Shown here piece after piece: positions 1-64,000 of a DNA stretch of 64,000 nucleotides (position 1 is the stretch's first letter; the number at the start of each line of letters is the position of its first letter). The translations under genes were made by a program, and so were the position numbers. Under the pieces are notes generated by a model. That model made no database searches, was not told the DNA's origin, and saw only the letters and a program-made list of their open reading frames with translations. Origin of the DNA: Lachnospiraceae bacterium (GTDB lineage Bacteria; Bacillota; Clostridia; Lachnospirales; Lachnospiraceae); the NCBI GenBank assembly GCA_031280955.1, contig JAITGA010000027.1:1-64000 (forward strand), in the 5' to 3' direction.

Positions 1-1290
1 GGGTACGCTTGGCGATTTGAATCCGGCGAGGTCACGGTGCGGATAGATAGACCGATGAGCGGCAGTGAACGCTTCGCCTTGTCTGTCAAAAATGTCAATA
101 TACTTGTTCGCGGCACATCATACACGGTGACAATGCTTGAAGAACTTGAACAACAGCTTGCGCAGCTTGAGAGATTTAAAGCAAGCATAGAAAGCATCAT
201 CGCAACCCTTGAAAGTGTCAAAACCCCGGCGGCTACGGAATTACTTATAAGATATAAAACACTACATATTCAGGTGCAAGGTGCTATTAACTTAGTGCAT
301 GGCTATATTGCTATTTTATCAATTGAGGTACATGACGGTATTGTGGTCATTGAGGACGAGGACGGCAACGAAATCGAAGAACTGTCCGACGGTCAGGACA
401 TGGTGATCGGTATTGACGATACAGATAATTATGATGAAGAAAGTATAATAATTATCGACGATCCTGGTGATATCATTAGTATTATCAATCCGCCATCGAC
501 TACCGAACCGTTACCACCACCTACATCAGACAACAGCGGCAATGAAGAAGCTGCGCCGTGGGATTTAATTGATGGATTTCACACAACGACGCATACTGAT
601 GGTGCAGGATTTACTTGGGTATATGAAGGATACTGGCAAAATGGTTTGCCTAATGGTCAGGGTACGATGACATCGGCAAGAGATTATGTAACAGTCATTT
701 TTTCGGCTAGTTTTGTTGATGGAATAATGAACGGTACGGTAACGCAAACAAATACGCGTACGAACCCATTTCGCACAGATATATTCACATTTGATGTTGT
801 TATGGGCATACCGCATGAAAAAGAATCAGTTAGCAATCTGGGGCAAAGAATGCCGCATAACAACTTAAAATATGGTGTACCGCCATGGGGTTTTTATCCC
901 GTTGATTACAACAGGCATAATAATGATTCACCTATGCCCGACACAAGCTGGCAGAATCCCACAAATTTCCCCGATGGGTTTCACCGTTATGAAACTGAAG
1001 GTGGTTTTGTTGTATATGAGGGTTATTGGATAGATGGTCTGCCTAACGGTCAGGGTACGTTAACATACGACAATAATGAGGGGCGAGTATTTACATACAC
1101 CGGAAATTTTGCAAATGGGCTACTGCATGGCATGATAACAATGACAGCCATTGACCCCGAAATGAGGATGAATGTGACATTTACAAATGAGTTCAACATG
1201 GGGATTTCAATAGAGGGGGAGAGAGTTGTTGACGGATTCACATTTTCTTTCTTTGAACCTACAGGCGTTCCGCCATGGGGGATTAGTTAG
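1..1290 (+). CDS. FecR-domain / MORN-repeat surface protein, 5' end outside window
   Basis: The reading frame is open from base 1, so the true start lies upstream. The first ~35 residues (ESGEVTVRIDRP, then VRGTSYTV) look like the end of a FecR domain. A helical stretch (EELEQQLAQLERF) follows, then an acidic and proline-rich linker, then MORN-type repeats: YEGYWQNGLPNGQGT, YEGYWIDGLPNGQGT and a weaker YTGNFANGLLHG. In Clostridia, FecR-plus-repeat proteins are usually exported and cell-wall facing, but the signal peptide would be outside the window. The function is unknown. FecR is inferred from one partial motif; the MORN repeats are clear. An attC-like motif starts about 10 bp after the stop codon. 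Confidence 0.7.
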   Translation, partial: GYAWRFESGEVTVRIDRPMSGSERFALSVKNVNILVRGTSYTVTMLEELEQQLAQLERFKASIESIIATLESVKTPAATELLIRYKTLHIQVQGAINLVHGYIAILSIEVHDGIVVIEDEDGNEIEELSDGQDMVIGIDDTDNYDEESIIIIDDPGDIISIINPPSTTEPLPPPTSDNSGNEEAAPWDLIDGFHTTTHTDGAGFTWVYEGYWQNGLPNGQGTMTSARDYVTVIFSASFVDGIMNGTVTQTNTRTNPFRTDIFTFDVVMGIPHEKESVSNLGQRMPHNNLKYGVPPWGFYPVDYNRHNNDSPMPDTSWQNPTNFPDGFHRYETEGGFVVYEGYWIDGLPNGQGTLTYDNNEGRVFTYTGNFANGLLHGMITMTAIDPEMRMNVTFTNEFNMGISIEGERVVDGFTFSFFEPTGVPPWGIS

Positions 1291-1299
1291 AAGAACCGC

Positions 1300-1332
1300 A
1301 ACGTCGTATACCGTTTGTTATATGTAGTGTGG
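1300..1332 (+). repeat. attC-like half site A
   Basis: Just after the MORN gene lies AACGTCGTATACC followed by GTTTGTTATATG. The same two words recur at 2221-2310, 3140-3304, 40824-40845 and 41764-41933, each time next to an accessory gene unit. Only one arm is visible here; no matching arm is found upstream in the coding region. By analogy with the fuller sites it would be the L'-R' half of an integron recombination site. Solo half site, so the call is tentative. Confidence 0.4.
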
Positions 1333-1384
1333 ATGAATGAGGTAGATGTTATCATTCAACACTCAGTAAAGGTCATATTCCACC

Positions 1385-1560
1385 CATAAGTTTCAAGGAG
1401 CAAGCCGGCTGACTATTTTTAAGCCGGATGTTGGAGTCGCCGGCACTTAGGCTACAGACACGTTCTTTGGGGCTGAAGCCTTAGTACCGCTGCGACGACA
1501 CCATAGCGCAAGCGTCCGGCGATAAATACGTCAGCATAGGCTTGCGGTGTACCAAAAAGG
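1385..1560. other. Structured GC-rich non-coding segment
   Basis: This stretch between the MORN gene and brnT is much richer in G and C than its surroundings and carries nested hairpins. CCGGCT at 1405-1410 pairs with AGCCGG at 1422-1427. ACTTAGGCT at 1445-1453 pairs with AGCCTTAGT at 1477-1485 with one mismatch. No convincing reading frame crosses it. It could be a structured RNA or a remnant of an insertion element; no family is recognised. Confidence 0.35.
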
Positions 1561-1659
1561 TAAACAGTAATTTCCTTCTTTTACCCAGAAGAATAAATCT
1601 ATCATCCACATTGCATATAACTGATTGATAACCGAAACATATTACTAATAAAATCACTA

Positions 1660-1688
1660 TTGACAATATGGCAAAATATACATATAAT
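1660..1688 (+). promoter_or_regulatory. Consensus promoter of brnTA
   Basis: TTGACA (1660-1665), a 17-bp spacer, and TATAAT (1683-1688): a perfect sigma-A type promoter. Transcription should begin near 1695, essentially on the brnT start codon at 1696. Confidence 0.75.
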
Positions 1689-1695
1689 AATAAGC

Positions 1696-1974
1696 ATGAT
1701 CTTTGAATGGGATGAAAACAAAAATATAGGAAATGTTAGAAAACACAATGTTTCATTTGAGATTGCTCAAGAGGCATTCTTTGATTCAAAGCGCATCATA
1801 ATAAAAGATACGAGGCATTCCAAAGAAGAGGAACGGTTTTTTTGTATCGGGAGCGTTGGTATAGGAATACTAACCGTAAGATTTACAGTACGAAATGGAA
1901 GTATCCGAATATACGGAGCAGGGTATTGGCGAGAAGGGAGAAGCAGGTATGAAAAAGAAAATAGTTTACACTGA
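1696..1974 (+). CDS. brnT: BrnT-family ribonuclease toxin
   Basis: The 92-residue product opens with MIFEWDENKNIGNVRKHNVSF, the hallmark start of BrnT toxins (FEWDxxKxxxNxxKHGVSF). It ends with the strand-rich RelE-like part, including IRIYGAGYWREGRSRYE, matching the family's ISARxAxxxERxxYE. BrnT cleaves RNA and is neutralised by BrnA. The ATG at 1696 is chosen because it gives the family N-terminus. No Shine-Dalgarno precedes it, and the promoter -10 ends only 7 bp upstream, so the message is probably leaderless or nearly so. The 3' end overlaps brnA by 26 bp. The gene sits between two attC-like motifs, as a mobile cassette would. Family assignment is firm; activity is inferred. Confidence 0.85.
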   Translation: MIFEWDENKNIGNVRKHNVSFEIAQEAFFDSKRIIIKDTRHSKEEERFFCIGSVGIGILTVRFTVRNGSIRIYGAGYWREGRSRYEKENSLH

Positions 1975-2197
1975 CGCACCAAAGAATATATCAAGAGCAA
2001 TAACAGATGGCGAAATTGTTGCTAATCTAATACCACCCCCAGAAGACTTGATAAGAAGAGATTCAAAGGTGAAAATAACAATAATGTTAAATAGTGGGAG
2101 TATAGAGTTCTTTAAGAAGCATGCACAAGAAAACAATGTTAAGTACCAGACAATGATAAATGAAGTTTTAGATAGGTATGTTCAGACATATAAATAA
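1949..2197 (+). CDS. brnA: BrnA-family antitoxin
   Basis: The 82-residue product (MKKKIVYTDAPKNISRAITD...) ends in a ribbon-helix-helix region (KVKITIMLNSGSIEFFKKHAQENNVKYQTMINEVLDRYV), as in BrnA antitoxins. These bind BrnT and repress the operon. The start at 1949 is favoured by the preceding GGGAGAAGCAGG purine run and by the usual overlap with brnT. It gives a normal length for the family. Next downstream is the attC-like site at 2221-2310. Confidence 0.82.
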   Translation: MKKKIVYTDAPKNISRAITDGEIVANLIPPPEDLIRRDSKVKITIMLNSGSIEFFKKHAQENNVKYQTMINEVLDRYVQTYK

Positions 2198-2220
2198 ATG
2201 TCTAGTTTGAAATGAATAGT

Positions 2221-2310
2221 CCCGTACACTTGCGCATTATTTTTTATAAGGTGTTCGGAACGTCGTATACCATGAACGCTATTTAACATGGTTTGTGGCG
2301 TATACCGTTC
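2221..2310 (+). repeat. attC-like site B
   Basis: About 25 bp after brnA: a left part (CCCGTACACTTGCGC) resembling the left arm of site C, then a right part AACGTCGTATACC-ATGAACGCTAT, then a second arm GGCGTATACCGTTC. The last two form an imperfect hairpin around CCATG...CATGG. The word order matches sites C and D. It separates the BrnTA unit from the RelB/PIN unit. Confidence 0.45.
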
Positions 2311-2446
2311 TTCAATAATTTATTACAGTTGTATTAAAATTAATCTTTACCTCTCGTATCACTAATCTTTGAGATTTACGTTAGAGTGTTGACAATGTAC
2401 ATGCCGCGTGTTACGCTGTACACACGAGGTGGGAGGTGATGTAGTT

Positions 2447-2743
2447 ATGGCACAAACAACAACAGTAAATGTAAGAGTTGATGAAACGGTAAAGCAAAAC
2501 GTTGAAGTTTTGTTTGATAGTATGGGCATGAACATTAGTACAGCAGTAAACATGTTTTTTAAACAATGCCTTTTGGAAGAAGCCCTGCCGTTTCAACCTA
2601 AAGCAAAACGTGGTTCATCGCTAATGGATGCACTAAGAGAAGCTCAAGACCAAGCAATAATCAATGGAACATGTGATATGACATTGGATGAGATAAATGG
2701 TATTATCGCAGAAGTACGGCGAGATATACGAGGTCAAAAATGA
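2447..2743 (+). CDS. RelB/DinJ-family antitoxin
   Basis: The 98-residue protein starts MAQTTTVNVRVDETVKQNVEVLFDSMGMNISTAV, the ribbon-helix-helix start of RelB/DinJ antitoxins, and continues with NMFFKQCLLEEALPFQP, typical of the same family. It should bind DNA through its N-terminus and its toxin through the C-terminus. The start at 2447 follows a strong GGGAGGTGAT at 2431-2440. A plausible promoter is TTGACA at 2389-2394 with TACGCT at 2412-2417. Two TGTACA words (2396-2401 and 2417-2422) overlap it and could be operator half sites. The stop overlaps the next ATG (ATGA). The partner is a PIN protein rather than the usual RelE/YafQ fold. Confidence 0.82.
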   Translation: MAQTTTVNVRVDETVKQNVEVLFDSMGMNISTAVNMFFKQCLLEEALPFQPKAKRGSSLMDALREAQDQAIINGTCDMTLDEINGIIAEVRRDIRGQK

Positions 2744-3126
2744 AAAAAGTTGTAATTGATACTAATGTCCTCGTATCATCAATTCTTACGTTTGATGGTA
2801 ATCCGGCAAGAGTAATGAAGCAGATATCAAACAAGCAAGTAACACTTGTTTATTGCCCAGAGATTTTAAGGGAATATGAGAGAGTGTTGATGTATGATAA
2901 GCTAAATATAGCATCGCAAACTCAATTAAAGATAATTAATGAGATAACAAAGTTAGGTGTTATGATAGAGCCGATTCCCAGTAACATCATATTATCAGAT
3001 GAAACAGATTGCATCTTTTACGACACCGCAAAAACATGTGAAGCTATACTAATCACCGGAAACATTAAGCACTACCCAAATGAGCCTTTTATCATGACAC
3101 CGGCAAGTTTTTTATTGCAACACTGA
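2740..3126 (+). CDS. PIN-domain toxin (TIGR00305-like)
   Basis: The 128-residue product opens KKVVIDTNVLVSSILT and continues PARVMKQISNKQVTLVYCPEILREYERVL. It has later acidic residues in LSDETDCIFYDTA and a LITGNIKHYP motif. This is the layout of the 'PIN family toxin component' group, which are metal-dependent RNases. The conserved acids are D7, E48 (in EYERV) and the DETD cluster. It is translationally coupled to the RelB-like antitoxin by an ATGA overlap. An attC-like site begins 14 bp after the stop. Confidence 0.83.
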   Translation: MKKVVIDTNVLVSSILTFDGNPARVMKQISNKQVTLVYCPEILREYERVLMYDKLNIASQTQLKIINEITKLGVMIEPIPSNIILSDETDCIFYDTAKTCEAILITGNIKHYPNEPFIMTPASFLLQH

Positions 3127-3139
3127 CAACAAACCACGT

Positions 3140-3304
3140 CATAACACACAGTATACACCCACTTGCGAAGTAAGTGTTGCTGTTTGAAAGTGTTGCCTCC
3201 TTATTCGGTGACATGGGCTGCGCCACATTCCGGCGATTGAATGACAATGCTCCACATTGTTTTTGTAAGGTGACCTGAACGTTGCATACCTTGAACATTA
3301 TGTG
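3140..3304 (+). repeat. attC-like site C
   Basis: Left arm CATAACACACAGTATACACCC at 3140-3160 and right arm AACGTTGCATACC-TTGAACATTATG ending at about 3302, 165 bp overall. CATAA pairs with TTATG at the ends, and the AGTAT/ATACC boxes pair further in. The spacers between boxes are unequal, as in attC hairpins with extrahelical bases. An internal hairpin CACTT-GCGAAGT-AAGTG lies at about 3161-3177. The same architecture, inverted, occurs at 41764-41933. The site sits directly after the RelB/PIN unit and before the DGQHR gene. Confidence 0.5.
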
Positions 3305-3354
3305 AAATCTGAAAATTGAGCAATTTGAAAATCAGGAAAATCATTACTAAGCTG

Positions 3355-3383
3355 TTGACAAATGCCAATAATTTTGCTATTTT
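3355..3383 (+). promoter_or_regulatory. Promoter of the DGQHR / GIY-YIG pair
   Basis: TTGACA (3355-3360), 17-bp spacer, TATTTT (3378-3383). It lies 30 bp before the start codon at 3414, immediately after the attC-like site, so this gene pair carries its own promoter. Confidence 0.55.
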
Positions 3384-3413
3384 TACCTAAATTGAGAAAG
3401 AGAGGTGTTATTA

Positions 3414-4544
3414 ATGAATAAATCAATTGTTCGACCAGCTTCACTGATACAGCAGGGGAATTTGGTACTATACTCAACATCATTAAAGGTGTCAGATTTA
3501 CTAATTCCTAATTTTTATAGCATAGATAGACTAGATCCAGAAAATGCTAATGAAAAAGGATATCAACGATTATTGAATAAAAGTAGAGCAAAGAAACTCG
3601 CAGATTACATTATTGCTGGTCAAGATACTAAAGATGCGTTTTTGCCAACAAGTGTATTCATGGCAACTGATAAAAATATCGAATTTGATCAGGAGAAAAA
3701 TACAATAACTATTGTAACTAATGATGTATGTCCATTAAATATCGTTGACGGACAACATAGAGTTGAAGGTTTAAAAATGGCCGCAGAAGAAGATGCACGG
3801 GTATTAAATTTTGAGATACCAGTAAACCTAGCTATTAATTTAACAGAAATTGAGCAAATGTGTCATTTTCTTATTGTAAATACAACACAAAGATCGGTTG
3901 AAGAAAGTATTGCTCAGCGCATTCGTGCAAGGTTAACCAAAGCAATGGATGTAGATGATACACCGAATTTACCCAAATGGATATTCAAATCTGTACAAAA
4001 AGGCGAAGACGAAAAAGCATTATCTTATGTTGACTACATAAATAATGAAAAGAACAGTCCTTGGAAAGATAAAATTAAGATGGCAAATGTTGAGAGTAAT
4101 AATGGTAGTGTAAACCAACAAAGTTTTGTCAAGGCAATAAAAAAATATATTCTTGTTGATGATAATCCAATAATACAGCTAGAATCAGAAAAACAGCATA
4201 AAATATTTCTGAATTATTGGCGTTCAATAGCAAATATTATTGGGACAGACGAGCCAACTGTTCTATATAAATATAATGGTGTAGATTTATTTTGTAGATT
4301 TTGTATTCCTTTTTTAAAGAAAATGGTGGATATGCCAGACTATAAAGTTTCTACAATGCAACCATTACTTTCTAGTGTTTTTGATAATGCAGAAGGTAGT
4401 GCTATTGGTGTTGGACACACCGATTTTTGGGTAAAAGGTGGAACAGCTAGTGGCTTAAATATGTCCGCCTTAACAAAAATTAACTCTGAAATGGTAAGAG
4501 CTCTATATTCTGCTATTGGAATAAATATAGAAAAGGAAATTTAG
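3414..4544 (+). CDS. DGQHR-domain protein (DndB-like)
   Basis: A 376-residue protein with the signature DGQHR at residues 112-116, preceded by PLNIV, followed further on by FLIVNTTQRSVEES. This is the core of the DGQHR superfamily that includes DndB, the regulator of DNA phosphorothioation loci, and many stand-alone proteins in phage-defence islands. Early KSRAKKLADYI also fits the family. The start at 3414 follows GAGAAAGAGAGG. The stop TAG shares its G with the GTG start of the GIY-YIG gene, so the two are coupled. No dndA/C/D/E is present, so this is not a standard Dnd system. Family is firm; biochemical role unknown. Confidence 0.8.
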   Translation: MNKSIVRPASLIQQGNLVLYSTSLKVSDLLIPNFYSIDRLDPENANEKGYQRLLNKSRAKKLADYIIAGQDTKDAFLPTSVFMATDKNIEFDQEKNTITIVTNDVCPLNIVDGQHRVEGLKMAAEEDARVLNFEIPVNLAINLTEIEQMCHFLIVNTTQRSVEESIAQRIRARLTKAMDVDDTPNLPKWIFKSVQKGEDEKALSYVDYINNEKNSPWKDKIKMANVESNNGSVNQQSFVKAIKKYILVDDNPIIQLESEKQHKIFLNYWRSIANIIGTDEPTVLYKYNGVDLFCRFCIPFLKKMVDMPDYKVSTMQPLLSSVFDNAEGSAIGVGHTDFWVKGGTASGLNMSALTKINSEMVRALYSAIGINIEKEI

Positions 4545-4882
4545 TGAATATTAATCAATTACTACCAAAGCCTAATAAAAAAGCGCAATTTAAACTATCA
4601 TTACATAAAAGCATTCCAAAAGAATCTGGATGCTATATATTAACAACGCACGAACATGAAATTTTGTATATAGGGCTTTCTAAAAATTTATACAATAGAT
4701 TTCAACAACATCTAGACAATCCTGTTAAAACACTGCCAACCATTAAAGGTAAAGCAGTATGGTTTCATTTTTTAGGATATGATACAACCAATTTGGCACA
4801 TCTTGAAAGAACTTGGCTTAACCAATATGAAGCAGAGCATGGGGAATTACCAGTTCTAAATAAAGTAAGTTCTCCTTTATAA
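4544..4882 (+). CDS. GIY-YIG nuclease family protein
   Basis: A 112-residue single-domain protein with the GIY-YIG core. G29-C30-Y31 lies in KESGCYIL, YIG is at 42-44 (ILYIGLSKNL), the conserved Arg is R52 (YNRFQQH), and there is a C-terminal LERTWLNQYE with the likely metal-binding Glu. The GTG start overlaps the DGQHR stop by one base. Domains of this kind cut DNA in repair, homing and restriction. No DNA-binding extension is seen. Pairing with a DndB-like protein suggests a two-gene defence or DNA-modification-sensing module, which is an inference from context. Confidence 0.8.
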   Translation: MNINQLLPKPNKKAQFKLSLHKSIPKESGCYILTTHEHEILYIGLSKNLYNRFQQHLDNPVKTLPTIKGKAVWFHFLGYDTTNLAHLERTWLNQYEAEHGELPVLNKVSSPL

Positions 4883-4918
4883 TTGAGACAATAGTGTTCA
4901 TGATTTCGCTACCCCCTC

Positions 4919-4946
4919 TTGACATTACCGTATATCTGTTTATAGT
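4919..4946 (+). promoter_or_regulatory. Promoter of glycan operon I
   Basis: TTGACA (4919-4924), 16-bp spacer, TATAGT (4941-4946), about 140 bp before the first gene of the 5.1-12.8 kb operon. A long leader follows with no obvious reading frame. Confidence 0.6.
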
Positions 4947-5083
4947 AAATATATAGTAGTATCCTAGAAAGAGATGACCTCTGCTTCATTAGAGTAAGAG
5001 AATATTTTGGTCTGGGCAGGAGTTAATCTCAAGGCAATAAACTACACTTGGGATATATCTTTGGGTTAAAAAGAGGAACTTCC

Positions 5084-6865
5084 ATGCACAAAATCCTCAA
5101 AAAACTTGGCAGAATCCTTGATGTACGTCAAAAGAGGCATATGCTGTTCTTGGTGGCAATGATGTTGATTGGGGCGATACTGGAAACTGCCAGTATTGCA
5201 ATTTTGATTCCCGTCGTGACCCTCGTGATGAACCCCGACATGGTCGAGGGGAATCGTTTTATTGCTTGGATTTATGAGACGTTGGGGTTTAGAAATGTCG
5301 GCACATTCACCGTTTTTGTCATGACATCGCTGATTATCTTCTTTGTTCTCAAAGGACTTTTCCTATTTTGGCAAACCAAGCTCCAGTTACGCTTCGTATA
5401 CACCAACCAATTCGCCACCTCACGCCGCTTGATGATCAATTTCATGAAACGCCCCTATGAATACTATCTTCGTGCCGATACTGCCATTATCCAGCGCAGT
5501 ATCACCTCCGATGTCATCAACATGTACGGGCTTGTCCTTGCTCTTTTGCAACTCCTTAGCGAAAGTGTCATTTTCGTCAGTTTGGCAGTCGTCTGTATTA
5601 TCATGGAACCGATGGTATCGCTTATCTTCTCGGTACTGTTGGTGAGTGTTTTGGTGATTATCAAATATATTTTACAACCGATTATGAAAAAGGCGGGTGA
5701 GGAAAACCAAAACCATTACAGCGGTTTATTCAAATGGATCAATCAATCCGTAACCGGAATCAAGGAAATCAAAATTGCCGCCCGTGAGCATTATTTTATC
5801 AATGAGTATGCCAAGTGCGGTCACGGTTATGTAAATGCCGTCCAACGATACAATCTCTTCAATGCCACCCCCCGCCTGTTGATTGAAACGATTGCGATTT
5901 CGGCTATGGTGGTGTTCATCATGGTACAGGCACTGCGGGGGACGGTGCTGAGTGATTTTCTGCCGGTTCTGACAGCGATAGGTTATGCGGCAATGCGGAT
6001 GATTCCCAGTGCCAACCGGATCAACAACTATCTGACTTCTATTGCCTATTTTGAACCTTTCCTGATGAGCGTGAGCGACAACCTAAAAAGTGAAATTCAA
6101 GATGATGGTACTTTGTATGATGAAGCGGTTTATCAAGAAAAATCCCGCCGCCGTCAGTCACTTATGAAGATGGAGATAAAGAAGGACATCGTCATGACGG
6201 ATATCACTTTTCATTACCCCGCCACCGATGTCCATATCTTTGAGCGGGCAAACTTGGTAATTCCGATAGGCAAGGCAGTTGGCATCGTCGGGACATCCGG
6301 TGCCGGCAAGACGACGATTGTGGATATCATGCTCGGTTTGCTTCGTCCCCAAGGGGGGCAAATACTGGCGGATGGCGTTGACATCAGCGAGAACTATGAT
6401 GCTTGGCTCGCTAATATCGGCTACATTCCCCAGATGATTTTTATGTTGGATGACAGTATCCGCAGGAATGTTGCCCTGGGGATGGCGGACGATGAAATAG
6501 ATGATGAAAAAGTATGGCGGGCGTTAAAAGAAGCCCAACTTGATGATTTCATAAGGGAGCTTCCTGACGGTCTTGACAGCGGTATCGGCGAACGTGGTAT
6601 TAGAATATCGGGAGGACAACGTCAGCGGATAGGCATCGCCCGCGCCCTTTATGACGACCCCGAAGTCCTCGTCCTCGATGAAGCGACATCAGCCCTCGAC
6701 AACGAAACCGAAGCGGCAATCATGGATTCCATCAACCGTTTCCGAGGACGCAAAACCATGATAATCATCGCTCACCGTCTGCAAACCATTGAAAAATGTG
6801 ATATGATATACCAGATAGAGGGCGGCAAAGCGGTACTGAGGATGGGTAATAGTGACGATGTCTAA
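5084..6865 (+). CDS. ABC transporter, fused permease/ATPase (flippase-like)
   Basis: A 593-residue half-transporter: an N-terminal transmembrane domain (~residues 20-310) with LFLVAMMLIGAILETASIAILIPVVTLV, then an ATPase domain. The ATPase has Walker A GTSGAGKTT, signature ISGGQRQR, Walker B VLVLDEATSALD and switch His in IIIAHRL. The N-terminal segment resembles PglK-type lipid-linked oligosaccharide flippases. As first gene of a surface-glycan operon it probably moves a polyprenyl-linked glycan across the membrane. ATG 5084 has AAGAGGA upstream; a TTG at 5048 is in frame but has no ribosome site. The next gene overlaps its end. Confidence 0.82.
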   Translation: MHKILKKLGRILDVRQKRHMLFLVAMMLIGAILETASIAILIPVVTLVMNPDMVEGNRFIAWIYETLGFRNVGTFTVFVMTSLIIFFVLKGLFLFWQTKLQLRFVYTNQFATSRRLMINFMKRPYEYYLRADTAIIQRSITSDVINMYGLVLALLQLLSESVIFVSLAVVCIIMEPMVSLIFSVLLVSVLVIIKYILQPIMKKAGEENQNHYSGLFKWINQSVTGIKEIKIAAREHYFINEYAKCGHGYVNAVQRYNLFNATPRLLIETIAISAMVVFIMVQALRGTVLSDFLPVLTAIGYAAMRMIPSANRINNYLTSIAYFEPFLMSVSDNLKSEIQDDGTLYDEAVYQEKSRRRQSLMKMEIKKDIVMTDITFHYPATDVHIFERANLVIPIGKAVGIVGTSGAGKTTIVDIMLGLLRPQGGQILADGVDISENYDAWLANIGYIPQMIFMLDDSIRRNVALGMADDEIDDEKVWRALKEAQLDDFIRELPDGLDSGIGERGIRISGGQRQRIGIARALYDDPEVLVLDEATSALDNETEAAIMDSINRFRGRKTMIIIAHRLQTIEKCDMIYQIEGGKAVLRMGNSDDV

Positions 6866-7955
6866 ACCAATGCGATTAACCAATTTTGAGTTGTTGCGGA
6901 TTGTCGCCATGCTAATGGTGGTCACAATGCACTATTTGTGGTATGGGGGTTCGCTGCCTTCATTGACCGACTCGGTCAACAGCATTGGCTATTTTGCCCT
7001 TGCGGTTGAATCACTGGCGATAGTTGCAGTCAACCTCTTTGTCATTGTCAGCGGTTATTTTTTGGTAAATATCCGCTTCAAACTAAGCCGCCTCCTACGC
7101 TTGATGGCGCAAGTACTTTTTTATTCCCTGCTCATTCCCTTGCTGTTATTCCTCATCGGTATCCCGATTCTCGCCGACAGCGAGGGTATCTACGGAGTCC
7201 TGGCATATGTCCTGCCCGTATCCACCCAACATTACTGGTTCATCACCTCCTATGTCCTGCTCATCCTGCTTAGCCCCTTGCTAAACAGTGCTTTTTTATA
7301 CTACGAAAAAAAGGAGCTTGGAGTAACCATCATCCTACTGATTGCCGTCTTCAGCGGTATTAAGAGTTTCGTCCCCGTCATGCTCAATTTCGATAATTTC
7401 GGCTATGACTTTGGCTGGTTCATCTGCCTTTATTTGTGCGGAGCTTATATCCGCACTTATGATTTGCCGTGGCTCAGAAAAAAGAACCGTGCCGCGCTTC
7501 TTTATCTCCTCTGTACGGCACTGATTTTCGGGCTAAAAGTCGGTAGTCACTTTATCCATAGCAAGACAGGACAACTAAAATTCTTTTATGATGTGCCGTT
7601 TCATTACAACTTCATTCTGGTTTTTGCGGCGGCAGTTGCCCTCTTTTACGTTTTCAAAGAGCATGACTTCAAGATTAACATAAGCTCCGCCATCATCAAC
7701 CGTGTTGCTCCGCTTTGTTTGGGGGTTTATCTGATTCATATGCACTATGATATCCGTGATAACTGGTTCAGTTGGTCAAGAATTTGGCCACTTAGCTGGC
7801 GACAGGGTGGGGTTTTCGGCTTCGCACTTGACATGGTCTTGACGGTGATATTGGTTTTCGTGATATGTATCGCCATTGATTATATCCGTTTGCTGCTTTT
7901 TACTACGGTGGAAAAAGCATGGGCAAAAGTAAGGGGCAAAAAAGAACAAAGATGA
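6858..7955 (+). CDS. Acyltransferase-3 family membrane protein
   Basis: A 365-residue polytopic protein starting MSKPMRLTNFELLRIVAMLMVVTMHY, the typical opening of acyltransferase family 3 (RxxxLxxLRxxAxxxVxxxH). H27 of MHY is the probable catalytic histidine. About ten hydrophobic segments follow. Such enzymes acetylate or succinylate cell-surface sugars. The ATG at 6858 lies inside the end of the ABC gene, with GAGGATGGG upstream; a GTG at 6852 is an alternative. It ends in an ATGA overlap with the next gene, so the operon is tightly coupled. Confidence 0.8.
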   Translation: MSKPMRLTNFELLRIVAMLMVVTMHYLWYGGSLPSLTDSVNSIGYFALAVESLAIVAVNLFVIVSGYFLVNIRFKLSRLLRLMAQVLFYSLLIPLLLFLIGIPILADSEGIYGVLAYVLPVSTQHYWFITSYVLLILLSPLLNSAFLYYEKKELGVTIILLIAVFSGIKSFVPVMLNFDNFGYDFGWFICLYLCGAYIRTYDLPWLRKKNRAALLYLLCTALIFGLKVGSHFIHSKTGQLKFFYDVPFHYNFILVFAAAVALFYVFKEHDFKINISSAIINRVAPLCLGVYLIHMHYDIRDNWFSWSRIWPLSWRQGGVFGFALDMVLTVILVFVICIAIDYIRLLLFTTVEKAWAKVRGKKEQR

Positions 7956-9769
7956 AAACCGTGACAAGCAAATCCACTAAAATTGATAATCTGGCGAAAA
8001 ACTTTTTCTTTCCGCTGTATCTTTTGATATTCTCGCTTACAGGGGTCTACAAAGGCGTTGATCTCACCGACAGCGGCTACAGCTTGGGGCATTATGTTTT
8101 CTTTCCTGTCATCGAAAGCGGTTTTATCCTCAACACCTATCTCGGCAACGTGACCGGCTACCTCTTTACCATGCTTCCTTTCGGTAGTTATATGCTGGCA
8201 ATGAAAATCTATACGACCTTGATTGTGAGTACCACGGCAATTATCGCCTATCGCTTTTTTATTACCAAAATTCCGCCGCTAATCGCTTTCATCAGCGTGA
8301 TGGCGGCACTCGGACTTTGTTGGTGTCCGACGGTGATTATCTATAATTATTTGACCTACCTCTTTTTCTTATTGGGGGCGATACTTTTGTTTCGTGGTTT
8401 AGCAGGGCAAAAACCGCTTTGCTTGGTCGCCGCCGGAGTCTTTCTCGGCATGAACATCTTCGTCCGCAACCCCAATCTCCTGCAAGTGGCATTGGTTCTA
8501 TGTATATGGTACTACGGATTCATTCGCCGTAAGCCGTTCAAAAAGGTAGTCAATGAAACTCTGCTCTTTGGTGGTGGTTATCTGGCGGCAGTCGTCGTCA
8601 TGGTGATAGTGGTGATGATACACTACGGTAAAGATGCCCCGCTTCTAATGGTGCAGAATCTGATGAGTATAGCTGACAGTAGTGTCCTTTACACCCCGGC
8701 GAGTATGTTACAGGCAATCGCCGCAGCTTACCTTGGCGGTTTCAAATGGCTACTTTATCTGGCAGTTTGTGTCCTCCCGGGTATTCCGTTCATGATGTTA
8801 CAGCTCAACAAGTTGAGCCGTAACAAGATATCCGAAGAAAAGATTACTTTTTACAAAAAAATTGTCTACTGTATAGGAATTGTGCTATTGTTTTATGCCC
8901 TCAGCCGCATCGGAATGTACAACTTCCGCTATTATCAAAAAGAATCGGCGTATCAATGGGCAATCATCTTTTTGATTGTTTCACTCATTAATATGGGTTT
9001 CATGCTATACTCCAAAACCGTGGATGTCCATTGGAAGTTAATCGCGGCGATAGGGATAGTAATAATCCTCGTGACCCCGCTGGGGAGCAACAACAATGTC
9101 TGGCCGATTATCAACAATCTCTTCTTCATCGCCCCGATTACGATTTGGCGGGTCTGGCATTTTACTATGTATGGGCGGGCGGTGTTGAGTTTATCCACTC
9201 CGCATGGGGCGACGATGTCTGTCCACCTCTTTCCCCTTAAAGCAATGCAACTGGCAATAGTTATTGCTTTCGTCGTCCAAAGCTTAGGAGTCGGCAGTTT
9301 CTATGTGTTCCGTGAGGGATATCAAGGTGAAGCCCGAAACAGTATTGTAGTTGGCAATGAAATCCTGAGGGGAATGAGGACTACTGATGACAATGCCGCA
9401 CTTTTGTCAGAACTAGGGGTTTTCATGGCGCAAGACCAAGCCATTCAAGATCTTGATTTGATTCTCTATGGTGATATCCCTGCCTTGTCGTATTATCTGA
9501 ATCGCCCAACCGCTATTTCCCATGCTTGGCCGGACTTGGATTCGTATCCTGCCGCCACCTTTGGGAGTGAGCTTAGTGATATCGCAAATGCGGTGGAAAA
9601 AGGAGAGCGGGTTCCTCCCCTCGTGATAATCAGAGCTGACATGCGTGAATTTTTATCTATACCAATCAAAAGAATCTTTCTTGATAATTATAAACAGCAA
9701 CTCGGCTATAGTGAGGTTTTTCGCAATCGCCGTTTTGTGGTGTATTATAGTAGTGGAGTTGAACTATAA
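7952..9769 (+). CDS. Large polytopic membrane protein, glycan operon (GT-C-like)
   Basis: A 605-residue protein with about eleven hydrophobic segments in the first ~475 residues and a C-terminal soluble part of ~130 residues. An early DLTDSGYSLGHY motif after the first membrane segment recalls the acidic first loop of GT-C glycosyltransferases (the catalytic Asp/Glu usually sits there). No sequence family is recognised with certainty. The chosen start forms an ATGA overlap with the acyltransferase stop; an in-frame ATG at 7919 with GGTGG upstream is possible. A role in assembling the surface glycan is inferred from position. Confidence 0.6.
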   Translation: MKTVTSKSTKIDNLAKNFFFPLYLLIFSLTGVYKGVDLTDSGYSLGHYVFFPVIESGFILNTYLGNVTGYLFTMLPFGSYMLAMKIYTTLIVSTTAIIAYRFFITKIPPLIAFISVMAALGLCWCPTVIIYNYLTYLFFLLGAILLFRGLAGQKPLCLVAAGVFLGMNIFVRNPNLLQVALVLCIWYYGFIRRKPFKKVVNETLLFGGGYLAAVVVMVIVVMIHYGKDAPLLMVQNLMSIADSSVLYTPASMLQAIAAAYLGGFKWLLYLAVCVLPGIPFMMLQLNKLSRNKISEEKITFYKKIVYCIGIVLLFYALSRIGMYNFRYYQKESAYQWAIIFLIVSLINMGFMLYSKTVDVHWKLIAAIGIVIILVTPLGSNNNVWPIINNLFFIAPITIWRVWHFTMYGRAVLSLSTPHGATMSVHLFPLKAMQLAIVIAFVVQSLGVGSFYVFREGYQGEARNSIVVGNEILRGMRTTDDNAALLSELGVFMAQDQAIQDLDLILYGDIPALSYYLNRPTAISHAWPDLDSYPAATFGSELSDIANAVEKGERVPPLVIIRADMREFLSIPIKRIFLDNYKQQLGYSEVFRNRRFVVYYSSGVEL

Positions 9770-9806
9770 TAAATGAGTACACCCCCCGGGCAAGTAAAGG
9801 AGTTTC

Positions 9807-10946
9807 ATGAGTTATCAAATCAATTTCAACGAACCGCCAATCGGCAAAAACTCCCTCAAGTACATCGAGGAAGCGATAAACAACAAAAAAATCAGCGGTG
9901 ATGGCGAGTTTACCCGCCGCTGTCACGAGTGGTTGGAGCAAGAGACAGATGCGGTTAAGTGTCTGTTGACCACTTCATGTACACATGCTTTGGATATGAG
10001 TGCCATCCTATGTGGTCTGGACGAGAGTGCAGAGGTAATCATGCCCTCATACACATTCACCTCCACCGCCAATGCCTTTGTCCTGCGGGGGGCAAAGATA
10101 GTCTTCGTGGATATTCGCCCCGACACCATGAACATCAATGAAAAGTTGATTGAGGAAGCCATAACTCCACGAACCAAGGCGATAGTCTGTGTTCACTACG
10201 CCGGGGTCAGTTGTGAAATGGATACAATTCTGGCGATAGCGGCACGGCATGGGTTGATGGTGATAGAAGATGCTGCCCAGGGAATTATGAGTTCATATCA
10301 CGGCAAACCATTGGGGGCAATCGGTGATTTGGGCTGTCTTAGTTTTCACGAAACGAAGAATTTCAGCATGGGTGAGGGTGGGGCATTGCTTTTCCGTGAG
10401 GACAAATTGGTGCAGAGTGCGGAGATTATCAGGGAAAAGGGAACAGACCGTGCTCGCTTCTTTCGCGGTGATGTGGATAAATATACTTGGCAAGACCACG
10501 GCTCGTCTTATCTGCCTAGTGAGCTAAATGCCGCTTATCTCATGGGACAGCTGGAAATGGCAGCAGAGATTACTGCTAATCGGATGAAAAGTTGGCAGCA
10601 ATATTATCAGGGATTAACGGAACTAAGCGAAGCGGGGTATATCTCATTGCCATATATACCCACCCATTGCTCTCACAATGCCCATATGTTTTATCTCAAA
10701 ACCAAGGGGCTTGCGGAGCGTTCGGCATTGATAGCTCATCTGCGCAATGCGGGAATCCTGAGTGTGTTCCATTATATCCCGCTTCATGACGCTCCCGCCG
10801 GAAAAAGGTTTGGACGTTTTCATGGCATCGACCGCTACACGACGGTCGAAAGTGAGCGTTTGCTGCGTTTGCCGCTCTACTATCAGTTGAAGGCGGAGCA
10901 AGTAGAGTATATTATTGAAAAAGTAAGGGATTTTTACTTGGGGTAA
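9807..10946 (+). CDS. wecE: dTDP-4-amino-4,6-dideoxygalactose transaminase
   Basis: A 379-residue PLP enzyme of the DegT/DnrJ/EryC1/StrS family that closely follows E. coli WecE (RffA) over its full length: SGDGEFTRRCHEWLEQ, EVIMPSYTFTSTANAFVLRGAKIVFVD, RPDTMNI, VHYAGVSCEMDTI, EDAAQGIMSSYHGKPLGAIGD, and SFHETKNFSMGEGGA with the PLP lysine in HETKN. It converts dTDP-4-keto-6-deoxyglucose into dTDP-4-amino-4,6-dideoxygalactose, the Fuc4NAc precursor in enterobacterial common antigen. Here it implies a 4-amino-4,6-dideoxyhexose in the surface glycan. The matching N-acetyltransferase and dTDP-glucose genes are not in the window. AAAGGAGTTTC precedes the ATG. Confidence 0.93.
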   Translation: MSYQINFNEPPIGKNSLKYIEEAINNKKISGDGEFTRRCHEWLEQETDAVKCLLTTSCTHALDMSAILCGLDESAEVIMPSYTFTSTANAFVLRGAKIVFVDIRPDTMNINEKLIEEAITPRTKAIVCVHYAGVSCEMDTILAIAARHGLMVIEDAAQGIMSSYHGKPLGAIGDLGCLSFHETKNFSMGEGGALLFREDKLVQSAEIIREKGTDRARFFRGDVDKYTWQDHGSSYLPSELNAAYLMGQLEMAAEITANRMKSWQQYYQGLTELSEAGYISLPYIPTHCSHNAHMFYLKTKGLAERSALIAHLRNAGILSVFHYIPLHDAPAGKRFGRFHGIDRYTTVESERLLRLPLYYQLKAEQVEYIIEKVRDFYLG

Positions 10947-10950
10947 TGAT

Positions 10951-12816
10951 ATGAAACGGTTTGGTAAGTTATCGTCCACACATGAGAACCTCGTTTTGGC
11001 AGTCATTTTCTGCATATTATTAATTGCTGTTATAGCTGTTCGTTATGGATTTTATTATGCCCTCAATGATGATTCTTTGATCAAAGACATTTCCGCAGGA
11101 ATATATACCGGCTCTCCCGAGAGCCGCAACATCCAAATGCACTACCCGGTCAGTGCCTTGTTGGGTCTCCTTTATCGTATTCTGCCGCTAGTTCCGTGGA
11201 GCGGTGTCTTCCTCATTGCTTGTCATTTCACCGCTCTTTTCCTCATTGTCCGTCATGGACTGGTTTTTTATGGAAAAAGGGGGCAAAAAATCACCTTTTT
11301 GATAGTCATGCTCGGTCTCACCATTGCTACCATGTTGGAACACCTCGTTTTCATCCAGTATACAGTCACATCGGCAATGCTGACGGCGGCAGCGGCTTTT
11401 TGCTTCCTTACCCGCCATCAAAGAAATCCATCTTTACCCTCCCCACAGGATGAACCCGTATTAGCCGTAAACACAGCAGAAAAAACTGCCCTCCCGAAAA
11501 GTACCGTTCTGGCTTTCATCAGGTTCAATATCCCTGTTATCGTCCTTGCTTTCCTCGCTTTTGTAATCCGTTGGGAAATGCTCTTGCTTACGCTTCCCAT
11601 GCTTGGTGTTGCCGGACTATACAAATGGCAGCAGGAGGTTATTGTTTTTTGCAAAGTGAATTTCCAAAAATACTTTGCCCTCTTCGGTATCATCGTTGTT
11701 TCTATTTTCGTTGGTCATTTGCTTCATGTACTGGCATATAGCTCACCTGAATGGCGGCAGTCGATGGCGTTTTTTGACAACAGGGTAGAGCTTTATGATT
11801 ATCAGTTCATCCCTCGCTATGATGAACATGCAGACTTTTATCAAAGTGTCGGTATGACTGCCGGAGAGGTTAGGTTGCTTACGAACTACAACTTCGGGCT
11901 TTCTGACATTATTGACGAAGACATTCTCGCTAGTGTCGCTGCCTATGCCCGTACTTTGCGGGGAACGCAGCAGGGTTTCGGAGAACGGCTCAGTGAAGCG
12001 GTACAGCTATATCTTTATAATCTTCGCAGTAGCGGTGAACACGGCGATTTCCCTTACAACAGTTTGGTTATCATCGGCTATACGGCATTGTTGGGTTTCG
12101 GTATCATCGGCGGCAGACTGGGGCGCATGGTATTTTCGCTCTCTTTGTTGGCTGCCACCAGAAGCGCATTGTGGTTATATATCATCTATGGCGGTCGTTT
12201 TCCCCTGCGGATAAGTCACTCGCTTTATTTCGTGGAAATCAGCATTTTATTGGCGATGGTGTTGTTGGAAGTACGTTGCTTTTCTAAGGAACGTGCAGAT
12301 GATAAAGAAATAGCTTTGGTAGGTACTAAAATTAAGACCGCTTATCCCGTTATCATCACCGTTATTACCCTCATGATTATCATTGCCGCTGTTCCTGCTT
12401 CCATGAGGTCGGTTGCCGCTGAGTATGACGAACGTGAACAAATCAACACTACTTGGAACGCCATGCGTGACTACACCCGCTCCCGCTCTGACAGCTATTT
12501 CTTTATTGATGTCTATTCATCGGTAATATATTCGGAAAAAGTGTTTGAAAAGCTTCCCCCCCGCCCTGCCAATTACGATATCATGGGTGGTTGGGCAAGC
12601 AAAAGCCCTTTGTATCAAAAAAAGATGAACCACTTTTTCCCATTAGGACATAGTATGCGGAGTGCCATTGCCGACCTAGAGCATGTCTACTTTTTGTGCG
12701 ACCAGCGTTTTTCCGTGTCGTGGCTGATTGCGTATTACCATGAACATGGACGTGAGGTGACGATCGAGGCGGTTGATATAATTGACGAACGGCTGATTGT
12801 GTATATGGTTAGGTAG
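10951..12816 (+). CDS. Large polytopic membrane protein, glycan operon (GT-C-like)
   Basis: A 621-residue protein with many hydrophobic segments through ~residue 475 and a soluble C-terminal portion of ~140 residues. The first loop holds YALNDDSLIKDISAGIYTGSPESRN, an acidic motif where GT-C glycosyltransferases carry their catalytic residue. The overall plan matches the gene at 7952-9769, and both flank or lie near wecE. They may be paralogous lipid-sugar-dependent transferases. Function is inferred only. It starts 4 bp after wecE and is followed by a terminator hairpin. Confidence 0.6.
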   Translation: MKRFGKLSSTHENLVLAVIFCILLIAVIAVRYGFYYALNDDSLIKDISAGIYTGSPESRNIQMHYPVSALLGLLYRILPLVPWSGVFLIACHFTALFLIVRHGLVFYGKRGQKITFLIVMLGLTIATMLEHLVFIQYTVTSAMLTAAAAFCFLTRHQRNPSLPSPQDEPVLAVNTAEKTALPKSTVLAFIRFNIPVIVLAFLAFVIRWEMLLLTLPMLGVAGLYKWQQEVIVFCKVNFQKYFALFGIIVVSIFVGHLLHVLAYSSPEWRQSMAFFDNRVELYDYQFIPRYDEHADFYQSVGMTAGEVRLLTNYNFGLSDIIDEDILASVAAYARTLRGTQQGFGERLSEAVQLYLYNLRSSGEHGDFPYNSLVIIGYTALLGFGIIGGRLGRMVFSLSLLAATRSALWLYIIYGGRFPLRISHSLYFVEISILLAMVLLEVRCFSKERADDKEIALVGTKIKTAYPVIITVITLMIIIAAVPASMRSVAAEYDEREQINTTWNAMRDYTRSRSDSYFFIDVYSSVIYSEKVFEKLPPRPANYDIMGGWASKSPLYQKKMNHFFPLGHSMRSAIADLEHVYFLCDQRFSVSWLIAYYHEHGREVTIEAVDIIDERLIVYMVR

Positions 12817-12828
12817 AAGAGCTGACTG

Positions 12829-12862
12829 CTTGTTCTTGTTTTTTGAACAAGTGCCTTTTTCA
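12829..12862 (+). terminator. Rho-independent terminator of glycan operon I
   Basis: CTTGTTC (12829-12835) pairs with GAACAAG (12845-12851); the hairpin is followed by TGCCTTTTTCATCTTTTT. Confidence 0.75.
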
Positions 12863-12880
12863 TCTTTTTGTTAATCCTTG

Positions 12881-12909
12881 TTGACATGAATACATCACTA
12901 ATATATAAT
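12881..12909 (+). promoter_or_regulatory. tRNA cluster promoter
   Basis: Perfect consensus: TTGACA (12881-12886), 17-bp spacer, TATAAT (12904-12909), about 40 bp before the first tRNA. Confidence 0.85.
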
Positions 12910-12948
12910 AAGCCTTGCGCTAAGAAAAGGCGGCAGTTCATGGTCCAA

Positions 12949-13023
12949 CGGGGTGTGGCTCAGTTTGGCTAGAGTGCCTGGTTTGGGACCAGGAGGTCGC
13001 AGGTTCGAATCCTGTCACCCCGA
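12949..13023 (+). tRNA. tRNA-Pro (TGG)
   Basis: Acceptor CGGGGTG pairs with CACCCCG; anticodon stem CCTGG/CCAGG with loop TTTGGGA gives anticodon TGG; T-loop GGTTCGAATCC is present. CCA is not encoded. Confidence 0.95.
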
Positions 13024-13046
13024 GTGAGTGAGCCAAGGGATTATTA

Positions 13047-13117
13047 GCGGGTGTAGTTCAATGGTAGAACACTAGCCTTCCAAGCTAGACACGTGGGTTC
13101 GATTCCCATCACCCGCT
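13047..13117 (+). tRNA. tRNA-Gly (TCC)
   Basis: Acceptor GCGGGTG pairs with CACCCGC; anticodon loop CTTCCAA gives TCC; T-arm GTGGGTTCGATTCCCAT is present; discriminator T. Confidence 0.95.
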
Positions 13118-13199
13118 TTCATCTAGGGTGGGTATCACCCTAGTTGAAAGCGAGTGATGTTCACCCGGTACTGATATAACGGGGTCTCCCGACAACCGT

Positions 13200-13273
13200 G
13201 TGCTCGTAGCTCAGCAGGATAGAGCAACGGCCTTCTAAGCCGTAGGTCGGGGGTTCGAATCCCTCCGGGCACG
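13200..13273 (+). tRNA. tRNA-Arg (TCT)
   Basis: Acceptor GTGCTCG pairs with CGGGCAC (one G-T pair); anticodon loop CTTCTAA gives TCT; T-loop GGTTCGAATCC is present. Confidence 0.95.
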
Positions 13274-13290
13274 AGGAAGCAAGTTAATAT

Positions 13291-13365
13291 GGTGGGTATA
13301 GCACAGTTGGTTAGCGCGTCAGATTGTGGTTCTGAAGGTCGTGGGTTCAAATCCCATTACCCACC
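13291..13365 (+). tRNA. tRNA-His (GTG)
   Basis: Acceptor GTGGGTA pairs with TACCCAC. An encoded extra G at 13291 faces the C discriminator, the histidine identity signal. Anticodon loop TTGTGGT gives GTG. Confidence 0.95.
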
Positions 13366-13397
13366 CGAAAAGCGATGAAGTCCACGGCGCTTCATAA

Positions 13398-13469
13398 TGG
13401 GCTATCGCCAAGCGGTAAGGCACAGGACTTTGACTCCTGCATTCGCTGGTTCAAATCCAGCTAGCCCAG
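13398..13469 (+). tRNA. tRNA-Gln (TTG)
   Basis: Acceptor TGGGCTA pairs with TAGCCCA; anticodon stem CAGGA/TCCTG with loop CTTTGAC gives TTG; discriminator G. Confidence 0.95.
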
Positions 13470-13477
13470 TAGTAGTT

Positions 13478-13644
13478 CAACTCCGCCTTAGCGGAGTTGA
13501 CGCGCGAGTAGCTATGCTGCCGAGCAACTCTGTTGCTCTACGCATCCCCCGCCGGAGGCTATATCTCAGAGGGAGATTGGACTCCACGGAGACAAAGTGC
13601 CAGAACTCCCCTATAGAGGTGGGGTCATCTCCCTCTGAGATATA
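13478..13644. repeat. Three-hairpin GC-rich island inside the tRNA cluster
   Basis: Between tRNA-Gln and tRNA-Lys three perfect inverted repeats stand in a row: CAACTCCGC/GCGGAGTTG (13478-13486 / 13491-13499), GAGCAAC/GTTGCTC (13522-13528 / 13532-13538), and an 18-bp pair at 13560-13577 / 13627-13644 enclosing 49 bases. The last ends 1 bp before tRNA-Lys. No target duplication is obvious. The other tRNAs are separated by 18-82 bases, so this is an insertion or a built-in structured spacer. Confidence 0.6.
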
Positions 13645-13645
13645 A

Positions 13646-13718
13646 GAGCGTGTAGCTCAGCTGGTAGAGCACTTGACTTTTAATCAAGTGGTCCTGGGTT
13701 CGAATCCCAGCACGCTCA
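13646..13718 (+). tRNA. tRNA-Lys (TTT)
   Basis: Acceptor GAGCGTG pairs with CACGCTC; anticodon stem CTTGA/TCAAG with loop CTTTTAA gives TTT; T-loop GGTTCGAATCC is present. Confidence 0.95.
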
Positions 13719-13766
13719 GTAGCGGATTTCACCGTAGAAATTATGATTTTATTTTCATTTTTTCGG

Positions 13767-13796
13767 TTGACATCACTACACAAGATATGTTATGCT
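13767..13796 (+). promoter_or_regulatory. Promoter of rpmG-secE-nusG
   Basis: TTGACA (13767-13772), 18-bp spacer, TATGCT (13791-13796). The 13-base context GGTTGACATCACT is shared exactly with the aspS promoter near 34035. Confidence 0.6.
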
Positions 13797-13878
13797 TCAT
13801 TGGCAAAGGAGATTCGGCTCTTTTTTTTGTGCCTTATCAGACAGCAACGATGAACTTAAGCAATCAGGAGGGAGTACC

Positions 13879-14028
13879 ATGCGAACGAGGATAACACTGG
13901 CATGTCCGGAGTGCAAGCAAAGAAACTATAACACGACCAAAAACAAGAAAAATCACCCCGAGAGGATGGAAACACGCAAATACTGTCGGTTTTGCCGCAC
14001 CCATACCGCACACAAGGAAACTAAGTAA
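13879..14028 (+). CDS. rpmG: 50S ribosomal protein L33
   Basis: A 49-residue protein [25 protein letters not shown]... with four cysteines (CPEC and CRFC), the zinc-ribbon form of L33. It ends THTAHKETK as in other Bacillota. The ATG at 13879 follows CAGGAGGGAG. It is the first gene of rpmG-secE-nusG, the standard Bacillota order. Confidence 0.95.
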
Positions 14029-14074
14029 GAGTCAAGCAGGTATGTATCCGGCATGAAAGGAGTAGGTGGCTCGA

Positions 14075-14284
14075 ATGGCTATATCGGGAAAAAAGGATAA
14101 AACACAAAAGAAGAGCTTTTGGAAAGGGGTCAAGGCGGAGTTCGCAAGGATAACTTGGCCTGACCGGGAAACGATTGGCAAACAGACGGTGACTGTGGTT
14201 TGCGCTTCACTAATTTTGGGTGCAATAATCGCATTACTAGATTTTCTCTTTCAAATGGGCATTGATTTCATCGTGACTTTGTAA
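14075..14284 (+). CDS. secE: Preprotein translocase subunit SecE
   Basis: A 69-residue single-span membrane protein: basic N-terminus, the conserved WKGVKAEFARITWPDRETIGKQT amphipathic motif, then one hydrophobic helix (VVCASLILGAIIALLDFLF). SecE clamps SecY in the translocon. The ATG at 14075 sits behind AAAGGAG and AGGTGG; a GTG at 14066 lies too close to the ribosome site. It lies between rpmG and nusG, as usual. Confidence 0.94.
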   Translation: MAISGKKDKTQKKSFWKGVKAEFARITWPDRETIGKQTVTVVCASLILGAIIALLDFLFQMGIDFIVTL

Positions 14285-14294
14285 AAGGAAAGGC

Positions 14295-14822
14295 ATGGTT
14301 AATATGGCGGAAGTAAACTGGTATGTAGTCCATACCTATTCAGGATATGAAAAGAAAGTAAAAGCCAACCTCGAAAAGACGATTGAGAACCGTCACTTGG
14401 AGGAGGAAATCCTTGAAGTACGTGTTCCGATGCAGGATGTTATTGAGGTCAAAAACGGGCAAAGGCGGACAGTTCAAAAGAAGATGTTCCCTGGTTATGT
14501 ACTGATCAATATGGTGATGAATGATGACACTTGGTATGTTGTCAGGAATACTCGGGGCGTGACCGGTTTCGTCGGTCCCGGTTCTAAGCCTGTACCGCTT
14601 TCCGATATAGAAATGAAACCGCTTGGCATCCGTACCGAGAAAGTCACAGTTGACTTTGCCGTGGGCGATCCGATTGCCGTCGTTGCCGGAATTTGGCGTG
14701 ATACTATCGGTGTTGTCCAACGTATCGACATGAGCAAGCAAACAGCAACGATCAATGTTGACTTATTCGGGCGGGAAACACCGGTTGAAATCAGTTTTGC
14801 CGAAGTACGCAGAATGCACTAA
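14295..14822 (+). CDS. nusG: Transcription termination/antitermination protein NusG
   Basis: A 175-residue protein with an N-terminal NGN domain (NWYVVHTYSGYEKKVKANLEKTIENR, MFPGYVLINMVMNDDTWYVVRNTRGVTGFVG) and a C-terminal KOW domain (VGDPIAVVAGIWRDTIGVVQRID). It binds RNA polymerase and couples it to Rho or the ribosome. ATG at 14295 with AAAGGAAAGG upstream; an ATG three codons later is also possible. Length is normal. Confidence 0.95.
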   Translation: MVNMAEVNWYVVHTYSGYEKKVKANLEKTIENRHLEEEILEVRVPMQDVIEVKNGQRRTVQKKMFPGYVLINMVMNDDTWYVVRNTRGVTGFVGPGSKPVPLSDIEMKPLGIRTEKVTVDFAVGDPIAVVAGIWRDTIGVVQRIDMSKQTATINVDLFGRETPVEISFAEVRRMH

Positions 14823-14935
14823 GTCAAGTTACATTAAGTCAAAATACACAGCAACCCGTGGGAGCAGTACCTGCTGCATAGTATCATGCCAATAGCGATG
14901 ATACGATACCACTAGCATATAACAGGAGGTGCCTA

Positions 14936-15361
14936 ATGGCAAAAAAAGTAGAAGCATTCATCAAGCTCCACATCCCGGCGGGGAAAGCAACACCCGCACC
15001 GCCGGTCGGTCCGGCGCTCGGACAACATGCGGTCAACATCGTTGAGTTCACGAAGCAGTTCAACGCTCGTACTGCTGACAAGGGAGATACGATTATTCCG
15101 GTTGTCATCACTGTTTACGCTGACCGCAGTTTTAGTTTTGTTACTAAAACCCCCCCGGCGTCGATTCTTCTCAAAAAGGCGTGTAACATTCAATCCGGTT
15201 CTGCTGAACCCAACCGTAACAAAGTGGCGACTATCTCCCAGGACAAAATAAAAGAGATAGCGGAACTCAAAATGCCCGACCTCAATGCCGTTGATTTAGA
15301 TGCGGCAATGAGCATGATTGCCGGAACGGCACGAAGCATGGGCATAGTGGTTGAATCGTAG
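14936..15361 (+). CDS. rplK: 50S ribosomal protein L11
   Basis: A 141-residue protein, complete: [64 protein letters not shown], and a C-terminal rRNA-binding domain ending [12 protein letters not shown]. It forms the GTPase-associated centre of the large subunit. AACAGGAGGTGCCTA precedes the ATG. The 113-base gap after nusG shows no clear regulatory fold by eye. Confidence 0.96.
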
Positions 15362-15381
15362 AGAAAGGATTGGTGTTTGCC

Positions 15382-16071
15382 ATGAAGAGAGGAAAGAAGT
15401 ATAAAGAAACAGCAAAACTGGTTGATCGTTTCAACCTGTATCAACCGGCAGAGGCGATTGCCTTAGCCAAAAAGACAGCAGTAGCAAGCTTTGATGAGAC
15501 GATTGAAGTTCATATCCGTACCGGCTGTGATGGTCGTCATGCTGACCAACAGATTCGCGGGGCGGTGGTTTTACCCAATGGTACGGGCAAAACGGTTAGG
15601 GTGTTGGTATTTGCCAAGGGAGACAAGCTCGCCGAAGCCGAGGCAGCAGGAGCTGACCATTTCGGCGGTGAGGAATTAGTACCCCGCATCCAAAACGAGG
15701 GCTGGTTTGACTTCGATGTCATCGTTGCCACTCCTGATATGATGGGAGTCGTCGGGCGGCTCGGTAGATTACTTGGCCCCAGAGGTTTGATGCCCAATCC
15801 CAAGGCAGGAACAGTGACGATGGATGTCAAAAAAGCGATAGAAGACATCAAAGCGGGTAAGATAGAATACCGCCTTGACAAGTCCAACATTATCCATGTC
15901 CCGATTGGTAAAGCTTCCTTTGACGAAGACAAGTTGGAAGAAAACTTCAATGCCTTGGTTGACGCAATTATCAAGGCCCGTCCTCCGGCACTAAAGGGTC
16001 AGTTCCTTCGCAGTATTACCCTTGCGGCAACGATGGGACCCGGAATCAAAGTTAATACGGCACGGTTTTAG
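15382..16071 (+). CDS. rplA: 50S ribosomal protein L1
   Basis: A 229-residue protein starting [31 protein letters not shown], with [23 protein letters not shown] and [20 protein letters not shown]1 forms the mobile stalk that handles exiting tRNA. Starts at 15370 (TTG) and 15373 (GTG) sit on top of the GAAAGGA ribosome site, so ATG 15382 is preferred and aligns with other L1 proteins. rplJ and rplL do not follow; the next gene is a CapA-like protein. Confidence 0.95.
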
Positions 16072-16077
16072 CATACT

Positions 16078-17502
16078 ATGGGCGGCAGAGGGAAAAGTCC
16101 GCAGTTTAATAACCGGACTAGATTTCTGGTTATCTTTGTTGCAACATTCGTCTTTGTCGTCGCGTTAGGGTTGACAGTGCTCTATATTTATCAAGAACAA
16201 GGAAATGCGCGCTCCCGTGAACTAAGGGAGCGCTCTCATTTGTTCGCCGGTTTGACAGCAAGAATAGGTAAAAATAGCGGGGAAAGAGGGGGAGAAGGCG
16301 AGATATTGACTGACTCGGTCGGTCAACCAAGCAACCAAATCAACCAAAACAACCAAAGCGACCAAATCAACCAAAACAACCAAAGCGACCAACCGCACAG
16401 CCAATCGAGCCACCCCAACCAAGCAAACGACCAAGCCACTCACCCCGACAATAATTACCAAGACTACCGATATACCCGCTACGCTGATATCCTCGCTGAT
16501 CCTGAATATATGCGTGACCACCGTATTTTTGTCCGTGAACCCTCTTTCGCCGATGAGGTGGTGCTTCTGTTTGGCGGCGATATCCTCTTTGACCCCGGCT
16601 ATGCCGTCATGGCAGCGGCAATCGAACGGGGCGGGACGGTTGAAGATGCTTTTTGTGCCAATTTACTGGAAATGATGCAAAGTGCGGATATAATGATGCT
16701 CAACAATGAGTTCACCTATACAAGACGTGGTGAACCCACCAGCGGCAAACGGTTTACCTTTCGTGCCGACCCTAGTTCAGCCGCATGGCTTATCGACATG
16801 GGAGTCGATATTGTCTCCCTCGCCAACAACCATACCTTTGACTATGGAGAGGTCAGTTTACTTGATACTATCGAAGCCTTGGAGACCCACGGAATTAACC
16901 ATGTGGGTGCGGGACGAAATATGAGCGAAGCTTCCGCCCCGGTTTTCTTTATCGTTGGCGACATCAAAATAGCTATTCTTGCCGCCACCCAGATTGAACG
17001 GCTTGCGAATCCTGATACCCGAGAAGCGACGGCAACTGCGCCGGGGGTGATGCGTTTCATGAATCCGGCACGGCTCTTGGAAGCAGTCACCGCTGCCAAG
17101 GAGGTTAGCGATTTTGTAGTCGTTTTTGTCCATTGGGGAACGGAAAGTGCCGACCAACCGGATTGGATGCAGATAGACCATGCGCCACTCATCGCTGCCG
17201 CCGGAGCTGACCTAATCATCGGCTCACACCCGCACGTACTCCAAGGTATCGTCCGTCACGGCAACACCCCGATTGCCTACAGCCTCGGTGATTTTTGGTT
17301 TTCATCAAGGACGACTGACACGGGGCTTTTGGAAGTGGTAATCAATGAGGATGGTATCAAGACACTACGCTTCATTCCCGCTATTCAACGTAACTGCTTC
17401 ACCTCAATCTTGTTGGGTAGCGAAAAAGCCCGGGTACTGGATATTGTCCGCAACTTATCGCCACGGACGAGGATAGACGAAGAGGGATACATAAGCTGGT
17501 AA
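16078..17502 (+). CDS. CapA-family metallophosphatase-like membrane protein
   Basis: A 474-residue protein: an N-terminal anchor (FLVIFVATFVFVVALGLTVLYIY), a Gln/Asn/Ser-rich low-complexity linker (~residues 85-122), and a CapA domain (~160-465). The CapA domain has VVLLFGGDILFDPGY, MLNNEFTYTRRG, SLANNHTFDYG, FVHWGTESADQPDW and IIGSHPHVLQG. Relatives are called poly-gamma-glutamate synthesis protein CapA, but most stand-alone copies have no capB/capC beside them. None is here. The start has no clear Shine-Dalgarno and lies 6 bp after rplA. Its place between rplA and pth is unusual. Confidence 0.82.
   Translation: MGGRGKSPQFNNRTRFLVIFVATFVFVVALGLTVLYIYQEQGNARSRELRERSHLFAGLTARIGKNSGERGGEGEILTDSVGQPSNQINQNNQSDQINQNNQSDQPHSQSSHPNQANDQATHPDNNYQDYRYTRYADILADPEYMRDHRIFVREPSFADEVVLLFGGDILFDPGYAVMAAAIERGGTVEDAFCANLLEMMQSADIMMLNNEFTYTRRGEPTSGKRFTFRADPSSAAWLIDMGVDIVSLANNHTFDYGEVSLLDTIEALETHGINHVGAGRNMSEASAPVFFIVGDIKIAILAATQIERLANPDTREATATAPGVMRFMNPARLLEAVTAAKEVSDFVVVFVHWGTESADQPDWMQIDHAPLIAAAGADLIIGSHPHVLQGIVRHGNTPIAYSLGDFWFSSRTTDTGLLEVVINEDGIKTLRFIPAIQRNCFTSILLGSEKARVLDIVRNLSPRTRIDEEGYISW
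16334..16387 (+). repeat. Two perfect 27-bp tandem repeats in the CapA-like linker
   Basis: Two identical 27-base units (16334-16360 and 16361-16387) encode the doubled NQINQNNQSDQ linker of the CapA-like protein. Further, more diverged CCAA-rich units flank them. Confidence 0.85.
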
Positions 17503-17520
17503 TGATAAAGAGGAAACGCC

Positions 17521-18132
17521 ATGTACATTATCGCCGGACTGGGAAATCCCGGTCGTGACTACAAAGGAACACGTCATAATATCGGCTTTGACATCCTTGA
17601 TGCGTTTGCAAAAAAGCACAAGGTTAAAATTCGTATTCTTCGCTTTCGTGGCATTATTGGTCGTGGTTCAATCAATGGGACGAAGTTTTTTTTGGTAAAG
17701 CCCCTTACTTATATGAACAAAAGCGGTGAATGTGTAAAGCGGATAGCGGAATACTACCGTATCAATGAAAAATCACAGCTGATTGTGATTGCCGATGATG
17801 TTAGTTTGTCAGCGGGGACACTACGGATTAGGACTAAGGGAAGTGATGGCGGTCAAAAGGGGCTGAAAAGTATTATTGAATCTCTTGGACACAATGAGTT
17901 TATCAGAATACGAGCAGGGATAGATGACAAAATGCCGGGGACAGATATAATCGGTCATGTTCTTGGTCATTTCACAAAAGCAGAGTTGGAAAAAATCACG
18001 CTTGCAAAAGAAGCAGCTGTAGCCGCCCTTGAATGTATTATGGAACAGGGCGTAGATACGGCAATGAACCGATATAATACCAAAAAGAGCAAAGAGAGCG
18101 ACAATGAAAGCCTTATTAGCCCCGATTCGTGA
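17521..18132 (+). CDS. pth: Peptidyl-tRNA hydrolase
   Basis: A 203-residue protein with the Pth signature: MYIIAGLGNPGRDYKGTRHNIGFDILD (catalytic His in TRHNIG), FLVKPLTYMNKSGECV, IVIADDVSLSAGTLRIRTKGSDGGQKGLKSII and FIRIRAGID. It recycles peptidyl-tRNA dropped by ribosomes. AAGAGGAAACGCC precedes the start. The C-terminal tail (KKSKESDNESLISPDS) runs 29 bp into mfd, so the two are coupled, as in many Bacillota. Confidence 0.95.
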   Translation: MYIIAGLGNPGRDYKGTRHNIGFDILDAFAKKHKVKIRILRFRGIIGRGSINGTKFFLVKPLTYMNKSGECVKRIAEYYRINEKSQLIVIADDVSLSAGTLRIRTKGSDGGQKGLKSIIESLGHNEFIRIRAGIDDKMPGTDIIGHVLGHFTKAELEKITLAKEAAVAALECIMEQGVDTAMNRYNTKKSKESDNESLISPDS

Positions 18133-21100
18133 ACTTGGCGGGTATGATGAAATGCAAACCATCTTGAAGAAGCCCGGCAAAACGCTGGCTCTTTCGGGAT
18201 GTGTAGATTCTCCCAAGCTTCACCTTATCTATGGGCTCGCAAATGCGGAAATAAAGGGTAGTGGCTTTTCCCATCGTGTCATTGTGACTTACTCTGATCA
18301 AAGAATGAGGGAGATATATGATGAATACCGTTTTTATGACCGTAACGTTTCCGTATTCCCCGCCAAAGACCTGATTTTTTATCAAGCTGATATTCATGGC
18401 AATCTTTTGACCCAAGAACGAATCAAATGCTTCAAGCAGATACTAGAAGATGAAACCCATACGGTGGTCACAACTTTTGCCGCCCTGATGACTCCGGTTT
18501 TGCCTTTGGATTATCTGGTTGAAAATATCCTTACAATCAAGAAAAACATGCCGCTTTGCAGTCATCGCCTCGCTGCCGATTTGGTAAAACTGGGTTATGA
18601 GCATACCCATCAAGTCGAAAATGGCGGTCAGTTTGCAATTCGCGGCGGGATTATTGATATATTTGATCTGACTGCCGAAAACCCTTGGCGTATTGAACTT
18701 TGGGGTGATGACGTGGAAACGATTCGCCATTTTGACTCACTCAGTCAACGTTCAAGTGATGAAATCGACAGCATTACTGTATATCCGGCAACAGAAATGA
18801 TACTTTCGCCGTTACAGCTAAGCGAGGGAATGAAGCGAATCGAGGCTGAAGCCAAACAGCAGGCGGCGATACTTAGAAAGCAGTTTTTGACCGCAGAAGC
18901 CCACCGACTCGTCACTCAGGTAAAGGAGCTGAGGGAGCAGTTATTTGAGCTGAAAACGGCAGTCAATTTGGATGGATATGTCAACTATTTCTACGACCAC
19001 ACAGCTTCATTTCTAGATTTATTTGCAACAGATACTTCAATATTTTTCCTTGATGAGCCGGCTCGTATTCGGGAACACGCAAGTGCCGTGGAGAAAGAGT
19101 TTCGTGAAAGTATGGGACATCGTCTCGAAAAAGGTTATATCCTACCCCGACAAGCAAAGCTCCTTTTTGGTGTTGATGAGATAAGCGCGCGTTTGGAACG
19201 CCGCCGTGTTACCACTTTGTCCACGCTTGCCATGAAAAAGACTCTTATCAAGCCAAATCACAAAATAGAACTAACCATTAAAGCGATTCCCTCATACAAC
19301 AAGAGCTTTGAAGCTTTGGTCAAAGACCTGACCCAACTACAAAAAAATATGTACCGGATCTTGCTCCTTTCGGGTTCACGTACCCGGGCGGCGCGACTGG
19401 CTCTTGACTTACAGGAGCGGGGGCTTACGGCTTTCTTTAGTGAAGATGAAGAGCGTGAGATAAACCCGGGTGAAATCATGACCCGGTATGGACGGGTGAT
19501 GCGTGGATTTGAGTATCCGTTGCTCAAATACGCAGTGATAGCCGAGAGTGATATCTATGGAATAGAAAAGAAAAAACGGAAACGGAAACGGTACGAGGGA
19601 CGGCGGATAAATGATTTCAATGAGCTGAAAGTCGGTGATTATGTTGTACATGAAAACCACGGACTGGGTGTTTATCGTGGCATTGAACGGATAGAAGTGG
19701 AAAAGATAGCCAAGGATTACATGAAAATCGAATACCGTGACGGTGGAGTGCTTTATGTTGTAGCGACCGGCTTTCACGTTATCCAAAAATACGCTTCCGC
19801 TGATGCACGCAAACCTCGCCTCAACAACCTCGGTTCGCCGGAATGGACACGCACCAAAGCCAAGGTCAAAGAAGCAGTCGATGAAATAGCAAGGGAACTG
19901 GTAATGCTCTATGCTGCTCGGCAGGAAAAGAGCGGTTATGAATATGAAAAGGACACGATATGGCAGCAGGAGTTTGAGGAACTGTTCCCCTTTGAGGAAA
20001 CGCATGACCAGCTCCAGGCGATAGACGATACCAAGCGTGACATGGAAAACAGGCGGATAATGGATCGCCTGATTTGCGGTGATGTCGGTTATGGCAAGAC
20101 GGAAATCGCCATCCGTGCCGCCTTCAAGGCGGTGCAAGAGGACAAGCAAGTGGTGTATCTCGTACCGACCACGATTCTTGCCCAACAGCATTACAATACC
20201 TTCATCCAGCGCATGAAGGATTTCCCGGTTCGCATTGATTTGTTGTCTCGTTTTCGTACTCCCTCGGAGCAGAAAAAAACTCTGTCAGATTTGCGCAAAG
20301 GGCAAGTCGATATCGTCATCGGTACACATCGGGTGCTTTCAAAAGATGTTGCCTACCGTGACCTTGGACTTTTGGTTATCGACGAAGAGCAGCGCTTTGG
20401 GGTCAAACACAAGGAAAAAATCAAGCAAATGAAAGATAATGTCGATGTTTTGACGTTGACGGCGACCCCCATCCCCCGCACCCTCCATATGAGCTTGATA
20501 GGCATCCGTGATATGAGTGTCCTCGAGGAAGCCCCGCATGAACGTGTGCCGATTCAAACATTTGTCTGTGAGTATGATGAAGAAATGGTACGTGAGGCTA
20601 TAGTTCGTGAACTCAGCCGTGAGGGTCAGGTCTATTATGTCTACAACCGTATCGCCAATATCGTGGATATAACCGCACAGATTCAAAAAATGATTCCTGA
20701 GGCGGTGGTTCATTTTGCTCATGGACAAATGCCGGAACGTGAGCTGGAGCGTATCATGTACGACTTCGTCAATGGCGAGATAGATGTTCTCGTATCGACG
20801 ACGATAATTGAAACAGGATTGGATATCGCCAATGTCAACACGATGATTATTCACGATTCTGACCACATGGGACTGGCACAGCTTTATCAATTGCGTGGTC
20901 GTGTCGGTCGCAGCAATCGTACCGCATACGCCTTTTTGATGTACAAGCGGGACAAAATGTTAAAAGAAGTCGCTGAGAAACGTCTCGCCGCTATCAAGGA
21001 GTTTACGGAGCTCGGTAGTGGCTTCAAGATAGCGATGCGTGATTTGGAAATCCGTGGTGCGGGTAATCTGTTGGGGCAAAAACAGCACGGTCATATGGAG

Positions 21101-21643
21101 GCGGTAGGCTACGATCTTTATTGCAAAATGCTTGATGAAGCAGTCAGACTTATTAAAGGCGAGAGTACCACCGAAGATATAGATGCCGTCATCGACTTTG
21201 ATGTAGATGCTTTTATTCCACCCTCTTTTATCCTGAATGAGATGCAAAAGCTTAGTGTTTACAAACGGATTGCCGGGATAGAGAGCAAGGAGGATTGCGG
21301 GGAAATACGTGATGAACTGCGGGATCGCTTCGGTGAGATTCCTGTTTCGGTAGAAAATCTACTGCGGGTTGCTTTGATAAGGGTGGAAGCTACAGCACTT
21401 TTTATTACCGAGATAAAAGAAAAAAACGGACAAATTTTCTTCTATCTCCGTACTGACGCTCCTTTCCGCGTGGAAAATATTCCCGCTTTTTTGCACCGTA
21501 ACAAAGATGTTCGTTTTAATCACCGTAACATCCCATTCTTTGCCTGTCGTTTTCACCGCAGCGGTCTCGCTGAACGAGATTCAGCTTCGCTGCTGGCGTT
21601 GGCAGAGGAAATAATGGCGCATATCCGGGAAATGCTGCTCTAG
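18104..21643 (+). CDS. mfd: Transcription-repair coupling factor
   Basis: A 1179-residue protein, full length for Mfd. It has a UvrB-like N-terminal module (GGIIDIFDLTAENPWRIELWGDDVETIRHFD), the RNA-polymerase-interaction domain (VGDYVVHENHGLGVYRGIERIEVEKI) and superfamily-2 helicase motifs. These include the Walker A region GDVGYGKTEIAIRAAFKAV, DEEQRFGVKHKE, TLTATPIPRTLHMSLIGIRDMS and QLRGRVGRS. The C-terminal module includes FIPPSFILNEMQKLSVYKRIA. It removes stalled RNA polymerase at lesions and recruits UvrA. It overlaps pth by 29 bp. Confidence 0.96.
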   Translation: MKALLAPIRELGGYDEMQTILKKPGKTLALSGCVDSPKLHLIYGLANAEIKGSGFSHRVIVTYSDQRMREIYDEYRFYDRNVSVFPAKDLIFYQADIHGNLLTQERIKCFKQILEDETHTVVTTFAALMTPVLPLDYLVENILTIKKNMPLCSHRLAADLVKLGYEHTHQVENGGQFAIRGGIIDIFDLTAENPWRIELWGDDVETIRHFDSLSQRSSDEIDSITVYPATEMILSPLQLSEGMKRIEAEAKQQAAILRKQFLTAEAHRLVTQVKELREQLFELKTAVNLDGYVNYFYDHTASFLDLFATDTSIFFLDEPARIREHASAVEKEFRESMGHRLEKGYILPRQAKLLFGVDEISARLERRRVTTLSTLAMKKTLIKPNHKIELTIKAIPSYNKSFEALVKDLTQLQKNMYRILLLSGSRTRAARLALDLQERGLTAFFSEDEEREINPGEIMTRYGRVMRGFEYPLLKYAVIAESDIYGIEKKKRKRKRYEGRRINDFNELKVGDYVVHENHGLGVYRGIERIEVEKIAKDYMKIEYRDGGVLYVVATGFHVIQKYASADARKPRLNNLGSPEWTRTKAKVKEAVDEIARELVMLYAARQEKSGYEYEKDTIWQQEFEELFPFEETHDQLQAIDDTKRDMENRRIMDRLICGDVGYGKTEIAIRAAFKAVQEDKQVVYLVPTTILAQQHYNTFIQRMKDFPVRIDLLSRFRTPSEQKKTLSDLRKGQVDIVIGTHRVLSKDVAYRDLGLLVIDEEQRFGVKHKEKIKQMKDNVDVLTLTATPIPRTLHMSLIGIRDMSVLEEAPHERVPIQTFVCEYDEEMVREAIVRELSREGQVYYVYNRIANIVDITAQIQKMIPEAVVHFAHGQMPERELERIMYDFVNGEIDVLVSTTIIETGLDIANVNTMIIHDSDHMGLAQLYQLRGRVGRSNRTAYAFLMYKRDKMLKEVAEKRLAAIKEFTELGSGFKIAMRDLEIRGAGNLLGQKQHGHMEAVGYDLYCKMLDEAVRLIKGESTTEDIDAVIDFDVDAFIPPSFILNEMQKLSVYKRIAGIESKEDCGEIRDELRDRFGEIPVSVENLLRVALIRVEATALFITEIKEKNGQIFFYLRTDAPFRVENIPAFLHRNKDVRFNHRNIPFFACRFHRSGLAERDSASLLALAEEIMAHIREMLL

Positions 21644-21702
21644 AGTAGTTATCAGAGTAAAGGTCAAGTATGACCCGTCATATATGATTGGCATGAATAT
21701 AT

Positions 21703-22407
21703 CTATTGACCGGATGAGTCAACGCTTGTCGTAGAGTTACATCGCAGAACCTCGTATAGTTCAGCAATCGCCAGTTGATGCCAAGGAAGCACATAGAAGA
21801 AATTGAGTATTCCGAAGGTGAGAGCGCCAAGGAGATGCCAACCAACGAAAGACAAATCCAACAAAAAAGCGTTCATCTTTTGTCCGGTCATCATGGCTTT
21901 GGAACGAGCGAAAGCCTCATCGCAAGTAATACTCGGATTATCCGCAAGGAGATAAGGCATCATTCGATACTCGTACATCTTGATGATTCCCGGTACTATT
22001 AAGAGTAAAGACCAAAGAAAGGTGTAAAGGGTTCTGAAAAACTGGACTTTTACGACATTGAAATACTCATGTTTGAAAGCAAACCCCATCATTGACATGT
22101 TACCCGGTGCGGTACGGGCGGTCATATAGAATTTGAAGCAACCGACTTGGAGCGGAGAAGCAACAAGAATAATGAGGATAAAACCAGCGATAAACATACT
22201 AAGATATATAGACAGTGCAAATACTGATAGAGCCAAGGGTATGGTAGTGAATATCTCAATTATCGAAGTGAAGTTTGTCTGTATCCCTGAAGTAATTCCA
22301 TAACACGCAGAAAGAGCAAAAGTTACTATTACCGATTTCCAATAGTTCTGATTCATGACTATCATTGCATTTTCTTTTAGCATTTTTCTAGTCCAAATAG
22401 TCCACAT
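21703..22407 (-). CDS. DUF975 family membrane protein
   Basis: A 234-residue polytopic protein opening MWTIWTRKMLKENAMIVMNQNYWKSVIVTFAL, typical of DUF975 (WTRxxLKxxAKxxLkxNYW). It has about five hydrophobic segments, and the middle (PLQVGCFKFYMTARTAPGNMSMMGFAFK, ALLADNPSITCDEAFARSKAMMTGQK with slight variation) also matches the family. Function is not known. AAAGGAGTG lies upstream on the minus strand. It converges on mfd with a 59-base gap. Confidence 0.82.
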   Translation of the reverse strand: MWTIWTRKMLKENAMIVMNQNYWKSVIVTFALSACYGITSGIQTNFTSIIEIFTTIPLALSVFALSIYLSMFIAGFILIILVASPLQVGCFKFYMTARTAPGNMSMMGFAFKHEYFNVVKVQFFRTLYTFLWSLLLIVPGIIKMYEYRMMPYLLADNPSITCDEAFARSKAMMTGQKMNAFLLDLSFVGWHLLGALTFGILNFFYVLPWHQLAIAELYEVLRCNSTTSVDSSGQ

Positions 22408-22525
22408 AAACTACACTCCTTTGCCCCTGTTATTTCAGTAAACATTGCCAAATCCAGAAGAATGACTTGTTTTCTGTCATTCTTCACACACACGAACTTT
22501 GTTCTTGTAAAGTTCTTGTGTGGTC

Positions 22526-22546
22526 ATTGCGGGCCTGACCCGCAAT
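22526..22546. repeat. Intergenic hairpin in a dispersed TCATTGCG repeat
   Basis: ATTGCGGG (22526-22533) pairs perfectly with CCCGCAAT (22539-22546). The surrounding 22470-22546 (TGTCATTCTTC, CGAACTTTG..., TCATTGCG) resembles the repeat block at 49501-49675, so both belong to one dispersed intergenic repeat family. The rest of 22408-22626 shows no other feature. Confidence 0.6.
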
Positions 22547-22626
22547 CTCATTATTGCTACTAGTCGCATTATACTGTATGGTAGAATAGAGTGCAAGGGA
22601 CGCGTGGTTTACGAGAAGGAGAAGAT

Positions 22627-23355
22627 ATGCTACTTTACATTATTCGTCATGGTGAACCGGACTACAGTACCGATTCATTGACCGCAAATGGAAAAAAACA
22701 GGCGTTGGCATTGGCAAACCGTTTTGGCTCACATGGGTTTGATGAGATTTACTCTTCCCCGCTGGGACGGGCAAAGCAGACGGCAGAACCGACTTGTGAA
22801 CGACTAAAGCTGCCTTTCATAATCGAGGAATGGATGAGTGAGGATTTGGTATATAATGACTTTTCCATAACAAATGAAAATGGGTCAAGCGACTGGGCGA
22901 TAGTAGGTAATGATGTGGAGATAATGAAAGGCGCTTTGACACAGGATAACTGGTTTAACCATCCGGTTTTTGGCAAATGCCGCTCAGCTCGCGGTGGTTA
23001 TCAGCGTATCATTGCCGCTTCCGATGAGTTCCTTGCTCGGCTTGGTTGGCAACGTGAGGGAGAAGTGTACTATAATGCTACTTGGGAAAAAGACACTTTG
23101 CAAAAAGCATCTGCTACAAAAAAAGTAGCGGCGTTTTGTCATCATGGATTGGGAACAACTTGGTTGTCACATTTGCTGTCAATTCCCTTTCATTTGATGT
23201 GGTGCGGCTTCGACATCGCTCATTCCGGGGTCACAGTTTTGGAATTTGCCGCCAATAATGACGGTTACGCCGTTCCCCGCTGCCTTTGCTGGTCGGATAT
23301 TTCCCATATATATAAAGAGGAAACCCCACTTCATTCACCGCTCAAAAATTTTTAG
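22627..23355 (+). CDS. Histidine phosphatase family protein (phosphoglycerate-mutase-like)
   Basis: A 242-residue protein beginning MLLYIIRHGEPDYSTDSLTANGKKQALALANRF: the RHGE motif with the phosphorylated His, then IYSSPLGRAKQTAEPTCERL. The C-terminal catalytic His is in VAAFCHHGLGTTWLSHLL. Substrate cannot be told; the family includes phosphatases of sugars, nucleotides and proteins. The ATG at 22627 follows AGAAGGAGAAG; an upstream in-frame start lacks a ribosome site. Monocistronic by appearance. Confidence 0.85.
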   Translation: MLLYIIRHGEPDYSTDSLTANGKKQALALANRFGSHGFDEIYSSPLGRAKQTAEPTCERLKLPFIIEEWMSEDLVYNDFSITNENGSSDWAIVGNDVEIMKGALTQDNWFNHPVFGKCRSARGGYQRIIAASDEFLARLGWQREGEVYYNATWEKDTLQKASATKKVAAFCHHGLGTTWLSHLLSIPFHLMWCGFDIAHSGVTVLEFAANNDGYAVPRCLCWSDISHIYKEETPLHSPLKNF

Positions 23356-23471
23356 CAAACACATGTTCGGAAGTCCGTTTTTGTGGACATGATAAATGTT
23401 ATCCTTATATCAGAACATCAATCCCAAGAAATACAGGGACAAAGAGGTGCTTTTGATGAAAGGAGACATTT

Positions 23472-23585
23472 ATGAAAGGGTACACGATTAGCGAGGGTTA
23501 TATGGGTTATGTCAATGGTAGGTATATGCTTTTTGCCAGTGAGGGTGATTACCGTGAGTACTACCGCAGCTGTGAAGCAGCATAG
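23472..23585 (+). CDS. Small 37-residue protein, Gly/Tyr-rich
   Basis: Translation gives MKGYTISEGYMGYVNG then RYMLFASEGDYREYYRSCEAA, 37 residues. A strong AAAGGAG stands 6 bases before the ATG. Short proteins of this look (MKGYT..GYMG.V.G.YMLFA...DY.E) are widespread but uncharacterised in Clostridia, as far as I can recall. It has no hydrophobic segment; many Tyr and a compact beta-like pattern. It lies 134 bp before vanR on the same strand, but no link is evident. Confidence 0.6.
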   Translation: MKGYTISEGYMGYVNGRYMLFASEGDYREYYRSCEAA

Positions 23586-23718
23586 GTGATGACACTGCCA
23601 TGGATAATATTAAGGAAATCTTAATCATTTTTTATGAAATAAATCATAAATGACGAAGAAATTTCGGTTATGATTCATGGTAACGTATGGCAAATATTTA
23701 CGGAGAGGATGATTTATA

Positions 23719-24414
23719 GTGAGTAGAATCTTGGTGGTGGATGATGAACGGGAAATAGCTGATTTGGTTGAACTCTATTTGGAAAACGAAAACTACACGG
23801 TTTTTAAGTTCTATACGGCAAAAGAAGCCCTTGCTTTCATTGATGAAAACGAGCTTGACCTCGCCATACTTGATATCATGCTTCCTGATATTGACGGACT
23901 GTCTATTTGTCAAAAAATTAGGGACAAGTACACATATCCGATCATTATGCTGACCGCCAAGGACACGGAAACGGACAAAATCACGGGACTGACACTAGGA
24001 GCGGACGATTATATCACAAAGCCATTCAGACCGCTGGAGTTGGTGGCCAGGGTCAAAGCACAACTGCGCCGTTATACGAGATATAGCGGAGCAACGGTGA
24101 AAAATGACAGCGGTGTCATTGTCCATGGCGGTCTTTTACTAAACATCAATACCCGTGAAGTCCTGTTGAATGAGAAACCATTGTCTCTTACACCGACAGA
24201 GTTCGCCATTTTGCGGATACTATGTGAACGCAAGGGGGATGTGGTAAGCTCAGAAGAGTTATTCCACGAAATATGGGGTGACGAGTATTTTACGAAGAGC
24301 AACAATACAATAACTGTCCATATCCGCCACTTGCGCGAGAAAATGGATGATACCGCTGATAATCCGAAATATATCAAAACCGTGTGGGGAGTGGGTTATA
24401 GAATTGAGAAGTGA
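23719..24414 (+). CDS. vanR: VanR-type response regulator (VanG-locus type)
   Basis: A 231-residue OmpR/PhoB-family regulator: receiver domain (SRILVVDDEREIADLVELYLENENYTVFK; phosphoacceptor Asp in LAILDIMLPD; Lys in DDYITKPFRPLEL) and winged-helix domain (LSLTPTEFAILRILCERKGDVVSSEELFHEIWGDEYF, then SNNTITVHIRHLREKM and YIKTVWGVGYRIEK). The wording closely follows VanR of vanG operons. It would activate the ligase and racemase genes when VanS senses glycopeptide or wall stress. GTG start with GAGAGGATG upstream. The kinase gene overlaps its end. Confidence 0.88.
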   Translation: MSRILVVDDEREIADLVELYLENENYTVFKFYTAKEALAFIDENELDLAILDIMLPDIDGLSICQKIRDKYTYPIIMLTAKDTETDKITGLTLGADDYITKPFRPLELVARVKAQLRRYTRYSGATVKNDSGVIVHGGLLLNINTREVLLNEKPLSLTPTEFAILRILCERKGDVVSSEELFHEIWGDEYFTKSNNTITVHIRHLREKMDDTADNPKYIKTVWGVGYRIEK

Positions 24415-25528
24415 ACAAAAACCGAATTACAGGCTTTTTAAGCGAAAATTCCATATCAAGATAATTTTGATTGCTGTTGCCGCTTTGATTTCGGTGCTCT
24501 TAATCCGCCTTTTTGCCAGCAGTAACAACATCGGCGATATGATAGTACATATTTTGCAGCAGGTTTTTAACATAACACATGAAAATGCCCATTCGTTTTA
24601 TTGGAGATATATCCGCAGGAACTCGGAACTCATCACATTCATTACGGTGGTGGTGTTCTTTATAATCCTATCACGAACCTTGATATCACAGTTCACCAAG
24701 TACTTTCACGAAATCAGCGATGGTCTCGATACTCTCGTTGAGGAAAGAGAAAGGATGATCAAACTGTCTCCGGAAATGGCTTCGATGGAGAGTAAGCTAG
24801 TGACCATCAAACAGACACTCAGCAAACGTGAGCAGGAAGCAAAGTTGGCTGAACAGCGCAAAAATGAAGTGGTCATGTATCTCGCCCATGACATAAAGAC
24901 TCCGCTTACCTCTGTTGTCGGCTACTTGAGCTTACTTGATGAAGCTCCCGATATGCCGATCGAGCAAAAGGCAAAGTACACCAAAATCACATTGGAAAAG
25001 GCTCATCAATTGGAAAAGTTGGTTGATGAGTTCTTCGATGTCACCCGTTACAATCTGCAAACGATATCGTTAAAAAAAGAAAAAATAGACCTCTATTATA
25101 TGTTGGCACAAATGACCGAAGAGTTTTACCCTTTGTTGGCAGGAAAAGAAAAGCAGATTACCCTCACAATTTCCGAGGACATGATAGTACATGGCGACCC
25201 CGACCAATTAGCGCGAGTCTTCAAAAACATTCTCAAAAATGCCATTGCATACAGCGTAGACGGTAGCACTATAAATATCAGCGCAACAGTTGCGGAGCAG
25301 ATGACAATGATTGCATTTAGAAATGTCGGAAGTGTGCCTACAGACAATCTTTCGTCTATATTTGACAAGTTCTATCGGCTTGATTCCGCCCGTTCCTCAG
25401 AGACAGGCGGAGCAGGTCTGGGTCTGGCAATTGCAAAAGAAATCATCACCGCTCATGGCGGCACTATCGCCGCCGCCAGCGACGACGAGCATACTACATT
25501 CACGGTTGGGCTGCCTGTGGGTGGGTAA
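24404..25528 (+). CDS. vanS: VanS-type sensor histidine kinase
   Basis: About 374 residues: two transmembrane segments (IILIAVAALISVLLIRLFA and LITFITVVVFFIILS) around a short outer loop, a coiled linker, HisKA with the phosphorylated His in VMYLAHDIKTPLTSVVGYLSLL, and HATPase motifs (KNILKNAIAYS, FDKFYRLDSAR, GGAGLGLAIAKEI). This pattern is VanS-like. The start is uncertain: TTG 24404 overlaps vanR by 11 bp and gives a family-like length; ATG 24347 would overlap by 68 bp with no ribosome site. The nearest likely targets, vanG and vanT, are 5 kb downstream. Confidence 0.85.
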   Translation: MRSEQKPNYRLFKRKFHIKIILIAVAALISVLLIRLFASSNNIGDMIVHILQQVFNITHENAHSFYWRYIRRNSELITFITVVVFFIILSRTLISQFTKYFHEISDGLDTLVEERERMIKLSPEMASMESKLVTIKQTLSKREQEAKLAEQRKNEVVMYLAHDIKTPLTSVVGYLSLLDEAPDMPIEQKAKYTKITLEKAHQLEKLVDEFFDVTRYNLQTISLKKEKIDLYYMLAQMTEEFYPLLAGKEKQITLTISEDMIVHGDPDQLARVFKNILKNAIAYSVDGSTINISATVAEQMTMIAFRNVGSVPTDNLSSIFDKFYRLDSARSSETGGAGLGLAIAKEIITAHGGTIAAASDDEHTTFTVGLPVGG

Positions 25529-25608
25529 GGTTTGCCAAATCTAGTTTGGTCAGTGAATATAGTACATTATTCCCCTCCATGTAAAAACATATTTTTGCAC
25601 TAAACACA

Positions 25609-25662
25609 ATGAGAAAACCCGCAAAACCTTTAACTAATGTCTTGCGGGTGTCTATTTCTCAT
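25609..25662 (-). terminator. Terminator of the small membrane-peptide gene
   Basis: ACCCGCAA (25617-25624) pairs with TTGCGGGT (25642-25649); an outer stem ATGAGAAA/TTTCTCAT (25609-25616 / 25655-25662) extends it. On the minus strand the inner stem runs into TTTTCTC. It could also stop vanRS transcripts on the other strand. Confidence 0.6.
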
Positions 25663-25676
25663 CTATCATTTAGTTT

Positions 25677-25790
25677 TCAACTGTTTGACCTTAGATATCT
25701 GATGAGTATCCATATCAACCAAAGTCCCCCGGTGATGACTACAAGAAATAAATCCCATAAAACGCTTGTAAAACTAACTTCTTTCTTCAT
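25677..25790 (-). CDS. Small 37-residue membrane peptide
   Basis: Translation reads MKKEVSFTSVLWDLF then LVVITGGLWLIWILIRYLRSNS: a short charged start, one hydrophobic helix rich in Trp, and a basic tail. GGGGAGAAG precedes the ATG and a terminator hairpin follows the stop. Peptides with the ITGGLWLIW..IRYLR pattern occur in Bacillota and their phages; some type I toxins are similar in size and layout. No antisense antitoxin RNA could be identified by eye. Function unknown. Confidence 0.6.
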   Translation of the reverse strand: MKKEVSFTSVLWDLFLVVITGGLWLIWILIRYLRSNS

Positions 25791-25910
25791 ATTTACTTCT
25801 CCCCGCATAGTTCCATCGACCATCATTAATTACCTAGAATGCATCTTGAACAACAATCCCATTCAAAACACTTAGTAGAACCCTGTCTTTGTCCATGTCA
25901 TTCAAAATAA

Positions 25911-27095
25911 TCACCCAACATTTGTTTCAGTATCGCCGGCTCCTTCAACAAGTGATTTGGTGTTATTTGCCATACCGATAGCTCCTTCTCTCAACACGTT
26001 CCATCGCTCTATTGCCTCGGCATTGCCTTGGGAAGCAAGGACAGATATTGCGGCATATCCCTCAAACCATAGAGCTATGAGCATGAGCTTTGAATCACTG
26101 TCGTAGCCGATCATAAAATCTGTTCCAAAGCTGTTTCTAAGCGATTCTTCAAGAACACTCATTATCGAGTCAATTGATGCAGGATGCTGATTTTCTGATG
26201 ACGATGTTTGCATGGTTCTTGTTTCAATTGAAACAGGAGACAAGATAATATATGCTGCATCTACACTATAATCATCCGTATACCCAACACCGTCTATCGT
26301 TGCTACTACTCGCACATTTGCGCCTTCTCTTTCAATTAGTGGGAAGCTGTTAATGCGTACTCGTTCCATGAAATACTCTGGTCCATAATGATAACCGATT
26401 CGGTCCGCTTCTTCACTATCACCATTCCAAAAAAACACGTGCAGACTTGATGGTGGCGTTTCAAACATTCCATGAAATTTTCGCGCTGACATAAAAACAT
26501 GTCCGTCAAATTCTATGGTTCTACCGAGATACTTTTCAACGAATGCTTCAACTTCTTCATTTCCTGGGATATATGTTTCAAGCAAAACAGCAAAATCGGA
26601 ATTGTTATCCTTGGTTAGAATATAGTCATCAACTGGGGGTGGAGGTGCTGCAATGGAATCAGGAACTGAATCTGGCGGTTGCTCATTGATATTGACTTCC
26701 GGTTCAGAATTGTTATCATCGGATTCATGCTCAGCGTTATCTCCATTAGGCGCATTTTTGGCAAAAGTATGATATGTGACTATGATTTTAGCATTTTTTG
26801 GAAACCAACTGTCAGAACTAAAAGAAGTGTTTCCATTTATTGAAACATTATTTACTGAGCCATCGCTAATAAGCCATCCTGTAATCAGGTCATATATTAT
26901 TTCCGTTTTGATATTAGTAAATCCAGCCCTCTCTAAATCTCTAATAACATCTTGAAAATTCTTTCCTTCAAAATTGCGCGAAGAAGATGGAACTCGTGCT
27001 TCGTAATCACGGCCATAGCTACATCCCACTAACAATGTGCAAATCATGCTTATGCAAACGATGCCAACTATGAATAAATATTTGTTTTGTATCAT
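25911..27095 (-). CDS. DUF4839-containing lipoprotein
   Basis: A 394-residue exported lipoprotein: signal peptide with lipobox LLVGC (Cys near residue 25), then a PASTA-like segment (FEGKNFQDVIRDLERAGFTNIKTEIIYDLITGW ... AKIIVTYHTF). A Pro/Asp/Glu/Asn-rich linker follows, then a DUF4839-like domain (ILTKDNNSDFAVLLE ... FVEKYLGRTIEFDGHVFMS). Similar proteins are common in Actinobacteria and Clostridia but have no known role. The last ~100 residues match nothing I recognise. It lies on the opposite strand to vanRS inside the repeat-bounded segment. Confidence 0.75.
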   Translation of the reverse strand: MIQNKYLFIVGIVCISMICTLLVGCSYGRDYEARVPSSSRNFEGKNFQDVIRDLERAGFTNIKTEIIYDLITGWLISDGSVNNVSINGNTSFSSDSWFPKNAKIIVTYHTFAKNAPNGDNAEHESDDNNSEPEVNINEQPPDSVPDSIAAPPPPVDDYILTKDNNSDFAVLLETYIPGNEEVEAFVEKYLGRTIEFDGHVFMSARKFHGMFETPPSSLHVFFWNGDSEEADRIGYHYGPEYFMERVRINSFPLIEREGANVRVVATIDGVGYTDDYSVDAAYIILSPVSIETRTMQTSSSENQHPASIDSIMSVLEESLRNSFGTDFMIGYDSDSKLMLIALWFEGYAAISVLASQGNAEAIERWNVLREGAIGMANNTKSLVEGAGDTETNVG

Positions 27096-27186
27096 TGATT
27101 CCTACCTACCTTCCCTTTATTTGCCTATCTTGTGTAATTAGTGAAGCTGACTTATATCGTGTGATGCTTCGGCTACTGTAACAGAG

Positions 27187-27368
27187 AGCTTCTGTAAAAA
27201 GGTTTGCAAATTTACAGTAGTCCATTACTTGTCAAATTTGCCAAAGCAGTGCAAAGCGGGTATTTTCATGATTGACAAACTTGACGATTTATAGTTAAAT
27301 GTTTACAGAAGCTTCCTTTAGGGTATATTCAAACTCAGAAAAACGGCTATAAAAAGGTAAACCTTTTT
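27187..27368. repeat. Inverted repeats next to the recombinase gene
   Basis: AGCTTCTGTAAA (27187-27198) is repeated inverted as TTTACAGAAGCT (27302-27313). Close by, AAAAAGGT at 27351-27358 and ACCTTTTT at 27361-27368 form a second inverted pair just past the recombinase stop, echoing TAAAAAGGTTT near 27195. These may be recombinase binding sites, or the second pair a terminator. Confidence 0.45.
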
Positions 27369-27373
27369 GTAGC

Positions 27374-28024
<651 letters not shown>

Positions 28025-28188
28025 TCACCCGTCGTACCTTAATATATAGTAACTATATAAGTGAACACTAAATCTCTATTTGAGTGGATAAAAAAGCAAA
28101 ACCTACGGAACTATATTACTGAAAATATTTTATCAGAACAAAATATAGAAGCCCTATTCTGCGTAACTTCTATCAAATCTAGTTTTTC

Positions 28189-28247
28189 AGTGAATATTCA
28201 CTTTGTTCACCGAACATTCACTTTCCCTCTCGACAAAAGTGAATGTT
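28189..28247 (+). promoter_or_regulatory. Operator-like palindromes before the phosphotransferase gene
   Basis: A perfect 14-bp palindrome AGTGAATATTCACT (28189-28202) is followed by AACATTCACTT (28213-28223) and its exact inverse AAGTGAATGTT (28237-28247). All share the half site GTGAATRTT, a pattern typical of dimeric repressors such as TetR-family proteins. No such regulator is encoded nearby. The remaining 27983-28188 shows no other feature beyond the direct repeat. Confidence 0.6.
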
Positions 28248-28290
28248 TTATATATTATGGCATTATCTCTAATTTCAAAGGAGTATGAGT

Positions 28291-29226
28291 ATGGCATATA
28301 AAAATGAAAAAATGGATACCGATTATGCAAATATCTTATCACGATTTGGCATATGCGAACCCTTAAATATAGCGCAGATATACGAAAGCGCATGGAATAT
28401 TGGTGATAATTATGTATTGAAAGCAAATAAGAATCATGTAGAGCTTGATAAAAGTATAAGATTAACGCATCTTTTGCTTTCCGAAGCTGTTCCGGTCATT
28501 GAGTACATCAACACAACAGACGGAGAACCGTATGTCTTTTCTGATAATAAATACTGGTGCTTGATGAAGCGAATCAAGGGTACTGTTTTTGACCCATTTA
28601 TCGGCGAACCGAAGCAAAACGGAATTATTTTGGGAAAAGCTGTTGCTAAACTCCATATAGCATTAATAAATATCGAAAACGAAGCAGACGCACATGAAGC
28701 CGATTTCCACAACGAGTTAACCTCGTGGATTATCCCGGAACTTGAAAAAGGTGGAACATCATTCGTGAACGGGGTGATAGATAGTTTACATACCTTTTTT
28801 GAACGAGATTATAAGGCTTTACCGCGCCAGTTGATTCACCGTGATATACACACGAGCAATCTCCTTTTTGAAAACGGTGTGTTATCCGGATATCTAGATT
28901 TTGACATGAGCCAACGGAACGTGCGAATATGGGATGTTGTTTATCTTGGTTGTTCACAGCTTGTTGAGAATTACCAAGATGAAGCACGGCTAAAGATATG
29001 GCGTGAAATATTTCATGGGATTCTGCAAGGATATAACGAGTTGTCGCCACTAAACGAGAACGAAATTGTAGCTATACCAGCTATGTTTATTTTTGATGAA
29101 GTTCTCTTTGCGTCTTTTTACACAAAAACAGGACAACCGGAAACTGCAAAAAGCTGTATGGAAATGGCAAATTGGCTATATGAAAATATTTATTCTATTG
29201 TGAAGGACTTGATGAATAATGAGTAA
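28291..29226 (+). CDS. APH-like phosphotransferase
   Basis: A 311-residue protein of the aminoglycoside/choline-kinase-like fold: nucleotide-binding part with YVLKANKNHVELDKSIRL, hinge YWCLMKRIKGTVFD, catalytic loop LIHRDIHTSNLLFENG and metal-binding YLDFDMSQRNVRIWDVVYL. Such kinases phosphorylate antibiotics, sugars or small alcohols; the substrate here is unknown. ATG 28291 is 7 bases from AAAGGAG, while ATG 28285 is too close. It overlaps the GNAT gene by 8 bp. Palindromic operator-like sites precede it. Confidence 0.82.
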   Translation: MAYKNEKMDTDYANILSRFGICEPLNIAQIYESAWNIGDNYVLKANKNHVELDKSIRLTHLLLSEAVPVIEYINTTDGEPYVFSDNKYWCLMKRIKGTVFDPFIGEPKQNGIILGKAVAKLHIALINIENEADAHEADFHNELTSWIIPELEKGGTSFVNGVIDSLHTFFERDYKALPRQLIHRDIHTSNLLFENGVLSGYLDFDMSQRNVRIWDVVYLGCSQLVENYQDEARLKIWREIFHGILQGYNELSPLNENEIVAIPAMFIFDEVLFASFYTKTGQPETAKSCMEMANWLYENIYSIVKDLMNNE

Positions 29227-29698
29227 AATAATCATTAAGAATGTAGAGAACATGGATGAAAAAACAGCGATTACTCTTAAAATCATGCACTCGTTGCCCG
29301 CATGGTTCAGCCCACCAGATGACATAGAGAGGAAAGCCGTCATACATAGGGAGTACCCGTTTATCGTTGCATTTGACGATGACGCGCCCATTGGTTTTGT
29401 TGCATTGAAAATCCATAACCAGTACACGGCTGATATATTCAATCTCGGTGTTTTGGAATCATATCATCGACAAGGAGTTGGTCGCCTTTTAATAGAAACC
29501 GCCGAACGCTATTGCATAGAAAACGGCTATCTGTATCTAACGGTTAAGACGTTGGATTCATCTGCTGAATATGAACCATATGAACGGACACGGGCGTTTT
29601 ATCAAAAGATGGGATTTGTCCCACTCGAAGTATTCAAAACATTTTGGAATGACGAAAACCCTTGTTTGTTCATGGCGAAATGGCTAAGTGCAGTATAA
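29219..29698 (+). CDS. GNAT family N-acetyltransferase
   Basis: A 159-residue acetyltransferase. The core strand and helix PIGFVALKIHNQYTADIFNLGVLESYHRQGVGRLLIETAERYCIENGY holds the acetyl-CoA motif (RQGVGRLL). The C-terminal YEPYERTRAFYQKMGFVPLEVF is also typical. Substrate unknown. It is translationally coupled to the phosphotransferase, and together they could form a small-molecule or drug modifying pair. Confidence 0.85.
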   Translation: MSKIIIKNVENMDEKTAITLKIMHSLPAWFSPPDDIERKAVIHREYPFIVAFDDDAPIGFVALKIHNQYTADIFNLGVLESYHRQGVGRLLIETAERYCIENGYLYLTVKTLDSSAEYEPYERTRAFYQKMGFVPLEVFKTFWNDENPCLFMAKWLSAV

Positions 29699-29745
29699 TG
29701 TGCAGGTTCAATGCCATAAGTTTTTCATCTTGACTGTTATCCAAA

Positions 29746-29922
29746 TTATTTTGCTCGCTCATTTGCGTTTTCGATTATCTTGAAGCCGTATTTTTTCGCA
29801 GTGGCTTCTCCACTTTTGCGGTAATACTCCGTGACTTGCGCAGGGGTCATGTCTTTTATTTTATCATAAATCGCAAGACGGATTTGATTGACCTCTTGCT
29901 CGATGGGGTTAATCGTCTTCAT
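29746..29922 (-). CDS. Small partner of the PIN protein (antitoxin candidate)
   Basis: A 58-residue protein: MKTINPIEQEVNQIRLAIYD then KIKDMTPAQVTEYYRKSGEA, ending NANERAK. It is predicted largely helical. GGAGG lies 9 bases before the ATG. It overlaps the 3' end of the PIN gene by 14 bp, so both belong to one unit. Short proteins of this kind (IRxxIYexIKdMTpeEwxaYy) accompany PIN genes in Bacillota, which suggests the antitoxin role. The gene is easily missed because of its size. Confidence 0.6.
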   Translation of the reverse strand: MKTINPIEQEVNQIRLAIYDKIKDMTPAQVTEYYRKSGEATAKKYGFKIIENANERAK

Positions 29923-30385
29923 CTTCTAAAACCTCCATTGGTGCGTAAATTCCAACGGCGCGGTAGCCGTTCAAAGCGTTTATTTTTTCTGTTCCGATTT
30001 TCGTTTTACGCTTGACAATATGCTGAAAGTTCATGCTTATTATCATGTCTAAATCGTTCACCGTTGCGATGGCAATATGCAAGCCGTCTGTAAGGTATTT
30101 TTTAGGTATTATCCCCTCGCAGGCATAAAGTTCGGCTATCCTCACTGTATCGTCATTGGGGGCAAGTACGGAAATGTTATACTCTGTTATTAACCCAATC
30201 ATCTTATCGCGTTTTTCTATTGGAGCGTTTTCTAACTCATCGGTGACATAGGTTGAAGTGAACGCTTCATATTTTCCCGTTGCAATCTCTTTAAATAGTT
30301 TTACAGTATCGGCGTGTGCTTCCCTATCCTTGTCAAAACAAATATTAAATAGGGTTGTTTCTAAATATATTTTTTGTTTCCTCAT
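29909..30385 (-). CDS. PIN-domain protein (toxin candidate)
   Basis: A 158-residue protein starting MRKQKIYLETTLFNICFDKDREAHADTVKLFKEIATGKYEAFTSTYV, with TDELENAPIEKRDKMIGL and a later YLTDGLHIAIATVNDLDMIISMNFQHI. The first acidic position usually Asp is Glu here (LETTLFN), as in a known subgroup of PIN proteins. D-x-x-H and D in DMIIS supply other acids. It probably is an RNase. The smaller partner gene lies downstream rather than upstream. GGGGGTATAGG precedes the ATG. Confidence 0.75.
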   Translation of the reverse strand: MRKQKIYLETTLFNICFDKDREAHADTVKLFKEIATGKYEAFTSTYVTDELENAPIEKRDKMIGLITEYNISVLAPNDDTVRIAELYACEGIIPKKYLTDGLHIAIATVNDLDMIISMNFQHIVKRKTKIGTEKINALNGYRAVGIYAPMEVLEDEDD

Positions 30386-30655
30386 TGACCTATACCCCCT
30401 TACATAAACTTTATTTTATCACAAATAAGCAATGTTTTCCATATAAACTTTGCTTCGTTTCCCTTCGTTACCTATTCCGTTACCTATTTGGTAAGTTTTC
30501 TTTCACCCCTCCCACCTACACAAAACATCAAGACTATCTTCACTTTTTCTTAGGAAAAAATGAAGATTACTTTAAAGAATAACTAATTTCCTTTTGGTAA
30601 GATTGTTGGCATGGAAGTGAGTTTGGTTTTGTTCGCAAAGAAAAAGGAGTATGTC

Positions 30656-31723
30656 ATGGACAAAGCACAAAAGCCAACAATTGCGATATTATTTGGCGGG
30701 TGTTCGCCGGAATACGGTGTTTCCCTGCAATCGGCACACGCTGTTATTACTCATCTGGACACGAACCTTTATACCTTTGTTTTAATCGGGATTTCCCAAA
30801 CAGGCGAATGGTACAGGTTTAACGGCAACCACGACAAAATCAAGAATGATACATGGAACAATTCTGCTGATTGTGTTAGAGCTAACATTTCTCCATGCCG
30901 TAGCATACGAGGTTTAGTTGAACTAACTCAAGGCGAAATATCTATAACCAAAATTGATGCCGCTTTTCCGGTACTGCATGGCAAAAACGGTGAAGATGGA
31001 ACGGTTCAGGGCTTGCTGGAGCTTGCGGGCATCCCCATTGTTGGTTGCAATACGCTTAGCTCTGCGCTTTGCATGGACAAAGACAGGGCGCACAAAACCG
31101 CATATCTGGCAGGGATAAATGTACCTAAGTCATTTGTTTTGAGCAAAGCAAGTGTTGGTGATAAAGCAAAAACAGTAGAAGCAAACGCCGATGAATTAGG
31201 CTATCCCTTGTTCATCAAACCGATTAGAGCCGGGTCTTCCTTTGGGATTTCCAAAGTGCTTAATCAAGATGAGCTGTCCGCAGCGACAGAACTGGCGTTT
31301 AGGTATGATAACAGGATAATCATCGAACAATGTATAAATGGCATAGAGATTGGTTGTGCGGTTTTGGGAAATGAAGATTTGATCGTGGGAGAGTTGGATG
31401 AAATCGAGCTTAGCGATGGTTTTTTTGACCATCAGGAAAAATACACTCTGGAAACATCGGCTATCCATGTCCCGGCACGAATACCGCCGTCAACAGCGGC
31501 AGATATTAAAGCAATGGCAAAAATTGCCTATCAAGCCCTCGGCTGCAGTGGGTTTGCCCGGGTAGATTTCTTCCTGAACCCAGACGGCGAAATTTTTTTC
31601 AATGAAGCAAATACCATCCCTGGTTTTACCCTACATAGTCGCTATCCCAATATGTTGAAAGCGATCGGCATGAGCTTTGCCGATGTCGTCAATATGGCAG
31701 TAAGCTTGGCGTTAAATTCTTGA
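30656..31723 (+). CDS. vanG: D-alanine-D-serine ligase, VanG type
   Basis: A 355-residue ATP-grasp ligase, close to VanG from end to end: TIAILFGGCSPEYGVSLQSAHAV, FPVLHGKNGEDGTVQGLLELAGIPIVGC, SSALCMDKDRAHK, YPLFIKPIRAGSSFGISKV, FNEANTIPGFTLHSRYPNML. The specificity region reads FFDHQEKYTLETSAIHVPARI; EKYTL is the D-Ala/D-Ser ligase form, unlike the EKGSE of D-lactate ligases. The product would end peptidoglycan stems in D-Ala-D-Ser, lowering vancomycin affinity. ATG 30656 has AAAAGGAG upstream. The vanT gene follows after 32 bp. VanRS probably regulates it, though no binding site was identified. Confidence 0.88.
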   Translation: MDKAQKPTIAILFGGCSPEYGVSLQSAHAVITHLDTNLYTFVLIGISQTGEWYRFNGNHDKIKNDTWNNSADCVRANISPCRSIRGLVELTQGEISITKIDAAFPVLHGKNGEDGTVQGLLELAGIPIVGCNTLSSALCMDKDRAHKTAYLAGINVPKSFVLSKASVGDKAKTVEANADELGYPLFIKPIRAGSSFGISKVLNQDELSAATELAFRYDNRIIIEQCINGIEIGCAVLGNEDLIVGELDEIELSDGFFDHQEKYTLETSAIHVPARIPPSTAADIKAMAKIAYQALGCSGFARVDFFLNPDGEIFFNEANTIPGFTLHSRYPNMLKAIGMSFADVVNMAVSLALNS

Positions 31724-31755
31724 CTGTATTTAGTTATTACCGATAAGGAAATAAA

Positions 31756-34002
31756 ATGAAAAACCGTGAATATCACGCCCGCCTCGACTACTCTAGATTA
31801 ATTGCCGCTCTCATGATAGTGGGTATTCATACTTATCCGCTGTCATCTGTTAGTGAAGAGTTGAATTTCTATATTACTCATGTTTTTGCCCGAATTGCCG
31901 TGCCGTTCTTTTTGATTACCACGGGATATTTTCTACTGCCGCTCTACTTTACAAGTGAGGCAAAAAACAAAGAGCCGTTAAAGAAATTTATCAAAAAAGT
32001 AGGGTTGTTATACGCAGGAGCAACACTCCTTTACCTACCTGTCAATATTTATGCCGGACATTATGCTGATGGTAATGTACTTTGGGATTTGATCAAAATT
32101 ATTGTTTTTGATGGAACATTTTACCATTTATGGTATTTTCCCGCTTTGATTGTGGGGGTGTTACTGATTTATCTGTTGAGCCGCAAATTCTCAATCCGAG
32201 TAGTTGGAATAATAACAGGACTTTTATATCTATTGGGTTTACTTGGTGACAGTTATTATGGAATAACAATTCACTTGCCTTTCCTTGATACAGTTTATAC
32301 GGCTATGTTTTCATTATTCTCATATACTCGTAACGGACTTTTTTATACACCAATATTTCTTTTGATGGGGGTGGTGATAGCGACTTGGAAACAACGCCCG
32401 GGTAAAATGACAAGCTTCATCGGTTTCATGATATCCATGCTTGTTATGCTGAGCGAGGGAGCTATTCTTCACCGTACACAATCCCCACGTCATGACAGTA
32501 TGTATATTGCCCTGATTCCTTGTGTTTTCTTTCTTTTTTGCTTTCTTCTCTCACCAAGCAAAGGGGTCAAAACCCATCGGTCAAGCAGAAGTATAGGTGC
32601 ATTTGTGTGTAACCCACATATCCGTGATATTTCCTTGTGGATATATGTTTTACATCCGTTTATCATTGTGCTAGTTCGTGGTGTTTCCACCATCACAGGG
32701 TTTACATCTATATTAGTTGAAAATAGTGTCATCCATTACCTCATGGTTTCTCTGTTGTCGTGTGTATCATCTATAATGATGGTATTTTTATTAAGTAAAT
32801 TGAAATCGATCTCAACTCACCACCCCGATGAAACCAAGAACCCCGACAAAACTAGGGCGTGGATTGAACTTGATCTCGAAAATCTGCGCCATAATATTTC
32901 TATCCTGCGTGAGAAGATAGAGGCAGCAGCTTCCCACCCAACTCCCCGCCTCATGGCGGTGGTTAAGGCAAACGCTTACGGACATGGAGCGGTGAGAGTT
33001 GCCAATGAATTGAACAAAAACGGTATTTTTGCTTTTGCTGTCGCGACAGTATCTGAGGGAGTGGAGCTTCGCAAACACAAAATAAAAGGAGAAATTTTGA
33101 TTTTGGGATACACTCACCCGACTCAGTTTTACTTGCTGAGAAAATATCGTTTACTCCAAACAGTCATTGATTATAACTATGCCCAGAAGTTAAACGAATA
33201 TGGGAAACAAATTTCAAAGAAACAGGTTTTTGTTCATATAAAAGTAGACACAGGCATGAATCGACTAGGCGAACGCTCAGAAGACATCGACAGGATTATC
33301 GGGATTTTTCAACTTCAAAACCTACAGATATGCGGTATATACACTCATTTGAGTACTTTAGATAGTCATGAGGAGAAAGAGAGGGTGTTCGTAAAGCAGC
33401 AAGCAGACGAGTTTACAAGGGTTTTGTCGCAAATAAAAGAATATGGTTATACTATTCCCCCACGACATTTGCTAACCAGTTATGGAGTTTTTAATCATCC
33501 CGATTTGATGGGTGATTATGCCAGAGTGGGGATTGCCCTTTATGGAATGTTGAGCAGGCAGGAAGATACTGACACATATAACACAGGACTTCGTCCCGTC
33601 ATGTCGTTGAAAGCAAGGGTTAGTGCGGTAAAAATGCTTCCCGCCAACGCCACAGTAGGTTATGGGTTTTCATTTAGAGCTATGAAAGAGATGAAAATAG
33701 CGATTATATCTATCGGCTATGCTGATGGAATCCCCCGTTGCTACTCAAGCGATGGCAGTCTTTCATGCGGTAACGGTTATGTATTGGTAAATGGACATAA
33801 AGCTCCGACTCTGGGGAATATCTGTATGGACATGATGATAGTCGATGTTAGCGAAATAGACGATGTAGACCAAGGCGATATAGCCGTTATCATCGGCAAA
33901 TCCGGCGGGTTGGAAATAACTGCTTGTGAAATAGCGGCGCAAACGAACACCATCGCCAATGAAATTCTTAGTCGCTTAGGGGAGAGGTTGGCGAGGTGTT
34001 GA
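31756..34002 (+). CDS. vanT: Membrane serine racemase VanT
   Basis: A 748-residue fusion: N-terminal acyltransferase-3-like membrane domain (~1-365; LDYSRLIAALMIVGIHTYPL, ten or so hydrophobic segments) and C-terminal alanine-racemase fold (~380-748). PLP lysine is K404 in MAVVKANAYGHGAVRVANEL; later HIKVDTGMNRLG, GIALYGML and GNICMDMMIVDVS. The position that is Tyr in ordinary alanine racemases (TINYE) is Asn735 here (TIANEIL), the change reported for VanT serine racemases. It supplies D-Ser to VanG. Slightly longer than described VanT proteins (~700-715). AAGGAAATAAA precedes the ATG. Confidence 0.9.
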   Translation: MKNREYHARLDYSRLIAALMIVGIHTYPLSSVSEELNFYITHVFARIAVPFFLITTGYFLLPLYFTSEAKNKEPLKKFIKKVGLLYAGATLLYLPVNIYAGHYADGNVLWDLIKIIVFDGTFYHLWYFPALIVGVLLIYLLSRKFSIRVVGIITGLLYLLGLLGDSYYGITIHLPFLDTVYTAMFSLFSYTRNGLFYTPIFLLMGVVIATWKQRPGKMTSFIGFMISMLVMLSEGAILHRTQSPRHDSMYIALIPCVFFLFCFLLSPSKGVKTHRSSRSIGAFVCNPHIRDISLWIYVLHPFIIVLVRGVSTITGFTSILVENSVIHYLMVSLLSCVSSIMMVFLLSKLKSISTHHPDETKNPDKTRAWIELDLENLRHNISILREKIEAAASHPTPRLMAVVKANAYGHGAVRVANELNKNGIFAFAVATVSEGVELRKHKIKGEILILGYTHPTQFYLLRKYRLLQTVIDYNYAQKLNEYGKQISKKQVFVHIKVDTGMNRLGERSEDIDRIIGIFQLQNLQICGIYTHLSTLDSHEEKERVFVKQQADEFTRVLSQIKEYGYTIPPRHLLTSYGVFNHPDLMGDYARVGIALYGMLSRQEDTDTYNTGLRPVMSLKARVSAVKMLPANATVGYGFSFRAMKEMKIAIISIGYADGIPRCYSSDGSLSCGNGYVLVNGHKAPTLGNICMDMMIVDVSEIDDVDQGDIAVIIGKSGGLEITACEIAAQTNTIANEILSRLGERLARC

Positions 34003-34036
34003 GGTAGTCATAGATACCTCCTCGTACTTTTACTGG

Positions 34037-34065
34037 TTGACATCACTCCCATTACATGATACAAA
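34037..34065 (+). promoter_or_regulatory. aspS promoter
   Basis: TTGACA (34037-34042), 17-bp spacer, TACAAA (34060-34065). The context GGTTGACATCACT is identical to that at the rpmG promoter. Confidence 0.5.
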
Positions 34066-34090
34066 AGGATATTATAAGGCAGGTGCAAAA

Positions 34091-35830
34091 ATGGGAAAAT
34101 ATCGGACACATCATTGTAATGAATTAAAGAAATCTGATGTCGGGCAAAATGTCCGGCTCGCCGGTTGGGTTGATACCATCCGTGATCATGGCGGAGTCGT
34201 CTTCATTGATTTGCGTGACCATTACGGAATAACCCAGATAGTTGTCAATGACAGTACTCTACTGGCGGATATCAACAAGGAGTCAGTCATTTCTGTGGCA
34301 GGGCTTTTGCGGGAGCGGGCAGCCGAAGCCGCCAATCCCAAGCTTGCGACCGGAGAAATCGAGTTACAGGCAGAGAGTATATCTTTACTCGGTTCATCGC
34401 TCAACCAATTACCTTTCGAGATTGGCGATTCGAAGATAACTCGTGAGGATATACGCCTCAAATACCGTTATCTTGACCTTAGAAACCCTGAGGTTCACAG
34501 GAATATCATCATTCGCTGTGAGATAGTTAATTATCTGCGCAAAAAAATGCGTGAACTAGGCTTTTTGGAAATTCACACTCCGATTTTGACCTCGTCATCA
34601 CCGGAGGGTGCGCGTGATTATCTCGTACCCAGCCGCAAACATCACGGCAAATTTTATGCTTTGCCGCAAGCACCGCAACAGTTCAAACAGCTCTTGATGG
34701 TATCGGGTTTTGATAGATATTTCCAAATCGCTCCTTGCTTCCGTGATGAAGATGCCCGTGCCGACCGCTCACCGGGCGAGTTTTATCAGCTTGATTTTGA
34801 GATGGCTTTTGCCACCCAAGAGGATGTTTTCACGACAGCGGAAAATGTGCTTTACGATACTTTCTTTCATTTTGCTCCCGAGAAGAAGATTAGCCCTGCT
34901 CCTTTTGTCCGCATCCCTTATGCGGAAGCGATGATGAAATACGGCAGCGACAAGCCTGACCTTAGAAATCCCCTTATTATCGAGGATTTGACTGGTTTCT
35001 TCGCCGATGTTGATTTCGCACCTTTTCGTGACAAGCCTGTTCGTGGGATAGCCATTGACTGCACTGGTCAACCGAACTCTTTTTATGACAAAATGAACGC
35101 ATTTGCTGTAGATATCGGCATGAAAGGGCTAGGTTACATCACTGCCAAGGAAGCGATGACTCTCAAAGGACCGATAGTAAAATTTCTGTCAACCGCGAAG
35201 CAAGCAGAGTTAATAGAGAAGTTTTCGCTGCAAGAAAACATGGCAGTCTTTTTCATATCAGACAGCATAAAGCAAGTAAATGGTTTTGCGGGACAGATTC
35301 GTGCGGAGTTAGCAAAGAGATTGGATTTAATTGAAAGCGACTCTTATCAGTTTTGCTATGTTATTGATTATCCGATGTATGGAATCAATGAGGATAGCGG
35401 AGCGATTGAGTTTACCCACAATCCCTTTTCGATGCCGCAAGGTGAAATGGATGCCTTATTAAACCTTGACCCATTGGAAATCAAGGCTTATCAATACGAT
35501 ATCGTTTGCAATGGTGTGGAGCTTTCATCAGGTGCGGTTCGTAACCATCGTCCCGATGTGATGGTCAAAGCCTTTGAAATAGCCGGGTATACCCGGGAAG
35601 ATATCGAAACGAAGTTTTCGGCGTTATTTAATGCCTTTCATTATGGTGCGCCGCCTCATGCGGGGATGGCTCCCGGTCTTGACCGGATTGTCATGCTTCT
35701 GACGGGACAAGAAAGCATCCGTGAAGTCATCGCTTTCCCTCTCAATAGTAACGCCGAGGATATCCTGATGGGAGCCCCCGGCGAAGTGACGGAACAACAG
35801 TTGCGGGAAGTGCATATAAAAGTGCGTTAG
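34091..35830 (+). CDS. aspS: Aspartyl-tRNA synthetase (bacterial type)
   Basis: A 579-residue class II synthetase: OB-fold anticodon domain (LAGWVDTIRDHGGVVFIDLRDHYGITQIV), motif 2 region (FQIAPCFRDEDARADRSPGEFYQLDFEMAF), a GAD insert, and motif 3 (GMAPGLDRIVMLLTGQESIREVIAFP). The start at 34091 aligns with the family; the preceding in-frame ATG lies inside the promoter. With gatCAB converging on it, a non-discriminating role (Asp-tRNA-Asn for amidation) is possible but cannot be read off directly. The stop overlaps the gatB stop by a few bases on the opposite strand. Confidence 0.94.
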   Translation: MGKYRTHHCNELKKSDVGQNVRLAGWVDTIRDHGGVVFIDLRDHYGITQIVVNDSTLLADINKESVISVAGLLRERAAEAANPKLATGEIELQAESISLLGSSLNQLPFEIGDSKITREDIRLKYRYLDLRNPEVHRNIIIRCEIVNYLRKKMRELGFLEIHTPILTSSSPEGARDYLVPSRKHHGKFYALPQAPQQFKQLLMVSGFDRYFQIAPCFRDEDARADRSPGEFYQLDFEMAFATQEDVFTTAENVLYDTFFHFAPEKKISPAPFVRIPYAEAMMKYGSDKPDLRNPLIIEDLTGFFADVDFAPFRDKPVRGIAIDCTGQPNSFYDKMNAFAVDIGMKGLGYITAKEAMTLKGPIVKFLSTAKQAELIEKFSLQENMAVFFISDSIKQVNGFAGQIRAELAKRLDLIESDSYQFCYVIDYPMYGINEDSGAIEFTHNPFSMPQGEMDALLNLDPLEIKAYQYDIVCNGVELSSGAVRNHRPDVMVKAFEIAGYTREDIETKFSALFNAFHYGAPPHAGMAPGLDRIVMLLTGQESIREVIAFPLNSNAEDILMGAPGEVTEQQLREVHIKVR

Positions 35831-37269
35831 TTGGCTCGCCTCTTTAGCTCTGCCCTCAGCATCTCATTTACCGTTTTGGGATCGGCTTTGCGTTCTGCTT
35901 TCCTCATTACCTGACCCACGAGGAAGCCATAGGCTTTTTCATTACCGCCGAGGTATTCAGCGACAGAGGCGGCGTATTCGCTCATCACCTCATCAATTAG
36001 ACGAGTGATGAAACTGCTGTCGGTAATACTCGCAAGCCCGTGAGCGGCGATATATTTCTCGGGGTCAATATCATCAGCCAATATTTTTACCAGAATTTCC
36101 TTACCTATCGTGCGGTTAATCACGCCTTGGTCAACCAATGAAATCAGCTTGGCAAACTTTTTACTATCAATACTGATATCGTCTTCACCCTTGTTGTCAC
36201 CCTTGGCAACACTAAGCAGCTCAACCATAATCCAGTTGACAACATCCTTTGGCTTGGAAAAATCACGCAAGGTCTCGTCGAATATTTGTGAAAGTGCTCT
36301 GCTGCCGGTGATGATACGGCTGTCATAATCACTAAGCCCCATTTGCGTGGTCATGCGGGTGTATTTGGCTTCTGCTGATTCGGGCAAAGAGGCACGGACA
36401 CTATCGATCCATTCATCGCTAATCGTAATCGGCAGTAGTTCGGGATTGGGGAAATAACGGTAATCAGCGGCATCTTCTTTGTCCCGCATCGCCACAGTTA
36501 TCCCTTTGCCATCATCCCAACGGCGGGTTTCCTGTATCAACTCGTTTGACCCGCTCTCCAGCGCATCAATATGCCGCTCTGACTCATACTCAATGGCACG
36601 GGTTATTGCTCGCAGTGAGTTCATATTCTTGATTTCAGTACGAGTGCCAAAAGTCACATCGCCGACCTTGCGGACCGAGATATTGACATCACAGCGCATC
36701 GACCCCTCCTGCATTTTGCAATCAGATATTCCCGCAAAGGACAAAAGAGAGCGCAGTTTTTCCAGATAAGCGACTACTTCCTCGGCAGAGCGGAAGTCGG
36801 GGTTGGTGACAATCTCTGCCAGCGGTACGGAAGCACGGTTAAAGTCAACCAACGTTGCCCCGGCGACGATATCATGAACGAGCTTGCCGGCATCTTCCTC
36901 GATGTGGATTTGCTTGAGGGTAATGCGGCGTGTTGCCGTAGCGGTTTTGATATCGAGCCAACCATTTCGGCATATCGGGGCAAACATTTGTGTTATCTGG
37001 TAGCCACCGGGCAAATCAGGATAAAAATAGCTTTTTTTATCAAAGGTCATCGTTGCCGCAATTTCGCTGTTAGTCACCAAAGCAGCGGCGATACCAAGCG
37101 TGACGGCATGATAATTCGTTACCGCTGTCATTCCCGGCATCCCCATACAGGCGGGGCAGATGTTTTCATTGGCATCAACACCAAATGTTGTTGCACAAGC
37201 GCAAAAAAGTTTTGATTTGGTAGCGAGTTCAATATGGGTTTCCAAACCGATTACTGTCTCGTAGTTCAT
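35827..37269 (-). CDS. gatB: Asp/Glu-tRNA amidotransferase subunit B
   Basis: A 480-residue GatB: YETVIGLETHIELATKSKLFCACATTFG, NICPACMGMPG (C-A-C and C-P-A-C cysteines of the zinc-binding form), FDKKSYFYPDLPGGYQITQ, HIEEDAGKLVHD, ADYRYFPNPELLPI. It ends with the YqeY-like tail domain (NEKAYGFLVGQVMRKAERKADPKTVNEMLRAELKRR). It phosphorylates the tRNA-bound Asp/Glu and carries the amidation step. It looks fully functional. It is last in the DHH-gatC-gatA-gatB order on the minus strand. Confidence 0.93.
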   Translation of the reverse strand: MNYETVIGLETHIELATKSKLFCACATTFGVDANENICPACMGMPGMTAVTNYHAVTLGIAAALVTNSEIAATMTFDKKSYFYPDLPGGYQITQMFAPICRNGWLDIKTATATRRITLKQIHIEEDAGKLVHDIVAGATLVDFNRASVPLAEIVTNPDFRSAEEVVAYLEKLRSLLSFAGISDCKMQEGSMRCDVNISVRKVGDVTFGTRTEIKNMNSLRAITRAIEYESERHIDALESGSNELIQETRRWDDGKGITVAMRDKEDAADYRYFPNPELLPITISDEWIDSVRASLPESAEAKYTRMTTQMGLSDYDSRIITGSRALSQIFDETLRDFSKPKDVVNWIMVELLSVAKGDNKGEDDISIDSKKFAKLISLVDQGVINRTIGKEILVKILADDIDPEKYIAAHGLASITDSSFITRLIDEVMSEYAASVAEYLGGNEKAYGFLVGQVMRKAERKADPKTVNEMLRAELKRRAN

Positions 37270-37270
37270 T

Positions 37271-38410
37271 CTATCTCCGCTCTATAATCTGTAACCATGA
37301 TTCGTCCCAGGATTTTCCAATAATCTGCAAGCCGCTGTTATAGTTCCTACAGAATGTCGAGTTTGCAGGGACGGTTACGGACGGCAAACCTGAAAGGGCA
37401 GCAGGGGCATAAAGTGCCAGTTGTTCATATTTCGACTTTTCGCTCTCACTCGGCAGAACAATCATGTCGTAATCATCAAATGTAATCGACTCCTTGATAA
37501 GGCGGCGGATTTTCATTGCTTTCTCGTAATAGCTTTGGTAATTGTCCGCCGAAAGCACATATGCTCCGAGTAGTATTGCCAGTTTCGTGTCACGAGAAAA
37601 ACCCTCACTGCGGGTGTTATAGTACAAATCACGCAGATGCTGGGCGTTTTGACTGCGATGCCCGAACTTAACGCCATCAAAGCGATTGGTATTGCCGCAA
37701 AGCTCAGCGGCAGCGAGGATAAAAAGGGTCTGATGACAAACATCAAGGTATTCAAAGGGAGCAGTGCTGATTTCGTATTTAGCCGCCATGACAGAAATGA
37801 CACTAGCGTCATTTGCTTCTTCCCATATATTGGCAGGAAACCATAATCGTAGATTATTTGCGGGGCAGTCAGAAGCGTTGGCGGTAGAGTCTGTCATGGA
37901 AGCGATTGCTTTCAGGGCATCGCTTACTGAATCAGCGTCAGCCCGCATTGCTCCGTCTCTTTTGTCACTGCCGCTGATGGCAGCGAGGACTGCGAGGCCA
38001 TTTTCCGGCTTGGCACACAACACGCCGATACGGTCAAAGGAGGCGGCAGTCGCGATTAAACCGTAGCGGGAAACTGTACCATAAGGCGGTTCAAGGTAAA
38101 AGAGTCCATGTTTCGCCGCCTGCCGCTTTTTCTGCCCGAACACGTCATTAGCCAATACACAGACGTTTTCGTCATTTTTAGTTTCTATGATTGCCGGAGT
38201 GGGTTCATCGCTTTCAGTAAAGATACAGTCAAGGGCAAACTCATTCATCAAAAGCCGTCCTGTCACACTTCCTCCGACTACCGCCAATTTCTCCAGTACC
38301 GCTGCATTTATCGGTGATACGAAACCGGACAATATCTTTGAGCCCGCTGTCGCAGGCTCATTTTTTTGCATGATATTATCTTCTACGAAAATCCTTACTT
38401 TGTTTAGCAT
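37271..38410 (-). CDS. GatA homologue lacking the amidase active site
   Basis: A 379-residue protein collinear with GatA (usual ~485). Matches include VEDNIMQKNEPATAGSKIL, LMNEFALD, PYGTVSRYGLIATAASFDRIG, NRFDGVKFGHRSQN, RSEGFSRDTKLAILLGAYVLS and LSGLPSVTVP. Missing: the first ~65 residues of GatA; the catalytic Lys (GIKDNI in GatA is FVEDNI here, Glu at residue 10); and the whole GGSSGGS...SDTGGS loop with both catalytic serines. It therefore cannot hydrolyse glutamine by the known Ser-Ser-Lys mechanism. The frame is intact and sits between intact gatC and gatB, so it is maintained rather than decaying. ATG 38410 has GAGG upstream; 38422 is an alternative start. Confidence 0.8.
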   Translation of the reverse strand: MLNKVRIFVEDNIMQKNEPATAGSKILSGFVSPINAAVLEKLAVVGGSVTGRLLMNEFALDCIFTESDEPTPAIIETKNDENVCVLANDVFGQKKRQAAKHGLFYLEPPYGTVSRYGLIATAASFDRIGVLCAKPENGLAVLAAISGSDKRDGAMRADADSVSDALKAIASMTDSTANASDCPANNLRLWFPANIWEEANDASVISVMAAKYEISTAPFEYLDVCHQTLFILAAAELCGNTNRFDGVKFGHRSQNAQHLRDLYYNTRSEGFSRDTKLAILLGAYVLSADNYQSYYEKAMKIRRLIKESITFDDYDMIVLPSESEKSKYEQLALYAPAALSGLPSVTVPANSTFCRNYNSGLQIIGKSWDESWLQIIERR

Positions 38411-38425
38411 AGGAAGCCTCATTTG

Positions 38426-38701
38426 TTACGCCAGCGTTCGCGGTACTTGGAAAAATCCGTCGAATTGCTCCGGTGCGGCGGCAAGTAACTCTTGACGTGA
38501 TATAGTTTTGACGACTTGGTCTTCGCGAAAAATATTTCTCGACTCCAAAACAGAAACCATTGGCAAAGTCCCATCGGTATCCACATCGATTAGTGCTTTG
38601 AAGCTGTCGGTCAAGATATCCATGCCCGTGCTGACAAAGATTTTTTCATCCTCGCAAAGCGTGAACTTCATCATCGCCGCAAGGTTATTGATGTCTTTCA
38701 T
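38426..38701 (-). CDS. gatC: Asp/Glu-tRNA amidotransferase subunit C
   Basis: A 91-residue GatC: MKDINNLAAMMKFTLCEDEK at the start, and the conserved tail SVLESRNIFREDQVVKTISRQELLAAAPEQFDGFFQVPRTLA (family: LRxDxxxxxxxxxxLLxNAPxxxxxxFxVPxxL). GatC wraps round GatA and GatB to stabilise the complex. The start at 38701 has AGGGA upstream and gives a normal length. It is 16 bases after the DHH gene and 15 before gatA. Confidence 0.85.
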   Translation of the reverse strand: MKDINNLAAMMKFTLCEDEKIFVSTGMDILTDSFKALIDVDTDGTLPMVSVLESRNIFREDQVVKTISRQELLAAAPEQFDGFFQVPRTLA

Positions 38702-38717
38702 TTTTTCCCTGACTATT

Positions 38718-39641
38718 TCATGCCCTGCCGTTGGCTTGGTCTGATAACTCACGGAGCATATTCGGAAGTTCAGTTTCCATGTCCTCATCAGAGAACTGGC
38801 AAGTGCCGACATTGTGATGACCGCCGCCGTGGTATTTGAGCATCAGTTTTCCGACATTGACAGTTGAGGTGCGGTTTAAGATGCTGTAGCCGACTGCTGC
38901 CGCACAACCCTTGCCGCCACGACCACTGACTATCCATGCAGAAATGTTTTGCTCAGGAAACATGCTGTAAATCATGAAGCGGTTGCAGGTATAAATAAGG
39001 TCAACCCCACGCAAATCGGTGATTATCAGATTGCCATCGGTAACAGTATATTTGAGTACCATTTCTTTGAACAACTCGGTTTGTTCATGATAAATCTCAA
39101 TCCGCTCCTGTACATCAGAGAGGGCGAGGATTTCATCAGTAGTCATCACTCGGCAAGCGTCAATCAACTGTTCCATCAGCAAGTAGTTGGGAATGGTGAA
39201 GTTGCGCCAACGTCCCAACCCGGTTCGTGGGTCCATCAAATATCCTACCAGTACCCAACCCTCAGGGTTCTGAATGTCTTCATACGAAAGCTGACCGGAA
39301 TCAACTTTGTCCACCGCTTCCATCAAATCATCGAATTGGGGGAAACGCTCACGTCCGCCGTAGTATTCATAGATAATCCGGGCGCAGGAGGGGGTAATCC
39401 GGCTTTCGCCCTTAAATTCAAACTGCTTGTTACGCTCATGTTCGCTGCTATGGTGGTCAAACCAGAGTCCACAACCGGGTACGTAGGGAACATTGGCGAG
39501 GCAGTCATTTTCATCAATGGGAATCAAACCGTCTTGTAAGTCTTTGGGATGAACGAATTTCCAATGGTCAATGATACCGGCTTCTTTCAAAAGTGCGCCG
39601 CAAGCCAATCCGTCAAAGTCAGAACGTGTAATCAATCTCAT
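38718..39641 (-). CDS. DHH family phosphoesterase
   Basis: A 307-residue protein: LITRSDFDGLACGALLKEAG (DFDG motif), LWFDHHSSEHERN (DHH motif), and a C-terminal GRGGKGCAAAVGYSILNRTS, GGGHHNVGTCQF resembling the DHHA1 substrate domain. These enzymes cleave phosphodiesters in short RNAs, cyclic dinucleotides or polyphosphate; the substrate is not evident. First gene of the operon with gatC-gatA-gatB. A promoter stands 80 bases upstream. Confidence 0.82.
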   Translation of the reverse strand: MRLITRSDFDGLACGALLKEAGIIDHWKFVHPKDLQDGLIPIDENDCLANVPYVPGCGLWFDHHSSEHERNKQFEFKGESRITPSCARIIYEYYGGRERFPQFDDLMEAVDKVDSGQLSYEDIQNPEGWVLVGYLMDPRTGLGRWRNFTIPNYLLMEQLIDACRVMTTDEILALSDVQERIEIYHEQTELFKEMVLKYTVTDGNLIITDLRGVDLIYTCNRFMIYSMFPEQNISAWIVSGRGGKGCAAAVGYSILNRTSTVNVGKLMLKYHGGGHHNVGTCQFSDEDMETELPNMLRELSDQANGRA

Positions 39642-39720
39642 ACTAAACCATGCCTTTCTATACTCGTCATTACCGGGCGGGTAGCACGACGATGACTCGG
39701 TGTGTGGGTTTTGCGAAAAC

Positions 39721-39750
39721 AGTATACCATACTCTTGTGAGAAATGGCAA
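39721..39750 (-). promoter_or_regulatory. Promoter of DHH-gatCAB operon
   Basis: On the minus strand: TTGCCA (39745-39750), 18-bp spacer, TATACT (39721-39726). The rest of 39642-39991 is AT-rich and shows nothing else. Confidence 0.55.
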
Positions 39751-39991
39751 GACTTATACTTTTTTATCTATAATTTGCTTTGTAAAAAAACCTTGTGTGC
39801 TTTACTTCCTTATCCCACCTCAACCTATCTTGATTATCGCAAATCCATAATAACTCTTATAACTATTATTCACATTTCGACTTCGGTAAAGATTGAGATT
39901 TATTCAAGAGTCACAACTTAGGACAAATAGACTCATGTATATCTTTGCTTCCTCTACCTATAGCACGCCCCAACAACAATCCCCATTAATC

Positions 39992-40480
39992 CTAAATATC
40001 TAATAGGTGTACAGCTAACTCAAGCACACGCCTTGCCGCAGTATTACGCACCTCTTCCCGATTACCACTCAGTCGTAGTTCGTCCACCCGACACTCATTG
40101 TTGAAATAAACCGCCACATACACAAGTCCTACTGGTTTCTCCAAACTGCCACCCCCCGGTCCTGCGATGCCGGTTATGCCGACACCAATATCTGCACCGC
40201 AGTATCTGGCGATTTCTTGTGCCATCTCCTTCGCAGTCTCCCGGGATACCGCTCCGTAAGTCTCAAGGGTCTTTTGTGATACGTCGAGGAGCTTTGTTTT
40301 CATCTCATCGGAATAGCACACTGCACCGAAATCAAAGACCTTTGATGAACCTGGTACACTGGTAATCATTTTGGCCACCAGACCTCCAGTACAGGACTCA
40401 GCGATTGATATCTTAAGCTCCCGTGCCAAAAGAGCAGCAACAAGAATCGTCTCGGGGGGCTCATTTTTTGTTTCACTCAT
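39992..40480 (-). CDS. pncC: CinA C-terminal family / nicotinamide-nucleotide amidohydrolase
   Basis: A 162-residue stand-alone CinA C-terminal domain: LKISIAESCTGGLVAKMITSVPGSS, FGAVCYSDEMKTKLLDVS, YGAVSRETAKEMAQE, DIGVGITGIAGPGGGSLEKPVGLVYVAV. PncC deamidates nicotinamide mononucleotide to nicotinic acid mononucleotide in NAD recycling. Length is right for the single-domain form. It is monocistronic by appearance. Confidence 0.9.
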   Translation of the reverse strand: MSETKNEPPETILVAALLARELKISIAESCTGGLVAKMITSVPGSSKVFDFGAVCYSDEMKTKLLDVSQKTLETYGAVSRETAKEMAQEIARYCGADIGVGITGIAGPGGGSLEKPVGLVYVAVYFNNECRVDELRLSGNREEVRNTAARRVLELAVHLLDI

Positions 40481-40823
40481 GATTCAAGACTCCTTCAAGT
40501 AGTTTATAACTCGTTTCAAATTACTCATTATGAGCTATTTGATTACCGTGCGAATGGCACTGTAGCGAAAACGTCAGCATATAATATCTCACGGTTTTTG
40601 TCGACAAATACCAACGCAGTCTGTATAAACCTACTCAAATCCAAATCATCTCTTTCTTCGCCTTATATCATAGAAAATCTTTGCGATTTATACAGTCTTT
40701 CAAACTTATTCCAAATAATCGCACCAATGCTGCAACTTGCTCAACCTAGTTCCTTTAGTCTATACTGCTACTTTCGCAATTTCCATCATATTCTTTGTTT
40801 CGATCTGCTTTCCATTGGAAAAT
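40481..40823. other. Non-coding AT-rich spacer
   Basis: No gene is supported here. A word at 40505-40525 (ATAAC...TTCAA) faintly resembles an attC-like arm but is too far from the arm at 40824 to claim a site. Confidence 0.4.
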
Positions 40824-40845
40824 GGCAGATACCGTTTGTTATGCG
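40824..40845 (-). repeat. attC-like arm E
   Basis: On the minus strand it reads GCATAACAAACGGTATCTGCC, the same arm as in sites C and D (CATAAC...GTAT). It lies ~130 bp past the HEPN pseudogene stop, where a cassette recombination site would be expected. Only one arm is clear. Confidence 0.4.
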
Positions 40846-40974
40846 AAGTTTAGGCAAATTTGTGTTTAGTTAATTGTCAGTTTTTAAGTAGAGCTATTAT
40901 GTTTCAAACGTTATAACTTTCTTTGATCATACTTCTTTTTTATCGTTGCATTACAGTGTATGTGTTTTATGACA

Positions 40975-41355
40975 TTACATTATTTTTCCATTAACAAAAT
41001 CAAATATTACCTCACAGTCTTGCAAAGCTAATACTGTATCGCCGTTTGTGATATCTATCTCTAATGGGTAGCGTGGCTGAATACCATAATCTGTTAACCG
41101 TGTACATGCTAGTGTGATTTTAGTAAAACTACTGTCAATATTTTCGCAGAAATCTAATAATTGTTTCAAATCGTGTGTTTTAGGCGGCTTAGCATTTGAG
41201 TAAATCCAAAAAGCTTTCAATATTTTTTCAACAGACTGTTGACAATGGTAGCATATTATTTATAATGGTTGTGGGTATAGCGTTTCATACAAATGTCTTG
41301 CAGTTGTTAAATCCATGTTTGAAAACTTAATCCATTCTTTTATTGAATCATCCAT
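40975..41355 (-). pseudogene. HEPN-domain protein, interrupted by one stop codon
   Basis: In one frame the minus strand encodes MDDSIKEWIKFSNMDLTTARHLYETLYPQPL, a TAA at 41260-41262, then IICYHCQQSVEKILKAFWIY and on to KPPKTHDLKQLLDFCENID. Joined, this is a complete ~126-codon HEPN protein of the MNT/HEPN toxin-antitoxin type; the family normally has a residue such as Glu where the TAA falls (PLEIICYHCQQ). No frameshift is needed. It starts inside the end of the MNT gene. Either a recent nonsense mutation or a sequencing error. Confidence 0.75.
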
Positions 41356-41671
41356 GCAATTTCACTCCTGTTTCTTTCACTTCATTTTCTATTGAATAAA
41401 AATAATTTTTTCGGCGATTAAATTTGCTTTGTTTTCCTACTAACATATCAATACCTCGTGTTTGCTTCGTTATTGCTCCCCTAATAGCCCATATAGCTTC
41501 TCTTTCTCGAACTTCGCTTTCATCAGGTATGACAACATAAAAATCATAATCACTTTCTTCATTTTCTGTTCCATTAGCAAATGAACCGAAAAGATATACT
41601 TCCAACGCATGAACGCTCGATAATATGATGTTTACTATTTCATTTATCTCTGCTTGTTGTATAACGGTCAT
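41348..41671 (-). CDS. MNT-family nucleotidyltransferase (HEPN partner)
   Basis: A 107-residue minimal nucleotidyltransferase with the motif VYLFGSFANGTENEESDYDFYVVIP (GSxAxG...SDxDxxV). In MNT/HEPN pairs this protein neutralises the HEPN RNase, in studied cases by adenylylating it. GAAAGGAATT precedes the start and a promoter lies 50 bases upstream. The HEPN gene overlaps its end by 8 bp but is broken, so the antitoxin may be an orphan. Confidence 0.85.
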   Translation of the reverse strand: MTVIQQAEINEIVNIILSSVHALEVYLFGSFANGTENEESDYDFYVVIPDESEVREREAIWAIRGAITKQTRGIDMLVGKQSKFNRRKNYFYSIENEVKETGVKLHG

Positions 41672-41718
41672 ATTTGCTTAATTCCTTTCAGTTAAAATAA
41701 CACATTTACTGTTGAGTG

Positions 41719-41747
41719 ATTATATCACATAACACCTATTACTACAA
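41719..41747 (-). promoter_or_regulatory. Promoter of MNT/HEPN pair
   Basis: Minus strand: TTGTAG (41742-41747), 17-bp spacer, TATAAT (41719-41724). Confidence 0.6.
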
Positions 41748-41763
41748 CATCAGCCTTAATTTC

Positions 41764-41933
41764 GGACAACGTTCAAGGTATGCGACGTTTTGACGGCAAA
41801 CATAAACTGCCGTATCGCATGACCAGAAGCTGTCAAAATGTGGTTGAGCAAAACCCCGGCTTACAACAATCTTTTCATTTCTAATCCGCCGGGGTTTTGC
41901 TCAACCCGTCAGCGTATACCGTGTGTTATAGGC
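41764..41933 (-). repeat. attC-like site D with 19-bp inner stem
   Basis: Read on the minus strand: left arm CTATAACACACGGTATACG, right arm CGCATACC-TTGAAC-GTTGTCC. ATAAC/GTTGT and GGTATACG/CGCATACC pair; spacers of 4 and 6 bases leave extrahelical bases. TGACGG (41791-41796) pairs with CCGTCA (41906-41911). Inside, a perfect 19-bp inverted repeat (41842-41860 / 41888-41906) forms the tip. The arrangement matches site C and the general attC plan. It lies downstream of the P-loop gene and upstream of MNT/HEPN. Confidence 0.55.
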
Positions 41934-42075
41934 AGTACGGACGGTTTGCATAAGGTTTGAATAGCACGAAAGAACTTCAACTTAACCAACACAATAAGCC
42001 ACTTATTTTTCTGTGAACTAACTCATGTCATAATCGCAGTAAATATGTATTGTAAATAATGCGAACACTGTGTAA

Positions 42076-42633
42076 TTACAAAGCAAACTTTTCTCTTATC
42101 ATTTTTGCAACAGTTTCAGGCGACAATTCTGAATTATCAATTTTGATATAGTTCTCGAACTTAATCTCACCATCATGACTCACAAGCCTATGGTTTGCAT
42201 CTTCATCAAGTATAAGATTTGTCGAAAATTCGACATTGTTTTTCGAAGGTTTGTTTTTTAAACGATTTTCGGTTTTGTTACGTTTGAGCCTAACTTCCTG
42301 TGGGGCAAACAATTCTACATAGTAGATATCTGCACCATTGCATCTGAACACATTCACAAGGCTATCCAGATATTCCCAATCTGATGGCTCGTCAAACGAC
42401 AACATGAAAGTAAAAATCATACCGTAATTGTCAGATTTGACAAACTCCTCAAAGATAACCTCCCGAAATCTCCTGACAGCTACACCGCTTTTTCTAAAAG
42501 AACCGAAAATCTCGATAACTGGTTCTATCGACATATGATTATGAAACAATCGCAAGTCTGTTATTTTCATAAGCTCCTGTCCAACGGTCATTTTGCCAAC
42601 TGCACCGGAGCCGATTATAATTACCAATTTCAC
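42076..42633 (-). CDS. P-loop kinase-like protein
   Basis: A 185-residue P-loop NTPase: MKLVIIIGSGAVGKMTVGQELMKITDLRLFHNHMSIEPV (Walker A GSGAVGKMT), then IFTFMLSFDEPSDWEYLDSLVN and YYVELFAPQEVRLKRNKTENR. It resembles the shikimate/gluconate-kinase-like 'AAA family' proteins often found in Clostridia and Bacilli, with unknown substrate. It ends about 140 bp from attC-like site D and is therefore a cassette candidate. No partner gene. Confidence 0.75.
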   Translation of the reverse strand: MKLVIIIGSGAVGKMTVGQELMKITDLRLFHNHMSIEPVIEIFGSFRKSGVAVRRFREVIFEEFVKSDNYGMIFTFMLSFDEPSDWEYLDSLVNVFRCNGADIYYVELFAPQEVRLKRNKTENRLKNKPSKNNVEFSTNLILDEDANHRLVSHDGEIKFENYIKIDNSELSPETVAKMIREKFAL

Positions 42634-42869
42634 AACTTTCTCCTGTAACTGTTATTCATTATCTTACTATACTATAAATGTTTCCACTTGTACGCTCTTA
42701 TGGGTGCTATTCCGTCGTTTCCCTAAAATGTAATATTGCCTATAACTACCCCCGATAGACACGCACAAACAATCATTATGTTACTCTTGAAAACCTTGTG
42801 AATACAAGCGTTATTCACCAACATCTATTCAAAATACGCCGTAAAATATGAGTGCAATCTATTTAAAAT

Positions 42870-42945
42870 GCGATAAACTTTTACTCACTATTCTGTATCA
42901 TATTATACCCATACAAGTGTTGAAAACACCTACTCAGTTTATCGC
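42870..42945. repeat. Long inverted repeat downstream of the RCC1 gene
   Basis: GCGATAAACT (42870-42879) is exactly inverted at 42936-42945, flanked by AT-rich arms; the loop holds a small GTGTT-GAA-AACAC hairpin. It may end the minus-strand RCC1 transcript. The rest of 42634-43003 shows nothing. Confidence 0.45.
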
Positions 42946-43003
42946 TATTTTAGCACACTTTTCACATAAGCCGACCTTTACCGACTAAAACCAACTATAC
43001 GCG

Positions 43004-44152
43004 CTACGGGATTTGAATCGGTTGCGTAACGGGTCTATTGTTTAGTGATGCCATACCGAGCTGTCCGCAATGGTTGCGCCCCCACGCCCACAAACTGCCA
43101 TCGCTCTTTAATGCCAAATTGTGTCCATCGCCTGCGGTTATACTTTTCCAGTTTGTATCAGTGCCGATTTGCACAGGAACACTTTTGTGGGCTACGGTGC
43201 CGTCGCAAAGCTGACTGTAAGTGTTCTCACCCCAAGCCCAAAGGCTACCGTTACTGCGGATGGCTTTTGTGTGGCAATAGCCTGTATTTACGCTTACCCA
43301 GTCGGTGTAATCAGTTACTTGTACCGGACTAAGCTTGTTAACTCTTGTGCCATCGCCAAGCTGACCACGGTGATTCCAACCCCATGCCCACAAACTGCCA
43401 TCTTTTTTGATTGCAAATGTATAACTAATACCTGCGTTCACGCTTGCCCAATCGGTGGCATCGCCTACCTGCGTGGGAACTCTTTTGTTGACCCTTGTAT
43501 TATCGCCGAGTTGACCGGCGTTGTTTAATCCCCACGTCCACAGGCTGCCATCGGTTTTGATGGCTAATGTATGGTTTTCACCCGTAGTTACAATCGCCCA
43601 ATCCGTGTCTGAGCCGATGCGCACGGGAGTTCTATTGGTGGTAATAGTACCATCTCCGAGTTGACCGCGATTATTCCAACCCCATGCCCATAGGCTGCCA
43701 TCGGTTTTGATGGCAACAGAATGACCACGGCCTGTAGCTACGCTTCGCCAATTCGTATCCGTACCCATTTGAACAGGGGTATGTTGAGCTGTTAGGTTGC
43801 CGATTCCAAGCTGAGCGGTATTATTTGCTCCCCACACCCACAGGCTGCCGTTGGCTTTAATCGCAAGGGAGTGATTACCATGTGCCGCAACAGCAATCCA
43901 ATCAGTATCATTGCTGATTGAAACAGGCTCTTTTCTAGTGGTTCGGGTGCCGTCGCCCACCTGCCCGGAGCCATTCAAGCCCCACGCCCACAAGCTGCCA
44001 TCGCTCTTTATTCCCAGACTGTGCGATCCGCCTGCGGCAATCATAGTAAAGTTATGCGCCGAAGGGGCTTTGGTATCATTCGCTAAAGCAGGGACTGTAA
44101 ACGCAAATATCACCGTAAGTATAAGCGTAAATCCTAGAATTTTCTTCATCAT
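43004..44152 (-). CDS. Secreted RCC1-repeat (beta-propeller) protein
   Basis: A 382-residue exported protein: signal peptide MMKKILGFTLILTVIFAFTVPALA, then seven RCC1-type repeats, each with xAIKxDGSLWAWGxN and GxxxQLGDGT. Examples are LGIKSDGSLWAWGLN, LAIKANGSLWVWGAN, VAIKTDGSLWAWGWN, LAIKTDGSLWTWGLN, FAIKKDGSLWAWGWN, KAIRSNGSLWAWGEN and LALKSDGSLWAWGRN. Seven blades make a closed propeller. No wall anchor is seen. Role unknown, probably a binding protein. The start at 44152 is set by AGGAGGGTG and the signal peptide; the longer in-frame start lacks both. Confidence 0.85.
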   Translation of the reverse strand: MMKKILGFTLILTVIFAFTVPALANDTKAPSAHNFTMIAAGGSHSLGIKSDGSLWAWGLNGSGQVGDGTRTTRKEPVSISNDTDWIAVAAHGNHSLAIKANGSLWVWGANNTAQLGIGNLTAQHTPVQMGTDTNWRSVATGRGHSVAIKTDGSLWAWGWNNRGQLGDGTITTNRTPVRIGSDTDWAIVTTGENHTLAIKTDGSLWTWGLNNAGQLGDNTRVNKRVPTQVGDATDWASVNAGISYTFAIKKDGSLWAWGWNHRGQLGDGTRVNKLSPVQVTDYTDWVSVNTGYCHTKAIRSNGSLWAWGENTYSQLCDGTVAHKSVPVQIGTDTNWKSITAGDGHNLALKSDGSLWAWGRNHCGQLGMASLNNRPVTQPIQIP

Positions 44153-44297
44153 CAAGCACCCTCCTAAGAATTGATTTGCGAACACTCCTCCACTATCAAT
44201 TTTAATGCTCTTATGGCGTATTGTCAACATAGGATTGGCAGTATATGATATATTGTGATATATGTTATATACAATGCTAAAGCAAAAAGGAGACAAC

Positions 44298-44684
44298 ATG
44301 GAAATTGTAATGCAAAACATCACCACCCCCAATGCCCCGGCGGCAATCGGCCCGTATTCACAGGCGGTCGTTACCGGAAATATGGTTTATACTTCGGGAC
44401 AGATACCAGCTTTGCCGAAGAACGGGGAAATTGTAGGGGAAGATATTGTTACCCAGGCAAAACAGACTTGTGAAAATGTCAAAGCCGTTTTGGAAGCCGC
44501 CGGGAGTGATATTAGGTTAGTGGTCAAAACGACTTGTTATTTGACCGACATGGCAGATTTTGCTGACTTCAATCATGTATATCACAAATATTTCATCCAC
44601 AACCCCGCCAGAAGCTGTGTTGCCGTCAAGCAACTGCCGCGTGACGTGTTATGCGAAATAGAAGCGGTAGCGATACTGGGATGA
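44298..44684 (+). CDS. ridA: RidA family 2-iminobutanoate/2-iminopropanoate deaminase
   Basis: A 128-residue protein, complete: TPNAPAAIGPYSQAVVTGNMVYTSGQIP, KQTCENVKAVLEAAGSDIRLVVKTTCYLTDMADFADFNHVYHKYF, PARSCVAVKQLPRDVLCEIEAVA with the substrate-binding Arg in ARSC. It removes reactive enamines from PLP enzymes. AAAAGGAGACAAC precedes the ATG. The stop overlaps the next ATG (ATGA). Confidence 0.93.
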   Translation: MEIVMQNITTPNAPAAIGPYSQAVVTGNMVYTSGQIPALPKNGEIVGEDIVTQAKQTCENVKAVLEAAGSDIRLVVKTTCYLTDMADFADFNHVYHKYFIHNPARSCVAVKQLPRDVLCEIEAVAILG

Positions 44685-45685
44685 ACGGGAAAGCGACGGG
44701 ACGAAAAGGAAGTTCGCCACTAGTATCACCGCGAAGCACGGCGATGTTGTTGTTGGCTTCTTTCATATGGGGATTTGCTTTTGTGGCGCAACGGATGGGG
44801 ATGGATTATCTGAGTCCGATTAGTTTCAATGGGACGAGATATTTCCTCGGTGCTGCCGTACTTGCACCCTTAGTCTTGATTCGCCGCCATCTTGCCCGCA
44901 AAAAAGAAGCATTAACAGGGCAACAAGAGGAACTCGGTATAGAGTCCGAAAAAGCTCTTTCCCCGGAGGATAGTAATGTAACGCAAACCGCTTCCCCCAC
45001 AAGCTCGCGCAAGGATTTACTCATTGCCGGTCTCTCCTGCGGACTCGTTCTTGCCGTTGCTACCAATCTCCAACAAATCGGCATTTACCATACCACAGTG
45101 GGTAAGGCGGGTTTTTTGACCACCCTTTATATTATCATTGTTCCGATGCTGGGCGTATTCATGAAACGGCGTGTCGATGGTATTATCTGGGCGGGAGCAT
45201 TACTGGCAGCAGTAGGTGTTTATCTGCTATGTATTGATGAAACATTCACGATCAACAGCGGCGATATCTATGTCATCGTCTGTGCCTTCGTTTTTTCGCT
45301 TCACATTCTCTTGATTGCTCATTTTGCGCCACGGGTGGATGGCATCGAGTTGTCACTTTCGCAGTTTTTGGTGGCGGGAATTATTTCCTGTTTGATTGGC
45401 TTCCCATTGGAAAAGCCGCTCATCAGCGACTTCATCGGAGCATTCTGGCCGCTTGCTTACACAGGTTTCCTCTCCAGCGGTGTTGCTTATACTTTGCAAA
45501 TCTATGGACAACGAAGAGCCGACCCGTCGGCATGTGCCTTGATTTTTAGCCTTGAGGCAGTTTTCGCCGTTCTCGGCGGTTTCTTGATTCTTCAGCAAGT
45601 ACTCTCTGCCCGAGAATTGATAGGTTGTGCGATAATGCTCGCCGCCGTAGTTTTGGTACAGTTACCGCTGCGCAAAAGAATATAG
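44681..45685 (+). CDS. EamA/DMT family transporter
   Basis: A 334-residue protein with ten hydrophobic segments in two EamA repeats: LLLASFIWGFAFVAQRMGMDYLSPISFNGTRYFLGA and GDIYVIVCAFVFSLHILLIAH ... SLEAVFAVLGGFLILQQVLSARELIGCAIMLAAVVL. A ~35-residue acidic loop splits helices 2 and 3. Substrate unknown. Coupled to ridA by ATGA. It converges on the ABC pair. Confidence 0.87.
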   Translation: MNGKATGRKGSSPLVSPRSTAMLLLASFIWGFAFVAQRMGMDYLSPISFNGTRYFLGAAVLAPLVLIRRHLARKKEALTGQQEELGIESEKALSPEDSNVTQTASPTSSRKDLLIAGLSCGLVLAVATNLQQIGIYHTTVGKAGFLTTLYIIIVPMLGVFMKRRVDGIIWAGALLAAVGVYLLCIDETFTINSGDIYVIVCAFVFSLHILLIAHFAPRVDGIELSLSQFLVAGIISCLIGFPLEKPLISDFIGAFWPLAYTGFLSSGVAYTLQIYGQRRADPSACALIFSLEAVFAVLGGFLILQQVLSARELIGCAIMLAAVVLVQLPLRKRI

Positions 45686-45700
45686 ATGAACTTCCACACC

Positions 45701-47608
45701 CTACCGATCGTACCACTTTGCTTGCGCAGAATAAAGCCGCGCATATTCGCCGCCTTGGGATAACAAGCCATCGTGAGAGCCGTCCTCTACGACTTCCCCA
45801 TCTTTGAAGACGACGACCCTGTCGGCAAGCGAAGCTATGCTGATTCTGTGTGTTACCATAATAACTGTTTTGCCCTTTGTCATGGCGATGTACTTCTTGA
45901 AAACCTCAGTTTCGGCAAGTGGGTCTAAATTGCTGGTCGGTTCATCGAGAACGATAAAATCGCGGTTACGGTAATAAGCTCTTGCAATCGCCAACTTTTG
46001 CCATTGACCGCCGGACAACTCCGTTCCCCCAATGTCTTTGCCGAGCATGGCTTCCTTGTCTGCTCCCTCAAATTCTGCAAATTCCAGAGCTTCATCTATT
46101 AGGGATTCGTCACGCTCTTTTTCAACCTCACCCAAGAATACATTGTCAGCAACGGTAAAGGTGTTAAATCTTGCGGGTTCTTGTAATACACATGACAGCG
46201 AATTGTATCTGTTTGCTGACTCTATTTCCTCTACACAATCGCCGTTAATCATTAGCTTACCGCTTGCCGGTGCCAACATTCCCGTCAATAGTTTAACAAA
46301 CGTTGTTTTGCCGGCTCCATTTTCGCCGACGAAAGCGACTTTTTCGCCTTTTCGTATTTCAAAGTTTACGTTTTTTATGCGATATTCGTCGGTAAGGGGA
46401 TAACGGTATGTTATGTCTTTGGCTTCTATTTTTTCTATATCTAGTATCACTTTCGGAGTATCCGCAGTTTCCAGAACCTGTTCACCCAAATCAATCAACT
46501 CAAAGAATTGGGCGGCTTCGTTTTTCTTCGAGATGAAGTTGGCAATTGAGCTGAACAACTGCGATGTGCTGCCCATGAGCGTATCAATGAGGACAAGTAC
46601 CGCTCCCAACGCTCCGATTGAAAGCCTACCTTGCGTCATCAAAACAATAGCAAAGATATTGGCGGCGATACCGGCTATATTTGCAATAAAGCCGCTCACC
46701 GCTCCGAGCAAAAAGACATTCATTTGATTTTTCTTTTCCTTGACCACATAGTCATCAGCAAGGATTTTCCATTTCATGAAGAAGAAATCAAACAGATTTA
46801 ACGCCTTTACCTCTTTTGCTGAGTTGCCAAGCAAAACCCCTTGGTAATATTCAGCTTCACGTAAAATTTTGCCATTATCCCGGGAAAATCTGAATTCCAG
46901 TTTGTTTCCGATGTAGGTGGTATAGAGGGTGGGAAGCGGTGCGGCAAGAACAATGAAGCAAAGAAGCGGATGAAAAATGTAAAGCGAAGCAGCGACCATG
47001 ATAACAGAAACGATTTTTGCGATGATGACATAACCCTCGATGATTACGCCTCTTTGCAAGGAACTCCATTCACCACCCATCGAATCAAAGCTGCGTTTAA
47101 TAATGTCATTTATTTTCGGAACTTCCATGTAATCGGGGTAGAGTTTCGATATTTTTTTGAACAGCTTTGCTTGGAATTTTTCTTGCAAGCGGTGGTCTTG
47201 TACTTTGCTCAGCCTTTCTATATCTTCCCCACCATATAGATAGCGGTCTATCATTTGACTCAAAAACCCGATGAACCAATATAGCACCGCAAGTCCAACC
47301 AATGAAATCAACTGCACCCTTTGCGGGTCAATGATGTTCGCATATGCGTTGGCATTGTCGATATAGCGTCCCCATACCAGAGCCATTATTGGTTGAATGA
47401 TGCTCAAAACTATTGCCAGACCCAAAAAGATACCGCACATAAGTCTTGCCGACGAAAAGACATATTTGAACAGCCGCAGCAAATAAGACAGTTTGGGCGG
47501 ATTTTCTTTCAGTATATCTTTCTCAAAAACGGCAGTATTATCAGTGAATTTTATCTCGTAGACAGGCTTTTTGTCTTCTGCCTTGTCATTTTGGTTTTTC
47601 TTAGACAT
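45701..47608 (-). CDS. ABC transporter half, permease plus ATPase (second of pair)
   Basis: About 635 residues: N-terminal soluble lead, six-helix membrane domain (~60-350), ATPase with Walker A GENGAGKTT, signature LSGGQWQKLAIARA, Walker B FIVLDEPTSNLD and switch His in VTHRIS. It forms a likely heterodimer with the gene at 47601-49397. Such pairs often export peptides or drugs; a lanthipeptide or other substrate gene is not visible nearby. ATG 47608 sits behind AAGGAGGTGATT and overlaps the partner's end. Confidence 0.85.
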   Translation of the reverse strand: MSKKNQNDKAEDKKPVYEIKFTDNTAVFEKDILKENPPKLSYLLRLFKYVFSSARLMCGIFLGLAIVLSIIQPIMALVWGRYIDNANAYANIIDPQRVQLISLVGLAVLYWFIGFLSQMIDRYLYGGEDIERLSKVQDHRLQEKFQAKLFKKISKLYPDYMEVPKINDIIKRSFDSMGGEWSSLQRGVIIEGYVIIAKIVSVIMVAASLYIFHPLLCFIVLAAPLPTLYTTYIGNKLEFRFSRDNGKILREAEYYQGVLLGNSAKEVKALNLFDFFFMKWKILADDYVVKEKKNQMNVFLLGAVSGFIANIAGIAANIFAIVLMTQGRLSIGALGAVLVLIDTLMGSTSQLFSSIANFISKKNEAAQFFELIDLGEQVLETADTPKVILDIEKIEAKDITYRYPLTDEYRIKNVNFEIRKGEKVAFVGENGAGKTTFVKLLTGMLAPASGKLMINGDCVEEIESANRYNSLSCVLQEPARFNTFTVADNVFLGEVEKERDESLIDEALEFAEFEGADKEAMLGKDIGGTELSGGQWQKLAIARAYYRNRDFIVLDEPTSNLDPLAETEVFKKYIAMTKGKTVIMVTHRISIASLADRVVVFKDGEVVEDGSHDGLLSQGGEYARLYSAQAKWYDR

Positions 47609-49397
47609 CGACAATCACCTCCTTGTACCATTGTTTTTGGGCACTGAACATCGTCGCATAGATACCGTCAGTTTTCATCAATTCGTCATGAGTGCCGTTT
47701 TCTTTGATTTTGCCATCGTAGATGACGAAAATTCTGTCGGTTATCATCGTTGAGCCAAGTCTGTGCGTGATAAATATAGCTGTTTTGTTCTCGACCATGC
47801 CCGCAAACTCGTTATATAAGTTGGCTTCTGCCATCGGGTCAAGCTGTGAGGTAGGTTCGTCAAGCAAAAGCACCGGTTTGTCACCCATGAAAGCACGAGC
47901 AATCGCTATTCGTTGCCATTGACCGCCGGAGATATCCACGCCGCCCTCGAAATCCCTGCCAAGCAGCGTATCATAACTCTTTTCAAACTTTTCCGCAAAC
48001 TTATCGGCTTTGCCTTTCATCGCTGCCATCTTTATTTTTTCTTCGTTTCCTATTTCGTCAATGTTGCCAATACCGATATTTTCTTTCAATGTAATACTGT
48101 ATCGGGGAAAATCCTGAAAAATGGGAGCAAATATTTTCGTCCGTACAGCCAACGGATATTCGTCCAAATTCTTGCCGCCGACTAGTATCTCGCCTTTGTC
48201 AGGCGAAAAGAGTCCGAGCAGCAGTTTGATCATTGTTGATTTACCCTCGCCGTTTTCACCAACAATAGACGCTTTTTCTCCGTCTTTTATCTTGAAAGTC
48301 AATCCTTTCAAAATATCTTTGTCTGTTCCGGGATATTTGAACCAAACGTCCCTGAACTCAATATCAAAGGAAGTAGGTAAATCTACTTGCGTTCCCTTTG
48401 CTTCATCGGACAAACCAAAAAACTTATCATAAAAATCATATGAATTAACATGGTAGCCCGACCATTTGAAAAATCCGGCGACACTCTCTAGATTTAAGTA
48501 TATCCCGCCGAACATTAGACTTGTCATAGCAATAAATAATCCTACCGATATTTGATTGGTTACAAACAACATAAGCATAATAATCACATTTATGATTGCG
48601 CCGATTTTGGTAATGTTGCCGCCCAACAAGATTTTTCGGATATTTTTGAAATAATAGCGTTCGTAATCACGGTTTCTTTCGTTCAACCTATCTCTGTAAG
48701 TATCAATCAAATAATCATAATTGCCATACACTTTCAACTCCTTTGAGAAGTTCCTTGACCTAAGATATCCGCCGAGAGTACTGTATTTTCGCTCTCTTTT
48801 CCAGTATGTTTCAAGCTCATTGTAGATGTTGTAGTTAGTTTTTGAAGATATATATGTTTCCAACACAAACGGAATTAAGACGGTGAGCAAAAGCCACCAC
48901 CTGATACTGAAAACATAAGCGAGTGTACCGATACTTGCGATTAGAGCCGCTCCCCGCCACATTACATACATCGGCCATAAGTGTCTTGCAGAATGTTCGG
49001 CGCGGTTGTATGCTTTGTCAATGATTTCCGCAGATGCTTCATGTTCAAAGTGTTCGTACTTCATAGTTTTTAGTTTTTTTAACATTCGTGCTTTATATAC
49101 CGTTCGCAGGATAAGAAGTGAACGTGGTTCCACATAGTTATTTACTAATCCGATAATGAGAGACGGCAAAATTGCCGCTATGACGAACAGCACCAGGAAA
49201 ACGGAATAGTCCGAAAAAGTCATTTCACCTCTTGCCACCGCCAAACCGCCATCAAAGACATTTTGGTTGATGTAAACACCAAGCGGCGTTAATAACCCAC
49301 TGATAATGGTGCAGACAAATGTTATCACCACCATCACGGGAGCTTCGGCAAAGATTATCCCGATAAGGTCTTTGTACGCCGCCAAGATTCGTTTCAT
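47601..49397 (-). CDS. ABC transporter half, permease plus ATPase (first of pair)
   Basis: A 598-residue half-transporter: membrane domain (VVITFVCTIISGLLTPLGVYINQ; a second pair of helices around ALIASIGTLAYVF), ATPase with Walker A GENGEGKST, signature ISGGQWQRIAIARA, Walker B VLLLDEPTSQLD and switch His in ITHRLG. The two halves share architecture and overlap by a few bases, so they are co-translated. No accessory genes identify the cargo. Confidence 0.85.
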   Translation of the reverse strand: MKRILAAYKDLIGIIFAEAPVMVVITFVCTIISGLLTPLGVYINQNVFDGGLAVARGEMTFSDYSVFLVLFVIAAILPSLIIGLVNNYVEPRSLLILRTVYKARMLKKLKTMKYEHFEHEASAEIIDKAYNRAEHSARHLWPMYVMWRGAALIASIGTLAYVFSIRWWLLLTVLIPFVLETYISSKTNYNIYNELETYWKRERKYSTLGGYLRSRNFSKELKVYGNYDYLIDTYRDRLNERNRDYERYYFKNIRKILLGGNITKIGAIINVIIMLMLFVTNQISVGLFIAMTSLMFGGIYLNLESVAGFFKWSGYHVNSYDFYDKFFGLSDEAKGTQVDLPTSFDIEFRDVWFKYPGTDKDILKGLTFKIKDGEKASIVGENGEGKSTMIKLLLGLFSPDKGEILVGGKNLDEYPLAVRTKIFAPIFQDFPRYSITLKENIGIGNIDEIGNEEKIKMAAMKGKADKFAEKFEKSYDTLLGRDFEGGVDISGGQWQRIAIARAFMGDKPVLLLDEPTSQLDPMAEANLYNEFAGMVENKTAIFITHRLGSTMITDRIFVIYDGKIKENGTHDELMKTDGIYATMFSAQKQWYKEVIVDV

Positions 49398-49500
49398 TTG
49401 CTATTGTTTCCTATGTTTTAATTTTCTGACAATCTTCATTCCCTACTAATCATTATTCACGCCTTGATTATTTTGTCAACGGTTTCGTGGTCAATGGTTT

Positions 49501-49675
49501 CGTCATTGCGAGGCAATCTATGCTCAACCTTTACCGAAGATGGAAGAATGACACGCTCTCTGTCATTCTTCGCACTAAGACTTTGCAAAGCAAAGTCGTG
49601 TGCATTACTAAGAACTTTGCAAAGCAAAGTTCGTGTGCTGTCATTGCGAGGCGGTTTACACGCCGAAGCAATCCA
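49501..49675. repeat. Hairpin-rich dispersed repeat block
   Basis: GACTTTG-CAAAG-CAAAGTC (49579-49597) and GAACTTTG-CAAAG-CAAAGTTC (49612-49632) are two copies of one hairpin unit, each followed by CGTGTGC. TCATTGCGAGGC occurs at both ends of the block (near 49503 and 49641), the second continuing into GGTTTACACGCC. The block resembles 22470-22546. It is an intergenic REP-like family. The remainder of 49398-49770 holds the promoter of glycan cluster II. Confidence 0.6.
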
Positions 49676-49707
49676 TTTGCATAGAAAGATGAAATACCTC
49701 TAAGATA

Positions 49708-49736
49708 TTGTCAAACCCTGCTAACTGTGGTAGGAT
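49708..49736 (+). promoter_or_regulatory. Promoter of glycan cluster II
   Basis: TTGTCA (49708-49713), 17-bp spacer, TAGGAT (49731-49736), 35 bases before the first gene. Confidence 0.5.
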
Positions 49737-49770
49737 AAGATAGAGCAATTATCCCTGTTAGGAGTAGCAA

Positions 49771-50700
49771 ATGAAGCTCTTGAGTATAATTACACCTTGT
49801 TATAATGAGGAAGACAGTATTGCTGATTTTTATGCCGAGGTAATGAAAAACGAGCAGTTTTTTCATGAAAATGGGGTAGAGTTGGAGTTTCATTTTGTTG
49901 ATGATGGTTCACAAGACGGTACTTTGGCTGCCATCAAAGCCTTACGATCCGGCGATGAACGGGTCAATTTCACTTCTTTTTCCCGCAATTTTGGCAAAGA
50001 ATCTGCCATTTATGCCGGACTGAAGCGGGCGCAGGGAGATTATCTGGTAATCATGGATGCCGATTTGCAAGATCCACCCGGATTGTTGCCGGAAATGTAC
50101 GGTTTTCTCGCAGAGGGCTATGATTCAGTGGCAACCAGAAGAGTAGACCGTAAGGGAGAGCCGGCTATCCGTTCTTTTTGGGCGCGCCGTTTTTATCGTT
50201 TGATGAAGAAAATATCAAAAGTGGAAATAGTCGATGGCGCACGTGATTACCGCCTCTTTACTCGTCAGGTGGCGGAGGCTATCTTGATGATGAGTGAGTA
50301 TAATCGTTTCACCAAGGGGATTTACGGGTGGGTAGGTTATCGCACCAAGTGGTTGGAATTTGAAAACATTGCCCGCCGTAAAGGAGAAACCAAGTGGTCA
50401 TTTTGGCGGCTGTTTTCTTATTCATTGGATGGTATCACCGCATTTTCGACCGCTCCATTGGCGGTGTCATCATTTATGGGAGTGATATTTTGCCTGATTG
50501 CCTTTGTATTTCTCATCATTGTTGTGGTAAAGGCCTTGATTTTCGGCGATCCGACTGACGGTTGGCCGTCGATGGTCAGTATTATTTTGCTGGCGGCAGG
50601 GATACAACTATTTTGTGTTGGTATCATTGGTCAGTATTTGGCAAAAACATATATGGAAGTCAAAAACCGCCCGCTATATCTAGTCAAGGAAGAGTCGTAG
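49771..50700 (+). CDS. GT2 glycosyltransferase, polyprenyl-phosphate type (GtrB/DPM1-like)
   Basis: A 309-residue protein: GT-A domain (LLSIITPCYNEEDSI, HFVDDGSQDGT, GDYLVIMDADLQDPPGLLPEM with DAD metal site, RRVDRKGEP) and two C-terminal membrane helices (VSSFMGVIFCLIAFVFLIIVVV, VSIILLAAGIQLFCVGIIGQYL). This plan matches enzymes that load a sugar onto undecaprenyl phosphate. GTTAGGAG precedes the ATG. First gene of cluster II; the next starts 2 bp after it. Confidence 0.88.
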   Translation: MKLLSIITPCYNEEDSIADFYAEVMKNEQFFHENGVELEFHFVDDGSQDGTLAAIKALRSGDERVNFTSFSRNFGKESAIYAGLKRAQGDYLVIMDADLQDPPGLLPEMYGFLAEGYDSVATRRVDRKGEPAIRSFWARRFYRLMKKISKVEIVDGARDYRLFTRQVAEAILMMSEYNRFTKGIYGWVGYRTKWLEFENIARRKGETKWSFWRLFSYSLDGITAFSTAPLAVSSFMGVIFCLIAFVFLIIVVVKALIFGDPTDGWPSMVSIILLAAGIQLFCVGIIGQYLAKTYMEVKNRPLYLVKEES

Positions 50701-50701
50701 A

Positions 50702-51460
50702 ATGGTCAGTATCATCATTCCGGTGTACAATGCCGAAAAGTATGTCAAAATGGCGATTGCGTCGGTTTTGGCACAAACATTTACGGACTGGGAATTGATA
50801 TTGTCAGATGATTGTTCAACAGATCGGAGCTTGAACATCATCGAGGAATTGATAGAGCAGATTCCTGTTGATACAAGGAAGAAGATTCACGTCATCAGGA
50901 ACGACAAAAATAGCGGTCCCGCCAAGACCCGCAATGTCGGACTCGCAGCAGCGCGAGGACGTTATTTGGCGTATCTTGATGCTGATGATATCTGGAATCA
51001 AGACAAGCTCGCCAAGCAACTGGCTTTTATGCAGGAAAAAGAAGCGGCTTTTTCGTATACCGCATACGAGTTCGGCGATGAAACAGGTAAGGGAACAGGG
51101 AGCGTGGTCAAAGTATTGCCGCTGCTTACTTATCGAAAAGCCTTGTCACGGACGATTATATCGACCTCAACGGCGATGTTTGATTTGGAACGGTTGGATA
51201 GGGATTTACTAGAAATGCCGTGTATCTCCAGTGAGGATACGGCAACATGGTGGCGGATTCTGCGGCATGGGTATCCGGCGCATGGCATGAATGAGGTGAT
51301 GACGGTGTACCGCCGTTATCACGGTTCATTGTCAGCTGACAAAAAAGAGGCGATAAAGCGGATATGGTATCTGTATCGCCAAAGAGAACATTTATCGCTG
51401 ATTCACAGTATCGCTTGCTTCATTTCATGGGCGGTACGGGCGACATGGCGCAGATTGTAG
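50702..51460 (+). CDS. GT2 glycosyltransferase
   Basis: A 252-residue GT-A enzyme: VSIIIPVYNAEKYVKMAIASVLAQTFTDWELILSDDCSTD, GPAKTRNVGLAAARGRYLAYLDADDIWNQDKLAKQ (DAD metal site), with an EDTATWW motif later in the acceptor region. It adds a sugar in exopolysaccharide assembly; donor and acceptor unknown. No membrane helix. In operon with neighbours. Confidence 0.87.
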   Translation: MVSIIIPVYNAEKYVKMAIASVLAQTFTDWELILSDDCSTDRSLNIIEELIEQIPVDTRKKIHVIRNDKNSGPAKTRNVGLAAARGRYLAYLDADDIWNQDKLAKQLAFMQEKEAAFSYTAYEFGDETGKGTGSVVKVLPLLTYRKALSRTIISTSTAMFDLERLDRDLLEMPCISSEDTATWWRILRHGYPAHGMNEVMTVYRRYHGSLSADKKEAIKRIWYLYRQREHLSLIHSIACFISWAVRATWRRL

Positions 51461-51469
51461 GAGGAAAAA

Positions 51470-52846
51470 GTGAAACGCAGTGATTCCACGAGACGAATTT
51501 TACTTCTTACTTTAAATATCATGAGCCTGTTTATTTACACGGGTCTTTATGCTTATTCTTGGTTCAGTTATTATTATCCGATCGTAAACAATCACAACCT
51601 CGGGATTGAGCTTTATGTGAATGGTCATATTCTGATTATTCTGCTTTATATCGCCATCCTCAGCGTTTTCTCTCGCACCTATGGGAGTCTCAAAATAGGT
51701 TATCTGAAACCGGGTGATGTTATTTTTTCCCAAGGCTTTTCCCTGCTTGCTGTCAATCTAATCTCATACGCCCAGATATCACTGATGCACAACTGGATAG
51801 TCGCCGCCGGCCCTTTGGCACTGGTTTTTGCCTCGCAGTTATTGGTTGCTGTGATATGGGCGTTCCTTTGTGACCGTGTCTATCGGCGGCTATTCCCGCC
51901 CCGCCGTGTTTTGCTGGTTCATGGTGAAAGTGAGGCGGAGGATATTATTGCTAAGCTGAAAAGCCGCAACGACCGTTTTCAGGTGCAGGGAGTATGCCAC
52001 ATTAGCGAGGGTGCAGAAGCGGTCAAGCGAGAAGCCGAGGGTACATATGATGCGGTAATGCTATGGGATATTGCCTTTGATATTAGAAGTGAATTGCAAA
52101 AGTATTTTTATGGAAAATCGAAGCGTGTGTATGTAATGCCTCGGATTACCGATGTCTTGATAAAAGGGGCGGATCAATTACATTTGATTGATACGCCGAT
52201 TTTTTTGACGAGGGAGTACGCCCTTACGATTGAGCAAAGACTGGCGAAACGGATGATTGATATATTTCTAGCATTGATTTTGCTCGTTATTACCTTACCA
52301 ATCATGCTGATAATTGCGTTGGTTGTATGTCTTTATGACAAAGGGCCGGCACTTTTTCGCCAATGTCGCTGTACTGCAAATGGCAAGGAGTTTTTCATCA
52401 TCAAGTTTCGCAGTATGCGGATAGATGCGGAAAGTGATGGTGTCGCCCGCCTCGCAGGGCGAAAGGATGCCCGCATTACCCCCGTGGGGCGTTTCATTCG
52501 TGCGACCAGATTTGATGAGTTACCGCAGTTGATAAATATCCTGCGTGGCGAGATGTCATTCATTGGCCCTCGTCCCGAACGTCCCGAGATTATCGCCCAA
52601 TACTTAGAAGAGATGCCGGAGTTTTCATTCCGCTTGAAGATGAAAGCGGGACTCAGCGGTTATGCGCAGATATTCGGCAAGTATAACACCACTCCCTATG
52701 ACAAACTCAAACTGGATCTTACATATATTGCCAATTACTCGTTATGGTTGGATTTGAAGCTGATGTTGCTCACTCTTAGGACACTTTTTCGCCCTGACAG
52801 TACTGAGGGAGTAGCGGAAACGGAGGAACTTTTTGACGAACAGTGA
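51470..52846 (+). CDS. Polyprenyl glycosylphosphotransferase (initiating sugar transferase)
   Basis: A 458-residue protein: four N-terminal hydrophobic helices and a CoA-binding-like middle (CapD/WbaP style, RRVLLVHGESEAEDIIAKLKSR), one more helix, then the catalytic domain KRMIDIFLALILLVITLPIMLIIAL. The catalytic part also has GPALFRQCRCTANGKEFFIIKFRSMR, FDELPQLINILRGEMSFIGPRPERPE and KAGLSGYAQI. It transfers the first sugar phosphate to undecaprenyl phosphate. GTG start behind GTAGGAGG. The next gene's TTG start lies inside its end. Confidence 0.9.
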   Translation: MKRSDSTRRILLLTLNIMSLFIYTGLYAYSWFSYYYPIVNNHNLGIELYVNGHILIILLYIAILSVFSRTYGSLKIGYLKPGDVIFSQGFSLLAVNLISYAQISLMHNWIVAAGPLALVFASQLLVAVIWAFLCDRVYRRLFPPRRVLLVHGESEAEDIIAKLKSRNDRFQVQGVCHISEGAEAVKREAEGTYDAVMLWDIAFDIRSELQKYFYGKSKRVYVMPRITDVLIKGADQLHLIDTPIFLTREYALTIEQRLAKRMIDIFLALILLVITLPIMLIIALVVCLYDKGPALFRQCRCTANGKEFFIIKFRSMRIDAESDGVARLAGRKDARITPVGRFIRATRFDELPQLINILRGEMSFIGPRPERPEIIAQYLEEMPEFSFRLKMKAGLSGYAQIFGKYNTTPYDKLKLDLTYIANYSLWLDLKLMLLTLRTLFRPDSTEGVAETEELFDEQ

Positions 52847-53843
52847 TTTTTTGAATGAAAGTATTGATTACAAAAAAATGTTTTTGTGTATGCGGCAAAA
52901 ATTGCTTTGGCTCATCATCGCCGCTGTTGCGGGGGCTCTACTTTGTGGCACACTGTATCTGGTTATTCGTGAGGCTACCGGTGAAACTCTCTATCGTTCC
53001 CGCTCGCAGTTTTATGTGCAGTTCATATATGACCCAAGCGGGCAAGTGGTGCAACAATATAACGGCTTTACGTGGAATGACTTGATTCACAGCGACCTGG
53101 TCATGGACTATATTGTTGCTGCTTTGAAAGAAACAGGAAATCAGGGGCAGTTTTTCGCTAGTGACGAGGTAATGAATGAAGAACTCCGTGACAATTGTAT
53201 CAGGGGTGATATCTATTCTGACTTGCGGTTATTGACGGTTACGGTAGCAAGCGCAAGCAGGGAGATGTCGGCATTTATTCAAGATGGTATGGAAAGAGGG
53301 TTATTGGAGTTTGCCGCTGCCCAAGCAGAAATTGCTTCGATGGAGATAATCACGTCCGCTGCGCCGCAGTTGGTGGTTTGGGACAATCATTTACACCGGG
53401 CGATTATTGCCGGAGCGGTGTTTTCGTTCATCCTTTCGTTCTTTATATGGTGGCTCTATTATATCCTCGATGATTCATTATATACCACGGCTGATATCAA
53501 CCAACGCTATCCCCATGAAGCTCTTGGGATCTTGCTGGCGGGGGAAACACTTGACACTTTGACACCTTATTTTGCCGAGGTAAAGGAAAACATCGCTTTT
53601 CACACCAAAGAAAAAGCAAACGTGAGATATCTGGCAGTTGATGAGCTGCCTTATCCTGATGGCGAAGAGCTTCGTCAATCAGATGGGGTGATAGTTACGA
53701 TTCCATATGGAAAAAGAAACGGTAAAGTGGTTGAGAGATGTTTGGGTTATCTTCATACCCAACAAGTAGCGGTAATCGGGTTGTTGATTGTTGAAGCCGA
53801 TGTGAAGTTTTTGCGCTCATATTATCGTAGTAAGTGTAAATAG
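52833..53843 (+). CDS. Wzz/YveK-like chain-length protein
   Basis: A 336-residue protein with SIDYKKMFLCMRQKLLWLIIAAVAGALLCGTLYLVI (first helix), an extracytoplasmic domain, a second helix (IIAGAVFSFILSFFIWWLYY) and a C-terminal cytoplasmic part. The C-terminus is a degenerate Wzc/YwqD-like fold without Walker motifs. It is a polysaccharide co-polymerase candidate controlling chain length. TTG start, with GGAGGAAC 5' of it; overlaps the previous gene by 14 bp. A separate BY-kinase is not present in the window. Confidence 0.75.
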   Translation: MTNSDFLNESIDYKKMFLCMRQKLLWLIIAAVAGALLCGTLYLVIREATGETLYRSRSQFYVQFIYDPSGQVVQQYNGFTWNDLIHSDLVMDYIVAALKETGNQGQFFASDEVMNEELRDNCIRGDIYSDLRLLTVTVASASREMSAFIQDGMERGLLEFAAAQAEIASMEIITSAAPQLVVWDNHLHRAIIAGAVFSFILSFFIWWLYYILDDSLYTTADINQRYPHEALGILLAGETLDTLTPYFAEVKENIAFHTKEKANVRYLAVDELPYPDGEELRQSDGVIVTIPYGKRNGKVVERCLGYLHTQQVAVIGLLIVEADVKFLRSYYRSKCK

Positions 53844-53851
53844 GGGTAAAA

Positions 53852-54655
53852 ATGGGTTTACAGGTATTGGTATCTGCCGTCAAAAAAGAGGCTAAGGAAT
53901 TAGCAAGGCAAATGAATCTGGAAAGTAATGCTATTATCATTATCCAAGATGATGGCTTTGCTTTTCAAGAGTTTGAAATTGATAGTGGTATCAACTCTGA
54001 TGATGGTTCGATAGTCAAGAAAAAGGTCAAGGCTTATACATTCGCCGAGCGGGGTGTGGGTTTATCACGCAACAATGCCCTTATGCGAGCCGAAGATGAG
54101 CTTTTACTTTTTTCCGATGAAGATATAGTCTTTGACCACGGCTATGCGCAAATCATCACCCGGGAATTTGCGGCACATCCGGCGGCAGATTTGATTATGT
54201 TCAATGTCAAAGTGGATAAGAGGCGGGCGACCTACGAAAACAAGGCTTTTCACCGAGTTCGTTGGTATAATTACGGTCGCTATCCTGCTTACAGTATCGC
54301 CGCCAGAACAGACAAAATCCACGCTGCCAATGTGAATTTCTCGCTTTTGTTCGGTGGCGGGGCGAAGTATGCCAGCGGCGAGGATACACTCTTTTTGCAC
54401 GATTGCCTAAAGAAAGGCTTGCGGCTTTTTGCTTCGCCACAGTTTATTGGCTGTGAGGTGTACCGAGAATCGACGTGGTTTGACGGTTTCACGGAGAAGT
54501 TTTTTCATGACCGCGGGGTTATGTACCGCTATCTTTATGGGGTGATGGCGAACCCCTTGGCTTTTCGTTTCCTATGGAGCAAAAGGAAAGAAATGTGCCG
54601 TGATATCAAGCTACGGCAAGCATATCATCTGATGAAAGAGGGAATAAGGAAGTGA
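53852..54655 (+). CDS. GT2-like glycosyltransferase (EPS type)
   Basis: A 267-residue protein: LQVLVSAVKKEAKELARQM, IIIIQDDGF, YTFAERGVGLSRNNALMRAEDELLLFSDEDIVFDHGYAQII (DED in place of the DxD site), GGGAKYASGEDTLFLHDCLKKG. It is a GT-A fold variant common in Clostridia EPS clusters. Substrate unknown. Its end overlaps the next gene by 4 bp. Confidence 0.8.
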   Translation: MGLQVLVSAVKKEAKELARQMNLESNAIIIIQDDGFAFQEFEIDSGINSDDGSIVKKKVKAYTFAERGVGLSRNNALMRAEDELLLFSDEDIVFDHGYAQIITREFAAHPAADLIMFNVKVDKRRATYENKAFHRVRWYNYGRYPAYSIAARTDKIHAANVNFSLLFGGGAKYASGEDTLFLHDCLKKGLRLFASPQFIGCEVYRESTWFDGFTEKFFHDRGVMYRYLYGVMANPLAFRFLWSKRKEMCRDIKLRQAYHLMKEGIRK

Positions 54656-55800
54656 TTCTTTATATCGGCATTGCCGTGGTGGTCGTGATGATGGCGAGGA
54701 TGATACGACCTCTGAATAGTACTGCCACGGGAGCGATATCGGCGGGGAGGGTTCATCCGCTTACAAACGGCAAATCCATTAGCAGGCAAAAGATGCTCAA
54801 TATAGCGGCTTTACTGTTTATTTTTACTTTGCTTTTTTCGGTTGCAATGTTGAGGGTCAATATCGGTAATGATTACTTGCGCTATATCGAGTTCATGCAT
54901 TTAATTTTCGTCAATGCCTTTGTCCCTACCGAGATTGGGTTCAATACTGTGGTACGGTTAGTTTATAGCATGAGCGGGTTTTACAATTATTTCGCTGTTT
55001 TTGCCCTCTTTTCCTTGTTCTCACTTGCGATTTTCCTGGTGGCGATATATCGTGACAGCGAGGATTTTTTCTTTTCATTTTTGCTATTTATCGCATTTGG
55101 TTATTATTTCCAGACATTCAACTCGATCCGTTACTATCTTGCCGTGCCGATTGCGTTATTGGCAATGGGTTATTTGTTAAGGGGCAAAAAAGTACATTTC
55201 ATTGGCTTGATTTTAGTGGGAGCATTGTTTCATCGTTCGATTTTGGTCGTGTTGCCGCTTTATTTTCTGGCGACCCTTAATTGGAAGAGATGGATGTTGG
55301 CAGCAGCAGGGGTATTATGCCTGAGCAGTTTCTTTTTTCAAGATTTGTATTTGCAGTTGCTATTATGGTTGTATCCTACATATCGTGGTACAGACCTCCT
55401 CGAAGGGGGGACGAGTATAGTAAATATCGTCCGCTGTGGTGGTGTGTTGGTACTTTCGCTCATTTATTACCGCCAAACAATACAGGATAACACCCGCAAT
55501 CGTTTCTTTTTCTATTGCAATATGGCAGCTTTCGCGCTTTATACCTGCGGTTCATTCATTCCCGAAATCTCCCGTATCGGTGTTTATCTGACCATCACAC
55601 ATATCTACTTCTTGCCGGCGATTATTAACAAGATTGAGAATAAACAGCAACGTTTTCTTTTGAAAGGTGCGGTTATTGTGGTTGCCACGGCATTTTTGCT
55701 GGTGTTCCTCAGCAGAGCAGATATGGATGGTGTCCGTTTACTGCCTTACCAGACGATACTGTTTGATGAAGTTCCAAGGATGATTATGATAACTTATTGA
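54652..55800 (+). CDS. EpsG-family polysaccharide polymerase-like membrane protein
   Basis: A 382-residue polytopic protein with about ten hydrophobic segments. Features typical of EpsG: an early loop VNIGNDYLRYIEFMHLI, then FNSIRYYLAVPIALLAMGYLL and FHRSILVVLPLYFLA. EpsG proteins are thought to act as Wzy-type polymerases. GTG start overlapping the previous stop. Followed by a GT2 gene. Confidence 0.82.
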   Translation: MILYIGIAVVVVMMARMIRPLNSTATGAISAGRVHPLTNGKSISRQKMLNIAALLFIFTLLFSVAMLRVNIGNDYLRYIEFMHLIFVNAFVPTEIGFNTVVRLVYSMSGFYNYFAVFALFSLFSLAIFLVAIYRDSEDFFFSFLLFIAFGYYFQTFNSIRYYLAVPIALLAMGYLLRGKKVHFIGLILVGALFHRSILVVLPLYFLATLNWKRWMLAAAGVLCLSSFFFQDLYLQLLLWLYPTYRGTDLLEGGTSIVNIVRCGGVLVLSLIYYRQTIQDNTRNRFFFYCNMAAFALYTCGSFIPEISRIGVYLTITHIYFLPAIINKIENKQQRFLLKGAVIVVATAFLLVFLSRADMDGVRLLPYQTILFDEVPRMIMITY

Positions 55801-55812
55801 TAAGAGGGAATT

Positions 55813-56622
55813 ATGAAGCAACCTTTTTTTTCCATCATAGTTGTCTGTCTGAATCCCGGGTCAAAGCTTGGCATGACCCTGGACAGTATCTGCAATCAGA
55901 CATTTGATGATTATGAAGTACTCATCAAGGATGGCGGTTCGGTTGACGGGACGGTAGAGCAGGTTGTTACTTTGGCTAGGAACGATAGAATCCGGTTTTG
56001 GAGTGAGGAAGATGAGGGAATATATGATGCGATGAATCAGGCGGTAAAAAGAGCAAAGGGGGAGTTCATTTACTTCCTCAACTGTGGTGATTGGTTGATG
56101 AACGATAGTGTTCTGGAGGAGGTAAATAAAGCGATAGCAGGAGATGAAAGCGGTGGGATTTTTTATGGCAATATCATGAAGCAAAAAGGAGAACAGGTGA
56201 TTTATGCCAATCCTCGCCTCAATCGTTTCGCTTGTTACCGCCATTTGCCATGTCATCAGGCTTGTTTTTATCGGGCGGGGTTGCTGACAGAGCGACCATT
56301 TATGTTAAAGTATCGCATTATGGCTGATTATGAGCATTTTTTGGCTTGTTTTTTGGAAAAAGAGGTGGCGGCAGTTTATATGCCACTCGTCATTGCCGGA
56401 TATGAGGGCGGCGGTTTTTCGGAAATAAAAGCAAACAAACGGCAACGAACGCTTGAACACCGTGAGATAGTGGGTTACTATATGAGTAAGGGAGAATTGT
56501 GTAAATATCGCTTGATTATGTTTTTGACCTTCGCGCCTTTGCGAACAGCACTTTCACAGGGAAGATTTACGGCGACGGTGTATAATAAGGTAAAAAAAGG
56601 GATTTATTGGCGCAGGGGATAG
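55813..56622 (+). CDS. GT2 glycosyltransferase
   Basis: A 269-residue GT-A enzyme: FFSIIVVCLNPGSKLGMTLDSICNQTFDDYEVLIKDGGSVDGT, DEGIYDAMNQAVKRAKGEFIYFLNCGDWLMNDSVLEE (a CGD form of the metal motif), and ILHHIPC-like LPCHQACFYR near residue 155. This is the subfamily with EDEGIYDAMNKGI wording. Substrate unknown. GAGGGAATT precedes the ATG. A 300-bp non-coding gap with repeats and a hairpin follows. Confidence 0.87.
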   Translation: MKQPFFSIIVVCLNPGSKLGMTLDSICNQTFDDYEVLIKDGGSVDGTVEQVVTLARNDRIRFWSEEDEGIYDAMNQAVKRAKGEFIYFLNCGDWLMNDSVLEEVNKAIAGDESGGIFYGNIMKQKGEQVIYANPRLNRFACYRHLPCHQACFYRAGLLTERPFMLKYRIMADYEHFLACFLEKEVAAVYMPLVIAGYEGGGFSEIKANKRQRTLEHREIVGYYMSKGELCKYRLIMFLTFAPLRTALSQGRFTATVYNKVKKGIYWRRG

Positions 56623-56663
56623 GATGGTGTTTGCTGGCGAAGGTTTGTTGTAATTGCGTGATG

Positions 56664-56821
56664 TTTGACAGCGAGGTTTGTCAGTAAGGTTTGACAGCGA
56701 GGTTTGTATTCATAAGATGGACACTTGAGTGACGTCGTTATTTAGGCGGTGTCCAGACCCGGTCTTATCGGGTCTAGCGCCTTACGTAACGCAACGTCAC
56801 TCACGTAGCGAGAGCGTGTCC
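56664..56821. repeat. Direct repeats and elaborate hairpin in mid-operon gap
   Basis: TTTGACAGCGAGGTTTGT occurs twice (56664-56681, 56690-56707). Beyond it lies a long nested stem: GGACAC/GTGTCC (56719-56724 / 56816-56821), TGAGTGACGT/ACGTCACTCA (56726-56735 / 56794-56803), CGTTA/TAACG, TTAGGCG/CGCCTTA with one mismatch, and AGACCCG/CGGGTCT (56755-56761 / 56769-56775). No T-tract follows, so it is not a simple terminator. It may be an RNA switch, a processing site or a mobile repeat. Confidence 0.65.
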
Positions 56822-56925
56822 AGCGATGAATAACAAACCATCGTTGTCAAACAATAAGAAACAGTAAGAACAGTTAGCAATAAATAATTAACAACGTTAA
56901 ATCGGGAAACGTGGAGGGATAGCCG

Positions 56926-58275
56926 ATGAGGGTTCTGTGGTTATGTAATATTATGTTGCCGGTAATTGCCCGTGATCTGGGAGTGCCATACAGTAGCCGC
57001 GAGGGTTGGCTATCAGGATATTTTTCTCAATTCGTAGCAGATGGAAGCGACCAACTGGCGGTTTGCTTCCCGATTGCTGACCGCGAGACCATGAATATAG
57101 TGAAGAAGCGGATGATAGGCGGGTTTGACAGCGATATACAGGAAATGGAAGCCGTAAGTGTTGCTAAGTTCATGCTGGGGCAAACGAGTTGTTACGGTTT
57201 CCGTGCTGACATCTTGACTCCGGAGAAGTACGACGCTTCGCTGGAAGTGCAAATGAAGCTCATATATGATAACTTCCAACCGGACATCGTTCACATCTTC
57301 GGTAGTGAATATCCCCATGCACTTGCGATGGGTAGGGTGAGCAGCGGACGTAAGCGAACAGTACTTTCGATTCAAGGATTGTGCGGAAAGATAGCGGCGG
57401 CATATACCGATGGTATCCCCACGGAGGTGATAAGCGATGAGACTATTCGTGACCTCGTAAGACATGATGCCATCACCCAACAACAACAAAAGTTTGAGAA
57501 ACGTGCCGAACATGAAAAAGAACTGTTTACCCTTATCACACATGTGACTGGGCGGACAGGGTTTGACCGGGAAACGGCAAAGGAATTAAACCCCAACATT
57601 ATTTATCATCATTTGAATGAGAGCTTGCGTGAAAGCTTTTATCAAGGACGTTGGAGCAGGGACAAATGCGAACCCTACAGCATCTTCCTCAGTCAAGGGG
57701 ATTACCCTGTCAAGGGTTTTCATTATATGCTTTCGGCAATGCCGTCAATTCTACGTGATTTTCCCTCGGCGCATCTTTATGTGGCGGGTAATTCGATTAT
57801 TGGCAAACATGGTGACGCTGCCATGTTTGGCAAGTTAAAAGGGAAACTCAAGTTGTCTTCATATGGCAAGTATATTCAATCCCTTATTTTCCGTTATCAT
57901 TTGGAAGACAAAGTAACCATGCTCGGTTCACTTGATGAGGAGATAATGAAAGCACGATTTTTGATGAGCAATGTTTTCGTTTGTCCGTCAACGATAGAGA
58001 ACTCGTCGAATTCCCTGTGTGAGGCAATGTTGCTGGGGATGCCGGTGGTGGCAGCGGGCGTAGGCGGTATTTTTAGCTTGATAGATGATGACCGTAACGG
58101 TTTGTTATATGAACCGGGCAATGTTGCTGACTTGGCGGCAGCAGTCAAAATCGCCTTTGAAGAGGAGACTGCCCTCCGCATTTCCGCAGAAGCCGCCAAA
58201 AAAGCGGTCAAAACTCATAATCGAGTGATAAATTACTTGCGCTTGATGGACATATACAGGGAAGTAATGCGATGA
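56926..58275 (+). CDS. GT4 glycosyltransferase
   Basis: A 449-residue GT-B enzyme: N-terminal acceptor domain (RVLWLCNIMLPVIARDLG...), GSEYPHALAMGRV in the middle, and the GT4 donor domain with SQGDYPVKGFHYMLSAMPSILRDFPSAHLYVAGN, VTMLGSLDEEIMKARFLMSNVFVCPSTIENSSNSLCEAMLLGMPVVAAGVGG (E-x7-E motif). Donor unknown. GTGGAGGGATAGCC precedes the ATG. Its stop overlaps the next gene by 4 bp. Confidence 0.87.
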   Translation: MRVLWLCNIMLPVIARDLGVPYSSREGWLSGYFSQFVADGSDQLAVCFPIADRETMNIVKKRMIGGFDSDIQEMEAVSVAKFMLGQTSCYGFRADILTPEKYDASLEVQMKLIYDNFQPDIVHIFGSEYPHALAMGRVSSGRKRTVLSIQGLCGKIAAAYTDGIPTEVISDETIRDLVRHDAITQQQQKFEKRAEHEKELFTLITHVTGRTGFDRETAKELNPNIIYHHLNESLRESFYQGRWSRDKCEPYSIFLSQGDYPVKGFHYMLSAMPSILRDFPSAHLYVAGNSIIGKHGDAAMFGKLKGKLKLSSYGKYIQSLIFRYHLEDKVTMLGSLDEEIMKARFLMSNVFVCPSTIENSSNSLCEAMLLGMPVVAAGVGGIFSLIDDDRNGLLYEPGNVADLAAAVKIAFEEETALRISAEAAKKAVKTHNRVINYLRLMDIYREVMR

Positions 58276-59429
58276 CCTTTAGCATCACATTTGTATCTAA
58301 CTATATCAATCACCATCAGCTGCCTTTTTGTGATGCCTGCTTTTCCCAATTGGGAGACGGCTTCGTTTTCATTCAGACTCAACCGATGGAAACAGAGCGG
58401 CTTAGGAGCGGTTGGAGTGATGAGGGTGAGAAGCGGGGATACCTTCGCTACTCATATGGAAAAGATGAAGCAATCGAAGAGGTTTTCCGTTTAATAGACC
58501 AAAGTGATGTCGTACTCGCCGGATGGTGCGAAGACGATGTGGTGGAAGCAGCAATTCAAAAACGGGTAATGGACGAGAAACTCACGTTTCGCATTAGTGA
58601 GCGGATTTTCAGGGAGGGACGCTGGAAAGTCATTTCTCCACGAGGGCTTATCCGCAATTATCATGAGCGTACCCGCCATCGCCGCCGTCCTTACTACCTA
58701 CTGAGTGTCGGTTCATATACAGCGGGCGATTTTCGCCTAATTCAGTCTTTTCCCGGTAAAAAATACCGTTGGGGTTATTTCCCCGCAACCATTCATTATG
58801 GCGAAGAGCTTTGGCAAAAAAAGCAAACCGAAGAAAAGATTCGTATCGTCTGGGCGGGGCGGTTCATTCCCCTCAAACGACCGGAACAAATGATACGCTT
58901 GCTTCATGATTTACGTAGAGATGGACACGAGGTAGTGTTAGATATGATTGGCGGCGGTGAAATGGAAGAAGAACTCCGGGAGATGGCTGCCCGCTGTCAA
59001 GTCTCACAGGCAGTTAATTTTCATGGAGTTTGCCCGCCACAGCAGGTTCGTGAGATTATGGAAGAGGGTCATATCTTCGTGCTTACCAGCAACCGCCGTG
59101 AGGGTTGGGGGGCGGTACTGAACGAAGCGATGAACAGCGGCTGTGCAGTAGTTGCCAGTTCCCAGGCAGGTGCAACCGGTTTCTTGATTGATGATGGTGT
59201 GAACGGTTTTGCCTATCATAGGGGCAGTTATAAACAGATGTATTCACTAGTGAAAAGGCTTTGTGACCATCCTGCGGAAAGGGAGCAAATCGCCCGCAGA
59301 GGATATCAGACGATAACAGAGCAATGGAATGGTGAGGATGCCGCCACTGAGTTATTGATATGTGCGGAGGTGTTGTTAAAGGGTGATGTATTCATCCCGC
59401 CGTTACGAGGACTGATGAGCGAGGTGTGA
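58272..59429 (+). CDS. GT4 glycosyltransferase
   Basis: A 385-residue GT-B enzyme: TFSITFVSNYINHHQLPFCDACF, then the donor domain IRIVWAGRFIPLKRPEQMIRLLHDLRRDGHEVVLDMIGGGEMEEELREM, VNFHGVCPPQQVREIMEEGHIFVLTSNRREGWGAVLNEAMNSGCAVVASSQAGA. Donor unknown. Last gene of glycan cluster II. ATGA overlap with the previous gene. Confidence 0.87.
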   Translation: MTFSITFVSNYINHHQLPFCDACFSQLGDGFVFIQTQPMETERLRSGWSDEGEKRGYLRYSYGKDEAIEEVFRLIDQSDVVLAGWCEDDVVEAAIQKRVMDEKLTFRISERIFREGRWKVISPRGLIRNYHERTRHRRRPYYLLSVGSYTAGDFRLIQSFPGKKYRWGYFPATIHYGEELWQKKQTEEKIRIVWAGRFIPLKRPEQMIRLLHDLRRDGHEVVLDMIGGGEMEEELREMAARCQVSQAVNFHGVCPPQQVREIMEEGHIFVLTSNRREGWGAVLNEAMNSGCAVVASSQAGATGFLIDDGVNGFAYHRGSYKQMYSLVKRLCDHPAEREQIARRGYQTITEQWNGEDAATELLICAEVLLKGDVFIPPLRGLMSEV

Positions 59430-59462
59430 AGTTTGTGATTATGTAGATGAGGGGGAGTAAAT

Positions 59463-59798
59463 ATGTGGTATTGGGAGTATACATATCCGAACGCAGCCGA
59501 AGACTACCGTAGGTATTCTGAAGCTTTAGAAAAGCTGAAAAGCTACAGAAGAAACATAAATAGTTATCTAACAAATAACTCTTCTTTCAACACGCTCGAT
59601 TTTCATGATTCATTTCAAAAAGGTGAATACTATAATCTTTATTCGCATAAAGCTAGCGAATGGGTTAATGATGCTAACAAATTTGCCGATTTTTTCATAA
59701 ATTTCAACATGCACTTGGATAATTGTATAGCCAGCACACAGGCACGAGTTAGTATATTAAATAATCAAAGAAATGAGAAAGTGTGGGTGGAAAAATGA
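59463..59798 (+). CDS. Small helical protein at T7SS effector locus
   Basis: A 111-residue protein, MWYWEYTYPNAAEDYRRYSEALEKLKSYRRNINSYL..., predicted as helical hairpin with coiled-coil pattern and no signal peptide. It does not carry a clear WXG, but size, helicity and position at the head of a unit with WXG100-like genes suggest an effector chaperone or targeting partner. GATGAGGGGGAG precedes the ATG. Overlaps the next gene. Not recognised by family. Confidence 0.65.
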   Translation: MWYWEYTYPNAAEDYRRYSEALEKLKSYRRNINSYLTNNSSFNTLDFHDSFQKGEYYNLYSHKASEWVNDANKFADFFINFNMHLDNCIASTQARVSILNNQRNEKVWVEK

Positions 59799-60097
59799 CA
59801 AATGAGTTGATTGTAAACCAAGACATAAGAGAAGTAAACGCCAGTTATGAAAACATGATGAGGTCGTTCGAAGTCCTTGAAGAGTATCTGGCAAAGCTTA
59901 CGGTGCAATTAGAAGATACTGGCTGGAGTGGGGAATCGCATGACAAATGTGTTGATATCCAATCGTTAATTACTCATTATGAACAAGGTATACGTAATCT
60001 GGTCATAGGATTCAAGGACTCCGGCTCTGTCTTTGATAATGGTATAAATGATTTTGCCAGTAACTCACGAAGTGCTGAGAGACTAAGGATGTGGTGA
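59795..60097 (+). CDS. WXG100-like protein
   Basis: A 100-residue helical-hairpin protein with the turn motif LEDTGWSGESHDKCVDIQSL: W-S-G is the WXG signature between two helices. N-terminal half IREVNASYENMMRSFEVLEEYLAKLTVQL. Such proteins are secreted by, or guide effectors to, the type VII system. The start follows GGGTGG and overlaps the preceding stop. No T7SS core gene (EssC, EsaA) is in the window. Confidence 0.75.
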   Translation: MTNELIVNQDIREVNASYENMMRSFEVLEEYLAKLTVQLEDTGWSGESHDKCVDIQSLITHYEQGIRNLVIGFKDSGSVFDNGINDFASNSRSAERLRMW

Positions 60098-60098
60098 T

Positions 60099-60716
60099 AT
60101 GTATTTAAAGTTAATCGAAGTATACGTACTTAATCGCGCATTAGATGGGAAAGACATTTTTATGCTACCGTCATTTTCAGCTATAAATGCTTCCGAACTA
60201 CTAATTTCTGATGTAAAAGAGTCATTGATAATAAATCAAGTACTTGCCAGCCATACATCATTGACGATGGAGGGAGCAAAAATAGTTAATCGTATGAAAG
60301 ACTATAAAAATGCTTCTCTATATATGACACTTGACGATTTAACCATTGGCATTAGGGATAATGCTTCTGGTATAATGATTACAAACATCGAAGACAAGTA
60401 TGCCTTTACGGTCATTGATATCACAGATTTTTATGAGCAAATCGTTAGTGTTCATCCATATATAGCGCAAGACTATGTTGTAGACGAAGTTGAGAAAGTG
60501 ACAATTGGTTTTGACGAATTGAAAACACAATATAATGTTTCTCGTGACATGAGTTTGAATGTTAAAACGAGTAGCGATAGAAGCAATACTGATGAACTGA
60601 TTTTCGTTTCAAATAATAGGCTTTATCTATACGACATGAAAAGTGAGATTTTGGCGCAAACGAATAGCTCGTCAATTAAAGCAATGATAACAGAAAGGAT
60701 AACTATTGATGAATAA
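60099..60716 (+). CDS. Unrecognised protein of T7SS effector locus
   Basis: A 205-residue soluble protein, MYLKLIEVYVLNRALDGKDIFMLPSFSAINASELL..., mixed alpha/beta without signal peptide or membrane span. No family is recognised with confidence. It begins 2 bp after the WXG-like gene and overlaps the next one, so it belongs to the unit. Its place between two WXG-like genes suggests an EspG-like chaperone or accessory role; inference only. Confidence 0.6.
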   Translation: MYLKLIEVYVLNRALDGKDIFMLPSFSAINASELLISDVKESLIINQVLASHTSLTMEGAKIVNRMKDYKNASLYMTLDDLTIGIRDNASGIMITNIEDKYAFTVIDITDFYEQIVSVHPYIAQDYVVDEVEKVTIGFDELKTQYNVSRDMSLNVKTSSDRSNTDELIFVSNNRLYLYDMKSEILAQTNSSSIKAMITERITIDE

Positions 60717-60999
60717 TGAGATAAGGTTCAGCCAAGCCCTCATGACCGACATAAAAATCAATTATGATAATGCCGCTTTAGAGGTCGAGAATATCATATA
60801 TGAGCTGAAAAAGACCTACAACAACTATGAATGGAATTATCGTGGTATGGCAAAATATGCACTTTCAGAAGGATTACCCAAAACCATTGATCATTTGGAG
60901 TTTTTGAGGGATTGCCTCGTTAATGCGTCAGCATATGTCCAACATTCTTGGGAAACCATGAATGATACAGACCAAGGATTAGCTAAAGCAATAAAGTGA
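60709..60999 (+). CDS. WXG100-like / LXG-associated helical protein
   Basis: A 96-residue helical protein, MNNEIRFSQALMTDIKINYDNAALEVENIIYELKKTYNNYEWNYRGMAKYALSEGL... The central W-N-Y-R-G turn is close to the WXG pattern. It likely pairs with the toxin encoded next, as targeting factor. ATG 60709 follows AGAAAGGA and overlaps the previous stop; a TTG one codon earlier is less likely. The toxin gene begins 21 bp downstream. Confidence 0.65.
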   Translation: MNNEIRFSQALMTDIKINYDNAALEVENIIYELKKTYNNYEWNYRGMAKYALSEGLPKTIDHLEFLRDCLVNASAYVQHSWETMNDTDQGLAKAIK

Positions 61000-61020
61000 T
61001 ACTAATGTAAAGGAGATAGT

Positions 61021-62640
61021 ATGTCAGGTGATTTTTCATCATACAGTTCAAACTGGGCGGAGCTGGCAGAAAAATGGAGCTTCATAGGTAAAGCAGGGAA
61101 GTTTCGTGAAAATGCCGAAAAAGCTGTTGCTGAAGCAAACAAAGCGATTGATGTAGTCGCGCAGTTGGGTGATGTCGGCAGTCTAAGCCTAGACTCATTT
61201 GGTATTCTAAATAATGCGGAACGCTTGGAAGAAAAACGAGTTAGACTTCATGCCTTTTGTCAGAATATTCATGAAGAGGCGGTAGAGCTTGTTGATCAAC
61301 CTTTTGCCGTTAGAACAGATAGAGCGGCACAGGCTGCTTTTGATCTAAAACTGAACAATATAACCGTTAGCAAGCCTGGGTTTATGGGTATTACCAAAGA
61401 AGTCAGTCTTGCCATGCTAATTTCGCTAACAATGGTTGATGAAGACTTGAGAACAGATTTTGCCAAAAGAGCCTTGTTGTTAGACGAAGACAAACCTTCA
61501 CAAACCCTAACGGCAGCGATGCACTTACACAGGCTTTTGAGTATGGATAGAAAAGATGTGCTAAAATTGGGTAAAGCAGACAAGGAGCTACTGGTGCGCT
61601 TTTTTGAAGCGATTAATCCGAGCCAAGCTAAGATAATGAATGATTTTTTGGGTTCGGTAATTCAAAGAAAAGGGTATGAGATGTATGTGCTAAACATTAA
61701 GCTGGTACTCTATACCTTACCCAAAAACCATAAAGGTGTTATTCTTCAGCATTTACCAAACGTTAAACTCCCTGATTATACAAGACACACATTACGTAAA
61801 GAAGTATATACAGTTTTCAGACAAATCAGACTGGAACATACTGAAAGAGGTGGATTGCAAAACTTATTTCCTAAAATATACGATGAAGAGAATAATACTT
61901 TCTTTGGTGGGTGGCAAAACTGGTGGAGTGATGATTATCCAATAAGGGCAGATGGAGGTTGCGGTCCGGTTGCGGCAGCAAATATTCTGGCATATATGGC
62001 TCTCAATAACCCCGCCATAGCGGAGGCATTGGGGGTAGACCCGGAAGTGCTGCTGACGAAAAGTGGTTTCATTGATTTCATGAATTTGGTTTATAAAACA
62101 GTCACACCTCTGGAAAAAGAGGAGTATGCTACTTTATTTGGTATTCTCTCATCAGTTATCGAAAAAGTAGAACCTGTGGTGAACTCATATAAGGATTTAC
62201 CAATCGACTTACCAGATGATTTGTCTGAAGAGCAAGATACTTTTGGGTTTTGGCCTGTTCAATTGTTCAAAAAAAAGGTAGTGGATTTTGCGAATACTAA
62301 TAACTTGTCGCTAACACCGACAATGTTGAGTAATACTATAAGTACAATCAAATACGATGAAGGACTAACATATATATATAACGCCATAGATAAGGATTGT
62401 CCAATAGCACTATTGAATCTCTTGAATGTAACAAAAATGACTAGGGTAGATAATGGACGTATTAGTAATACACAAACGCACTGGGTGACAATTACTTCAT
62501 ATGAAAACGTAAAAGATGATACAATACTAACAGTTTCTTCGTGGGGAGCAGAGTGGTTGATTAGCTATAATGACCTTTATGAATCATGGCAGAGTCCGTA
62601 TGCAATCGGAAGTGGGATGGTATATTTTGAGGTAAAGTAG
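61021..62640 (+). CDS. Polymorphic toxin candidate with papain-fold C-terminus
   Basis: A 539-residue protein. N-terminal ~300 residues are largely helical (MSGDFSSYSSNWAELAEKWSFIGKAGKF...) and lack a signal peptide, as in T7SS cargo. From ~295 comes a cysteine-protease-like module: WWSDDYPIRADGGCGPVAAANILAYMA (nucleophile Cys in GGCGP), THWVTITSYEN (His) and LTVSSWGAEWLISYNDLYES (a later polar third residue), the order seen in C39-like papain-fold enzymes. The 3' tip is copied twice downstream with the immunity gene. Toxicity is inferred, not shown. AAAGGAGATAGT precedes the ATG. Confidence 0.72.
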   Translation: MSGDFSSYSSNWAELAEKWSFIGKAGKFRENAEKAVAEANKAIDVVAQLGDVGSLSLDSFGILNNAERLEEKRVRLHAFCQNIHEEAVELVDQPFAVRTDRAAQAAFDLKLNNITVSKPGFMGITKEVSLAMLISLTMVDEDLRTDFAKRALLLDEDKPSQTLTAAMHLHRLLSMDRKDVLKLGKADKELLVRFFEAINPSQAKIMNDFLGSVIQRKGYEMYVLNIKLVLYTLPKNHKGVILQHLPNVKLPDYTRHTLRKEVYTVFRQIRLEHTERGGLQNLFPKIYDEENNTFFGGWQNWWSDDYPIRADGGCGPVAAANILAYMALNNPAIAEALGVDPEVLLTKSGFIDFMNLVYKTVTPLEKEEYATLFGILSSVIEKVEPVVNSYKDLPIDLPDDLSEEQDTFGFWPVQLFKKKVVDFANTNNLSLTPTMLSNTISTIKYDEGLTYIYNAIDKDCPIALLNLLNVTKMTRVDNGRISNTQTHWVTITSYENVKDDTILTVSSWGAEWLISYNDLYESWQSPYAIGSGMVYFEVK

Positions 62641-63138
62641 ATGATAAGAATATTCATTTTTTTGGTAAAACTCATTGCACTCTTATTTGTACTGAGTCTT
62701 TTCCATGAACCTCCTGTTAGCCAACAAGCTATTTTTTGGGATGAGTTTAAGGATGATTTGATTAATAACAATGACATAGTTGTTGATTGTAAAATATCTC
62801 TACCGATTGGACATCCATTTCTAAATTTCTATATTCACATCACTCATGACGATTTAGATGAAATGAAGCGTATTGTAAAAGAAATTGTTGTCTCTTTGTT
62901 CTCTGGAGAAGACGCTGATTTCTTTACATATACGAAGTCTAGATATTATCCGGATATTACCATTAGTTTTGCTAAGTACAGCGAACCAAATCAATACTAT
63001 ACCGAGTTCAATTCATATGGTCTGGGTGACGAAAGTATATTACACGGTTATACTGAATGGCACATGCGCAGAGTTACCGAAGACGAAAGAATTACATGGA
63101 ATGATTCTGTTATGGTAGATTTGTTGGGAATTGATTAG
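62641..63138 (+). CDS. Putative immunity protein 1
   Basis: A 165-residue protein: N-terminal hydrophobic helix MIRIFIFLVKLIALLFVLSLF (membrane anchor or signal), then a soluble domain with VDCKISLPIGHPFLNFYIHITHDDLDEMKRI, GEDADFFTYTKS, and a C-terminus ERITWNDSVMVDLLGID. The ATG directly follows the toxin stop, whose end supplies GAGGTAAAG as ribosome site. Position after the toxin and duplication with its tip argue for immunity. No family recognised. Confidence 0.7.
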   Translation: MIRIFIFLVKLIALLFVLSLFHEPPVSQQAIFWDEFKDDLINNNDIVVDCKISLPIGHPFLNFYIHITHDDLDEMKRIVKEIVVSLFSGEDADFFTYTKSRYYPDITISFAKYSEPNQYYTEFNSYGLGDESILHGYTEWHMRRVTEDERITWNDSVMVDLLGID

Positions 63139-63312
63139 ACTAACAGCAACACATGGATTGTTATTACCTCATATGAAAATGTAAAAGATGATACAATACT
63201 AACAGTTTCTTCGTGGGGTGCAGAATGGTTTATTAGCTATAATGACCTTTATGAATCATGGCAGAGTCCGTATGCAATCGGAAGTGGGATGGTATATTTT
63301 GAGGTGAAGTAG
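63139..63312 (+). pseudogene. Headless toxin-tip fragment
   Basis: Directly after the immunity 1 stop, 57 codons read TNSNTWIVITSYENVKDD, then ILTVSSWGAEWFISYNDLYES and on to GSGMVYFEVK, nearly identical to the toxin end. There is no start codon. The active-site His of THWVTITSYEN is absent (NTWIVITSYEN). It carries the ribosome site of the next immunity gene. It could serve as a donor to swap the tip by recombination. Confidence 0.8.
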
Positions 63313-63816
63313 ATGATAAGATTATTCATTTTTTTGGTAAAACTCATTGCACTTTTATTTATACTGAGTCTTTTCCATGAACCTCCTGTTAGCCAACAAG
63401 CTATTTTTTGGGATGAGTTTAAGGATGATTTAGTTAACAACAATGACATAGTTGTTGATTGTAAAATATTTCTTCCAATTGGACATCCATTTCTAGATTT
63501 CTATATTCATATCACTCATGACGATTTAGATGAAATGAAGCGTATTTCAAAAGAAATTATTGTCTCTTTGTTCTCTGGAGAAGACGCTGATTTCTTTACA
63601 TATACGAGGTATAGACGCCCTAGTAATCCAGATATTACCATTAGTTTTGCTAAGTACAGCGAACCAAATCAATACTATACCGAGTTCCATTCAAATGGAA
63701 TGGGTGATAAAAGCATAGTACACGGCTATACTGAATGGTATATGCGCAGAGTCACCGAAGACGAAAGAATTATATGGAATGATTCTGTTATGGTAGATTT
63801 GTTGGGAATTGATTAG
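63313..63816 (+). CDS. Putative immunity protein 2 (paralogue)
   Basis: A 167-residue paralogue of the protein at 62641, nearly identical over its length. Differences cluster at KISLPIGHPFLN to KIFLPIGHPFLD, TKSRYYPD to TRYRRPSNPD (two extra codons), and FNSYGLGDES to FHSNGMGDKS. These are likely surface positions that would alter toxin recognition. It starts right after the toxin-tip fragment, with GAGGTGAAG as ribosome site. An orphan immunity gene, usual in polymorphic-toxin arrays. Confidence 0.7.
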   Translation: MIRLFIFLVKLIALLFILSLFHEPPVSQQAIFWDEFKDDLVNNNDIVVDCKIFLPIGHPFLDFYIHITHDDLDEMKRISKEIIVSLFSGEDADFFTYTRYRRPSNPDITISFAKYSEPNQYYTEFHSNGMGDKSIVHGYTEWYMRRVTEDERIIWNDSVMVDLLGID

Positions 63817-63918
63817 ACCAACAGCGACACATAGATTGTTATTACCTCATATGAAAATGTAAAAGATGATACAATACTAACTGTATCTTCATGGGGTGCA
63901 GAGTGGTTGATTAGTTAC
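63817..63918 (+). pseudogene. Second toxin-tip fragment, decayed
   Basis: After the immunity 2 stop the frame reads TNSDT, an in-frame TAG at 63832-63834, then IVITSYENVKDD and ILTVSSWGAEWLISY. Similarity to the toxin ends near 63918; beyond it, to the window end, the DNA is unrelated, with two copies of TTATAGAGTTT. A third, more worn copy of the tip. Confidence 0.75.
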
Positions 63919-64000
63919 ACCACTCACTACTCATTAAACCAACACACCAACGATATGTATTGTTTTTATAGAGTTTTAGAGAGTTGGTCTTATAGAGTTT

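Follow-up and report, generated by a model that had tools for sequence, protein, structure and literature searches.

A gatCAB operon with its own aspS gene, whose GatA lacks the glutaminase residues and which is predicted to use ammonia from another source

We describe a bacterial gatCAB operon, accompanied by a dedicated aspS gene, whose GatA is devoid of the five glutaminase residues tested. The encoded complex probably converts Asp-tRNA(Asn) into Asn-tRNA(Asn) with ammonia that is not produced by its own GatA, free ammonium being the most likely source. In the textbook view of GatCAB, a tunnel links the hydrolysis of glutamine to the amidation of tRNA. The operon lies in a stretch of 64,000 nt, called the window below, from a Lachnospiraceae bacterium (assembly GCA_031280955.1, contig JAITGA010000027.1, positions 1 to 64,000, forward strand). 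Related loci were found in two groups, class 1 (window-like, 18 genomes) and class 2 (13 genomes). These are sister clades that unite as one clade (100/100) in a GatB tree omitting loci with near-identical GatB or GatB shorter than 400 aa, as well as L046, L064, L074, L129, L139, L146 and L151, which are fragments or other amidases. Searches of titles and abstract beginnings in the open-access literature gave no description of a glutaminase-less GatA.

Loss of the glutaminase site in GatA

The gatA2 gene (37271..38422, minus strand) encodes a protein of 383 aa to which the GatA fold is assigned with confidence. The preliminary description of this DNA had stated that the fold is kept, that the catalytic Lys is replaced by Glu in the motif FVEDNI and that both catalytic serines are gone; our alignment confirmed this, the columns of the Ser-cisSer-Lys triad holding Glu, Glu and Gln. 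We refer to the site as K79, S154, S178, R358 and D425, in the numbering of S. aureus GatA. The codon of Glu14 (38381..38383, minus strand) stands at the position of the catalytic Lys. In a set of rows excluding GatA shorter than 330 aa, and with class 1 represented by 16 rows without L139 (a truncated canonical GatA), this Lys is present in 49/49 canonical rows, and the glutamine-binding Arg and Asp are likewise kept in all 49 but lost in 16/16 class 1 and 13/13 class 2 rows. The corresponding residues of yeast GatA are given as R334 and D418 in PMC4027206. None of the 240 database relatives listed has the catalytic Lys; GatA proteins of this kind are hereafter called dead GatA. Residues 90-102 (LANDVFGQKKRQA; 38117..38155, minus strand) are a remnant of the SDTGGSIRxPAS segment, and Asp93 within it is conserved in all 240 relatives listed. 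The loss of glutaminase residues is thus common to the window and both clades; against this, 29 of the 120 class 2 relatives listed still have a Ser at the S178 position. GatA2 also starts without the N-terminal ~67 residues of canonical GatA, close to the ~65 estimated previously, and it scores 202 bits against the gatA equivalog TIGR00132, below the threshold of 481.1. Some of the database proteins with this state carry the name GatA, a name that need not mean glutaminase.

We considered whether gatA2 could be a decaying pseudogene or an assembly artefact. A canonical gatA does exist elsewhere in the window's genome, and, among the pairs compared, dN/dS is higher for dead GatA (0.12-0.28) than for the canonical protein (0.07-0.08). 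However, the dead-GatA values are well below 1, indicating purifying selection, the reading frames are open, the fold is confident and the same state is found in the 240 database proteins listed. We therefore rejected this explanation and give it practically no credence: the GatA of the window complex has lost its active site, and not by decay. A sequencing error as the cause of the missing loop, one of the two outcomes named beforehand as refuting, is ruled out since the state recurs in many genomes. The other, that the relatives are decaying copies beside a normal gatA, is ruled out for the relatives by purifying selection and by the 25/31 genomes in which no canonical gatA was found, while the window's genome itself does have one. 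The earlier proposal that such a GatCAB, having no glutaminase of its own, would rely on free ammonia or on a separate glutaminase thus passed both tests and is supported at the sequence level. With the active site of GatA lost, the complex likely works on ammonia from elsewhere.

Partial losses were observed in three full-length GatA proteins found in three other, separate places of the GatB tree and left out of both classes: L098 (genome G344) with K-to-A, L019 (G042) with both K-to-S and S178-to-D, and L063 (G068) with S178-to-D.

GatB, GatC and the operon AspRS

The other two subunits appear intact, as had been claimed. The gatC2 gene (38426..38701, minus strand; open frame to 38812) encodes 91 aa matching PF02686 with 47.5 bits (cut-off 23). 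The product of gatB2 (35827..37269, minus strand) matches NF004012 with 596 bits (cut-off 338), and its catalytic residues E10, H12, E124, D126, K129 and E152 are all present. The GatB residues for ATP/Mg binding and transamidation are invariant in 29/29 dead-GatA rows and 40/40 canonical rows. GatB2 is not a GatE, scoring 153 bits against the GatE model (cut-off 456). The GatB of dead-GatA rows carries clade substitutions, R78K in 29/29 and G147S in 28/29, the window having K78 and S147.

The aspS gene (34037..35830, plus strand) is convergent with gatB2; its product matches NF001750 with 763 bits (cut-off 443) and was aligned to 4wj3 and 1c0a. An aspS lies within the locus in 28 of the 29 distinct genomes having gatA and gatB in view, and in 11/13 class 2 genomes AspRS and GatC are encoded in one frame. 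In an AspRS tree, the operon enzymes, including that of the window, group in a clade of their own, which excludes 20 standalone AspRS encoded by the same genomes. The motif RDHGG is found in 26/26 operon AspRS and in 0/20 standalone ones. Its His, H31 in P. aeruginosa AspRS, is diagnostic of non-discrimination; at the second such position, a Gly (G81), the 26 operon enzymes have Glu, Asp or Ala. From its clade and the RDHGG motif, we predict that the operon AspRS is non-discriminating, although the second position speaks against it. RDHGG also occurs in the AspRS of 3/3 intact aspS-gatCAB operons (G009, G013, G014). These share the gene order and the operon-type AspRS with the window but, unlike it, keep all five glutaminase residues in their GatA.

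Distribution and genomic context

Genomes G061, G062 and G385 repeat G003, G005 and G065 (G385 by identical GatA), and each pair was counted once. Since the genomes are mostly drafts, with no completeness given for G063-G070, absences are uncertain. Within this limit, canonical GatA was not found in 25/31 genomes with dead GatA, and neither AsnRS nor canonical GatA was found in 11/13 class 2 and 3/18 class 1 genomes. In 8 of these 11 class 2 genomes, there was no AsnA or AsnB above cut-off either. The dead-GatA complex is therefore likely to be the sole route to Asn-tRNA(Asn) in the 11 class 2 draft genomes. tRNA-Asn genes adjoin the operon in G058 and G168, both without AsnRS.

These data bear on the idea that the complex serves another reaction, with the GatB kinase or the tRNA-binding parts reused and no aminoacyl-tRNA amidated. 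The substitutions proper to the GatB clade would fit such a change, as would the presence of AsnRS in most class 1 genomes (14/18) and the seven genomes in which searches found neither GlnRS nor canonical GatA, an observation that a purely Asp-specific role leaves unexplained. Yet the GatB catalytic residues tested are all invariant, an AspRS is dedicated to the operon, and eleven class 2 genomes would then have no way of making Asn-tRNA. We regard another reaction as improbable.

The genome search suggested in the preliminary description, for a second gatA, asnS and glnS, returned for the window's genome a canonical gatA-gatB on another contig, preceded by a gltX whose C-terminus weakly resembles GatC, an AsnRS, and no GlnRS above cut-off. 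Because no GlnRS passed the cut-off, Gln-tRNA is probably made there by the separate canonical GatAB. Given the AsnRS and canonical GatAB, the dead-GatA complex may be non-essential in this genome. Canonical GatA also co-occurs with dead GatA in G005, G338 and G018, so that it might swap with, or feed, the dead complex of the same cell. As a general answer we rejected this, given the 25/31 genomes without canonical GatA found; moreover, genomes in which dead GatA was the only one found have a single full GatB, the exception being G002 with an interrupted second piece. Ammonia borrowed in this way is very improbable. The second GatA-like matches of G064 and G119 have Lys and Ser intact but represent general amidases, their scores not being those of GatA.

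A GatD-like gene in class 2 loci

A separate enzyme could release ammonia from Gln or Asn, either a GatD-like protein in class 2 or another amidohydrolase docking at the lost GatA site. A GatD-like gene of the asparaginase family is found in 9/13 class 2 loci, 1/18 class 1 loci and 0/22 other gatCAB loci, the latter including 3 with partly lost GatA (Fisher p 1e-5 for class 2 against these other loci). In 8 of the 9 class 2 loci it immediately follows gatB in the same orientation, and the nearest solved structures to its product are archaeal GatD (2d6f, 1zq1). A formamidase-family gene was also seen between aspS and gatC in G058. However, all 120 GatD-like relatives listed have Gln in place of the catalytic Lys, while retaining the GGT and HGTD motifs. 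The class 2 proteins score under the cut-offs of the GatD models and do not have the full Thr-Thr-Asp-Lys site. The gene is absent from class 2 G207 and G325 over about 6-7 kb searched on each side; none was seen in G340, with only the downstream side in view, or in G357, where the contig extends just 134 bases beyond gatB. The window has none, and since L039 (G063) is the only locus with it among 18 class 1 genomes, we rejected the idea that a linked glutaminase explains these systems in general. A separate glutaminase is on the whole unlikely; judging from sequence, the GatD-like protein is possibly an ammonia partner in class 2, despite its Gln.

Proposed mechanism and comparison with known systems

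In the reading that we prefer, amidation with free ammonium, the operon AspRS would charge tRNA(Asn) with Asp, as its clade and one motif suggest. GatB would activate the Asp side chain with ATP, consistent with the presence of all catalytic residues tested. GatA would act as a scaffold holding GatB and GatC, its old glutaminase pocket becoming the mouth of the ammonia tunnel, where the Glu or Asp at the Lys position and the invariant Asp93 may draw in ammonium. Attack of ammonia on the activated Asp would then yield Asn-tRNA(Asn). In class 2, ammonia may come from the GatD-like protein, whose gene adjoins the operon; we offer this as a lead only. On balance, we favour the view that the whole clade has abandoned glutamine: GatA would be a non-catalytic scaffold and ammonia gate, and Asn would enter proteins straight from ammonium on tRNA, some lineages having AspRS fused to GatC and, possibly, a GatD-like protein that takes the place of the lost glutaminase. 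If so, this lineage, selected and widespread, has retained the tunnel subunit but not the glutaminase; it would offer a natural test of GatA roles beyond hydrolysis, make translation depend on ambient ammonium for its asparagine and show how an amidotransferase switches its nitrogen donor.

Canonical GatCAB structures have been solved from S. aureus (2df4) and A. aeolicus (3h0l), and transamidosomes from T. thermophilus (3kfu) and P. aeruginosa (4wj3). The window complex resembles the canonical bacterial enzyme in its GatA fold, the GatB catalytic residues tested, GatC and an association with aspS as in the Asn transamidosome; it differs by the absence of the triad, the glutamine-binding Arg/Asp and the GatA N-terminus, and by its distinct GatB clade. 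In archaea, GatD serves GatE. Class 2 loci suggest a comparable pairing, in which a GatB-type kinase has a distinct asparaginase-family protein as partner, but they retain GatA and GatC, their GatD-like protein has no catalytic Lys, and the window has no such gene. Ammonia-fed NAD synthetase has no glutaminase domain, whereas the window complex retains a dead glutaminase subunit. Glutamine-fed and ammonia-fed NAD synthetases belong to one family (PMC3376133). According to PMC4027206, NH4Cl serves as donor for yeast mitochondrial GatFAB, and a truncation of GatF near the glutaminase raised NH4Cl use; unlike in the window, the GatA triad is intact there, and the use of ammonia is a bypass seen in vitro. 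Bdellovibrio, Thermus and Deinococcus are described in PMC4206432 as having tandem asparagine synthesis, with non-discriminating AspRS and GatCAB beside AsnRS. The window's genome resembles this arrangement, its operon AspRS being predicted here to be non-discriminating, but the GatCAB of those bacteria is, as described in PMC4206432, of the ordinary glutamine-fed kind.

Control and upstream neighbour of the operon

T-box control has reportedly been found for such an operon in C. acetobutylicum. We dropped this possibility here, there being no T-box match at the Rfam gathering threshold in the window or in further sets of 11, 8 and 9 loci. A gene for a DHH/DHHA1-like protein (38718..39641, minus strand) ends 16 bases before gatC2. 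Its DHHA1 score of 18 bits is under the cut-off of 25.9, and its DHH and GGGHHN motifs were recognised by eye.

Loss of the glutaminase residues of GatA in two sister clades

We aligned GatA across loci and inspected five columns, numbered as in S. aureus: K79 (catalytic Lys), S154 and S178 (catalytic Ser), and R358 and D425 (glutamine-binding). All five were present in 49/49 canonical rows. The window's GatA (37271..38422, reverse strand) has Glu at the Lys column and Glu and Gln at the two Ser columns, and none of the dead GatA rows of its type (class 1) retained any of the five (0/16, once a truncated canonical row binned here by mistake had been set aside). In the sister type (class 2), K79, S154, R358 and D425 were each absent from 13/13 rows, and the S178 column was Ser in 4/13. 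The best 120 database proteins listed per class, which are ranked by similarity to the dead query and so give the number sharing a state, not the fraction of all GatA, included none with the catalytic Lys, R358 or D425 (0/120 for each in both classes). Their Lys column was Glu or Asp in 106/120 class 1 (5 gaps) and 120/120 class 2 proteins. S154 was kept in 5/120 and 0/120 and S178 in 7/120 and 29/120, respectively; the Asp of SDT was retained in 120/120 of both.

Dead GatA gave dN/dS values of 0.18, 0.12 and 0.12 for three class 1 pairs and 0.28 for one class 2 pair (dS was saturated in one further class 2 pair). GatB gave 0.07-0.10 in four of the same pairs, and canonical GatA 0.07 and 0.08 in two pairs. 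The dead gatA is constrained, somewhat less strongly than canonical GatA. The GatB residues numbered E10, H12, E124, D126, K129 and E152 in the window do not vary among 40 canonical and 29 dead-GatA rows. R78, present in 40/40 canonical GatB, is Lys in 29/29 of the dead-GatA clade, 28/29 of which also carry G147S.

A 72-row GatB tree placed the 17 class 1 rows in one clade and the 12 class 2 rows in another; the two were jointly monophyletic at 100/100 with no canonical row within. Members come from several families of Clostridia and one Spirochaetes MAG. The best 30 matches to the class 1 profile, which were those read, comprised 6 class 1, 12 class 2 and 11 canonical proteins and one full-length GatA with Lys-to-Ala; dead GatA thus occurs in at least 18 of 391 Clostridia genomes. 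The dead-GatA system is a real, selected and widespread GatCAB variant without its glutaminase. Full-length GatA with partly lost triads were also seen at L098:1276-2730 (K-to-A), L019:1432-2871 (K-to-S and S178-to-D) and L063:1435-2865 (S178-to-D); they sit at three other places in the GatB tree and are possibly independent events.

Gene content suggests a role in Asn-tRNA synthesis

Canonical GatA was not found in 13/18 class 1 genomes, AsnRS in 4/18, and both were absent from three (G058, G063, G069); G067, where the match is a 201-aa fragment, and G068, whose GatA scores 448.6 bits and has Asp at S178, were scored as canonical-GatA-positive. Among class 2 genomes, canonical GatA was not found in 12/13, AsnRS in 12/13 and both in 11/13, eight of these 11 also lacking AsnA and AsnB over cut-off. 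AsnRS was present in 12/16 canonical-only genomes (versus class 2, Fisher p = 5 × 10−4). AsnRS-model matches of about 200-245 bits, under the cut-off of 342.6, were taken as putative archaeal-type AspRS and scored absent. The 11 genomes are 65-96% complete; if gaps were the sole cause and independent, the chance that all 11 lack a given gene would be about 7 × 10−11. Since genomes without the alternatives exist, a predicted role of the dead-GatA complex in Asn-tRNA synthesis is strongly suggested.

GlnRS was present in 12/18 class 1 and 9/13 class 2 genomes. Genomes with only dead GatA hold a single full GatB; G002 additionally has part of a second, interrupted one. Seven genomes (G002, G063, G070, G119, G250, G325, G340), of which G119 is 97% complete, yielded no GlnRS and no canonical GatA. 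Assembly gaps are a possible cause; alternatively, the dead-GatA complex may also serve Glu-tRNA(Gln) there.

The window's genome has AsnRS; no GlnRS was over cut-off and AsnA was not found. Of its two AsnB-like proteins, one exceeded the cut-off of 267 bits, scoring 308, and the other fell below it at 254. Glutamine-dependent AsnB use an N-terminal Cys; both proteins (L162:3228-4994 and 10316-12109) start without it and lie amid apparent polysaccharide genes. Another contig, C13, carries gltX (L006:7607-9604), whose C-terminus is weakly GatC-like (19.9 bits, under the Pfam cut-off of 23), followed by canonical gatA and gatB. With this second set and no GlnRS over cut-off, it is therefore likely that the C13 set serves Gln-tRNA and the window's gatCAB (gatB 35827..37269, gatC 38426..38701, reverse strand) Asn-tRNA or asparagine supply. 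The window's aspS (34037..35830, forward strand) is the sole AspRS-strength match listed for this 90% complete genome and may therefore need to serve both tRNAs. PMC4206432 describes a non-discriminating AspRS and GatCAB making asparagine tRNA-dependently alongside AsnRS.

The operon AspRS is distinct from the standalone enzyme

In all 29 distinct genomes with both genes in view, gatA is followed by gatB. The fetched locus includes aspS in 28/29: in 25 it lies upstream in the same orientation, and in three (the window, G003 and G005) it is convergent; none was seen in the Spirochaetes locus. Related CobW-like-domain proteins lie upstream of the dead-GatA operon in three genomes (L041:2-955, L042:3-1037, L044:4313-5647), one of them the Spirochaetes genome, where the protein directly precedes gatC. 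AspRS and GatC form a single frame in 11/13 class 2 genomes (GatC domain ending one fusion: 41.6 bits, Pfam cut-off 23) and are separate in G357 and G168, the earliest class 2 branches in the GatB tree.

A second, standalone AspRS was fetched from 20/31 genomes, and these 20 were separated from the operon AspRS at 100/100 in an AspRS tree; the AspRS of three intact aspS-gatCAB operons grouped with the operon enzymes. RDHGG occurs in 26/26 operon AspRS and 3/3 from intact operons, as in the P. aeruginosa transamidosome AspRS (4wj3), whereas E. coli has RDLGS. None of the 20 standalone enzymes has it (14 Leu, 3 Lys, 1 Ile, 1 Met, and 1 His in a different motif). A second position, at which Gly is diagnostic of non-discriminating AspRS, does not fit: the operon enzymes have Glu, Asp or Ala there. 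Genes for tRNA-Asn adjoin the operon in G058 (L177:3452-3525, just upstream of aspS) and G168, and were absent from all other loci scanned.

Candidate ammonia sources

Free ammonium is the simplest candidate nitrogen donor, because it requires no partner and fits class 1. PMC4027206 reports that NH4Cl acts as a donor for GatFAB and that a truncation increases its use. A GatD-like gene of the asparaginase family occurs in 9/13 class 2 loci, immediately after gatB in eight, is linked in 1/18 class 1 genomes (G063) and was found in 0/22 other gatCAB loci, of which 19 have an intact GatA and three a partly lost one. These genes lie at L165:7178-8257, L167:11120-12148, L168:7716-8804, L169:5570-6730, L170:10673-11749, L164:4082-5212, L182:10917-11969, L184:10261-11355 and L185:2822-3853 and, in G063, at L039:299-1375, all of them adjoining dead-GatA operons. 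Archaeal GatD are the nearest solved proteins; GGT and HGTD are kept, but the catalytic Lys is Gln in all of the best 120 listed relatives. In G058, a formamidase/acetamidase-family gene (L177:5519-6442) lies between aspS and gatC.

In several class 2 loci the gene after the GatD-like one encodes an AlaX/AlaRS-editing-like protein (L165:8254-9411 and L170:11746-12912, with relatives in L164 and L167). Elsewhere in the window, 31756-34002 encodes a 748-aa protein with, by eye, an apparent membrane acyltransferase-like domain and an alanine racemase-like domain, and six tRNA genes (Pro, Gly, Arg, His, Gln, Lys) cluster at 12949-13718.
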